From positions 1 to 37,423 of the forward strand of contig JADNRU010000005.1 of the NCBI GenBank assembly GCA_016276965.1: a stretch of DNA of 37,423 nt, written 5' to 3'. Each line of letters opens with the position of its first letter. The stretch's first letter is position 1. Of the stretch, positions 1-37,423 are shown in pieces. The notes beneath the pieces were generated by a model. It was not told where the DNA came from and did no database searches. It worked only from the letters and a program-made list of their open reading frames with translations. The stretch comes from Nitrosopumilales archaeon (GTDB taxonomy: Archaea > Thermoproteota > Nitrososphaeria > Nitrososphaerales > Nitrosopumilaceae). Made by a program: the position numbers and the translations under genes.

Positions 1-478
1 ACCAAGCTACGATGAAGGTTCTTCTGAATTAACCATATTAAGCAAAGAAAATGCTTTTGCTCTAACAATTAATAACGTAAAGTGGCCAGAAAAAATTGTA
101 AGATTTTCAATCTTTGATGGAATTAAATGGACAATAATCGAATCCACATCAACTGTAGAAGAAGAGTGGACGCATATTGCTGCAACTCTTGATGATTCTT
201 CAATCAGTCTTTACATCAATGGAAAAATAGAAGCTACAAAAAAAATTGAAGGAATTCCTACTCTGAACTCACGTGGTTATTTAGAAGTAAAATCATTTGA
301 AAGTATATCATCTGATTCTGAAATAATAATTGGTGCCCAACTATCTTCTAAAAGAGGAATTGAAAAATCAATGGGATTTTTTTCTGGATTAGTCGATGAA
401 GTAGTAATCGAAGATGAATCTTTAGCTGAAGAGCAGATTGATGAGCTGTGTCAGCAAAGTGAACATTTTTCCATATAA
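1..478 (+). CDS. LamG/concanavalin A-like domain protein, C-terminal part
   Basis: The reading frame is open from the window edge (codons begin at base 2) to a TAA at 476-478, giving 158 residues of a protein whose start lies outside. The visible part has the pattern of a LamG/laminin-G jelly-roll domain: a WTHIAATLD strand, then SLYINGK, then IIIGAQL, and a closing strand FFSGLVDEVVIEDESL followed by an EEQI helix. Such domains usually bind carbohydrate or protein on exported archaeal and bacterial surface proteins, so an extracellular location is likely but the signal peptide is not visible. No transmembrane segment follows the domain. The domain call is fairly secure; the full architecture and ligand are unknown. 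Confidence 0.75.
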   Translation, partial: PSYDEGSSELTILSKENAFALTINNVKWPEKIVRFSIFDGIKWTIIESTSTVEEEWTHIAATLDDSSISLYINGKIEATKKIEGIPTLNSRGYLEVKSFESISSDSEIIIGAQLSSKRGIEKSMGFFSGLVDEVVIEDESLAEEQIDELCQQSEHFSI

Positions 479-556
479 TCGCATTCACATTTAGAATTCT
501 ATATCCTCATCCGTAAGACTTAGTATCCATAATTGTCACGAGATAGATCACATATC

Positions 557-1303
557 ATGAATGACCAATTGCTTAAGCAGATGCAAAATGCTATCAAAGA
601 AACTGTTTTAGAAAAAAAAATTGGTATTGCCTTCTCTGGTGGTGTAGATAGTTCTCTTACTGCAAAAATTTGTTCAGACTTGGGGTATCAAGTGATTTTG
701 CTTACTATTGGTTTTGAAGGCTCTCATGATATCTTGTTTTCAAAAAAGATTAACGAATTTCTCAAACTACCACACCAAACTCTAGAAATTAATGAAAAAA
801 ACTTTAATGAAATTTCCAAAAAAATTAATCAAAAAATAAACACTGATAATTTATCTTGGAATGAAAACTGTATTGCTTTTTACTATGTTTCAAAACTTGC
901 AAAAAAAATGAACCTAAATTCAGTTGTGACAGGAAATGGAATTGATGAATTATTTTGTGGATACAATGCTTATAGAGACGCAATAAAAAATGGAGAACTA
1001 AAAGTTCAGGAATTAATGAACTTAAAACTTGATAATGAATTGAAAATGATGAAGGCAGTAAATAACATCTCTTCTGAATTTGGAATAAGGATCATTCAGC
1101 CATTGCTTTCAGAAATTTTCATAAATTATGCCAAAAAAATACCTGTTTCACAAAAAATTAAAAATTCTGATGATTTAATTCGTAAACACATTATTAGAAA
1201 ATTGGCATCCGATATTGGATTACCTGAGGTTTGCGCTAATCAAAGAAAGAAGGCACTTCAGTATGGTTCTCTAATCCATAAAGCTCTAATAAAATCTAGG
1301 TAA
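557..1303 (+). CDS. Asparagine-synthase-like PP-loop ATPase (no glutaminase domain)
   Basis: This 248-residue protein carries the PP-loop SGGVDSS at residues 27-33, followed by a core resembling the synthetase half of asparagine synthase B (GNGIDELFCGYNAY, matching the family's G-x-G-x-DE-x-F-x-GY). The N-terminal class II glutaminase domain is absent, so it would need free ammonia or a partner, or it makes another amide or adenylated product. I chose ATG 557; a TTG at 533 would add eight residues (MSRDRSHI) with no family support. Its 3' end overlaps the convergent purB by 8 nt. The substrate cannot be read from the sequence. Confidence 0.75.
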   Translation: MNDQLLKQMQNAIKETVLEKKIGIAFSGGVDSSLTAKICSDLGYQVILLTIGFEGSHDILFSKKINEFLKLPHQTLEINEKNFNEISKKINQKINTDNLSWNENCIAFYYVSKLAKKMNLNSVVTGNGIDELFCGYNAYRDAIKNGELKVQELMNLKLDNELKMMKAVNNISSEFGIRIIQPLLSEIFINYAKKIPVSQKIKNSDDLIRKHIIRKLASDIGLPEVCANQRKKALQYGSLIHKALIKSR

Positions 1304-2657
1304 ATTTTTTACGTGATTTTTGAACTAACTTGAAAACATTGTTAATTATAGTACCTGATGCTCCAAGATGATTCTCAGGAGAAAATATTGATTTAATTTC
1401 GTTTTCTTTTAGTTTTGAGGAAAGTACTTTGTCTTTTTTTATTGCATCAATGAATTCCATATCTTTTTTATGAGCTTCAAAGGCCACACGTTGAACATCT
1501 CTGTATGCCTTGAATCTTGGAATACCTTTTTTGATTAGTGCTTTTAGAAGAAACTCTGCAAAAATTTGTCCTTTGGTGATGTAAAGATTTTGTTTTATTT
1601 TATTTGTATTAACATGCAAATTTTGAATAATTTTGATCATTGTTTCTAACATTTCATCAGCTAAAATAGAACACATTGGAAGAATGAATCTCTCATTTGC
1701 AGAATTAGATAAATCACGTTCATGCCAGTGAGGTATATTTTCAAAAGAAGTATGTACTTGACTTCGTAATAATTTTGATAATGATGTTATACGTTCGCTT
1801 TTGATAGGATTTCTTTTTACGGGAACGGAACTGCTTCCCATCTGACCTTTTTTGAAATGTTCTGCAACCTCATCAATTTCAGTTCTTTGTAAATTACGTA
1901 TCTCTATAGCTATTTTTTCAAGAGTTGATCCTAGTAATGCCAGCTGAAACACATATTCTGCATATCTTTCTCTCGGGATAATTTGTGTCGTAACTTCAGC
2001 AGGATACAATCCTAATCTTTTTGCAACTCTTTTTTGAACTTCAAGAGCCTTTGCACCCATTAATGAACCTGTGCCTACAACTCCAAGAGTTTTACAAATA
2101 AAAATCCTTTTTTTAATTTCTTCTATTCTTTCCAAATGCTTTGACATCTCTGCAGCCCAATTGGCAAACTTTAATCCAAAAGAAATTATACTTGCGTGCT
2201 GACCATGTGTACGACCTACTGCAGGGATATTTTTGTATTTTACTGCCTTTTGCGCTAAAAGTAAAGCTAGCTTTCCAACTTTAGGTTGAATAATTGCAAG
2301 TGCATCTTTCATTTGCATAGAATTACTTGTATCGACTAGATCATTACTTGTCAAACCATAATGAATCCACGGTCTAACTTCTAGTTTACATTTTTCACTC
2401 AAGGCTTCAACTAAAGCTGCAGTATCATGGTCGCTTTTTGCTTCAAGTTGTTTGATTCTTTTTGCTGTAATCTTACCTGATTTTGCAACCTTTAGAATAT
2501 TTTTCCCTACCGATTTTGGGATGATTCCAATCTGACTTTGGGAATAGGCTGCTGCTCCTTCAACTTCTAATTGATAATTAATTTTATTTTGTTCTCTGAA
2601 CACTGCCAACATCTCTTTTGTACCATAACGTCCACTATCTATCGGTAATATTGACAA
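1296..2657 (-). CDS. purB: Adenylosuccinate lyase
   Basis: PurB cleaves SAICAR to AICAR and adenylosuccinate to AMP, releasing fumarate. The 453 residues fit the family length. The fumarase/aspartase superfamily blocks are visible: HYGLTSND at 99-106, GRTHGQHA at 148-155 with the catalytic His, and the signature loop GSSSVPVKRNP at 274-284, where the family normally has GSSxMPxKxNP. The start is TTG at 2657; an AT-rich box (about 2679-2690) lies 25 bp upstream, consistent with a leaderless mRNA. It is transcribed away from rtcB. Together with purA at 17.6 kb it covers the AMP branch of purine synthesis. Confidence 0.95.
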   Translation of the reverse strand: MSILPIDSGRYGTKEMLAVFREQNKINYQLEVEGAAAYSQSQIGIIPKSVGKNILKVAKSGKITAKRIKQLEAKSDHDTAALVEALSEKCKLEVRPWIHYGLTSNDLVDTSNSMQMKDALAIIQPKVGKLALLLAQKAVKYKNIPAVGRTHGQHASIISFGLKFANWAAEMSKHLERIEEIKKRIFICKTLGVVGTGSLMGAKALEVQKRVAKRLGLYPAEVTTQIIPRERYAEYVFQLALLGSTLEKIAIEIRNLQRTEIDEVAEHFKKGQMGSSSVPVKRNPIKSERITSLSKLLRSQVHTSFENIPHWHERDLSNSANERFILPMCSILADEMLETMIKIIQNLHVNTNKIKQNLYITKGQIFAEFLLKALIKKGIPRFKAYRDVQRVAFEAHKKDMEFIDAIKKDKVLSSKLKENEIKSIFSPENHLGASGTIINNVFKLVQKSRKKFT

Positions 2658-2734
2658 TATTGAATCTCGTTTTGTATCGAAAATAAATCTACTTATGATT
2701 TAAATTGTGTAGGCATGACGTTTTACCGATCGTA

Positions 2735-4183
2735 ATGTCATTATCAACGCCAAAAAAAATAGGGAAAATGAAATACCAAATTGAACCTGATTCAAGTCGG
2801 GGAATGAGAGTTCCCGTAACTATTTACGCTGATGAGAAACTTCTTGAAAAAATGATGTCTGATAGAACAATCCAGCAGGCAATCAATGTTTCAACTATAC
2901 CAGGAATTCAGGGTAGCTCTGTTGTTTTACCCGATGGACACGAAGGTTATGGATTTCCAGTAGGTGGAGTAGCAGCTATGGATGCTAATGAGGGAATGAT
3001 TAGCCCTGGTGGAGTAGGTTACGATATTAACTGTGGTGTAAGGCTATTGCGAACAAATCTTAGTGAAAACGATGTCAGGCCGAAATTAAAAGAACTGATA
3101 AGTGATCTTTTCAATTCAATACCATCAGGGGTTGGTTCAAAAGGTGCCATTAAGCTTAGCCCTTCTCAACTTGACGAAGTTCTTGTTAAGGGGGTTCCAT
3201 GGGCAGTAGAAAATGGCTATGGACGAACTGAAGATGTTAATGTTTGTGAAGAAAACGGTCACATGGAAAATGCAGATCCCAACAAAGTTTCCGATAAAGC
3301 AAGAAAAAGGGGAGCACCACAACTTGGTAGTCTAGGATCTGGGAACCATTTTCTTGAGATACAAAAGGTAGCAGAGATTCATGATGAAAATGCAGCAAAA
3401 ATAATGGGAATTGAAAAAGGTACAGTTACAATTCTAACTCATTGTGGTTCACGTGGATTTGGTCATCAAGTCTGCAGTGACTATCTCAGGATTTCTGAAC
3501 AAGCACTCAAAAAATACGGTGTAACATTACCTGACAGAGAACTTGCTTGTGTTCCAAATAGTTCTGAAGAAGGAGAATCGTATAGAAAAGCGATGTTTGC
3601 TGCTCTTAATTTTGCGTGGAGTAATAGACAAATGATTACTCACTGGACACGAAAGTCTTTTGAAAGAGTTCTAAAACAATCTGAATCTGATTTAGGAATG
3701 GATCTTGTCTACGATGTTGCTCACAATATTGCTAAAGTTGAAAAACACAAAGTTGATGGCCAATTAAAATCGGTAGTTGTTCACAGAAAAGGAGCAACAC
3801 GAGCGTTTCCGGCACATAGGGATGAAATTCCTCAGAAATACCGAGAAATTGGACAACCAGTATTCATTCCAGGTTCCATGGGTACATCAAGCTGGATTTT
3901 ACTTGGACAACCTAACTCAATGAATCTTACCTTTGGTTCAACTGCTCATGGTGCAGGTAGAACTATGTCAAGAACAAGAGCCAGGAAAAATTACACCGAA
4001 TCACAAGTCAGAAAATATTTGACCGACAAAGGAATTGTTGTTAAAGCTCTTACGAGAGATGGAGTGGTAGAAGAAGCTCCTCAAGCATACAAAGATGTAG
4101 ATTCAATCGTAAATGTTTCACATGAATTGGGAATAGCAACCAAAGTAGCAAAATTGCTACCAATAGGAGTGATTAAGGGTTGA
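2735..4183 (+). CDS. rtcB: RNA-splicing ligase RtcB
   Basis: RtcB joins a 2',3'-cyclic phosphate or 3'-phosphate RNA end to a 5'-OH end using GTP and Mn2+, the step that seals tRNA halves after intron removal in archaea. From ATG 2735 the protein has 482 residues, normal for the family. Diagnostic segments are DGHEGYGFPVGG near residue 67, GGVGYDINCGVR near 92 (metal-binding Asp and Cys), THCGSRGFGHQ, YDVAHNIAK, and VHRKGATRAFPAHRD around the GMP-accepting region. TTG 2705 would add ten unsupported residues, and a later ATG at 2768 is also possible. No intein is present. It overlaps the next gene by 4 nt, suggesting co-transcription. Confidence 0.95.
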   Translation: MSLSTPKKIGKMKYQIEPDSSRGMRVPVTIYADEKLLEKMMSDRTIQQAINVSTIPGIQGSSVVLPDGHEGYGFPVGGVAAMDANEGMISPGGVGYDINCGVRLLRTNLSENDVRPKLKELISDLFNSIPSGVGSKGAIKLSPSQLDEVLVKGVPWAVENGYGRTEDVNVCEENGHMENADPNKVSDKARKRGAPQLGSLGSGNHFLEIQKVAEIHDENAAKIMGIEKGTVTILTHCGSRGFGHQVCSDYLRISEQALKKYGVTLPDRELACVPNSSEEGESYRKAMFAALNFAWSNRQMITHWTRKSFERVLKQSESDLGMDLVYDVAHNIAKVEKHKVDGQLKSVVVHRKGATRAFPAHRDEIPQKYREIGQPVFIPGSMGTSSWILLGQPNSMNLTFGSTAHGAGRTMSRTRARKNYTESQVRKYLTDKGIVVKALTRDGVVEEAPQAYKDVDSIVNVSHELGIATKVAKLLPIGVIKG

Positions 4184-4587
4184 GCGACGAAGACAAAGAG
4201 CTTGAACAGCTAAAGAAAAAACGTCTAGAAGAAATGCAAAAAAATATTTCATCTAAAAAAAAGCAAGAAGAACTTAGCTCTGTTCAAAAATCCATACCAA
4301 CATCGAGGCAACTTCTACTTAAAATTCTAGGTTACAGAGGATTCGAAGTCCTACAAAATGCCGAGTCACAATATCCTAAAGAAACAAAAATTGTAGTAGA
4401 AAAACTCGGAGAACTAATTTCTTCTGGAGAAATTAATGAAAAGATGGATGGTGGCCAACTTTTAGCATTATTTCGATCTGTGGGAATAAACGTTAGAATG
4501 GAGACAAAAATTAATGTTGAACAAGAAGGAAAATTCGTTTCTCTTTCTGATAAATTGAAAAGTAAATCCTCTTCTGATAATACTTAG
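4180..4587 (+). CDS. PDCD5-family DNA-binding protein
   Basis: The 135 residues match the archaeal PDCD5/TFAR19 family: a charged N-terminal helix (EDKELEQLKKKRLEEMQ), a Lys/Gln-rich linker, then a compact helical core containing the typical QLLLKILGYRGFEVLQNA and a later LGELISSGEI element. Family members are small helical proteins reported to bind double-stranded DNA; their exact role in archaea is unsettled. The start is TTG at 4180 inside a TTGA overlap with the rtcB stop, so the two genes are probably translationally coupled. The basic tail KLKSKSSSDNT is short. Confidence 0.85.
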   Translation: MSDEDKELEQLKKKRLEEMQKNISSKKKQEELSSVQKSIPTSRQLLLKILGYRGFEVLQNAESQYPKETKIVVEKLGELISSGEINEKMDGGQLLALFRSVGINVRMETKINVEQEGKFVSLSDKLKSKSSSDNT

Positions 4588-4610
4588 AATCAAGATGGTA
4601 ATGATACTCA

Positions 4611-4931
4611 TTGAAAATTTTTTTTGACGTAAGTACTACAAATTACGAAGAAAACAAAGAACTTTTGATAAAAGCATTAGATTATCTACAGAACCGTTGT
4701 GAGATAGTAAACGGGTACCAATTAGGAAAATCTGTGTCAAGATTTGGTTGGACTTTTTTTAAACTATGGTTAAAACCTAATCTTGTTTTAAAAATTGAAG
4801 AAAATCTTTCAGATATGATAAAAAAAACTAAAGGGAAAAAATATGAAGAAAAATTTACTAATTTTATGTCTGACTATTTTTTATCAAAAGGATGTAATGT
4901 CAAATTAAAATTAACAGAGAATGAGGATTAA
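4611..4931 (+). CDS. Hypothetical protein, 106 aa
   Basis: I do not recognise this protein. It begins with TTG 4611, 23 nt after the PDCD5 gene and on the same strand, so it probably belongs to the rtcB-PDCD5 transcript. It is soluble, basic and apparently alpha/beta: a beta strand KIFFDVST, a helix [13 protein letters not shown], an aromatic stretch [10 protein letters not shown] and a Lys-rich C-terminal half. ATGs at 4595 and 4601 are out of frame, which leaves TTG as the start. Its last 4 nt overlap the convergent rps11 gene. The frame is clearly coding (106 codons, no signal peptide or membrane segment), but no function can be assigned. Confidence 0.6.
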
Positions 4932-5470
4932 ACTCGTCTTCCTCGCTTACCGCCTTTTTTCCTTGTAGTATCATGAGGAGTTGGGGTAACATCATCTATT
5001 CGTCCTATCTTAAATCCGCCTCTAGCAAGAGCTCTGATTGATGCTTGAGCTCCCGGACCAGGAACCCTGGATCCTACTCCGCCCACTGCTCTTACTCTTA
5101 TATGCAAATTAGTAAACCCTTTGGTTTTTGCTATTTCAACTACTGCGTTTGCTGCCTTCATAGCTGCAAATGGAGAAGATTCGTATCTGTCTGCGTTTAC
5201 ATGTACTCCACCAGAACTAATTGCAACAGTTTCAGCGCCAGTAAGATCAGTTATGTGAATGATTGTATTGTTGTAACTACTAAAGATATGGGCAATTCCC
5301 CACTTGACTTTAGATTCTTCTTTTGGTTCGGATATCTTTTCTGTTTTAGTTTGCATGTCTTCTTTTGAAATCTTTTCTTTACTTTCATCTTTAGACTTGG
5401 CTATGAGTTCAGCTTTAATTTTTTCAGCCTCAGCTTTAACCTCTTCAATTTTTGTGTTAGTTTCAGACAA
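4928..5470 (-). CDS. rps11: Small-subunit ribosomal protein uS11
   Basis: The C-terminal 127 residues are a clear archaeal S11: [24 protein letters not shown] at the start of the domain, then the [24 protein letters not shown] region and the basic [10 protein letters not shown] tail that contacts 16S rRNA near the platform. The first 53 residues are an added Glu/Lys-rich, helix-prone extension not found in typical S11 of about 130 residues. The start is TTG 5470, with an AT-rich TATA-like box (5492-5503) 25-30 bp upstream. It stands alone here, without the S13/S4/RpoD neighbours seen in many archaea. Confidence 0.95.
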
Positions 5471-5504
5471 TGTCTACCCACATCTTGACGGGTTTAATAA
5501 AACA

Positions 5505-6458
5505 TTAACTCTCAAAATGCCGCCAACCTTTATTTTCCAACTTTTTGATTTTGCTATTACTTTTATACACTACCCCTACTCCGTTTGAAACAAAACCTAT
5601 CTCAAATACAGGAATTTTCAGGACTTTAGCCATATTCCTTACCTTTTTCAAATTTGATGTTGGTACCGTGGCTACAATTTCATACTCCTCTCCTCCATGT
5701 AGAATTAAATCAAGAGGTTCAAGTCCGGTTTTTTGAGCAAATTTGAGTAAATCTTGATTTACTGGAAGTTTTGTGATGACAAATCTTTTCCTGCTTTGTT
5801 TTGCCATTTCATTGAGTGTAGTAGATAGACCATCACTAGAATCCATTGATGATGAAAAATATTTACTAGCTCTATTGCCAAAATGCAATCGTGGTGTAGG
5901 TCTTAGCGTTGCTTTTTTTGCTTTTCTTGTAAAGCTACTATTTGATCTTAATTTTTTTAAAATTATTTTCAACCCTGCAGCAGAATATCCAAAAGGACCA
6001 GTGGTGATAATGATATCATTTGTCCTTGCACCTTTTCTTGGAATAATCTTTTTTGAAGTTCCAAACAAACAAACTTGAATTACTAATTCTTTTCCCTCGT
6101 TGGTATCTCCTCCTAAAAATTTAAAATTAAATTCTTTTGCTGCTTTTGCTAAAGCACTTGCCAAGTTTCTTATTTTTAATTTAGAAAATCTTCGGGGTAA
6201 TGTAACAGAAACTATTCCATAATGAGGTTTGACACCTTTTGATGCAAAATCACTTACACAAGCAACCACACTCTTTCTAGCAGCATCTTCAAGCTTTGTT
6301 CCAGGAGGAATATCTGTACTCTCTACCAGAGTATCTATTTTTGCTATGAAAGAAGTTTTTCCAAGTTTAAAGACCTCAACGTCTTCTGATGTAATTTTCT
6401 TATTTCCTAATTTTTCTTGAAAAATTCTAATTATTTCTCTTTCATTTAACTTGCTCAT
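5505..6458 (-). CDS. thiL: Thiamine-monophosphate kinase
   Basis: ThiL phosphorylates thiamine monophosphate to thiamine diphosphate with ATP, the last step of cofactor synthesis. The 317-residue protein shows the AIR-synthase-like fold: KIDTLVESTDIPPGT near residue 40 (Mg-ATP binding Asp), AARKSVVACVSDFASKG, FLGGDTNEG, and the C-terminal MDSSDGLSTTL and LHGGEEYE motifs expected for ThiL rather than PurM. ATG 6458 lies inside the end of the upstream phosphohexomutase gene (17-nt overlap), so the two genes form one transcript from the promoter near 7766. Confidence 0.92.
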   Translation of the reverse strand: MSKLNEREIIRIFQEKLGNKKITSEDVEVFKLGKTSFIAKIDTLVESTDIPPGTKLEDAARKSVVACVSDFASKGVKPHYGIVSVTLPRRFSKLKIRNLASALAKAAKEFNFKFLGGDTNEGKELVIQVCLFGTSKKIIPRKGARTNDIIITTGPFGYSAAGLKIILKKLRSNSSFTRKAKKATLRPTPRLHFGNRASKYFSSSMDSSDGLSTTLNEMAKQSRKRFVITKLPVNQDLLKFAQKTGLEPLDLILHGGEEYEIVATVPTSNLKKVRNMAKVLKIPVFEIGFVSNGVGVVYKSNSKIKKLENKGWRHFES

Positions 6459-7749
6459 AACTTTGTTTCACTAGGTATTTTACTTCTTGATGAATTGTTC
6501 CTACTTTTTCTAAACTATTTGATTCTGCTGAAATTCTTATAATATCTTCAGTGTTGGATTTTCTGACAAGTACCCATGTATCATCATCTACAATTGCCTT
6601 AATTCCATCTATTGTGATTATTTTATCATATTTTTTCTCCATCTTTTCTTGTAACTTGTCTAGGATTTTCTCATGTACATCAGAAGGTATATCCACCTTG
6701 TCTCTCACTTGATGATAATTTTCCATAAAGTCGATAACATCATTGAATGTTTTTGTGCTAAGCATTGAGGTAATAAAACCACTAGTTAGGATTCCATCCC
6801 GACAAAAATTGAATTCAGGCAGGATAAATCCTCCGCTACTTCCCTCTCCACCTGCCTCAGATTTTGTTTGTAATAATAAATCTATGACATTTGCTTCTCC
6901 CACCTTAGATCTTTGAACTTGGCCTCCCCTGTTTTTTATAAACTTCTCAATAGATACGCTTGAATCAATACTAAGAACAAATTTTTTGTAACCCATCTCT
7001 AAAGCTTTTGCTACACCTAGTCCCAATGTGACATCTGGAGATTGTTTTTCCCCATCTTTTACTACAATTAAACGGTCTCCATCCAAATCAAAAGCAAAAC
7101 CAATGTCTCTGTTTTTTGTCTCAGAAATAAGATCCGAAAGACTATCAACTGTTGGATCAGGACCACGAGAGACATTATTTTCACCTTCATTGATAATTTG
7201 AACATCACAACCAATTTTTTCTAAAAGAATTGGAGCAACTGTTTTTGCTGCACCTCCGCCAATGTCTACAGTAACTTTAGGATTACCATCAGTTTTACCT
7301 ATTAATTTAACAGCATCATTAACATAATTTGAATCGATTTTAGTCTCAGAACCAATTTTAGTTGTTGAAATTTTTTGATCTTTAATAACTAATTCTAATT
7401 CTTTTTCATTAATCCCTCTACCATCAACAATAAATTTCAGTCCATTCCACTCTAGTGGATTATGAGATGAGGTTATAATGATGCCTGCTCCATATCTTCG
7501 TGATTCTCTAAATGCCACAGGTGTTGGCATCATTCCTAAATTGTAAACATCAATTCCACATTGCATAAGTGATGCTGCTACAGTCTCTTTTATCATGTTT
7601 GAAGAAGGTCTAGTGTCATTTGCAATAACACACTTTTTTGATTCTATCAAAGTAGAGAAATTGTTACAAAATTTCAAAACATCTTTGAGTGTAAAGTCTT
7701 TACCAAAAATTCCCCTAATTCCGGAGATGGATATTTTCAATGAATCCAA
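6442..7749 (-). CDS. Phosphoglucosamine mutase / phosphomannomutase family
   Basis: This is an alpha-D-phosphohexomutase of about 435 residues that would move phosphate between C6 and C1 of a hexose. All four active-site loops are visible: TSSHNP at 93-98 with the phosphoserine, DLDGDRL at 221-227 binding Mg2+, GEGSSGG at 301-307 for the sugar, and RKSNTEDIIRI near the C-terminus for phosphate. Archaeal members serve as GlmM or ManB, and the substrate cannot be decided from sequence. The start may be TTG 7749 or TTG 7740; a TATA box at 7763-7770 sits about 26 bp before 7740, which favours the shorter form (432 aa). Confidence 0.88.
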   Translation of the reverse strand: MDSLKISISGIRGIFGKDFTLKDVLKFCNNFSTLIESKKCVIANDTRPSSNMIKETVAASLMQCGIDVYNLGMMPTPVAFRESRRYGAGIIITSSHNPLEWNGLKFIVDGRGINEKELELVIKDQKISTTKIGSETKIDSNYVNDAVKLIGKTDGNPKVTVDIGGGAAKTVAPILLEKIGCDVQIINEGENNVSRGPDPTVDSLSDLISETKNRDIGFAFDLDGDRLIVVKDGEKQSPDVTLGLGVAKALEMGYKKFVLSIDSSVSIEKFIKNRGGQVQRSKVGEANVIDLLLQTKSEAGGEGSSGGFILPEFNFCRDGILTSGFITSMLSTKTFNDVIDFMENYHQVRDKVDIPSDVHEKILDKLQEKMEKKYDKIITIDGIKAIVDDDTWVLVRKSNTEDIIRISAESNSLEKVGTIHQEVKYLVKQSYEQVK

Positions 7750-7762
7750 ACCAAAAAGGCTT

Positions 7763-7770
7763 TTTATAAA
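7763..7770. promoter_or_regulatory. Shared TATA box between phosphohexomutase gene and tRNA-Thr
   Basis: The self-complementary octamer TTTATAAA lies almost midway between two divergent genes. Its centre is about 25 bp from the 5' end of tRNA-Thr (7792) on the plus strand and about 26 bp from TTG 7740 on the minus strand, the normal archaeal TATA-to-start distance. No second TATA-like element is apparent in the gap, so one box may serve both directions. This is inference from spacing. Confidence 0.55.
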
Positions 7771-7791
7771 CTCTGATAGGAACCGATGTGT

Positions 7792-7865
7792 GCCTCGATA
7801 GCTCAGCCTGGTAGAGCGAACGCCTCGTAAGCGTTAGGCCGTGGGTTCAGATCCCACTCGAGGCT
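7792..7865 (+). tRNA. tRNA-Thr (anticodon CGU)
   Basis: A complete cloverleaf can be drawn. Acceptor arms are GCCTCGA (7792-7798) and TCGAGGC (7858-7864), followed by discriminator T. The D-arm is GCTCAGCCTGGTAGAGC; the anticodon stem AACGC/GCGTT encloses the loop CTCGTAA, giving anticodon CGT that reads ACG (Thr); the T-arm is GTGGG-TTCAGAT-CCCAC. U73 fits archaeal tRNA-Thr. There is no intron and CCA is not encoded. Transcription should start at the TATA box at 7763-7770. Confidence 0.95.
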
Positions 7866-7920
7866 TTACACTATGTTTCGATTTTAATTGCAAAAACAAA
7901 CTAAGAAAAATTTTAAACTT

Positions 7921-7998
7921 TCAGTCTTCGAGGGATTCAATATCAACTTGAAGTTCCTTTCCTAGACCTTTCCACCATTTTATTACCTCGCTTGACAT
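7921..7998 (-). CDS. Possible 25-aa microprotein
   Basis: An ATG at 7998 opens a 25-codon frame ending in TGA, with the sequence MSSEVIKWWKGLGKELQVDI and then an acidic end ESLED. A purine-rich stretch (GAGAGGGGAG) directly precedes the ATG, and a TATA-like CTATAAG centred near 8033 would place the transcript start about 10 nt upstream of it. The frame stays open upstream to a GTG/TTG at 8064/8067, which would give 47-48 residues of hydrophilic, protein-like sequence. I do not recognise the product. It sits between tRNA-Thr and small membrane-protein genes. Confidence 0.4.
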   Translation of the reverse strand: MSSEVIKWWKGLGKELQVDIESLED

Positions 7999-8131
7999 AC
8001 TCCCCTCTCTATTATCCGAATAATCATCCCTTATAGATCTGTCGATTGTATTGTCATTGAACACCAACTAACAATAATTTCATTTTGATTGAATTTTCAG
8101 GTAAATTACCATCAAAGATTAAATTCAAAAG

Positions 8132-8296
8132 TTATGATTTTTTCCTACTCCATTTCCTAAATAGAATTATAGCCAAAGCCCCAGCTGCACAGCTCCAAAA
8201 CACGGGCCACCTCAACTCATTTCCCATCATTCCAAGGAACGAATATACAGTTCCACCGATCAAAATAAAACCAATTATTTCAAGAATTTTGATCAT
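8132..8296 (-). CDS. Small membrane protein, 54 aa
   Basis: From ATG 8296 the product has 54 residues with two hydrophobic segments, IIGFILIGGTVYSFLGM and WPVFWSCAAGALAIILF, separated by the short polar NELRW and ending in the basic tail RKWSRKKS, which by the positive-inside rule should be cytoplasmic. A longer reading from ATG 8365 adds 23 polar residues and would overlap the divergent gene's start, so I prefer the short form, which has an AAAAAGG purine stretch upstream. I do not recognise the family. It is divergent from another two-helix membrane gene at 8358. Confidence 0.55.
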   Translation of the reverse strand: MIKILEIIGFILIGGTVYSFLGMMGNELRWPVFWSCAAGALAIILFRKWSRKKS

Positions 8297-8357
8297 TACC
8301 AACCAATTACCTTTTTGATTGTTAAAAAAATATATTATTTTGTGTTCCAGTTGACTG

Positions 8358-8552
8358 GTGGACATATATCTACTAATTATTTTGATGTTTTTAATAGCAG
8401 GTTCGATTATTGCAATAACAAGTGATCCTCCAGTAATAGGACTCTTTTATTCCATGCTTGGTGGCTCTATAATCATCATAATCTATGTAGCCATGAAGAG
8501 TAGGAAAGAACAAAAAGAGCTAAGAAGACAACGACGAAGGTCTAAAAAGTAA
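8358..8552 (+). CDS. Small membrane protein, 64 aa
   Basis: The frame begins with GTG 8358. Two predicted membrane helices are visible (IYLLIILMFLIAGSIIAI and a second through GLFYSMLGGSIIIIIYVAM), followed by a strongly basic cytoplasmic tail rich in Arg, Lys and Gln (RKEQKELRRQRRRSKK). The TATA-like AATATATTA centred near 8332 is 26 bp upstream of the GTG, which supports a leaderless start. The basic tail could contact nucleic acid or acidic phospholipid, but that is a guess. No family recognised. It ends 2 nt before the convergent wHTH gene. Confidence 0.6.
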   Translation: MDIYLLIILMFLIAGSIIAITSDPPVIGLFYSMLGGSIIIIIYVAMKSRKEQKELRRQRRRSKK

Positions 8553-8554
8553 TT

Positions 8555-8836
8555 TTAAAGTTCTAATCCAAAAGATTCTGCAATATCTGAAAATCTTTGA
8601 TATGAATCAAGATATTGTTTGCCTTTAGAAGTGATAACAAAAGTGTTTTTGCCATCAAATTCAATTTTTGTAATTAGACCAGCTCCTGTCAAATTATTTA
8701 CGAATTTTGCTAGTCTAGAATGGGAAAGATTTGCCTTGGTAAGCAGTGAAGTGGTCTTTATTCCTTCTTGCCCACAATGATCAGTTGCTGTTAGCAAATC
8801 TGCTACAATTTGCATACTACTTCTATAGGCAACCAT
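8555..8836 (-). CDS. Winged-helix transcriptional regulator (ArnR1-like)
   Basis: This 93-residue protein looks like the small ArnR1-like winged-helix regulators (HTH_45 type) that are numerous in Thaumarchaeota: AYRSSMQIVADLLTAT at the start, the helix-turn-helix TTSLLTKANLSHSRLAKFVNNL, a wing with GLITKI and FVITSKGKQYL, and a C-terminal dimerisation helix. A second copy with the same length and layout lies at 15317-15604. The ATG at 8836 has the TATA-like TTATAT about 28 bp upstream, so the mRNA is probably leaderless. It is divergent from the zinc-binding gene at 8920 and may control it; the target is not known. Confidence 0.8.
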   Translation of the reverse strand: MVAYRSSMQIVADLLTATDHCGQEGIKTTSLLTKANLSHSRLAKFVNNLTGAGLITKIEFDGKNTFVITSKGKQYLDSYQRFSDIAESFGLEL

Positions 8837-8919
8837 ATAATTTCCACATTAAACGGAGATATAAGAGTATTACCGTCCAATCCGATCAGATAAATATAAT
8901 CTGGCTGATTTTTGGAACG

Positions 8920-9507
8920 ATGTCCGGTCAATCCACCATACCCTGGTTTTCTGATTTTTTGGGGGTAGCATATCGATATTATGATCTTAGAATGAATGTA
9001 GTGCCACTATTTTCTGAAAGAAAAAAGGCTACAAATCTGTGGAATGAAACAATTCGTTGGTGGAGTGAACATTCTATCAAAATCCGTTTTGTTGAAACTG
9101 GAGATGACTATTGGTTTGTCATGGGAGCAGAATCTCAAAGACCTCAATCAAATAAATCATTTTTTAAAATTTTACCTAAATCGGAACACTATGAACGTTT
9201 CAAGAGGGGTCATGGTGGGGAAGCCTTTCTAAGATTAGGTACTTTTTCTAAAAAATACAAAAAAGATGTCAAAGATAATGCTGAATGTAATTGTGGGCAT
9301 ATAAAAGAAGATCATGAAGAGGGAAGTGATTATGATGCATGTCTAATGGAAGATTGTGAGTGCAAAAAATTTGAAACCTTTCAGGTAATCCTTCTAAAAA
9401 AGAAAAAAACCATCACCGATATTGAATTTCTCCAAGAAAGTCAGGTTAAAGATGATCCACTTGCTTGGAATTGCCTTTATGTAAACAAATATCAAAAAAA
9501 TGAATGA
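8920..9507 (+). CDS. Hypothetical protein with Cys/His zinc-binding cluster
   Basis: I start this 195-residue protein at ATG 8920 because GATAAATATAATC is centred about 25 bp upstream; the frame also reads upstream over the divergent promoter, which is not coding. The N-terminal 110 residues are aromatic-rich and unlike anything I recognise (WWSEHSIKIRFVETGDDYWF). Residues 123-148 hold a probable zinc site: C-x-C-G-H, then H132, C141, C146 and C148 (CNCGHIKEDH ... DCECKKF). The C-terminus returns to beta-rich sequence. No membrane segment or signal peptide. The cluster suggests a nucleic-acid or protein-binding module, but function is unknown. Confidence 0.65.
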   Translation: MSGQSTIPWFSDFLGVAYRYYDLRMNVVPLFSERKKATNLWNETIRWWSEHSIKIRFVETGDDYWFVMGAESQRPQSNKSFFKILPKSEHYERFKRGHGGEAFLRLGTFSKKYKKDVKDNAECNCGHIKEDHEEGSDYDACLMEDCECKKFETFQVILLKKKKTITDIEFLQESQVKDDPLAWNCLYVNKYQKNE

Positions 9508-9675
9508 TTAATCATCAGATAAATTTACTCTTGCATGTTCACCAGGATAATGGTCAGAAATTTTCTTAGAGTAACACTTACCGCACAATATGCCATCAAT
9601 ATTCCATTCCTTCATAGGAAGGTACTTTGTGTTAATTGGTTCTTTACATAAAATACATTTTTCTTGTTTTTTCAA
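9508..9675 (-). CDS. Small zinc-ribbon protein, 55 aa
   Basis: A 55-codon frame begins with TTG 9675 and ends with TAA at 9508-9510, directly after the stop of the convergent upstream gene. It contains two CxxC knuckles, CILC near residue 7 and CGKC near residue 31, spaced like a zinc ribbon, followed by an acidic end. The codon before the TTG is a TAG stop, so no earlier start exists. A TATA-like TATATAAAAA at about 9699-9708 is 25-28 bp upstream and supports leaderless transcription. The role is unknown; such mini zinc ribbons are common in Thaumarchaeota. Confidence 0.65.
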   Translation of the reverse strand: MKKQEKCILCKEPINTKYLPMKEWNIDGILCGKCYSKKISDHYPGEHARVNLSDD

Positions 9676-9781
9676 CTAATCCTAGCTTTTTTCGTATCTA
9701 TATAAAAATCATTTTTAATTTTTGGATGAAATCTTTTCAAAAAAAAGTCATGTTAAATATTACTATAATTAAGACAAATAT

Positions 9782-9839
9782 GGTAGCACGTCTGGCCAAT
9801 GTAAACCTCCTGCAAAATTTACCTGGTTAGGCGTCTACC
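9782..9839 (+). ncRNA. Candidate structured small RNA (long hairpin)
   Basis: Bases 9782-9798 pair with 9824-9839: five base pairs (GGTAG/CTACC), a bulged C at 9787, then eleven more. After a small internal loop, GTAAA (9801-9805) pairs with TTTAC (9818-9822), closing the 12-nt loop CCTCCTGCAAAA. Three pairs are G-U in a plus-strand RNA and would be A-C mismatches in a minus-strand RNA, so the plus strand is the likely product. TTAAATATTA at 9753-9762 is centred 25 bp before 9782, and TTTAATTT follows the stem. It could instead be a terminator for the AIPR gene or a mobile-element inverted repeat. An overlapping ATG at 9780 opens only 16 codons. Confidence 0.45.
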
Positions 9840-9855
9840 TTTAATTTACAAAATT

Positions 9856-11613
9856 CTATGATAGATTGTTTATCAATTTTTTGATACTTTCTATTTCATC
9901 TTCTTCTTGCCTTATTTTTTTGTCTAACACACGTAGCATGGCATCATTCCAAACATGGTGCGAGAAGAAATTATGTTTTGTATTGGCTATTTCAATTTCA
10001 TCATCTACTACACTGTCATCAAGAAACTTTGTTACTACAATATCTGCTAGTTTTAGAATTCTACTGTTTAGCTTAAAGCTCCTGAATATAGGTTCCAATT
10101 TTGCAATATCTTGCTTGAAATCTCCTTTTGTTTCTAGGATTTCTTTGTGTAATATTCTAAAATATGATGCTAGAAAGAATAATGTGCCGTATCGTTTAGT
10201 TTTATGACCACCTTTTTTGCCGTATTTTAGCACCTTTTTTGCATACTCTTTTACAAGATACGGATAAAGTAAAATTCTGTACTCGTCTTTTAGATTTTCA
10301 TTAAAGACGTCATCATATTTACTTCCTCTGGGCAAAAATTGTGCGGGCGAACTATAAGATTCAGTTGGTCTTTGCTCAATTCCAGCTACTAAAGCTTGGA
10401 TAGAATCTTTAGCTACAATTACTTTTTTGTGATTGTCTGGAAGATATTTGTTATAGATTGGGTCCCCTTTGAACTCACTTTGTTGCGCTTTTGTTTTACT
10501 ATCAAAAGAACCTGCTTGTATTTCATAAAAGTATCCACAATTTTGTAATTGTGATTTGATTGATTTATGAAAATCCATTAATGAAACTAGATCTTTTCCT
10601 CTTACCGAATTTTGAGAATTTCTGTATTTTGTTATGTTATTTTGATCTTGTTCATCATCTGCCTTTATGATGGTAACCGTAATACTTCCATCCAAATTGT
10701 GGGTTCGTTTTGCACGATCAAGTATAGAATTTGATGTTTGTGCACCGTTTACAATCTGTGGGGCATGCAAAATCAGAGAATTGTTTTCAAGTTCTTCAAA
10801 ATTATTTACTACTATGGTAATCCCATTATTATAATAGAAGAATTTATCAGGTTCATTTTGTAGCGTTTCACGAATTCCTTTGTTTACACTGGTCTTGAAT
10901 TGCATCCATTGTCTAATGTTTGATTCAAATACATAATCACGATTTTTGGATATGAAGTCGGTTAATTCTCTTAGTTTTAGTATTCCTAAAATAGTATTTT
11001 CATGACGTAGCATTTTTTCTAATTTTATACTAGATTTTTTTCCTGCTGCGGGTTTTTTAATCCTACTCCATAACCTGTTAATAATTTCATCAATATCCAA
11101 AACTTCAATTGATTCTCCATTTTCATAATCTTCTTTCTGGTCAGTAACGTAACAACACTGTACCTTAAGATTTTTTTCACGAATTTGGGTTACAAGATGA
11201 GCCAATTCAGGGCGCATTTTTGTCACGTCTCTGTTTAACAATCGTTTAACATCTTCTTTGAATTTAGCTATTGCTTCAATAGAATGAGATGTACCATATT
11301 TGGATTGAAATAAGCGAATCTTATCATCAGAAAAATCTACAGGAAGATAGGCATCAATTCCCAAATCATTTGCACCATCAATAATAGCATCTGCAGCATC
11401 GTCTTCGGTCGCCTCAAAAACCCGAGTTAGAATCCAATGAAGAAAATTTTTTCCTTTTTCTACCTCGGTTTTTCCACTTTCAGTATAATCATGTAAACTT
11501 TCAAGAATATTTTCTGAAAAACCCTCTAAAGGTTGATTGATTGATTCTTGAACAAGTAATGTACTAGATCCAGGAATATAGTTTAACAAACCTGCATTAT
11601 TTTTTTGTGCCAA
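9856..11613 (-). CDS. AIPR family abortive-infection phage resistance protein
   Basis: The 585-residue protein has the hallmarks of the AIPR family (PF10592): FFYYNNGITIVV at residues 258-269 and PQIVNGAQTSNSI at 285-297, preceded by SNIRQW...SVNKGI. The N-terminal 110 residues resemble a PD-(D/E)xK nuclease: GANDLGIDAYL with D87 and FQSKY with the Q-x-K at 103-105. Family members are linked to phage abortive infection and are often near restriction systems, but none of those genes is present here. The start is TTG 11613; no in-frame ATG precedes it before a stop. It lies beside tRNA-Cys with no operon partner, consistent with an acquired defence gene. Confidence 0.85.
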   Translation of the reverse strand: MAQKNNAGLLNYIPGSSTLLVQESINQPLEGFSENILESLHDYTESGKTEVEKGKNFLHWILTRVFEATEDDAADAIIDGANDLGIDAYLPVDFSDDKIRLFQSKYGTSHSIEAIAKFKEDVKRLLNRDVTKMRPELAHLVTQIREKNLKVQCCYVTDQKEDYENGESIEVLDIDEIINRLWSRIKKPAAGKKSSIKLEKMLRHENTILGILKLRELTDFISKNRDYVFESNIRQWMQFKTSVNKGIRETLQNEPDKFFYYNNGITIVVNNFEELENNSLILHAPQIVNGAQTSNSILDRAKRTHNLDGSITVTIIKADDEQDQNNITKYRNSQNSVRGKDLVSLMDFHKSIKSQLQNCGYFYEIQAGSFDSKTKAQQSEFKGDPIYNKYLPDNHKKVIVAKDSIQALVAGIEQRPTESYSSPAQFLPRGSKYDDVFNENLKDEYRILLYPYLVKEYAKKVLKYGKKGGHKTKRYGTLFFLASYFRILHKEILETKGDFKQDIAKLEPIFRSFKLNSRILKLADIVVTKFLDDSVVDDEIEIANTKHNFFSHHVWNDAMLRVLDKKIRQEEDEIESIKKLINNLS

Positions 11614-11679
11614 ACTATTAATTCTAAATTGCTCTCTATTTAGAAAAGTAGGTAATTACATAATAACTCAAACGTTTGG

Positions 11680-11751
11680 AGGTGAGGGAGGGAGTCGAAC
11701 CCCCTTGTATAGGCTTTGCAGGCCCACGCATAACCGCTCTGCCACCTCACC
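11680..11751 (-). tRNA. tRNA-Cys (anticodon GCA)
   Basis: Reading the minus strand from 11751, the acceptor stem GGTGAGG pairs with CCTCACC and ends in discriminator T (11680). The anticodon stem TGGGC/GCCTA (one G-U pair) encloses CTGCAAA, giving anticodon GCA for Cys codons. The T-arm GGGGG-TTCGACT-CCCTC is intact with one G-U. U73 is the expected identity base for tRNA-Cys. There is no intron and no encoded CCA. A TATA-like GTTTAATTG lies about 29 bp upstream. Confidence 0.95.
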
Positions 11752-11791
11752 GTAGTGGCCGAAACGAGTAATCAACAATTAAACTCTTAGA

Positions 11792-12013
11792 TCAGAATTT
11801 TGTAAAGGGTTTTGCTGCTAACTTTACATCTTCTCCTCTAACTGTCTTTCTTCCAGCATGATTTGCCATATCAACAGCACTTTTAGCAATTGCAATTGCA
11901 ATCTCTTCTATAATTCTCCTAAGTTCATCTGCTGATTCATCACTCACACGCTGTGCTCCAGATTTTTTTAAAATCCTGTACATAGCTGATAAACCAAGCT
12001 CTGAAGATTTCAT
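11792..12013 (-). CDS. Archaeal histone
   Basis: The 73-residue protein has a single histone fold of the HMf type: LGLSAMYRILKKSGAQRVSD (helix 1 and loop 1), a long central helix with ELRRIIEEIAIAIAKSAVDMA, and the HAGRKTVRGEDVKLA loop 2 and last helix, which carry the DNA-binding RKT and the conserved acidic residue. It would form dimers that wrap chromosomal DNA. I prefer ATG 12013 over TTG 12016 because GATAAAAG (12036-12043) is centred 26 bp upstream. It is divergent from the TatD-like gene. Confidence 0.95.
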   Translation of the reverse strand: MKSSELGLSAMYRILKKSGAQRVSDESADELRRIIEEIAIAIAKSAVDMANHAGRKTVRGEDVKLAAKPFTKF

Positions 12014-12116
12014 CAAATGGATTTTTAAGCTGGATGATAAAAGATTTTGAGTGAAAAAATACCACTAAGAAATCGATTTATGCAGACTATTTTAGAGAGT
12101 TTAATTGGTTATTATT

Positions 12117-12872
12117 ATGAATTGGATATTTGATGCACACATTCACTTATCAGACGAAGAATACGAATCTGATATGCCATTTATCATAAACTGTATGGAA
12201 AAAATGCATATCAAGGCATGTAGCGTATCTGAGAATTATGATACATCAATTAAAACTCTTGAACTTGGAAAAAAAAGTAATTTGATTTTTTCCTTCATTG
12301 GAATACATCCTCAAAACTCAAATGAAGATATTGAACAAGTTTTGGAATTAGTAAACAGTAATTCTGAAAAAATTTCTGGAATTGGCGAAATTGGGCTGGA
12401 TAAAACATATGAAGATTCTGATGGAGGATTTCAAAAACAGAAGCAAATTTTTACCGCACAACTTTCTCTTGCAGAAAAACTCAAAAAACCAGTATCAATT
12501 CATTCACGAAAAGCTCTTGATGAAATTTATGAAATAATTCCATCATATTCTATTCAAGGAATGTTATTGCACTGGTTTGACGGAAACAAAAAGCAACTAC
12601 AAAAAGCCATGGATTTGGGATTTTTTGTATCATTTGGACCAGTGATGATATATGCAAATGACAAGCAAGTCCTGTTATCTAATACAGATAGGAACAAAAT
12701 TTTAGTTGAGACTGACGGTCCAGTTAAGTTTTCAAAATGTTTTGGGTTAAAACCGGCACAAATTAGTTTTATACCCAGTGTAATATTTTGTGCATCGAAA
12801 GTATTGAGAGTACCCTACAATGAGTTTTGCTCACTTTTGGAAGAAAACTCAAAAAATTTTCTTGGTATATAG
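12117..12872 (+). CDS. TatD-family metal-dependent hydrolase
   Basis: The 251 residues from ATG 12117 form a TatD-type amidohydrolase TIM barrel. Metal ligands are visible in order: DAHIHL near the N-terminus (H-x-H), GIGEIGLD (Glu), PVSIHSRKA (His), LLHWFDG (His) and VETDGP (Asp). Family members are 3'-5' DNA/RNA exonucleases or deoxyribonucleases; some archaeal members may have other substrates. An upstream in-frame TTG at 12105 would add four residues. The TAG stop at 12870-12872 directly abuts the promoter of the following S17e gene. Confidence 0.88.
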   Translation: MNWIFDAHIHLSDEEYESDMPFIINCMEKMHIKACSVSENYDTSIKTLELGKKSNLIFSFIGIHPQNSNEDIEQVLELVNSNSEKISGIGEIGLDKTYEDSDGGFQKQKQIFTAQLSLAEKLKKPVSIHSRKALDEIYEIIPSYSIQGMLLHWFDGNKKQLQKAMDLGFFVSFGPVMIYANDKQVLLSNTDRNKILVETDGPVKFSKCFGLKPAQISFIPSVIFCASKVLRVPYNEFCSLLEENSKNFLGI

Positions 12873-12880
12873 GTATAAAG
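12873..12880 (+). promoter_or_regulatory. TATA box of rps17e next to the tatD stop
   Basis: GTATAAAG is centred 27 bp before GTG 12904 and begins at the base after the upstream gene's TAG. The spacing decides the S17e start codon and suggests that S17e has its own promoter rather than relying on readthrough. Confidence 0.5.
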
Positions 12881-12903
12881 AACCCACCCAAATAATCGGG
12901 AAA

Positions 12904-13239
12904 GTGGATAGAATCAAAAAACTTTCAATGGAAATCTTAGAATACCATAAAGAAAAATTTGGAACAGATTTTCTTGAAAATAAAAAAATTTTAGATAAAA
13001 TCTCCATTGTACGTTCAAAAGTATTAAAAAATGAATTAGCAGGATTCATTACAAAATGCATTAAACGTGAAATTCGAGAAAAAGAAGCAAAAGAAGCACA
13101 ACTGGAAAAAGAAAGTAAAATGATCAGTGAAGAAGAATCTACACAATCTCAGAAAATCCAAACTACATCAGAAACCTCATCCGATTCACCAATTACTGAA
13201 AATCCTGAACAGGAGTTACCAAAGGAAACATCTGATTAG
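12904..13239 (+). CDS. rps17e: Small-subunit ribosomal protein eS17
   Basis: Residues 1-58 are a clear S17e: DRIKKLSMEILEYHKEKFGT, then DFLENKKILDKISIVRSKVLKN and ELAGFITKCIKREI, matching the family pattern K-x-IAGYITR-x-VKR. The protein is 111 residues, while most archaeal S17e proteins have 60-70; the extra C-terminal ~50 residues are Glu/Ser/Thr/Gln-rich and probably disordered. The GTG start at 12904 is chosen from the TATA spacing and from the family N-terminus; a longer reading from ATG 12820 would overlap the tatD gene and lacks homology. Confidence 0.9.
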   Translation: MDRIKKLSMEILEYHKEKFGTDFLENKKILDKISIVRSKVLKNELAGFITKCIKREIREKEAKEAQLEKESKMISEEESTQSQKIQTTSETSSDSPITENPEQELPKETSD

Positions 13240-13284
13240 TTTTTTAATGTAAGTTTAATTTTGTGTTAATTTGTAATCAAAAAA

Positions 13285-14061
13285 ATGATCGAAGTAAAAT
13301 TTTTTGGTGGAGCAAAAAAATCTTTTGATAATGATAACATTACCATCAAACAAGATGGTCTTACAATAAAAGATCTACTTTCATACTTAATGAAAAATAA
13401 ACCTAAAGATACTCCTGATTTAGATGTTGAAAATTTACTTATTGCTATTAACGGAATTGATTCATCTGCCAAAGACGGACTATATACTAAATTGAATGCT
13501 GGTGACACAGTCAGTATAATTCCCATAATTCATGGTGGCTCTTCTCAAAGAACGCAATTTAAAATTTCAAATTCACTTGTAGAAGTAATGGAAGTTTCAA
13601 AGAACCAAAAAAATGCTATTAAGTTTCTTGAAAATATTAGAAAAAAATTTCAACGATTAAAAATACAGGGTATTTCTTCTCGTTTTGTTCTGGGAAAATC
13701 CCATATTAAAAAAATAATTGGTCTCTCTCTTACAGCTAAAAAAAATAAACTATTGCTTTCTAATAAACTTGAAACTGATATTTTAATGAGATTGGCTGGA
13801 ACAAATCAAATTTTGCGAGCAATAGAAACAGTTGGAATTAAAAAAGGAAATAATTTTATAATAATTGCAATTGGCAATAAAACCGAACTAAATAAACTGT
13901 ACCGTGAAGTAAAACCATTTTTGAGTTCACTACTCTTTAATGATGATAATCACATTTTTTTGAAAAAACAATTTAAAATTTCAAAAAATCAAATGAATTC
14001 AATTATTTCCAAAGCTCCTTTGGAAGACTTGCTTCTAGAGAAAGCGGCAATTCTATTCTGA
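13285..14061 (+). CDS. MoaD/ThiS-like ubiquitin-fold domain fused to a KEOPS Cgi121-like domain
   Basis: This 258-residue protein joins two modules. Residues 1-85 look like a MoaD/ThiS/SAMP beta-grasp domain: IEVKFFGGAKK, LTIKDLLSYLM, LLIAINGID, LNAGDTVSIIPIIHGG, with the diglycine at 84-85 now internal. Residues ~98-215 resemble Cgi121, the KEOPS subunit that binds tRNA: GKSHIKKIIGLSLTAK, then ETDILMRLAGTNQILRAIE and TVGIKKGNNFIIIAIG. The family logic of KEOPS is transfer of threonylcarbamoyl to A37 of tRNA. The convergent Sua5-like and THUMP genes next door fit a tRNA-modification role. The Cgi121 call rests on motif resemblance only. It starts at ATG 13285 and overlaps the THUMP gene by 9 nt. 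Confidence 0.72.
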   Translation: MIEVKFFGGAKKSFDNDNITIKQDGLTIKDLLSYLMKNKPKDTPDLDVENLLIAINGIDSSAKDGLYTKLNAGDTVSIIPIIHGGSSQRTQFKISNSLVEVMEVSKNQKNAIKFLENIRKKFQRLKIQGISSRFVLGKSHIKKIIGLSLTAKKNKLLLSNKLETDILMRLAGTNQILRAIETVGIKKGNNFIIIAIGNKTELNKLYREVKPFLSSLLFNDDNHIFLKKQFKISKNQMNSIISKAPLEDLLLEKAAILF

Positions 14062-14574
14062 TAAAGAACGCTTTGTTTTTTCAACACTTAGTATAGAATT
14101 TTTTCTCAAAACTGATATTCCTGTATCATTTCCCAAAATTTCTATCAAAACAATCCAATTTGGTTCTTCTAAAGAAACCTTATTTGAAATATTTTTGGCA
14201 ATTTCTGAAATTAATTTTTCTTTAGAAATATTTGAATTTCTTTTTTCTATTGTTATTCTGTAAGAATCTCTTGGGTCCATTAGCTGAATTAATTTTAAAA
14301 CCTCACTATTTATTGCACCCACGTTTGTTGGGACAACACTTTGAATAGGAATTATGCGAAGACAATAACGAATTGACCAAGGTTCATCAAGAATTTTGCG
14401 TCTAATCGCTTCAACAATTTCTAGTGGTTTGATTTTGGTTACTACAGTTAAAATTCCTCTCATCCCAGTTTTGGTAATGTCAGAATTTTCATCTCCCAAT
14501 TCCTTCAAAATTTTCGTAATCTCATCCAGAGTTTCATCTTCAAAATTTCTTGCACAGGTAACAATTAGATTCAA
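14053..14574 (-). CDS. THUMP-domain RNA-binding protein (Tan1-like)
   Basis: The 173 residues are essentially one THUMP module with its N-terminal ferredoxin-like part: MNLIVTCARNFEDETLDEI, GMRGILTVVTKIKP, then YCLRIIPIQSVV and the THUMP core YRITIEKRNSNISKEKLISE followed by NWIVLIEILGNDTGISVL. Stand-alone THUMP proteins of this shape resemble Tan1, which helps acetylate C12 of tRNA (ac4C) with an acetyltransferase partner; THUMP domains recognise the tRNA 3' end. There is no catalytic domain. TTG 14574 starts within a 4-nt TTGA overlap with the upstream Sua5 gene, indicating one operon. Confidence 0.78.
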   Translation of the reverse strand: MNLIVTCARNFEDETLDEITKILKELGDENSDITKTGMRGILTVVTKIKPLEIVEAIRRKILDEPWSIRYCLRIIPIQSVVPTNVGAINSEVLKLIQLMDPRDSYRITIEKRNSNISKEKLISEIAKNISNKVSLEEPNWIVLIEILGNDTGISVLRKNSILSVEKTKRSLSE

Positions 14575-15176
14575 AACAGGTCGATTATCTCCTGCTTTGA
14601 GACACTTCCCTCTCTAAGTATTTTTAAATCATCACCAATTTCTACCACAGTTGATTCTCCAGTACTAGAAATTTTTCCTCCATCAATAAAAACATCATAA
14701 CCTGAGATATTCTTAGCACATTCGTTTGGATCTGTAAAAGGTAAGGTTCCTGAAATATTTGCACTAGTTCCAACTAATAATTTACATTCCTTCAAAATTG
14801 ATAAAATACATTGATTATCTGGTACTCGTACTGCTATTTTGTCTCCCAGATTCAAAGATTTTTTTATTTTTTCATCCTTTAACTTCAAAATTAGTGTAAT
14901 CTGACCTGGCCAAAATTTTTCAGCAATTTTTTCTGATTTTTCATTAAATACTGCTATTTTTGAAATTTCATTTTTTGAATATCCCAATACTGGGAAGAAT
15001 TTGGAACCATGTCGTTTTTTTATTTTATAAATCGACATTACAGCATCTTTATTGTAAGGGTCACAACCCATTCCATAAACAGTATCCGTTGGAAACACAA
15101 CAACCCCTCCTTTACGAATTGTATTTATTGCAATATCGATACACTCAGAATCACAATTAACTTTCAACTTTTTCAT
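14571..15176 (-). CDS. Threonylcarbamoyl-AMP synthase (Sua5/YrdC domain)
   Basis: The enzyme makes threonylcarbamoyl-AMP from threonine, bicarbonate and ATP, the first step of t6A in tRNA; KEOPS completes the transfer. Motifs are GGVVVFPTDTVYGMGCDP near residue 23, the KIKKRHGSKFFPVLG loop, FWPGQITLIL, AVRVPDNQ, GTSANISG near 137-144, and GESTVVEI. At 201 residues it is the short YrdC form with no Sua5 C-terminal domain. ATG 15176 has TATA-like sequence (about 15191-15205) upstream, shared with a small divergent ORF. The 4-nt overlap with the THUMP gene marks an operon. Confidence 0.92.
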   Translation of the reverse strand: MKKLKVNCDSECIDIAINTIRKGGVVVFPTDTVYGMGCDPYNKDAVMSIYKIKKRHGSKFFPVLGYSKNEISKIAVFNEKSEKIAEKFWPGQITLILKLKDEKIKKSLNLGDKIAVRVPDNQCILSILKECKLLVGTSANISGTLPFTDPNECAKNISGYDVFIDGGKISSTGESTVVEIGDDLKILREGSVSKQEIIDLF

Positions 15177-15230
15177 ATGTAATGATACGTATATTTAATA
15201 ATAATTTGATTTTTTATTCTATCTATATTC

Positions 15231-15320
15231 ATGTTGCAAAAAAATTCATCAGAATTTGAAGATAATGAATTTGAAGATGAATTCGAAGATGATCTTGAAG
15301 ATACTGAAAAAGATGACTAG
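15231..15320 (+). CDS. Possible hyperacidic 29-aa protein
   Basis: ATG 15231 opens 29 codons ending in TAG. After MLQKNSSE, almost every residue is Glu, Asp or Phe in a loose repeat (EFEDNEFEDEFEDDLED), a strongly biased and probably disordered composition. It is divergent from sua5 with shared TATA-like sequence about 25 bp upstream, and its stop overlaps the convergent wHTH gene by 4 nt. Such tiny acidic peptides can mimic DNA or bind basic proteins, but here that is only a guess. The frame may be chance; the start spacing is the main support. Confidence 0.4.
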   Translation: MLQKNSSEFEDNEFEDEFEDDLEDTEKDD

Positions 15321-15604
15321 ATTGTTAAACCAAAATTGTCTGCAAATTGTCTAAATGTATGGTAAGCTACAAGAAATTCCCTACCTGATGTACTGATTTT
15401 ATATTTACAAGCACCCTTTGAATCAACTTGTTCTAATAATCCTTGAGACACTAAATTGATTAAAATTTTAGAAATTCTTACATGAGATACATTTGCTTTT
15501 CTAATCAGAAATGTTACGCTTGCCCCGTGCTCTGCTTCCATCTCGTCTCTTGTAGTTGATAAAATATCTCCAATTATTGTCATATGAGTTCTATACGCAG
15601 ACAC
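15317..15604 (-). CDS. Winged-helix transcriptional regulator (ArnR1-like), paralogue
   Basis: The 95-residue protein matches the one at 8555-8836 in layout: N-terminal AYRTHMTIIGDILSTT, the HTH FLIRKANVSHVRISKILINL, a wing through YKISTSGREFLVAYHTF and the ending ADNFGL. The conserved order A-Y-R-x-x-M at the start and F-G-L at the end suggests a common origin. The start is GTG 15604, preceded by GAGGGGAG at a usable distance and by CTATAT about 25 bp upstream. A perfect palindrome lies just above the promoter and may be its operator. The target genes are unknown. Confidence 0.8.
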   Translation of the reverse strand: MSAYRTHMTIIGDILSTTRDEMEAEHGASVTFLIRKANVSHVRISKILINLVSQGLLEQVDSKGACKYKISTSGREFLVAYHTFRQFADNFGLTI

Positions 15605-15633
15605 TGTTTTCTCCCCTCGTGAGAAATATAGAC

Positions 15634-15645
15634 ATCATATATGAT
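15634..15645. promoter_or_regulatory. Palindrome upstream of the wHTH gene, possible operator
   Basis: ATCATATATGAT is a perfect 12-bp palindrome immediately upstream of the TATA-like CTATAT of the winged-helix gene, where a regulator could block or recruit TBP/TFB. Autoregulation is common for small HTH proteins, but binding is not shown, and AT-rich palindromes arise by chance. Confidence 0.3.
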
Positions 15646-15757
15646 AGCAGTACTATATTGTTCCATATACTAAGAAGATAAAAGAATTTGACAAAATGAT
15701 ACGTCACCTTTAATCTAGCCTAAATTTTCAGATATAATTCTAAAAATTTGCTAAATA

Positions 15758-16396
15758 CTAAATTTCTCGATCAAACTTAATTCTTGTTAGCGGAATCTTA
15801 CTAACTGGAATAAACAGTGAGATTAAACCAGCTATTTTGATCAAAATAGAGACATAGTATAGAATCGATTCAGGAAAAACAAAAGAATACCATCCCAAAA
15901 ATTCTCCGAAGGCAAGTAAAGCCAATCCAGTAGCAACAAAAATTGTACCCTTCTTTTTTCCTTCAATGTAAGAAAGGATTGTCTCAATAGAAGCATACAC
16001 TAACAAAATAAATGAAACAGATCTGAAAATATGTTCAATGTGAACTATAGACACTAAAAATAATGGAAGTATACCAACAGATCTAAAATACCTTGATTTG
16101 GGAAAAAATGATTTTATGCTATGCGAAAAAGCAATGAAAAAGTAACCAACTGTTTGAACAGCTATACCTAATGTTTGAACCCAACGTTCTATTTGTCCGG
16201 TTTGAATAACAAAGTCTTCTGCCATATAACCTGACCAAACAATAAAAAAACCAACACTAATTGACAAAAATGCAAGAGTTAATCTAAACAATGTTGGGCT
16301 TCCAGTATTTTTGAACCCTATGTATGACATTAATCCAATTGCAAGACCTACAACAAAGCCTATTAAATTCAAAATATTTTCAAATAGAAATTCCAA
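15758..16396 (-). CDS. Multi-pass membrane protein, unknown family
   Basis: The 212-residue product is largely hydrophobic, with about seven predicted helices: ILNLIGFVVGLAIGLMSYIGF, LFRLTLAFLSISVGFFIVW, LGIAVQTVGYFFIAFSHS, VGILPLFLVSIVHIEHIF, SFILLVYASIETILSY, GTIFVATGLALLAFGEFLGW and YYVSILIKIAGLISLF. Loops are short and basic residues cluster near SKSRYF-like turns and the C-terminal DREI. No catalytic motif is apparent, so transporter, sensor or structural roles are all open. It begins with TTG 16396 behind AT-rich sequence and is followed downstream by the wHTH gene in the same direction. Confidence 0.65.
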   Translation of the reverse strand: MEFLFENILNLIGFVVGLAIGLMSYIGFKNTGSPTLFRLTLAFLSISVGFFIVWSGYMAEDFVIQTGQIERWVQTLGIAVQTVGYFFIAFSHSIKSFFPKSRYFRSVGILPLFLVSIVHIEHIFRSVSFILLVYASIETILSYIEGKKKGTIFVATGLALLAFGEFLGWYSFVFPESILYYVSILIKIAGLISLFIPVSKIPLTRIKFDREI

Positions 16397-16442
16397 CTTT
16401 ACAATATCCTTTAAAATTAATTATTTTAACTTGATGAATCAT

Positions 16443-16664
16443 TTAACCAGAGTCTTTGTCCCAATCATCCAAGGTTCCAGCAGATTCCCCTTCAGTACTT
16501 CCTGTATAATCCCCAAGAATGTCTGAATAAGTGGCATCTGCATGTGCCACAAACTTTACATATTCTCCGTAACTTAATTCAAGGTGACAACTATGGCATC
16601 TTACAAGTGAAAAATCTGATGTGAGTTCAGCAGTTTCTTTACACTTTGGACATTTTATTTTCAT
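16443..16664 (-). CDS. Zinc-ribbon protein, 73 aa
   Basis: A short protein begins KIKCPKCKETAEL and continues VRCHSCHLELSYG, giving four cysteines in two CxxC pairs, a typical zinc ribbon in the first 30 residues. The second half is acidic and Gly/Ser/Asp-rich (DYTGSTEGESAGTLDDWDKD), likely flexible. Such proteins often bind nucleic acids or assist transcription, but no specific family can be named. ATG 16664 has TTAATTATTA about 25 bp upstream. It is divergent from another CxxC protein gene at 16742. Confidence 0.7.
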   Translation of the reverse strand: MKIKCPKCKETAELTSDFSLVRCHSCHLELSYGEYVKFVAHADATYSDILGDYTGSTEGESAGTLDDWDKDSG

Positions 16665-16741
16665 ATATTGATTAGTTCTTGTTAATTATTATTGGTTTAG
16701 GCTCGAAAAAAGTTAAAAGGAGTTTAAAGGAGTTAGATGAT

Positions 16742-17017
16742 ATGAGCAAAACTTGTACCAAATGCAAAAACCCAATTGCCGAAGATGAAGAATTGGATCC
16801 TAAAGCAGAAGGTTATCCCTGTTGCAATAAATGTTGGTCAGAATGGAAAGAATATCAAGTTATTGTAATGAACGAAATGAAATTGGATATGTCTCTTCCA
16901 GACCATAGAAAACTTCTAAGGAAAAATGAACAAATATTCGTAGGTGTTCGTACTCCCGAAGGTGATACAGTTGATTTTAGCGATGAAAAGAATAGGAATC
17001 CTGAAGAATCTTCCTAA
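16742..17017 (+). CDS. Small zinc-binding protein, 91 aa
   Basis: From ATG 16742 the protein begins SKTCTKCKNPIAEDEE and continues YPCCNKCWSEWKEYQ, so it carries CxxC and CxxxC-type ligands consistent with one zinc site, then a mostly helical acidic C-terminal half (LPDHRKLLRKNEQIFVG). The start is supported by AAAGGAG at 16726-16732, nine bases upstream, one of the few clear Shine-Dalgarno sites in the window. An upstream in-frame start at 16679 would add 21 residues lacking family support. The gene ends in a 4-nt overlap with the convergent neighbour. Function unknown. Confidence 0.65.
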   Translation: MSKTCTKCKNPIAEDEELDPKAEGYPCCNKCWSEWKEYQVIVMNEMKLDMSLPDHRKLLRKNEQIFVGVRTPEGDTVDFSDEKNRNPEESS

Positions 17018-17475
17018 ATCCCTAAATGTTTTTTAGCATTATCAGGAATTACCAAAAACATCTTCTTTTTAGGATTTTCCTCTAATCGTGAAATAATATT
17101 TCTAATTGAATTTGCAAGAATAGATTTTTTTGAAGGTTCAAGTGATGTAAAGATCTCAAGAATTCCATCTAAGTGAAAGCTAATTAATTTCTGTGGCACT
17201 TTTACAATTTCATTGATATAACTAGAAAAAATCATGGTTCGTTGTTCTTCATTAACAGTTGATAAAACTTCAAGCCAGGTTTTAAAGAGTTTTGAAAAAT
17301 TTGCAAAGGGAATTGATGGCCCAGCTTCTAAAGCATTATTGATTAGTTCAACTTTCTCAGCTTCGGACATGGAAAAAAATTCCATCAGTCTTTTTTTTAA
17401 AATAGGAGTTCTAAGAAAATCGGGAAGATTAGCAAGAATAATAATGATGTTTCCGGCATAATTTGGTTCAGACAA
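17014..17475 (-). CDS. Hypothetical helical protein, about 153 aa
   Basis: I do not recognise this protein. It is nearly all alpha-helical, with repeated amphipathic helices (FLRTPILKKRLMEFFSMS, FANFSKLFKTWLEVLSTV, GILEIFTSLEPSKKSILANS), a pattern like a small HEAT/ARM-type scaffold or a DUF. TTG 17475 has TTTTAATATCC centred 26 bp upstream and gives 153 residues starting SEPNYAGN; a TTG at 17520 would add 15 residues and come close to the purA promoter. It is divergent from purA. No membrane segment, no cysteine cluster. Confidence 0.6.
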   Translation of the reverse strand: MSEPNYAGNIIIILANLPDFLRTPILKKRLMEFFSMSEAEKVELINNALEAGPSIPFANFSKLFKTWLEVLSTVNEEQRTMIFSSYINEIVKVPQKLISFHLDGILEIFTSLEPSKKSILANSIRNIISRLEENPKKKMFLVIPDNAKKHLGI

Positions 17476-17557
17476 TATTTCAGTCCTTAAAGATAGGATA
17501 TTAAAATGGTAGTAGGACAATTTAGCTTAAATAAACCATCTCCAAGCTCTGACGTGT

Positions 17558-18559
17558 ATGCCTTCAACAGTTGTCGTAGGTGGTTTCTTTGGCGATGAAG
17601 GTAAAGGAAAAATTATCTCTTACCTGGCTTTAAAAGATAATCCCTCAATCGTTGTAAGAGGTGGAGTAGGTCCAAACGCAGGTCATACAGTACGTGCTGA
17701 TGATAAAACTTACAAAATTCGAATGCTCCCAAGTGGATTTTTAAATAAAAATTCCAAAGTAATGATAGGTCCAGGCGTGGTGATAAATCCACAAGTATTA
17801 TTAAAAGAAATTAATGAATTTGGAGTTTCAGATCGGGCTTTTGTCGATAAAAATTGTGGAATCATAGAGGAGAGTCATATAAGTCAAGATTCAAAGGGAA
17901 GACTAAAAGAAAAAATTGGAAGTACAGGCTCAGGAACGGGACCTGCTAATGCAGAGAGAGCCATGCGTACTCTAAAGCTTGCAAAGGATGTAGAATCTCT
18001 TTCTTCTTACTTGGAAGATGTTCCTAATGCAGTAAATTTAGCTCTTGATGCTAAGGAGAATGTTTTGGTTGAAGGCACTCAAGGAACTTTCTTATCATTA
18101 TGGCATGGAACCTATCCCTTCGTAACTTCAAAAGATGTTACTGCATCAGGGATTTGTTCTGATATTGGATTGGGTCCTACAAGAGTAAATGAGGTAATTG
18201 TAGTCTTCAAGTCGTATGTAACAAGAGTAGGCAAAGGGCCAATGGCCAATGAACTGACGCCTGAAGAGACTTTGAAAAGGGGTTGGTCAGAAAAAGGCAC
18301 TGTTACAGGACGTTCTAGGCGTGCTTCTGAATTCAATTTTGATTTGGCTAGGAGGGCAATTATGCTCAATGGCGCAACTCAAATTGCCATTACAAAACTA
18401 GATGTAATGTTTCCTAATTGTTCTCATGAGACTTCATTTGACAATCTAGACTCTGAAGCAAAATCCTTCATAAGAAATATAGAAGAAAAACTTAACGTGC
18501 CTGTTACTCTCATAGGGACAGGTCCAACAGTGAATGAAGTAATAGATCTTCGAAAGTAA
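17558..18559 (+). CDS. purA: Adenylosuccinate synthetase
   Basis: PurA forms adenylosuccinate from IMP and aspartate with GTP, the first committed step to AMP. GDEGKGK at residues 12-18 is the phosphate loop with the catalytic Asp, and GPNAGHT at 38-44 holds the catalytic His. Later blocks include GSTGSGTGPANAER, VEGTQGTFLSLWHGTYPFVTS, SDIGLGPTRVNEV, RSRRASEFN and ITKLDVM. At 333 residues it is the short archaeal form (bacterial PurA is ~430). ATG 17558 has TTAAATAAA centred 27 bp upstream, indicating leaderless transcription. purB is about 15 kb away. Confidence 0.95.
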   Translation: MPSTVVVGGFFGDEGKGKIISYLALKDNPSIVVRGGVGPNAGHTVRADDKTYKIRMLPSGFLNKNSKVMIGPGVVINPQVLLKEINEFGVSDRAFVDKNCGIIEESHISQDSKGRLKEKIGSTGSGTGPANAERAMRTLKLAKDVESLSSYLEDVPNAVNLALDAKENVLVEGTQGTFLSLWHGTYPFVTSKDVTASGICSDIGLGPTRVNEVIVVFKSYVTRVGKGPMANELTPEETLKRGWSEKGTVTGRSRRASEFNFDLARRAIMLNGATQIAITKLDVMFPNCSHETSFDNLDSEAKSFIRNIEEKLNVPVTLIGTGPTVNEVIDLRK

Positions 18560-18615
18560 ATCTAACCTCAATTTTTTTTGGTTAAGTTTAATTTAGTTGT
18601 CATTCCAAATGAACC

Positions 18616-19278
18616 GTGGATAAATTACCAAGTTACATTCAAGTAGAATCTTCTTTAGAATTTTCACGACTAGTATGTGCCTTGGAAAGGGCTCCACGAG
18701 TAACATTTATGCATAAACATGAAGGAAAAAACGTCCTTTCTGTACAAATGGATCTTCTTAAAGAAAAACCAATAATCTATTACGCTCCTATCGAAAGTAA
18801 AGGTCATTACCTTTGTTACGGCTTTAAAGCTGGAAAAGAGGAATCCATAATTGTTGATTCTACTCATGATAATACAAGACTATATTCTCCAATTGTTAAA
18901 ATTAAATCACTTCCAGAAAATCTCAGAGGGAACGGTTCATCCGGAGACAAATATCTTCCAATAGAACTTGAAGATTTAGCAAGTCTTGCAAAATTAAGTT
19001 ATGGTTTTGAAGAAGCACCATTTCCATTGTTTAGCTTTCCATATAACGGAAAATGGTTAATGGGAGTTTTCATGAATTTTAACGAAGAAGGAGCTTCTTA
19101 TTTCTGTCATGTAGTTTTAAACCAAAGTCCAGAAAAACCCTTCCTAAAATATTCAATGAACAACGGGGCAGAACCATCATTTGTTGAAAATCCTAGAGAT
19201 CATGGTTATTCATATATCAAAATAATAAAATTAAAAGACACCCACCCATTGGTCAGTTATGACCAGCTTCAAAACTAG
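18616..19278 (+). CDS. Hypothetical protein, 220 aa
   Basis: The protein starts at GTG 18616, with AAGTTTAATTTAG centred 25 bp upstream. It is soluble, alpha/beta, with many aromatic residues and no clear catalytic motif: ALERAPRVTFMHKHEGK, IYYAPIESKGHYLCYGFK, YLPIELEDLASLAKLSYG and SFPYNGKWLMGVFMNF. Two Cys residues (positions ~21 and ~87) are not arranged as a metal site. It overlaps the pyrF start by 20 nt, so it is co-transcribed with pyrF. I do not recognise the family; the dense coding and spacing make it a real gene. Confidence 0.65.
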   Translation: MDKLPSYIQVESSLEFSRLVCALERAPRVTFMHKHEGKNVLSVQMDLLKEKPIIYYAPIESKGHYLCYGFKAGKEESIIVDSTHDNTRLYSPIVKIKSLPENLRGNGSSGDKYLPIELEDLASLAKLSYGFEEAPFPLFSFPYNGKWLMGVFMNFNEEGASYFCHVVLNQSPEKPFLKYSMNNGAEPSFVENPRDHGYSYIKIIKLKDTHPLVSYDQLQN

Positions 19279-20008
19279 AATAACACAAATAGCTAGCCAA
19301 AAAGGCAAAGTAATTCTTGCTAACGACTATGATAACACAAAAAATAAACTAGAAACAAAAACTATCAAAAACATAAAAACATTAAACAAATATCTTTGTG
19401 GAATAAAATTAAATTTTCAGCTTTTACTGCCTCTAGGTTTTAAAGAAATATCTAATATTAATAAAATTGCACATAAGTATAATCTTCAATCAATTGCAGA
19501 TATCAAACTAAATGATATTGGTAATACAAATTCAATAACTGTTGAAACTCTATGGAATTTAGGATTTGATGCAGTGATAGTTAATCCAATTATGGGACAG
19601 AACAGCTTAAAGAAACTAATTTCTCTAGCACACAAAAAAAACAAAGGCATTATTGCACTCTGTCACATGAGTGCACCTGAAGCAAAATCATCATATGAAA
19701 TGAATGTAAAAGCTGAAAAAACAAAAAAGCAAACAAAACTATACCAACTATTTTTGAAATGGTCAATTTCTCATAAAGCTGATGGTATAATTGTAGGTGC
19801 TACATTTCCTGAAATAATAAAATTTTGTAAGAGTAATATTAAAAATAGCATGAACATCTACTCCCCAGGAATTGGTGTTCAGGGAGGAAAAGTAAAACAA
19901 GTTTTGTCATCAGGTACAGATTTTCTTATTATTGGCAGAGCAATTCTAAATGCAAAAAATCCAATTAATGAAGCAAAAAAATTTCAAAAACTTTCATTTG
20001 CTAAGTAG
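19259..20008 (+). CDS. pyrF: Orotidine 5'-phosphate decarboxylase
   Basis: PyrF decarboxylates OMP to UMP. The family motif is ADIKLNDIGNT near residue 80, with the catalytic Lys and Asp pair (D-x-K-x-x-D), and the phosphate-binding end is YSPGIGVQGG followed by FLIIGRAI. The 249-residue length fits the family's longer type. ATG 19259 lies inside the end of the preceding hypothetical gene. Its 3' end overlaps the convergent Nudix gene by 15 nt. The rest of the pyr pathway is not in the window. Confidence 0.92.
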   Translation: MTSFKTRITQIASQKGKVILANDYDNTKNKLETKTIKNIKTLNKYLCGIKLNFQLLLPLGFKEISNINKIAHKYNLQSIADIKLNDIGNTNSITVETLWNLGFDAVIVNPIMGQNSLKKLISLAHKKNKGIIALCHMSAPEAKSSYEMNVKAEKTKKQTKLYQLFLKWSISHKADGIIVGATFPEIIKFCKSNIKNSMNIYSPGIGVQGGKVKQVLSSGTDFLIIGRAILNAKNPINEAKKFQKLSFAK

Positions 20009-20407
20009 ATCATTTGCCTTTGTAAGAACCCTTTGTGCATTTTTATATGTAATTTTCTTCATAGCATTTTCGAAATCAAGCCAGACAAAATCAATATGTT
20101 CATGAGACAATGTAACTTGGATTGTTTTTGTTTTAGCTAAGAAGAAGAAAACTTCTTTATGAATTAATTTTCCATCATGCTGAAAAAAATATTCAATTTT
20201 TTCATCAAAATTATTTACAAATTCTAAATCAGATATCCCTGTTTCTTCTTTTGTTTCTCTAACAGCAGTTTGATGAGGACTTTCATTTTTTTCAAAACCT
20301 CCTTTAACAAAGTCCCAATGTCCAGCTGGGTAAAGTAACAAAAGAAATTCATAATGCGATTGATTTTCTCTGAATATAACTACCCCTGCAGACCTACTCT
20401 CTTTCAT
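19994..20407 (-). CDS. Nudix hydrolase (diadenosine-tetraphosphatase-like)
   Basis: The 137-residue protein has the Nudix box GGFEKNES then REtKEETGI (GX5EX7REUXEEXGU), at residues ~36-58, placing the catalytic Mg2+ site. The ending includes a beta-rich half with SHEHIDFVWLDFENA, typical of bis(5'-nucleosyl)-tetraphosphatases of archaea. Substrate could be Ap4A or another nucleoside diphosphate derivative. ATG 20407 begins a monocistronic gene 28 bp from uppS. Confidence 0.88.
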   Translation of the reverse strand: MKESRSAGVVIFRENQSHYEFLLLLYPAGHWDFVKGGFEKNESPHQTAVRETKEETGISDLEFVNNFDEKIEYFFQHDGKLIHKEVFFFLAKTKTIQVTLSHEHIDFVWLDFENAMKKITYKNAQRVLTKANDLLSK

Positions 20408-20435
20408 GGTACCATCGCTCTAGTTCAGGATTTAG

Positions 20436-21203
20436 TTACTTACCTAACCGTCTTTTTCTTTTTTGGTAAGTCCTTATTGCTCTCATTAAATCGATTTTAC
20501 GAAACTCTGGCCAGAAAATATCCAAAAACACTAATTCACTATATACACTTTGCCACATTAAGAACCCGCTCAATCTTTTCTCTCCAGAAGTTCTTAAAAT
20601 CATGTCAGGTGAAGATTGTGGTAAATGTGATGTATAGAGATTGGATTCAATTTCTTTTTTATTGATATCATTAATGTCCAAAATACCTTTTTTTATTTTT
20701 CCTCCTATTTTTTTTACAGCATCAACAAGCTCATCCTGACCACCATAAGCAATGGCGATATTAAGAAAATGCTCGTTGTAATCTTTTGTAACAGTGTCAA
20801 GTCGATGTAAGACTTCTTTTAGTGATTCAGGCAATAATTCAATTCTTCCTATTGCCTTAACTCTCATCTTATTTCTATGAATTCTAGGATCATTGTACAG
20901 CTTTTCAAGCCTATTTTTTATCAAATCAAAAAGAAATTCTAGTTCTTTATCTTTTCTTGATAGATTTTCTGCAGAAAGTACATAAAGTGTAATAATTTTG
21001 ATATCAAATTCTTCACACCAATCAAGAAGATTTTCCACGGCATCAGCGCCTTTCCAATGTCCTTCTTTAGGCATACTCAAATTATTTTTTGCCCATCTTC
21101 GATTGCCATCAAGTATCAAAGCTAAATGATTTGGAATGTCCCCATTTCGAATCTCTTTTTCAAGTTTTCGAGAATAAATTTTGTAGAGACCAGATAAATG
21201 CAA
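20436..21203 (-). CDS. uppS: Cis-prenyltransferase (undecaprenyl/polyprenyl diphosphate synthase family)
   Basis: The enzyme condenses isopentenyl diphosphates in cis to make long-chain polyprenyl diphosphate, the lipid carrier of archaeal surface glycans. The motif LALILDGNRRWAKNN at residues 27-41 includes the Mg2+-binding Asp32; KGADAVENLLDWCEEF, ITLYVLSAENL, GGQDELVDAVKKI and the C-terminal PDMILRTSGEKRLSGF with WPEF complete the family pattern. The 255 residues fit the family. The start is TTG 21203 with TATTACTATAG about 25 bp upstream. Confidence 0.93.
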   Translation of the reverse strand: MHLSGLYKIYSRKLEKEIRNGDIPNHLALILDGNRRWAKNNLSMPKEGHWKGADAVENLLDWCEEFDIKIITLYVLSAENLSRKDKELEFLFDLIKNRLEKLYNDPRIHRNKMRVKAIGRIELLPESLKEVLHRLDTVTKDYNEHFLNIAIAYGGQDELVDAVKKIGGKIKKGILDINDINKKEIESNLYTSHLPQSSPDMILRTSGEKRLSGFLMWQSVYSELVFLDIFWPEFRKIDLMRAIRTYQKRKRRLGK

Positions 21204-21341
21204 TAATGCTTCCTTAACTATAGTAATACCTACTCACTTCACTTTTTTCTGTATATTCGAATTAATTAATGATTATCTCTATTTTTGCTAAATTAATCCT
21301 ATTAATTAGAAATTTTTTATTAATTTATTCTAGGGGACTTA

Positions 21342-22487
21342 TCATTCAGACAAAACCTCTCCTCCCTTCTTCTTCCTGTATCTTCGGAACAAGTAGGTGG
21401 CCGAGATTAATGTTACAGCAAAACCAGCCAAAAGTGGGGGAATTAAAGTAAATGGACTATGTTCAAATGTCAGAATGTTTGTAAATTGAAATATAGTTGG
21501 ATACAAAGATACTAAAACAACAATTCTCAAAACATCTGTTATGGCTTTTAAACTTCCTTTGAGCCAATTACTCAGTAGAATACCACCAAAAACTGAACCA
21601 ATTCCAATCCACAAAAATGGTAAAGCTCCCGCCATAAATTGACCAACCAACAGTTGATTAGTAATTATTCCAAACAAGTTTGGATCAATAGTGTTCAGAT
21701 CAATCTGAATCGAAGCTAATCCAGCGGGAATAGATGCTATAATTATAATTATTCCAGTTACCATTGTAAATGATCTGATTAATCCAGCTGGTGTAGGTTT
21801 TGTCCAATTTGACCATGCTTTGTCAATATCAAATGCTCTTATGAGAAAAGCTCCACCAAGTATGGTGACTAACACTGCAAAAATTTCTGCAGTATAACCA
21901 AAAACCGTTGCTATTCCACCTATTAACAATAAAATTCCTGGAACACCCAAAAAAAACTTGGAATACTTTGAATCATAAGCAATCATTTTCAAATATTTTC
22001 CAAAAACTGCGTAAGAGTATTCAACACTTCTACTTACTCTCATTACTACTCTTTGAACAGAAACTACAGGAAGAACGTTCTGAATTACAGGAATAACACT
22101 TTCGTCATCTTCACCATCAGAAACTATAACAGCACCATTTGCAGAAAATTTTTCTAAAACCGATTTTATTTCTGATGCAATTTTCTCATCTGCTTGAACC
22201 CCTTTATCTGCAACTCCAGCAACTGTAATGATCTCTGTCTTGTATCCTTTACTTACCAAATCTTCATAGGTTTTTATGGCATAAAAAATTGAATTAGAAT
22301 CCGCATCTTCAGGATCTTCAAGTGCTAGTCTTTGAGCAGCTTCAATACATGCATCCCTTCCAACAACTGGAGTAGCAATTCCTGTTTTATCTCCTATATC
22401 ATTATCTCTATCAACACAAATAACTAGCAATCTGCTACCTGAAGAAGCCTCTATTTGCTTGGCTAGTTTTGGTGTATTTTGTGACAT
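21342..22487 (-). CDS. DUF373 family membrane protein
   Basis: The soluble N-terminal ~165 residues match the archaeal DUF373 family: LLVICVDRDNDIGDKTGIATPVVG, AAQRLALEDPEDADSN, YEDLVSKGYKTEIITVAG and AVIVSDGEDDESVIPVI, which resembles a Rossmann-like/receiver fold with acidic residues at strand ends. About six membrane helices follow, from FFLGVPGILLLIGGIATVFG to FTLIPPLLAGFAVTLISATY. The C-terminus is basic (RRYRKKKGG). The family is widespread in archaea but has no established function. ATG 22487; the nearest neighbours are unrelated. Confidence 0.85.
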   Translation of the reverse strand: MSQNTPKLAKQIEASSGSRLLVICVDRDNDIGDKTGIATPVVGRDACIEAAQRLALEDPEDADSNSIFYAIKTYEDLVSKGYKTEIITVAGVADKGVQADEKIASEIKSVLEKFSANGAVIVSDGEDDESVIPVIQNVLPVVSVQRVVMRVSRSVEYSYAVFGKYLKMIAYDSKYSKFFLGVPGILLLIGGIATVFGYTAEIFAVLVTILGGAFLIRAFDIDKAWSNWTKPTPAGLIRSFTMVTGIIIIIASIPAGLASIQIDLNTIDPNLFGIITNQLLVGQFMAGALPFLWIGIGSVFGGILLSNWLKGSLKAITDVLRIVVLVSLYPTIFQFTNILTFEHSPFTLIPPLLAGFAVTLISATYLFRRYRKKKGGEVLSE

Positions 22488-22572
22488 ATGATATTTTTAT
22501 TACAAAGTAACCTTTTAACCGATTTCCTACTTTTGAAAATATTATTCTTCGGTTTTGGGAAGAATTTGATAA

Positions 22573-23067
22573 TTATGGTCTAGCCTCATCAGATACTTGA
22601 GAAAAAGAATCTGATTCCATCTTTAAACTATTGATTTCATCTATTTTTTTTTGAAATCGCTTTTCATCTACATCATTAATCATTTTTGCTAAAACTATGG
22701 TTTCTTTAATTTGCAAATTGAATTTTTTTAAAGATTCAATATAATTTAGATAACTCTCATACCATTCTTCTGGTGGATCACTTTGTATTAGTTGCATTAT
22801 TTGGGAATTAATTTGTGAAGAAGAAATTTCTGCTGTGGTTATGTATTCATCTGGAGTAACATCTTTAGTTAACAATTTTTGAAATTCATCGTCAACAGCT
22901 GAGCTTACAGTATTATGAATTTCTTTTTTAGATTCAAGAAAAGATTTATAATCTGAAATTACAAAGGTACTTTCATAGTTTTGTGGAATTAACCATAGAA
23001 GAAAACTTGCTCCAGTAATTCCTGCCAATATAAAGATGGTTAGTACAATTCCTTTAGTAGATGCCAA
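22573..23067 (-). CDS. Single-pass membrane protein, 164 aa
   Basis: An N-terminal hydrophobic helix (GIVLTIFILAGITGASFLLW, ~6-25) is followed by IPQNYESTFVISDYKSFLES and about 120 polar residues with long amphipathic helices, suggesting an anchored extracytoplasmic domain or a coiled-coil. The pattern of an uncleaved signal anchor is clearer than a signal peptide. I do not recognise the family; a thaumarchaeal lineage-specific protein is likely. It begins with TTG 23067; TTATAAAC at about 23093-23098 is ~28 bp upstream, which supports that start. Confidence 0.6.
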   Translation of the reverse strand: MASTKGIVLTIFILAGITGASFLLWLIPQNYESTFVISDYKSFLESKKEIHNTVSSAVDDEFQKLLTKDVTPDEYITTAEISSSQINSQIMQLIQSDPPEEWYESYLNYIESLKKFNLQIKETIVLAKMINDVDEKRFQKKIDEINSLKMESDSFSQVSDEARP

Positions 23068-23313
23068 TCAATTAATTTAATTGGTATCGATGTTTATAAC
23101 TAACTAATTTATCGTATTTTAAAATTTGGGAAAAAACAATAAAATCTAAACTTAAAATGGCTTCTTAATTAAAAATAGTAAAAAAATCCTATTTTCTATC
23201 AAAAAAATTAATAATTATGTTTTAAAAATCAATAAAAAATTTAGTCCTCTAGTCTATAGTTAAATAAATTTTACAGACTTTTTCTAAATACAACCAAATT
23301 TGTGATTTGTTAT

Positions 23314-23456
23314 ATGGTTCAAGGATACTGTGTTAAATGCAGAAAAAAAGTTGAAATGAAAAATCCGAAAGAAGTAACATTGAAAAATGGACGACCCGCA
23401 GCTAAAGGAATTTGTCCAATTTTGGAACTAAGGTTTTCCGTATAGGCAAACTTTAG
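23314..23456 (+). pseudogene. DUF5679 zinc-ribbon protein with 1-nt frameshift
   Basis: ATG 23314 opens MVQGYCVKCRKKVEMKNPK, then VTLKNGRPAAKGICP, a near match to the small archaeal DUF5679 family, which normally ends CPxCGTKxFRIGK. Here the frame runs on as ILELRFSV and stops at 23443-23445. The expected ending GTKVFRIGKL is present in the next frame (23424-23456), so one base is missing between about 23419 and 23423, and the second CxxC is incomplete. It may be a true mutation, an assembly error at the TTTT run, or a programmed frameshift. The intact 43-residue product would lose its zinc site. Confidence 0.7.
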
Positions 23457-23514
23457 ACACTGTTTTCTTTTTGCACTAAACCCATATAGGGTAAAACTTT
23501 GTAAAGTTTCTAAG

Positions 23515-23937
23515 ATGACAAAAACTGAATATGAGAAACTTTTGAAAGGTATACAAGACAACTTGTCTGAAAATAAAAAAGATTCTGAAACTAGGTTTGA
23601 ATTACCTATAGTAGATGTAATGTGGGAAGGTCAAAGGACATTCTTAAGAAATTTTTCTGATTTTCCAAAATTTTTCCGTCGAGATCCAGATAAAGTTCTA
23701 CAATATTTATCGAAGGAGTTTGCCGTTCCTGCAGAAAGAGTGGGTGATAAGGCTATATTTGTTGGTAAACGTGACCCACAAGATTTTACTCGATTATTTC
23801 ACATTTATGTTAAAGATTATGTTGAATGTCCTACCTGTAAAAGTCCTGACACTAGGATGGAAAAGGAAAAAAGAATTCCCTTTTTGATATGTGAAGCTTG
23901 TGGTGCAAAGTCTACCATGAAAGGAAAATATGCATAA
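23515..23937 (+). CDS. Translation initiation factor aIF2 subunit beta
   Basis: The 140 residues match archaeal aIF2-beta: an N-terminal helix, the central domain with PIVDVMWEGQRTFLRNFSDF, a winged-helix-like RDPDKVLQYLSKEFAVPAER, and the C-terminal zinc ribbon VECPTCKSPDT with a second CEACGAKS pair. As part of the heterotrimer it helps deliver Met-tRNAi to the small subunit. It is the first gene of a co-directional translation and ribosome-maturation array and overlaps the DUF424 start by one base. Confidence 0.95.
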   Translation: MTKTEYEKLLKGIQDNLSENKKDSETRFELPIVDVMWEGQRTFLRNFSDFPKFFRRDPDKVLQYLSKEFAVPAERVGDKAIFVGKRDPQDFTRLFHIYVKDYVECPTCKSPDTRMEKEKRIPFLICEACGAKSTMKGKYA

Positions 23938-24233
23938 TGCAATTCTCCGTCAAAGTTACAAATTATCAGAATGACTTTATGCTTAACATTTGTGATGCCC
24001 ATTTACTGGGAAAAAATGTAGCTAAAGATGACTTTACTCTTAACATTAGCAAGAGCTTTTACGGGCAAAGAATTGTTGAACGAGATGAAGCAAAAGATCT
24101 TTTACAAAAATGTTCTACAATAAACATGGTAGGTAAAGAAACAATTTCATTGTCTGTTAGCTTGGGAATTGGTTCACATCAAGGTATTAAAGAAATTGAT
24201 GGCGTTCCTTTTCTAATAGTTTTCAAAATGTAA
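23937..24233 (+). CDS. DUF424 protein
   Basis: From ATG 23937 the product has 98 residues: MQFSVKVTNYQNDFMLNICD, HLLGKNVAKDDFTLNIS, SFYGQRIVERDEAKDLL, then the NMVGKE block, the pattern of archaeal DUF424. A longer reading from 23898 is an alternate frame over the aIF2-beta end and is not used. The 1-nt stop/start overlap (TAATG) shows translational coupling with aIF2-beta. DUF424 genes sit beside aIF2-beta in many archaea, so a translation-related role is inferred, not shown. Confidence 0.88.
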   Translation: MQFSVKVTNYQNDFMLNICDAHLLGKNVAKDDFTLNISKSFYGQRIVERDEAKDLLQKCSTINMVGKETISLSVSLGIGSHQGIKEIDGVPFLIVFKM

Positions 24234-24273
24234 AGCACCACAATTATATACAAAATAATCTTTTACATAATTA

Positions 24274-24585
24274 ATGGGTAAACGCAAAGTACTAAATGAA
24301 AGTCAATTAAAAGAAATTCAATTACTTGAGGAAGGTGAACTTCTTGGAAGAGTAACTAATCTACTTGGTAGTGATCAAGTTTTAGTAAAATGTACGGATG
24401 ACATAACAAGAAGAGGTAGAATAAGAGGAAAACTAAAACGAAAAATTTGGATTCGGGATAATGATATAGTTATAATTGCTCCTTGGGATTTCAAACCAAC
24501 AGAACGAGGAGATATTATTTGGAGATTTATACTTGGACAAGTTGAGTGGTTAAGAAATAATGGACATCTTCAAAAAGATTTCTAA
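24274..24585 (+). CDS. Translation initiation factor aIF1A
   Basis: The 103-residue protein is an OB/S1-fold eIF1A homologue: GELLGRVTNLLGSDQVLVKC, TRRGRIRGKLKRKIWIRDND and IVIIAPWDFKPTERGDIIWR match the family closely. It binds the A site of the small subunit and helps start-codon selection with aIF1 and aIF2. The N-terminal tail is short and there is no C-terminal acidic extension as in eukaryotes. It lies 40 bp after DUF424 on the same strand. Confidence 0.95.
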   Translation: MGKRKVLNESQLKEIQLLEEGELLGRVTNLLGSDQVLVKCTDDITRRGRIRGKLKRKIWIRDNDIVIIAPWDFKPTERGDIIWRFILGQVEWLRNNGHLQKDF

Positions 24586-24625
24586 TTGGCCTGAAATCAA
24601 TTTTATTTGGTGAATTTATACAAAA

Positions 24626-25408
24626 ATGCTTTCCGACGCACTTGAGGACGACCTAGAATCATTCTTTGATAAGAAACTTATTTCAAAATCAAAACGAAAG
24701 ACACTTGCTGATGGTTTTAAGAAAAATAAAGTAATCAATGAGGTTCTTGACAAATCCACGATAATGACCTTATACAATATGCTAAGAACACATATTGTAT
24801 CTTACATTAATGGAATAGTTCGTGCTGGAAAAGAATCTGTAATATTTTGGGCAGTAGATGAAAATGAAAGAGATATTGCATTGAAAGTGTATTTAGTAAC
24901 TACTTCGAACTTTAAACGTCGTACCTCCTATATCATAGGTGACCCACGATTTTCACGAGTCAAAAAAGGGACAAGAAGTCTAATTGATTTATGGGCAAAA
25001 AAAGAATACAGAAACCTCAAACAATGCTATAATCGTGGAATTCCAGTTGTAAAAGCAATTCATGTGACAAAGAATATCTTAGCTATGGAATTTGTAGGAG
25101 AAAATGGGGTCCCTGCTAAAACCTTAATTGAATCAGAGGTTGATAAAAAGGACTACGATTCTGCTATCTCAATTTTAAAAAATCTCTACAAAGATGCAAA
25201 ACTAGTTCACTGCGACTTTTCCGAATTTAATATATTCAAAACTGATAAGGGTTTAATTCTTTTTGATCTTGGTTCAGCTGTGGATTTAAGACATCCTAAT
25301 GCTAATGAATTTCTTAAAAGAGACATTAAAAATATATCCACTTTCTTTGCTAAAAGAGGATTAACAGTTGAGAACCCATCTGATGTCTTAATTAGAATAC
25401 AAAAATGA
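24626..25408 (+). CDS. rio1: RIO1-type atypical protein kinase/ATPase
   Basis: RIO1 acts in small ribosomal subunit maturation. The 260-residue protein has the RIO1 signature: AGKESVIFWA at 67-76 (in place of the usual GKEANVY), IALKVYLVT with Lys87, the RIO1-specific FKRRTSYIIGDPRFSR, catalytic HCDFSEFN at 195-202 and metal-binding LFDLGSAV near 212-219. The N-terminal helical extension before the kinase fold fits RIO1 rather than Bud32. ATG 24626; its last 4 nt overlap the KH-protein start. Confidence 0.92.
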   Translation: MLSDALEDDLESFFDKKLISKSKRKTLADGFKKNKVINEVLDKSTIMTLYNMLRTHIVSYINGIVRAGKESVIFWAVDENERDIALKVYLVTTSNFKRRTSYIIGDPRFSRVKKGTRSLIDLWAKKEYRNLKQCYNRGIPVVKAIHVTKNILAMEFVGENGVPAKTLIESEVDKKDYDSAISILKNLYKDAKLVHCDFSEFNIFKTDKGLILFDLGSAVDLRHPNANEFLKRDIKNISTFFAKRGLTVENPSDVLIRIQK

Positions 25409-25974
25409 GCTTTGAAAAATTAATTAGAATTCCATCTGATCGGATTGGCGTCCTTATTGGTAAATCAGGTAATGTAAAATCCAGAATCGAAAAAGCATGC
25501 TCAGTTAAGTTAGAAATTGACAGTACTTCTGGAGAAACTTTGATTAGCGGAATAGGAAAACTTGATGATATTCAACCCTTTAAGGCTATGGAAATTGTTA
25601 CTGCCATTGGTCGTGGTTTTTCTCCTGAAATTGCGATGCGATTACTAAAAGGTGAAAATACATTACATGTAATTGATTTGAGGGAGTTTGTAGGAAAATC
25701 TGCCGCACAAATTGAAAGGATAAAAGGGAGAATAATTGGAGAAGGTGGTAAGGCGAGGATAAATATGGAACACTTGAGTGGGGGAAACATCTCTGTATAT
25801 GGAAGAACTGTTGCTATAATTGGATCGCCAACACAACTAAAACTGGCCGCAAATGCAATTGGTGCTCTTTCAAGTGGAAGTATGCATGGTTCAGTTTACA
25901 GTAAATTAGAAGCTGCAAGAAGAAGAAATAAACTTGAACGATTAAGATTGTGGGAAGATCAAAATGTCTTCTAG
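25405..25974 (+). CDS. KH-domain ribosome-assembly protein (Dim2/Pno1/Krr1-like)
   Basis: Two KH domains are visible: the first with IGVLIGKSGNVKSRIEK (GKSG at 19-22) and the second with RIIGEGGKARINMEH (GEGG at 112-115) and VAIIGSPTQLKLAANAIG. The 189 residues match archaeal Dim2 (Pno1), an RNA-binding factor that acts near the 3' end of 16S rRNA, alongside RIO1. ATGA overlap with rio1 and an 11-nt overlap with top6B mark tight co-transcription. The order aIF1A-RIO1-KH-top6B-top6A is conserved in many archaea. Confidence 0.92.
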   Translation: MSFEKLIRIPSDRIGVLIGKSGNVKSRIEKACSVKLEIDSTSGETLISGIGKLDDIQPFKAMEIVTAIGRGFSPEIAMRLLKGENTLHVIDLREFVGKSAAQIERIKGRIIGEGGKARINMEHLSGGNISVYGRTVAIIGSPTQLKLAANAIGALSSGSMHGSVYSKLEAARRRNKLERLRLWEDQNVF

Positions 25975-27814
25975 TACAGAAACCTTTGATCAAATTTCAC
26001 CTAGTGAATTTTTTTACAGAAATCGTGATTTAGCTGGATTTAGCAATCCCACTAGGTCATTGTATACTGCTGTACGAGAATTTATTGAAAACTCTCTTGA
26101 TGCTTGTGACCAAAAAGGCATTCTTCCTGATGTTCATCTATCAATTAAGGCTGTAGATCCGGAAAAACCAGATCCTAAACCATACATTCTCACTGTAAAA
26201 GATAATGGGCCTGGAATAGAATCAAAACATGTAGCACTTGCTTTTGGAACTGTTCTATATGGTTCCAAATTCGGACTAAAACAAGCAAGAGGTATGTTTG
26301 GTCTAGGTGCAACTATGGCAATACTATATGGACAAATAACAACCAACAAACCAGTAGTTGTAAAAAGCTCAACAGATGGTCAGATTCAAGATGAATATGA
26401 GTTGCTTTTAGATATTCAAAAAAATAAACCTATAACATTAAAACATGAAACAAAGGAAGTATCCAAAACAGGTCTTTCAATTTCTATACGTCTTGAAGGT
26501 GATTATTCAAAAGCAGGTTCAAAGATAAGAGATTATGTTTACCAAACCTCTTTGATTACACCCTATGCAACAATTACATTTGATGATCCAAAAGGGGAAA
26601 AATTTCGTTATACAAAAATTGTACGCACAATGCCTCCACCTCCAACCATTATACGTCCCCACCCATATGGAATTGATGTAGAGACAATTAAAAGAATGAC
26701 AGTAGATTCAAAATTTCAAATTCCTACTGTGGATAATAAAATGATAGATAAGGTTAGAAGTGAGCTTGGCCTACGAAAAAAGGATCTTAACTACAAAGGA
26801 ATTTTGGAAAGGGCAAAGAAACGTTGGTCATCTCTTTCACGACAAGTTAGAGTTGTAATAGCGTTAATGTCATTTCTAAAGATGGATTTTGATAAACTCA
26901 ATAAAATCAGAATTGACGACATTGATGTTTCAAATCAAAAACTCACCTATTGGGATTTTGGCGAATCTCAATCAATATCAGTTGATATGGATCCAGAAAG
27001 CGATTACTACAAACAGCTCACTAACACCGTTCAAGGAGAAACATTAACCTCATTTTTAACAAAACGTTTTCAACGTGTTGGTCGTACCACTGCAGAAAAG
27101 TTTGCTAATTTTGCAAATTTCAAACCAGAAAAAAGAATTGGTACGATGACAAACCAGGAGTTAGTAAAACTAAGTGATTCATTACAAAAATTTACTGCTT
27201 TCTTATCTCCAGATCCTCGCTGTCTTGCTGCGTTAGGAGAGTTACCTTTAGAAAAGGGAATGAGGAATTTTTTTAATCCAGACTTTTTGGCTGTTGTACA
27301 AAGAGGTGCATCAGCTTATTCTGGTTTTCCATTTATTATTGAAATGGGAATTGCTTACGGTGGTCAAATTCCTGCTGGAGGACCAAAAACTTTTCGATTT
27401 GCAAATAGAATCCCCCTTCTTTATGATGAAGGAAGTGATGTTGTTTTAAAAGTAGTTAACGAAACTGATTGGGGACGATACAAAGTAAAAAATGATCCTC
27501 CCTTGGTAATAGTATCACACATATGTTCAACTAGAATTCCATACAAGACTGTTGGAAAGGAAAACGTAGCTGATAGACCAGAAATTGAACGAGAATTAAG
27601 GCTAGCATTACAATTTTTGTCTAGAAAACTATCTTCATACATGTCTAAAAAAGGACAAGCTGAAATGCAAAAAAAGAGAGCAAACCTTTATTCCAAATAT
27701 ATTCCACTTGTGGCAAGATTTTCTACGGAATTAGCAGGAAAGAAAAAAGAACCGAATTATCAAAAAATGTTAAAGGAGATAAGCGTAATTGAAGCCGAAG
27801 AAATCATTAACTAA
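25964..27814 (+). CDS. top6B: DNA topoisomerase VI subunit B
   Basis: Top6B is the GHKL ATPase that drives strand passage by topoisomerase VI. The N-terminal Bergerat fold is clear: VREFIENSLDACDQK at 38-52, LTVKDNGPGIE and ARGMFGLGATMAILY. The transducer region follows with FMIEMGIAYGGQIP-like and PPLVIVSHICSTRIPYK segments; the helix-two-turn-helix domain lies between. The 616 residues are normal for archaea. The end overlaps the top6A start by 26 nt, ensuring balanced expression of the two subunits. Confidence 0.96.
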   Translation: MSSSTETFDQISPSEFFYRNRDLAGFSNPTRSLYTAVREFIENSLDACDQKGILPDVHLSIKAVDPEKPDPKPYILTVKDNGPGIESKHVALAFGTVLYGSKFGLKQARGMFGLGATMAILYGQITTNKPVVVKSSTDGQIQDEYELLLDIQKNKPITLKHETKEVSKTGLSISIRLEGDYSKAGSKIRDYVYQTSLITPYATITFDDPKGEKFRYTKIVRTMPPPPTIIRPHPYGIDVETIKRMTVDSKFQIPTVDNKMIDKVRSELGLRKKDLNYKGILERAKKRWSSLSRQVRVVIALMSFLKMDFDKLNKIRIDDIDVSNQKLTYWDFGESQSISVDMDPESDYYKQLTNTVQGETLTSFLTKRFQRVGRTTAEKFANFANFKPEKRIGTMTNQELVKLSDSLQKFTAFLSPDPRCLAALGELPLEKGMRNFFNPDFLAVVQRGASAYSGFPFIIEMGIAYGGQIPAGGPKTFRFANRIPLLYDEGSDVVLKVVNETDWGRYKVKNDPPLVIVSHICSTRIPYKTVGKENVADRPEIERELRLALQFLSRKLSSYMSKKGQAEMQKKRANLYSKYIPLVARFSTELAGKKKEPNYQKMLKEISVIEAEEIIN

Positions 27815-28889
27815 AACTTCAGAAGAAAAACGCAAGTTTCTTGCTCAAATTTTAAAAAATACTGGAACAAAAATTTATGATGAGCTAGATAATGGACAGT
27901 TTCCAAAATTTTCAGTTCCCAGTAGATCAGTTAGTAACATTGTATACGACAAAAAGTTGAGGCAATATATACTTGGAACTAATGTAAGTGTGCGAAGCTC
28001 TAGAAATATGTCTCAGCTTCGTTCGTTTACTCAATTAATGTGGTTAGCATTTTTTGCAAATAGGCTTGTAAATGAAAAAAAATCATCGACTCTACGAGAT
28101 ATTTACTATTCATCTCAGGCTTTTGAAGTAGATTTTGAAGACCAGCCTGAATCTGATAACATCATTGTGGATCTTGAGGCCGTTTTAACTAGACCGAGAG
28201 AAGATTTGCATATATTTCCAGAAGAACGAAGTAGTGTTTTTGGTGATCTAACTATTGAATATACAGTTCCTGGTTATGAAGGAAGAAGATCAAATCTTTC
28301 GGATCATCCTGATGGTTACTTGATTGGACCAAGTCTTAGTAGTGCTGAATTAGTTGATACTAGTGCAGAATTAGTCATCGCAGTTGAAAAAGGTGGTTTA
28401 TTTACTAGATTTGTAGAAGAAAAAGTACACAAAAAATTCAAAGCTATAATTGTTGATACAGCTGGCCAAGCACCACGTTCTACTAGATTTTTGCTTAAGC
28501 GATTGCATGATGAACTAGGTCTTCCAGTTGTGATTTTAACTGATGGAGATGTTTATGGAGAACATATTGCTATGGTGATAAAATCTGGTTCTGCAAATGC
28601 TGCCCATCTAAGAGAGCTAACTGTACCTGATGCACTGTGGTTAGGTGTTTGGGCCACTGATATTGAAAAATACAAACTACCTACAATTCCAATGACAGAA
28701 ACAGATATCAAACGAATTAGCGATTTACAAAAAGACCCAAGATATCAGGAAGGTAATTGGAAAAAACAATTAGAAGTTTTCAAAAAAATAAAACGCAAAG
28801 CTGAACTAGAAGCTTTTTCAAAATATGGCCTAACCAATATTACTGATAAATATTTGCCAGAAAAACTTGAATTAGCAAAAAGTCTATGA
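27789..28889 (+). CDS. top6A: DNA topoisomerase VI subunit A (Spo11-like)
   Basis: Top6A makes the double-strand break through a catalytic tyrosine in a winged-helix domain. The segment TLRDIYYSSQ at 101-110 contains that Tyr pair. The TOPRIM domain is marked by LVIAVEKGGLF and ILTDGDVYGEHIAM, with the metal-binding Glu and D-x-D. The 366 residues fit. The start is TTG 27789, within the end of top6B. The 3' end overlaps the convergent Hsp20-like gene by 6 nt. Confidence 0.95.
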   Translation: MKPKKSLTKTSEEKRKFLAQILKNTGTKIYDELDNGQFPKFSVPSRSVSNIVYDKKLRQYILGTNVSVRSSRNMSQLRSFTQLMWLAFFANRLVNEKKSSTLRDIYYSSQAFEVDFEDQPESDNIIVDLEAVLTRPREDLHIFPEERSSVFGDLTIEYTVPGYEGRRSNLSDHPDGYLIGPSLSSAELVDTSAELVIAVEKGGLFTRFVEEKVHKKFKAIIVDTAGQAPRSTRFLLKRLHDELGLPVVILTDGDVYGEHIAMVIKSGSANAAHLRELTVPDALWLGVWATDIEKYKLPTIPMTETDIKRISDLQKDPRYQEGNWKKQLEVFKKIKRKAELEAFSKYGLTNITDKYLPEKLELAKSL

Positions 28890-29399
28890 TTTTTTTATTC
28901 GAAGTGTTAGAACTCCATTTCTGTACTTAAAATCATTAATTTGCTGTTCTTTTGAACCTTCAATGGGAACTTCTTTTGAAAAGTTTCCTGAACCTCTAAG
29001 GTAAAGAATACCATCAATCAATCTTACCATTACTTTATCTTCTGGTCCAGGAACTTCAGCAACAAAAACAGTTTCTTCATCTCCTTTAATAAGATCGTAA
29101 ACCCAGCTTTTGGTTTCTTGGTTTTGTGTTTTATACTTGGGCTTTTGATCTTTGGTCATCTTCTGGAGTACTCTGATCCAATAAATCATAACAATTGCCG
29201 CTACACCAATTAAGATGAAACTTACAAAACCTCCTCCAGAACGTTGTGACATGACATAAATTATTCCAAGGAACAAAAATACCATTATAGGGATAACAAA
29301 ATTTATCGTTTGTTCAGTTGAATATGTTCCTTTATAGGTTGTCAATTGAAGAATTTTCCTTGCAACCAAATATAAAGTATCTTTGATTTTTATTAGCAA
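28884..29399 (-). CDS. Membrane-anchored Hsp20/CS-like domain protein
   Basis: The 171-residue protein has two predicted membrane helices, INFVIPIMVFLFLGIIYVMS (32-51) and FVSFILIGVAAIVMIYWIRV (58-77), then a linker and a C-terminal beta-sandwich that resembles the alpha-crystallin/p23 fold: TVFVAEVPGPEDKVMVRLID with DGILYLRG, KEVPIEG, and FKYRNGVLTLRIKK, matching the family's PG and GVLxIxxxK motifs. Small heat-shock proteins are normally soluble, so anchoring is unusual. The start is TTG 29399; its gene is divergent from a small membrane protein at 29418. Family assignment is by motif and may need profile confirmation. Confidence 0.72.
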   Translation of the reverse strand: MLIKIKDTLYLVARKILQLTTYKGTYSTEQTINFVIPIMVFLFLGIIYVMSQRSGGGFVSFILIGVAAIVMIYWIRVLQKMTKDQKPKYKTQNQETKSWVYDLIKGDEETVFVAEVPGPEDKVMVRLIDGILYLRGSGNFSKEVPIEGSKEQQINDFKYRNGVLTLRIKKS

Positions 29400-29417
29400 T
29401 TTTGATGTTTTGAATTA

Positions 29418-29633
29418 TTGAAAAAGGATAAACCACTCGCCTCAAATCGAATTGGAGACCCATTTGTAAAAGGAACAATAATCGCAATAATCATTACAAT
29501 CCCCTCTCTAATAGCTTTTTTTGTAAGTTGGAACCTATTGAATGATATAATTACAGCGGCTATAATCGGTACAGTAATTCATTTTATTGGATTAGTATCA
29601 TCATTGAAATTCTCAAAGAAAATTTTCAAGTAA
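29418..29633 (+). CDS. Small membrane protein, 71 aa
   Basis: TTG 29418 opens a short protein with two predicted helices (FVKGTIIAIIITIPSLIAFF and ITAAIIGTVIHFIGLVSSL) and basic ends (MKKDKPLAS at the N-terminus, KFSKKIFK at the C-terminus), as expected with both termini in the cytoplasm. TTTATTAG lies about 25 bp upstream. It shares a 18-bp divergent intergenic space with the membrane-anchored Hsp20-like gene, so they may be co-regulated. I do not recognise the family. Confidence 0.55.
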   Translation: MKKDKPLASNRIGDPFVKGTIIAIIITIPSLIAFFVSWNLLNDIITAAIIGTVIHFIGLVSSLKFSKKIFK

Positions 29634-29680
29634 CCCACTTTAACAAATTGAACTTTAATATCTAATAGTGGGAGAGGAAA

Positions 29681-30037
29681 ATGTTGGATTTTAAACAGGT
29701 AGAAAACGACCTAATTGAAGAAATTAAACTGACTAGCCTTCAAGCCAAAGTATTTCTGCTAATAGTTAATGAAGGTAAAATGACTAGTGAAAAAATTGCA
29801 AAAAGACTTGACATCACTGTAGAAAAGGCCTTAGCTACTTGTAAACAACTAATAGATCTCGGTAGCTTCATAGATTTATCTGAAACAGAATTTGAAACCA
29901 TGCATCCAAGATTTACTGCAGTCAACATGTATAGGAAAATGTGTGAAAGAGAAAAAAAAGAATTCAAAAAAAATGTGAAGGTAGATAATATAGGAATTGC
30001 ATTAGAAAAACCATACGATGATGCTAGAACAAAATAA
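29681..30037 (+). CDS. TrmB-like winged-helix regulator
   Basis: The 118-residue protein has the HTH typical of TrmB-type regulators: SLQAKVFLLIVNEGKMTSEK then IAKRLDITVEKALATCKQLI and DLGSFID. There is no sugar-binding domain, and the C-terminal ~45 residues are Lys/Glu-rich, so it is a short DNA-binding form. A purine-rich GGGAGAGGAAA precedes ATG 29681, one of the few clear Shine-Dalgarno-like sites. It lies just before two hypothetical co-directional genes. Confidence 0.72.
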   Translation: MLDFKQVENDLIEEIKLTSLQAKVFLLIVNEGKMTSEKIAKRLDITVEKALATCKQLIDLGSFIDLSETEFETMHPRFTAVNMYRKMCEREKKEFKKNVKVDNIGIALEKPYDDARTK

Positions 30038-30088
30038 TTCAATATTCTTTATGGCTCTTACTGAAGTTCTAAATAGTACTATAATTAG

Positions 30089-30496
30089 GTGAAAAACGTG
30101 ATAGTAGATCCCGAAAAATGTACCCATCAACCAGTATATTTTGGTGCAGTTAACATTAACATCGAACAAAGAACCATTGGTACTGTCGATGTTTGGCGAT
30201 GTGGTGCCTGCAAAAAAAGATTTTGTGAAGAAAAACAACTGGGTATAGAATCAATTGCAGATATAGTTGGAATGCCTAAGATAGGACCAGATGAAAAATG
30301 GGCTGTTCTAGTAAGCAAATTACAAAAAGGAAAAGATAAGTGGAAACTAGTAAAGCTGAAAGAAACTGATAAGATCAAATTTGAAACAATCGATGAAAAG
30401 ATTATTGAATTAAACGTAAAGAACTTCCAAATTGAAGATGATCATCATTGGAGTTTTCTTATTGATGATCACATTGGAAAAGCAGTAGAAATTTAG
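30089..30496 (+). CDS. Hypothetical protein with Cys cluster, 135 aa
   Basis: The protein starts near GTG 30089 (a second GTG at 30098 is equally plausible). It carries CTHQPVYFGAVNINIEQ and then VDVWRCGACKKRFCEEKQ, so up to four cysteines plus His could bind zinc. The rest is beta-rich and hydrophilic (EKWAVLVSKLQKGKDKWKLV), ending DDHHWSFLIDDHIGKA. I do not recognise the family; no membrane segment. It is co-directional with the TrmB-like gene upstream and the 94-residue gene downstream. Confidence 0.6.
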   Translation: MKNVIVDPEKCTHQPVYFGAVNINIEQRTIGTVDVWRCGACKKRFCEEKQLGIESIADIVGMPKIGPDEKWAVLVSKLQKGKDKWKLVKLKETDKIKFETIDEKIIELNVKNFQIEDDHHWSFLIDDHIGKAVEI

Positions 30497-30506
30497 GATT
30501 GATAAA

Positions 30507-30791
30507 TTGAACATACAAGTTTACATTAAAAATATTCATGGAAGTCAAATGGCAGCAAAAATAATTGGTACATTTGATATAGATAACCATTCTTTTAGAT
30601 TTACTGCCATTGCTTTTGGAAGAATTGGCGGCCAAAATGTAGGTGTCAAACTCTCTAAAAAGACACAAACAGCTCTTAAAAAATTGGAATACGATGTAGA
30701 AGATGTAATCATGACACTTCAAAAAAATTTGTTACAAGGCGACCTTACGCTTCCAGAAGGATTAAACAAACAATCGTTTGTTGATGATTAA
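30507..30791 (+). CDS. Hypothetical protein, 94 aa
   Basis: TTG 30507, ten bases after the previous stop, opens a 94-codon frame: [39 protein letters not shown], then a helix [20 protein letters not shown] and an acidic end. The alpha/beta pattern is soluble with no cysteines. No family recognised. It ends in a 4-nt overlap with the convergent mtnP gene. Confidence 0.6.
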
Positions 30792-31579
30792 AATTCTGCT
30801 TCTGATAAAGCTCTTTCACAATAACATTTTCTAGTTTTTGGAATTTTCTCAAGTATTACAGCTAACATCTTCTTTATAGATTCAACGTTTTTTGATAAAG
30901 TTTCTAAAACTTCTTTTGCAGTAACTGGTTTTTCTGCCCAAACATCATAATCTGTAATTGTAGATATAGAAACATAACAGATTTGTGCCTCTCGTGCTAA
31001 TTGGCATTCAGGAACAAGAGTCATTCCAATAATATCTGCACCAGTTGTTCTGAAAAATTTTGATTCGGCCTTGGTCGAAAACCGTGGTCCTTCTATGCAA
31101 ACATATGTACAATTTTTGTGAATTTTAATATTTTGACTTTGTGCTGTCTGTAATACTGCCTCCTGAAGCTCAGGACAAAAAGGTTCTGCAACAGATATGT
31201 GAATAACTCTACCATCTTCTGAAAAAGATCCAATACGTGATTTCGTAAAATCTAAAAATTGTGAAGGTAAAGCAAAATCGCTCGGCTTTAATTCTTCTTT
31301 TAAACTACCAACAGCTGATGGAGCAAGAATTCTTGTTACACCAAGTTCTTTGAAAGCCCAAATATTGGCTCTGAAATTAATCATATGAGGAGAAATTGCA
31401 TGTTTTTTTCCATGTCGTGGCATAAATGCAACTTTTCTTCCTTTATAATCCCCAATTGTGATTGAATCCGAAGTTTTACCGTAGGGAGTATCTATGGAAA
31501 TTTCTTTACTTTCTTGTAATAACTCTGAATCGTAAATTCCTGTTCCACCGAAAATTCCAATTTCGGCTTTTTGCTCCAT
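30788..31579 (-). CDS. mtnP: S-methyl-5'-thioadenosine phosphorylase
   Basis: MtnP cleaves methylthioadenosine with phosphate to adenine and methylthioribose-1-phosphate. The N-terminal [10 protein letters not shown] (7-16) binds phosphate, [20 protein letters not shown] is the MTAP block, and [15 protein letters not shown] with [14 protein letters not shown] forms the purine pocket. The 263 residues fit the trimeric MTAP type. Its ATG shares one base with the stop of apt (31579), so the two form an adenine-recycling operon. Methylthioadenosine would come from polyamine or similar synthesis. Confidence 0.94.
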
Positions 31580-32091
31580 TAATATTTCACCAAAGACTTT
31601 GAGCTGTACTTTTGTATTTTCTTTATTCCTTCTAATTCAGTTAATTCAATGATGAATGCAAAACTTACCACCTTTCCTCCCATTTTTTCAATTAGTTTTG
31701 CAGAAGCACTTGCCGTACCTCCTGTTGCTAACAAATCATCACAAATAATAACTCGTTGCCCTTTTTTTAGTGATTTTTTTTGAATTTCAATCACATCTTT
31801 GCCATATTCAGTTTTATAAGAAATTTTTTCTGTCTTACCGGGAAGTTTGCCTTTTTTTCGAATCATAAACATTCCTTTATGGTATTTGAAGGCCATTACA
31901 CAGGCAAAAAGAAAACCTCTTGATTCTATACCTGCAAAGACATCAAAATCATTTGGATGAAAGTGTTTTGAGAATTCATCTACCACATAGGAAATTGCAG
32001 AAGGATCTCTTAGAATGGGACTAAAATCTCGAAATAATATTCCTTTTTTTGGAAAGTTCGCATACTCATCAATTTTTTCCTTCAGATTCAC
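31579..32091 (-). CDS. apt: Adenine phosphoribosyltransferase
   Basis: Apt converts adenine and PRPP to AMP. The signature PRPP-binding loop is [20 protein letters not shown]; the N-terminus [20 protein letters not shown] is typical, as is [14 protein letters not shown]. From GTG 32091 the product has 170 residues. The start is preferred over the earlier frame start at 32115 because AATAAAAATT is centred 27 bp upstream and the family N-terminus begins at NLKEKI. Downstream mtnP provides adenine for this reaction. Confidence 0.93.
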
Positions 32092-32134
32092 GATAAGTAG
32101 GCAAAAAATGAGCAATAAAAATTGTTTCTACTTT

Positions 32135-32155
32135 ATACATTACAAAATAATGTAT
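32135..32155. repeat. Inverted repeat between apt promoter and exported-protein gene end
   Basis: ATACATTA (32135-32142) and TAATGTAT (32148-32155) are perfect inverted 8-bp arms with a five-base spacer. The repeat overlaps the stop of the minus-strand gene at 32155 and lies about 12 bp upstream of the apt TATA-like box. It may be a transcription terminator hairpin or an operator for the apt-mtnP operon; nothing here decides. Confidence 0.4.
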
Positions 32156-34299
32156 TACTCTATAACAAATGAAGTTTCTGCTTCATCAACAGGATCAGAT
32201 GCATTAATAGTGTAATTTCCAGGAGCAATATCTTTAGGAATTATCCAAGGAATTACAAAATTTCCTGCAGCTGTAGACCTTGCGGTAATCTCTGCAATTT
32301 CAGTACCGTCTTGATCAAATATTTGGATAACCACAGGCTGGTTAACACGTGCTCCAAATCCTTTGATATTCACAGTTTTTCCTTGAGTAGTTTGTTCAAT
32401 ACTCTGAACTGTGACTACTAATCCTTCCTCTACATTGCCAACAACATCAATTTCAATTGTTGCAAAATTTGCACCGCTTCTTGCTTTAATACTCCAAGTT
32501 CCAAATTCTGTATCGGTAGGTACTCTAAATGAATTTTCGGAGAATAATCCATCTTTGTTGGTAAATGTTTCTTTTGTTTTTACTATTTCCCCATCGGTAT
32601 TAATTAATTCTAGAGTCAATAAAACGTTAGGAGATGTATTTCCCAGAATCAAAATTGATTCACCGGATTGATAGTTTTGTTTTGTTGTGAGGATTTTGAT
32701 TGGTCCAGAACCAATTTGTAAGCCAACAGAAAAAACATCATCTGCTTGTGCATTCCCTCTAGTTAGTACAATTGTATAAACTCCTGAAGGATATCCAGTT
32801 AAATCCAAGTCGAAGGTTTTTTGACCATCTGGTCCTAAAATAACTGCCTCACTAAATTTTGGTTTATCAGAAGGATCTATTACTAATAATGTAATTGTTG
32901 ATGATGTAGGCCCTTGTATTTCGGCTTTGGCAATTTCTCCGGCAGCATAGTTTAGCTTATCCATTTTTACAATAAGTTGAACTTGAGGCAATTCACCTAG
33001 ACCTATCAAAACAATTTCAGTACTACCATCTTGAGTTGCTATAAGTGAATAAGTTCCTTGAGGTGAAGAAAAATCAGTTGGAAATTGGAATGAAATTTCT
33101 CCTGAAGATCCTACATTAATGATCTCTGAATGAACTTCATTACCCTGTGGATCTTCTACAACTATTTCCAATTCCTTATTCGGTGAAGCTGTTCCATTAT
33201 ACGTCACAGTTTCACCTGGTTCAAACTTTATTTTGATTGGTGTGATTTCAATTGTTTTGGATGACTCTATTGACCATGATCTAGATATGGTTTCTTGTCC
33301 ATCAGTAATTTCTGCAGTACGTTTACCATATGGTGCATCAGCTGGAACAAGTGTACTGTATTTCCAATTACCTTGTAAATCTACTGGGATTGCAATAGTA
33401 TTTTCAACTTCGCCTTCTTCGTTTAACACTGTGGCAGTAACCGTTCCACCTGGTAGTGCGGTTCCTGAAACTGTAACGTTTTCACCCCTATGCACAACAA
33501 GAGGTATGCCACCAATAGTAAGAGGAATTTCTTTAGTTGAAGCCATTCTGTCTTGCGATTCATCGATTCTTATACTGATGCTTTTTTCATTTCCTTGTTG
33601 GTCTTTTAAAACAAAATCAACTCGTCCTACGTTTTGGTTTTCAGGTACCTTAGAACTTATCACAAAGTAGCCTTTATCATCTGTCCTAAAAGATTCTAAC
33701 AAGTTATCTCCTATATAGAAAGTAAGTACTTGATCAGTTCCAAAATTATTTCCAGTAACTCTCATTGAAGATCCTACATTAGGTTTTTCAGGAATTAATC
33801 TAAAAATTGAATCTTTCAAAATTCCTGAATTTTCTTTAAGAGAATCATCTTCAACTGGTTCAAAACTAGTTGAATCACCAACCAAAGTTTTTCCAGTTCC
33901 TATCTGTTCGTCTTTTTCAAGTGCTTTCCAATTTATTCCAGGTTTTGGTTTGTCTGTTTTTATTCCAAATTTTACTACATCTCCAGCTTTGAGTGGAGAT
34001 GATGTTGAAAATACAATAACGCCTTGTGGAGTTTTTTTGCCAGTCCAGCCCTTTTCAGTCTTAAATGATTTAAAAGTAAAATCGCTACCCAACCACATTC
34101 GAATTGTATCAATGTCTGAAGTACTTGATTTACTATTTTCAAATTCAATAATCGTAGTCTCTTCAAAACCAATGCTTCTTGCAGAAACTAATTTTTCTTG
34201 AGCTTCTATTTCTGCAGAAGCAAAAACTACAAAGATTGACGCAACAATTAACAAAGAAAGAACGGCGCCCCTTGAGGACAAATACATATAATTCAACAA
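32155..34299 (-). CDS. Exported multi-domain Ig-like protein
   Basis: The 714-residue protein starts with a signal-type sequence (AVLSLLIVASIFVVFASAEIEA, ~12-33) and continues as a string of Ig-like/macroglobulin-like beta domains. Repeated cues include GTALPGGTVTATVLN, GTASPNKELEIVVEDPQG, GNTSPNVLLTLELINTDG and ARVNQPVVIQIFDQDGTEI, separated by FxP(T)DxxxGTYS/YTI strands. No C-terminal anchor is visible. Large proteins of this type in Thaumarchaeota are surface or secreted. The start is TTG 34299, with GGAGG at 34307-34311; ATG 34287 is an alternative with TTTAATTT about 25 bp upstream. Function unknown. Confidence 0.78.
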   Translation of the reverse strand: MLNYMYLSSRGAVLSLLIVASIFVVFASAEIEAQEKLVSARSIGFEETTIIEFENSKSSTSDIDTIRMWLGSDFTFKSFKTEKGWTGKKTPQGVIVFSTSSPLKAGDVVKFGIKTDKPKPGINWKALEKDEQIGTGKTLVGDSTSFEPVEDDSLKENSGILKDSIFRLIPEKPNVGSSMRVTGNNFGTDQVLTFYIGDNLLESFRTDDKGYFVISSKVPENQNVGRVDFVLKDQQGNEKSISIRIDESQDRMASTKEIPLTIGGIPLVVHRGENVTVSGTALPGGTVTATVLNEEGEVENTIAIPVDLQGNWKYSTLVPADAPYGKRTAEITDGQETISRSWSIESSKTIEITPIKIKFEPGETVTYNGTASPNKELEIVVEDPQGNEVHSEIINVGSSGEISFQFPTDFSSPQGTYSLIATQDGSTEIVLIGLGELPQVQLIVKMDKLNYAAGEIAKAEIQGPTSSTITLLVIDPSDKPKFSEAVILGPDGQKTFDLDLTGYPSGVYTIVLTRGNAQADDVFSVGLQIGSGPIKILTTKQNYQSGESILILGNTSPNVLLTLELINTDGEIVKTKETFTNKDGLFSENSFRVPTDTEFGTWSIKARSGANFATIEIDVVGNVEEGLVVTVQSIEQTTQGKTVNIKGFGARVNQPVVIQIFDQDGTEIAEITARSTAAGNFVIPWIIPKDIAPGNYTINASDPVDEAETSFVIE

Positions 34300-34391
34300 C
34301 GTTTTCCCTCCAAATTAAACCTTAACTAGATATAGTTATTTCAAATTTCTATATTCTGAATAAATTCTTAGTAAAATTCATTAACTACAAT

Positions 34392-36485
34392 TCAAACTTT
34401 GGCCTTTGGTAGTTTGTCTAGATTGGAAGTAGATATAAGATTTTGATGTTGACGAATTCTTTCTGATATTAATCTGTATAAAGTTCTGAACTGGTCTTTT
34501 GTTCTATCTGATAAAAAGTCTGCCTCTTTTAATGAAATTTTTTCACAAATGTATCTGGTAATTTCTTCATTATCAAATTCACTCCAACCCTCATCTCTGT
34601 GTTCATTCCATATGGCAGAAAGGTTTGCTAATACTCCTTTCTTTCCTCTAGCCATTACATCTTCTTTGGTTAGGTTGCTATATCCTTCCTTTCTTAACTT
34701 TATTTCATATGTTTGATTTACAGCATGAAGATAATCATCAAGTACCATGTAATCCTCAATTGACTGGATTGCTTTTGCTCCCAATTCAAAAAATATAGTC
34801 TGTACTTTGGAAAAATCATTTGCTGTTAATTGTGCTGAAATTAGTTTTGATTCATCACTATTATCAAGCAGAATGAATGTTTTGTATCCATGATTTCTGT
34901 AAAATATTGCTAGTGGTAATACAGAATTTTTGCTAAAGGCCGCAACAACGTTTAATGGATTCATAGAAATATTTGGATCTTCAAGGAATTTATCAAATGC
35001 ATTCAAATACATTACATCTGACATTGTTTCTACAATTATAACTGGTCGTGAATTTGTTCCAATTTCTCTATCTACAATTGAATCAACTAAACCTCTTGAA
35101 AGTCCATAGAGAATTGGAATTAAAGTTTCATCAACAGCATTCCAATAATCATAATATATTTTGCTTAGATGTTTTCTCTTATCTAATTCTACAACTAGTA
35201 GATTTCCTGGAGTATAATCAAAAATCATGAAGGGAGAATGTGTTGCATATAATACTTGATTGGAACCAGCAAGCGACTTTAACAAGTCTGCTATTCCTCG
35301 TTGTTGGATTGGATGAAGGTTTCTTGCAGGTTCGTCGAGTAACAAGATTGCTTCCTTTAGTTCAGATCTTTGTGTTTCTGCGGCAAAATTAACAATAAAT
35401 GAAAATGTCCACTTGAATCCTTCAGCTCTTCTATTTAGTAAACCAGTGTTTGTAACTGTACCATCCCTATGAATATCTGAAATAACTACACTCATAATAT
35501 TTCCTGGATTCCACCTTAAATCAACATGAATTGGATCACCTTTCCAGGCTGGATTCAGTCTAGCAGTTAACCTGTTACTTGCAGTATTTAGAAATTTAAT
35601 TAGTTTTGAGGGACTGTTTTTATATTCTTCTAATTTTTCTACATCTAATTCAGCTAAATAAAAAAGATTTCTTACTGTTTCAGCTTTATCAAACTCTTCA
35701 ATGTATTCAATTCCTTCTTGTTTCGGTTCTCTTGATTCTTTTATGTATTCATTAAGATTGATGTTTCCATAAATTTTCTTGTAATCTGAGAAATAAACAA
35801 ACCTAGGATGTAAATTTTTTTCAATAAAATTTTCCAGTGCAGTTCTTTCAGTAGTACCTACAAGAAGTTTATCAAAAGCTTCATCCATATCTTTAGAAAC
35901 TTTTTCCCATTCAGAAATAACTTGATGTTCTTCAGCTGCCAATACATGGATACTGTTGCTAAATTCTTTCATCTCACTATCAAACATCTCACGACTTTTT
36001 GGCGGGGAACCCTCAAAAAATTTTGTATCAAGACGAATCCTTATATGATTAGGTATAGTTTCTACAAAATTAAGTATATTTTCAGCAAAATTTTCCCAAG
36101 AGTTTAATGCCTTATTTTCCTCATCACTTATTTTGGTATCCCCAAAATCATATTGAGTTTGTGCATTTTTGTTAGTTCTAAAGATTCGTAACTTTTTAAT
36201 TTCTGGAATATTAGGAAATTTTTCTTTAATGATTTGAGTTTCACTTGGTAATAGATCAAATTCTCCCTCTGCAATCTTTACTTCTGACTTTAATTCTTCA
36301 TACATTTCATCACACAAATCTAAATCAGACAACTGTTCATCTTTATTCAATAAAGTAAGGGCTTGGAGAATGGTTGTTTTTCCACTTTCATTTCTTCCAA
36401 TAAATGCAGCCAAGTCACCTACTTTGATCTCTCCTGAGTCATGAATACAACGAAAAGCACGTACTCTGAACTTTCTTAGTCGCAT
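34392..36485 (-). CDS. OLD-family ATPase with TOPRIM-like domain
   Basis: The 697-residue protein has an SMC/OLD-type ATPase: Walker A GRNESGKT at 30-37, a long insertion with coiled-coil-like helices, the signature NRRAEGFKWTFSF at 351-363, Walker B ILLLDEP at 380-386 and the H-loop ATHSPF at 415-420. A C-terminal TOPRIM-like region follows, VIIVETMSDVMYLNAF (E486, D490) with ILLDNSDESK (D541, D544). OLD proteins are ATP-dependent nucleases acting in phage defence and DNA repair; GajA of Gabija is related, but no GajB helicase is adjacent. ATG 36485 with TTTTAAC about 25 bp upstream. Confidence 0.8.
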   Translation of the reverse strand: MRLRKFRVRAFRCIHDSGEIKVGDLAAFIGRNESGKTTILQALTLLNKDEQLSDLDLCDEMYEELKSEVKIAEGEFDLLPSETQIIKEKFPNIPEIKKLRIFRTNKNAQTQYDFGDTKISDEENKALNSWENFAENILNFVETIPNHIRIRLDTKFFEGSPPKSREMFDSEMKEFSNSIHVLAAEEHQVISEWEKVSKDMDEAFDKLLVGTTERTALENFIEKNLHPRFVYFSDYKKIYGNINLNEYIKESREPKQEGIEYIEEFDKAETVRNLFYLAELDVEKLEEYKNSPSKLIKFLNTASNRLTARLNPAWKGDPIHVDLRWNPGNIMSVVISDIHRDGTVTNTGLLNRRAEGFKWTFSFIVNFAAETQRSELKEAILLLDEPARNLHPIQQRGIADLLKSLAGSNQVLYATHSPFMIFDYTPGNLLVVELDKRKHLSKIYYDYWNAVDETLIPILYGLSRGLVDSIVDREIGTNSRPVIIVETMSDVMYLNAFDKFLEDPNISMNPLNVVAAFSKNSVLPLAIFYRNHGYKTFILLDNSDESKLISAQLTANDFSKVQTIFFELGAKAIQSIEDYMVLDDYLHAVNQTYEIKLRKEGYSNLTKEDVMARGKKGVLANLSAIWNEHRDEGWSEFDNEEITRYICEKISLKEADFLSDRTKDQFRTLYRLISERIRQHQNLISTSNLDKLPKAKV

Positions 36486-36570
36486 CTAGTGCTAGTTGCG
36501 AACTTGCGTTTTAACTTATACTACACAATTATACTGAACAATTAGCTCATTACTAAATAGATATAAATTA

Positions 36571-37065
36571 ATGAAAGTTGGTAAAAATTTAGCATCCATG
36601 CGCACTGTAGCTTTAGTTGTCTTCCTTTTTCCAGTTGTAATATCTCTTTTTATAGGTACTTTTGTAATGGCAGAAGTTTTAGAAAAACCAGAAAGAGAAC
36701 TAAATCTATGGCCTTTCAAAGACTCTGGATTCTCCTTTTCATCTAGCGAACTTTTGATTAAAGGATTACAAAAAGAATATTCTACATCAGATACAATAAC
36801 TATCCAAATATCAGTAACTGATCCATCATTTGATTGTGGAGATCTTTACATTACGATATACAATTCTGAAATTGTTCCAAAACAAGTTGTAACACAAAGT
36901 GGATTTTTTGATCAATGTTTTCAACAAAACAATCTTCTTTTACCTATTGATGACAAATTCTCTGAACAAATAGATACTCCTGGTCAATATGAAATTATAG
37001 CTGAAATGAATGACAAGACATTTAGAAAAATCATATCTGCAAACGAGAAATTTATCGTTAAATAG
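36571..37065 (+). CDS. Exported or membrane-anchored protein, 164 aa
   Basis: An N-terminal hydrophobic helix (VALVVFLFPVVISLFIGTFVM, ~13-33) is followed by AEVLEKPERELN and an extracytoplasmic beta-rich domain with the two cysteines CGDLY and FDQCF that could form a disulphide. The domain resembles a Big/MG-type beta sandwich by pattern (DTITIQISVTDPSF, PGQYEIIAEMND), similar in feel to domains in the Ig-like protein at 32155-34299, but homology is unproven. ATG 36571. It is divergent from the OLD ATPase gene. Confidence 0.6.
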   Translation: MKVGKNLASMRTVALVVFLFPVVISLFIGTFVMAEVLEKPERELNLWPFKDSGFSFSSSELLIKGLQKEYSTSDTITIQISVTDPSFDCGDLYITIYNSEIVPKQVVTQSGFFDQCFQQNNLLLPIDDKFSEQIDTPGQYEIIAEMNDKTFRKIISANEKFIVK

Positions 37066-37137
37066 GAAAAAGCGAGGTATATATTGAATTCCATTAGATT
37101 TCAATCAAAATCGATTTACAATTATTGAGAGATTAAC

Positions 37138-37423
37138 ATGGCACAAGAAAAAAAGTATTCATCATCGGATCCAGTATCCGAAAATAAAAAATCCATAGCT
37201 AAAAAGGCTGAACAACTAGAAAAAAAAATTCGAAATCTAAAAATGGAATTAGAACAAAAAACTTCGACTAAACAAAAGAAAAAGAAAATTGTATCTAAAA
37301 AAGAAGAAAAGAAAATTGTAGCTAAAAAAGAAGAAAAGAAAATTGTAGCTAAAAAAGAAGAAAAGAAAATTGTAGCTAAAAAAGAAGAAAAGAAAATTGT
37401 ATCTAAAAAAGAAGAAAAGAAAA
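37138..37423 (+). CDS. Lysine-rich repeat protein, N-terminal part
   Basis: ATG 37138 opens a frame that runs off the window after 95 codons. It begins AQEKKYSSSDPVSENKKS, has a predicted coiled-coil (AKKAEQLEKKIRNLKMELEQ), then a tandem repeat of the nine-residue unit KIVAKKEEK (Ala or Ser at one position). The strong positive charge and repeated basic units recall histone-H1-like tails and other nucleic-acid-binding disordered tails, but the rest of the protein is outside the window. No signal peptide. The function is therefore open. Confidence 0.6.
   Translation, partial: MAQEKKYSSSDPVSENKKSIAKKAEQLEKKIRNLKMELEQKTSTKQKKKKIVSKKEEKKIVAKKEEKKIVAKKEEKKIVAKKEEKKIVSKKEEKK
37285..37419 (+). repeat. 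27-bp tandem repeat, five copies
   Basis: Five consecutive 27-bp units begin at 37285, 37312, 37339, 37366 and 37393, with the only clear variation a GCT/TCT codon (Ala/Ser). Each encodes nine residues, KIVAKKEEK, so the repeat is in frame. It continues to the window edge, so copy number is a minimum. Near-identity at DNA level suggests recent slippage or recombination. Confidence 0.9.

Follow-up and report, generated by a model that had tools for sequence, protein, structure and literature searches.

What is a diglycine for when it lies in the middle of a protein, between a ubiquitin-like (Ubl) domain and a subunit of the t6A-synthesising KEOPS complex, in an archaeon where no E1 enzyme is detected? 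This is the question raised by an ORF on the forward strand of the window, the 37,423-nucleotide stretch of Nitrosopumilales DNA analysed here; it runs from an ATG start and encodes 258 amino acids, with a Ubl and a Cgi121 domain arranged head-to-tail. An earlier, sequence-only reading of this DNA had taken the domain pair to be undescribed. It was in fact published in 2010: in the part of their account drawn on here, Makarova and Koonin report Ubl and Cgi121 as fused in every thaumarchaeal genome sequenced by that time, beside the gene for ribosomal protein S17e, and Ubl-E1 fusions in the same archaea (PMC2948915). The window's protein is a member of this already known family. To this we add an unfused arrangement found in sister lineages, precursor-like tails on the unfused Ubl, and the retention of an HGG motif without a detectable E1.

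A fusion gene in a t6A neighbourhood

The gene, its parts and its neighbours are listed below, with neighbour counts taken over 80 named Nitrosopumilales-type loci, some of which end at a contig edge.

12105..12872, plus strand: TatD-type nuclease, upstream (PF01026; 77 of 80 loci)
12820..13239, plus strand: ribosomal protein S17e, immediately upstream (PF00833, E=6.8e-17; upstream on the same strand in 80 of 80 loci)
13285..14061, plus strand: Ubl-Cgi121 fusion gene (Pfam, NCBIfam, AlphaFold2, Foldseek)
13285..13539, plus strand: N-terminal ThiS/MoaD/Urm1-type beta-grasp domain (Ubl), residues 1-85 (ThiS, PF02597, residues 4-85, E=2e-9; Urm1, PF09138, residues 2-85, E=2.4e-5; both above the curated cut-offs; Foldseek)
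13531..13539, plus strand: internal HGG motif, residues 83-85 (sequence, predicted disorder, conservation)
13540..13557, plus strand: linker SSQRTQ, residues 86-91 (alignment with relatives)
13558..14058, plus strand: Cgi121 domain, residues 92-258, start approximate (CGI-121, PF08617, residues 109-236, E=1.5e-7, above the curated cut-off; KEOPS subunit Cgi121, NF011465, E=7e-40)
14053..14574, minus strand: THUMP-domain protein, putatively RNA-binding, convergent (PF02926, E=3e-6; 80 of 80 loci)
14571..15176, minus strand: TsaC/Sua5 L-threonylcarbamoyladenylate synthase, convergent (TIGR00057, above the cut-off; 73 of 80 loci)

The true start of S17e probably lies downstream of 12820, and an antisense ORF of 86 amino acids is listed at 13266-13526. 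TsaC/Sua5 carries out the first step of t6A synthesis and, because it makes the substrate of KEOPS, the locus can be regarded as a t6A neighbourhood. A chance or assembly join was rejected, the architecture being conserved in 80 of 80 named loci, as was a viral or mobile origin, given the lack of relatives in viral contigs and the strong synteny of the locus.

Further from the fusion gene, the window holds an AIPR-domain gene of the abortive-infection type (9856-11613, minus strand), which is conserved at high score and on the same strand in 60 of the 80 loci; it belongs to the syntenic core and does not stand out as part of a defence island. It also holds an AAA_15 ATPase with OLD-like TOPRIM similarity (34392-36485, minus strand), and a 112-residue protein (16679-17017, plus strand; 55 of 80 loci) with a 40-residue stretch resembling bacterial YggX/Fe(2+)-trafficking proteins.

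Two confident domains joined by a hinge predicted to be disordered

The sequence-only reading had proposed an N-terminal beta-grasp domain and a C-terminal Cgi121 domain, and on this Pfam, NCBIfam, AlphaFold2 and Foldseek agree; profile searches place the C-terminal half in Cgi121 and not in an unrelated family. A sequence search of the PDB leads from this half to M. jannaschii Cgi121, and from the N-terminal half to T. brucei Urm1. Modelling with AlphaFold2 on 36 family sequences gave two confident domains (mean pLDDT 89.9), and residues 83-86 (HGGS) are the only run below a pLDDT of 50, forming a low-confidence hinge at the HGG; with a pTM of 0.65, the mutual orientation of the two domains is unreliable. 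Searched with Foldseek, the model retrieved Cgi121 from archaea, yeast and human, with E-values as low as 9e-9, as well as Urm1, SAMP1 and MoaD (E from 3e-5 to 6e-4).

The diglycine that had been noticed at residues 84-85 is indeed there, inside the encoded polypeptide rather than at the free C-terminus expected of a ThiS/MoaD/Urm1-type Ubl. The Cgi121 domain had been sensed correctly but drawn too small: rather than a core at about residues 130-215, it starts a few residues past the GG. In relatives, the linker after the GG is typically small-small-basic-basic, and the Cgi121 profile usually sets in 6-7 residues past the GG, making for a short and fairly constant linker.

The Cgi121 half probably still serves KEOPS

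In M. jannaschii Cgi121, the tRNA CCA end is contacted by Q28, Q71, I72, I76 and G80, and also by F21, K56 and M60 (PMC7718258). By pairwise alignment, the first five correspond to Q128, Q175, I176, I180 and G184 of the window's protein, each conserved in 35-36 of 36 sequences, whilst K56 aligns with N160/K161, M60 with T164, and F21 could not be placed. As most residues aligned with CCA contacts are kept, the half has likely retained its KEOPS function, so far as sequence can tell. The link to t6A synthesis drawn by the sequence-only reading holds. Moreover, the fusion is conserved and is the only form of Cgi121 found in the Nitrosopumilaceae-type genomes examined, and a search of the window's own assembly found no second, separate copy. 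Kae1/TsaD was found in all nine relatives searched, the congener G151 among them, and was not found in the 85%-complete assembly of the window's own genome. An internal translation start for Cgi121 is disfavoured, since several relatives (L004 among them) lack a methionine close to where the two domains join.

Fused and unfused states across the order

Among 151 sampled genomes from the GTDB order, every genome of Nitrosopumilaceae sensu lato (so delimited by locus names) has the fusion, and in most other families Ubl and Cgi121 are two ORFs. The universality stated in 2010 holds for Nitrosopumilaceae and not for the whole GTDB order. Forty loci were extracted from outside Nitrosopumilaceae, 35 of them unfused, and in all 35 the Ubl gene immediately precedes cgi121 in the same orientation. 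The free Ubl stops exactly at HGG in 25 of these; in nine it runs on for a tail of 1-9 amino acids (e.g. HGG-MVGV, HGG-SPKPA or HGG-CL), so trimming would be needed there. In the remaining one (L067 in genome G011; 1476-2333, plus strand) the Ubl is joined to a phosphoribosyltransferase with the HGG kept; cgi121 follows as a separate gene, and a TsaC-like ORF runs convergently.

The two states can be found close together, one genus (g39 of family f8) holding both fused and unfused members. On a tree of 95 concatenated proteins, in which several deep branches are long and of unsure order, parsimony places five changes of state, at least three of them forced by well-supported branches. Fusion has either happened more than once or been undone in some lineages. 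In another family (f2; L083 in genome G001, and L068-L070), the Ubl near cgi121 carries the tails HGG-CI, -CL and -CLRYDGEVE, and a second Ubl just before the E1 gene is also tailed (AGG-NSKGYGYG).

The HGG motif is nearly invariant

HGG is kept in 140 of 141 fused proteins and in all 35 unfused neighbours. On a tree of 55 Nitrosopumilaceae-type proteins with a total length of 12.3 changes per site, H83, G84 and G85 show zero changes, against a mean of 8.7 for Ubl columns. They are not alone in this, as 21 of the 85 Ubl columns are unchanged, but they rank among the most constrained positions. That they stay invariant where the model is least ordered suggests that they serve binding or processing more than the stability of the fold.

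Could the Ubl half nonetheless be a functionless vestige of operon read-through? The single fused protein without HGG (L056 in genome G015; 688-1611, plus strand) represents a natural case of loss that would suit such an idea, and searches of this 82%-complete genome found neither an E1 nor a Prok-JAB match. Conservation speaks against a vestige, both in the unchanged Ubl columns and in the mean number of changes per column, which is lower in the Ubl half than in the Cgi121 half (10.4) of the same 55 proteins; we consider it highly improbable.

HGG persists where no E1 is detected

Searching 137 family genomes with PF00899 (ThiF) at E<=1e-8 gave a match in 106, mostly as a Ubl-E1 fusion, and in this second Ubl of the family an internal GG is likewise retained. 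The window's own genome aside, 30 genomes at least 90% complete have no ThiF match, and these were rechecked with a family E1 protein as query to guard against profile misses. Three were then not counted as E1-less: two whose E1 fragments lie, in part at least, at the ends of contigs (G198, G212) and one with small scraps (G209). There remain 27 genomes without a trace of E1, several of them 99% complete, plus the window's own (85% complete), in which no ThiF match was found and the family E1 query finds only Ubl-Cgi121 itself. Among the 27 is the 98%-complete congener G151, and E1 was not found in the next relative either. MAG incompleteness may account for a missing E1 in any single genome, but all of the sister trio L001/L202/L203 are without it. 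HGG is kept in 27 of 27 fused proteins from E1-traceless genomes (26 plus the window's); in one more such genome (G159) the fusion gene was not detected either. Across the tree, E1 state changes about 11 times, and HGG is not lost with it.

Other candidate partners are widespread. Prok-JAB matches occur in 15 of 15 family genomes tested, three E1-less ones among them (the window's, G076 and G141); each of these three has two Prok-JAB genes, and in each the fusion is the only ThiS-family match. In the window's own genome they lie on contigs 11 and 43, and the contig-11 JAMM has an intact HxH-x7-SxxD motif. An NcsA/TtuA-like PP-loop ATPase is matched in 48 of 48 genomes searched, weakly in a few.

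What might the diglycine do?

The sequence-only reading and, in the part drawn on here, the 2010 paper (PMC2948915) both suggest a sulfur carrier or SAMP-type modifier working through its GG. In this view, the GG would be activated by a ThiF/MoeB-type E1 for tRNA thiolation or for marking KEOPS. The ThiF-family matches, the ubiquitous NcsA/TtuA-like ATPase and the Urm1-type HGG tail all fit. However, extended to the window's genome this idea is doubtful, with no E1 found there or in its closest relatives and with HGG indifferent to the changes in E1 state; the GG is also internal, so that cutting would have to come first. Nor does the presence of NcsA require the Ubl of Ubl-Cgi121, since the Methanococcus maripaludis enzyme works with sulfide in vitro without a Ubl (PMC10067955). 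As an explanation that includes the window's genome, we hold it to be unlikely.

We favour instead, tentatively and at a little short of an even chance, the idea that Ubl-Cgi121 is made as a precursor open to JAMM cleavage behind the GG; release of the N-terminal domain by a cut at this point had also been raised in the sequence-only reading. The gene would yield a Urm1/ThiS-type Ubl translated as the N-terminal half of the tRNA-recruiting KEOPS subunit; a JAMM peptidase would cut past G85, as HvJAMM1 does on SAMP1-MoaE and CsJAMM on SAMP precursors, releasing a Ubl that ends in GG and leaving a Cgi121 of about 173 amino acids, which would bind the CCA end of tRNA as part of KEOPS. Ubl and Cgi121 would thereby be made 1:1, much as in the ubiquitin-ribosomal protein fusions. 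Where an E1 is present, the freed Ubl would carry sulfur or act as a modifier, with an NcsA-type tRNA thiolase as a plausible client. The tails and repeated fusions within the order look like the precursor logic of JAMM-processed Ubls, and we count in favour the near-invariant HGG in a hinge predicted to be disordered, the adjacent unfused Ubl that mostly ends at this motif in sister lineages, the HGG kept in the phosphoribosyltransferase fusion and in the E1-fused second Ubl, as well as the JAMM genes of E1-less genomes. Tails and fusions go together with the stronger JAMM type, but in one clade only; this may represent a single evolutionary event, and we do not lean on it heavily. Against cutting, we count the E1-less genomes themselves, which keep HGG though no enzyme is known there that would activate a free GG end. 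Our literature search found no paper with both Cgi121 and JAMM, and no earlier mention of Ubl-Cgi121 being cut.

Or is the protein never cut at all? As a permanent two-domain KEOPS subunit, its Ubl and HGG hinge would bind a partner independently of E1 (perhaps KEOPS, TsaC, NcsA, a JAMM protein as reader, or tRNA), coupling t6A to another process. This would suit the invariance of HGG and other Ubl residues in E1-less genomes, where E1-based chemistry has no known route; it would suit, too, the short and fairly constant linker, and the three E1-less genomes in which the fusion is the only ThiS-family Ubl. On the other hand, this GG is also exactly where the free Ubl stops in sister lineages, and the phosphoribosyltransferase fusion keeps it, so the motif does not depend on Cgi121 being attached. 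One might also expect better order in a hinge that is bound than in the segment of lowest confidence, a weak point given that partners are absent from the model. We regard the uncut subunit as a real possibility, though not a probable one, and favour the cut precursor over it; both may hold in different lineages.

Whichever applies, it is conceivable, if on balance rather unlikely, that in E1-less Nitrosopumilaceae the GG end of the Ubl serves KEOPS or tRNA modification in a conserved role that needs no E1, be it by docking or through regulated JAMM cutting. If so, a ubiquitin-like GG motif would be in use outside the E1 paradigm, and in ammonia-oxidising archaea, which are abundant in the sea and in soil. 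The fusion couples a ubiquitin-type module to t6A synthesis, and the E1-less genomes offer a natural experiment on the purpose of a Ubl GG in the absence of the enzyme believed to require it. Matched pairs for a comparison of precursor cutting, in turn, come from the genus in which some members are fused and others unfused.

Comparison with known systems

The closest counterpart is the thaumarchaeal Ubl-Cgi121 of 2010, identical to the window's in domain pair, domain order, lineage and S17e neighbour; the part of that account drawn on here, which describes conservation in all Thaumarchaea available then, mentions neither unfused neighbours nor a GG retained without E1, nor any cutting of the fusion (PMC2948915). 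The stand-alone M. jannaschii Cgi121 (MJ0187) shares the fold and most residues aligned with tRNA-CCA contacts but has no Ubl domain, whereas the window's is Ubl-fused (PMC7718258). For the predicted cut, the nearest parallels are SAMP1-MoaE and natural Ubl-MoaE, which likewise place a GG-bearing Ubl in line with a partner enzyme, and in which HvJAMM1 cuts SAMP1-MoaE precisely after the GG, the GG being needed for the cut (PMC4443979). There the partner is MoaE and cutting has been shown; here it is Cgi121, cutting is predicted, and some genomes have no detectable E1. In Caldiarchaeum, CsRpn11 cuts the archaeal ubiquitin precursor exactly after the GG and CsJAMM processes SAMP precursors, again archaeal Ubls made with residues past the GG (PMC6043591); those precursors carry short tails, whereas in Ubl-Cgi121 a whole KEOPS subunit follows.
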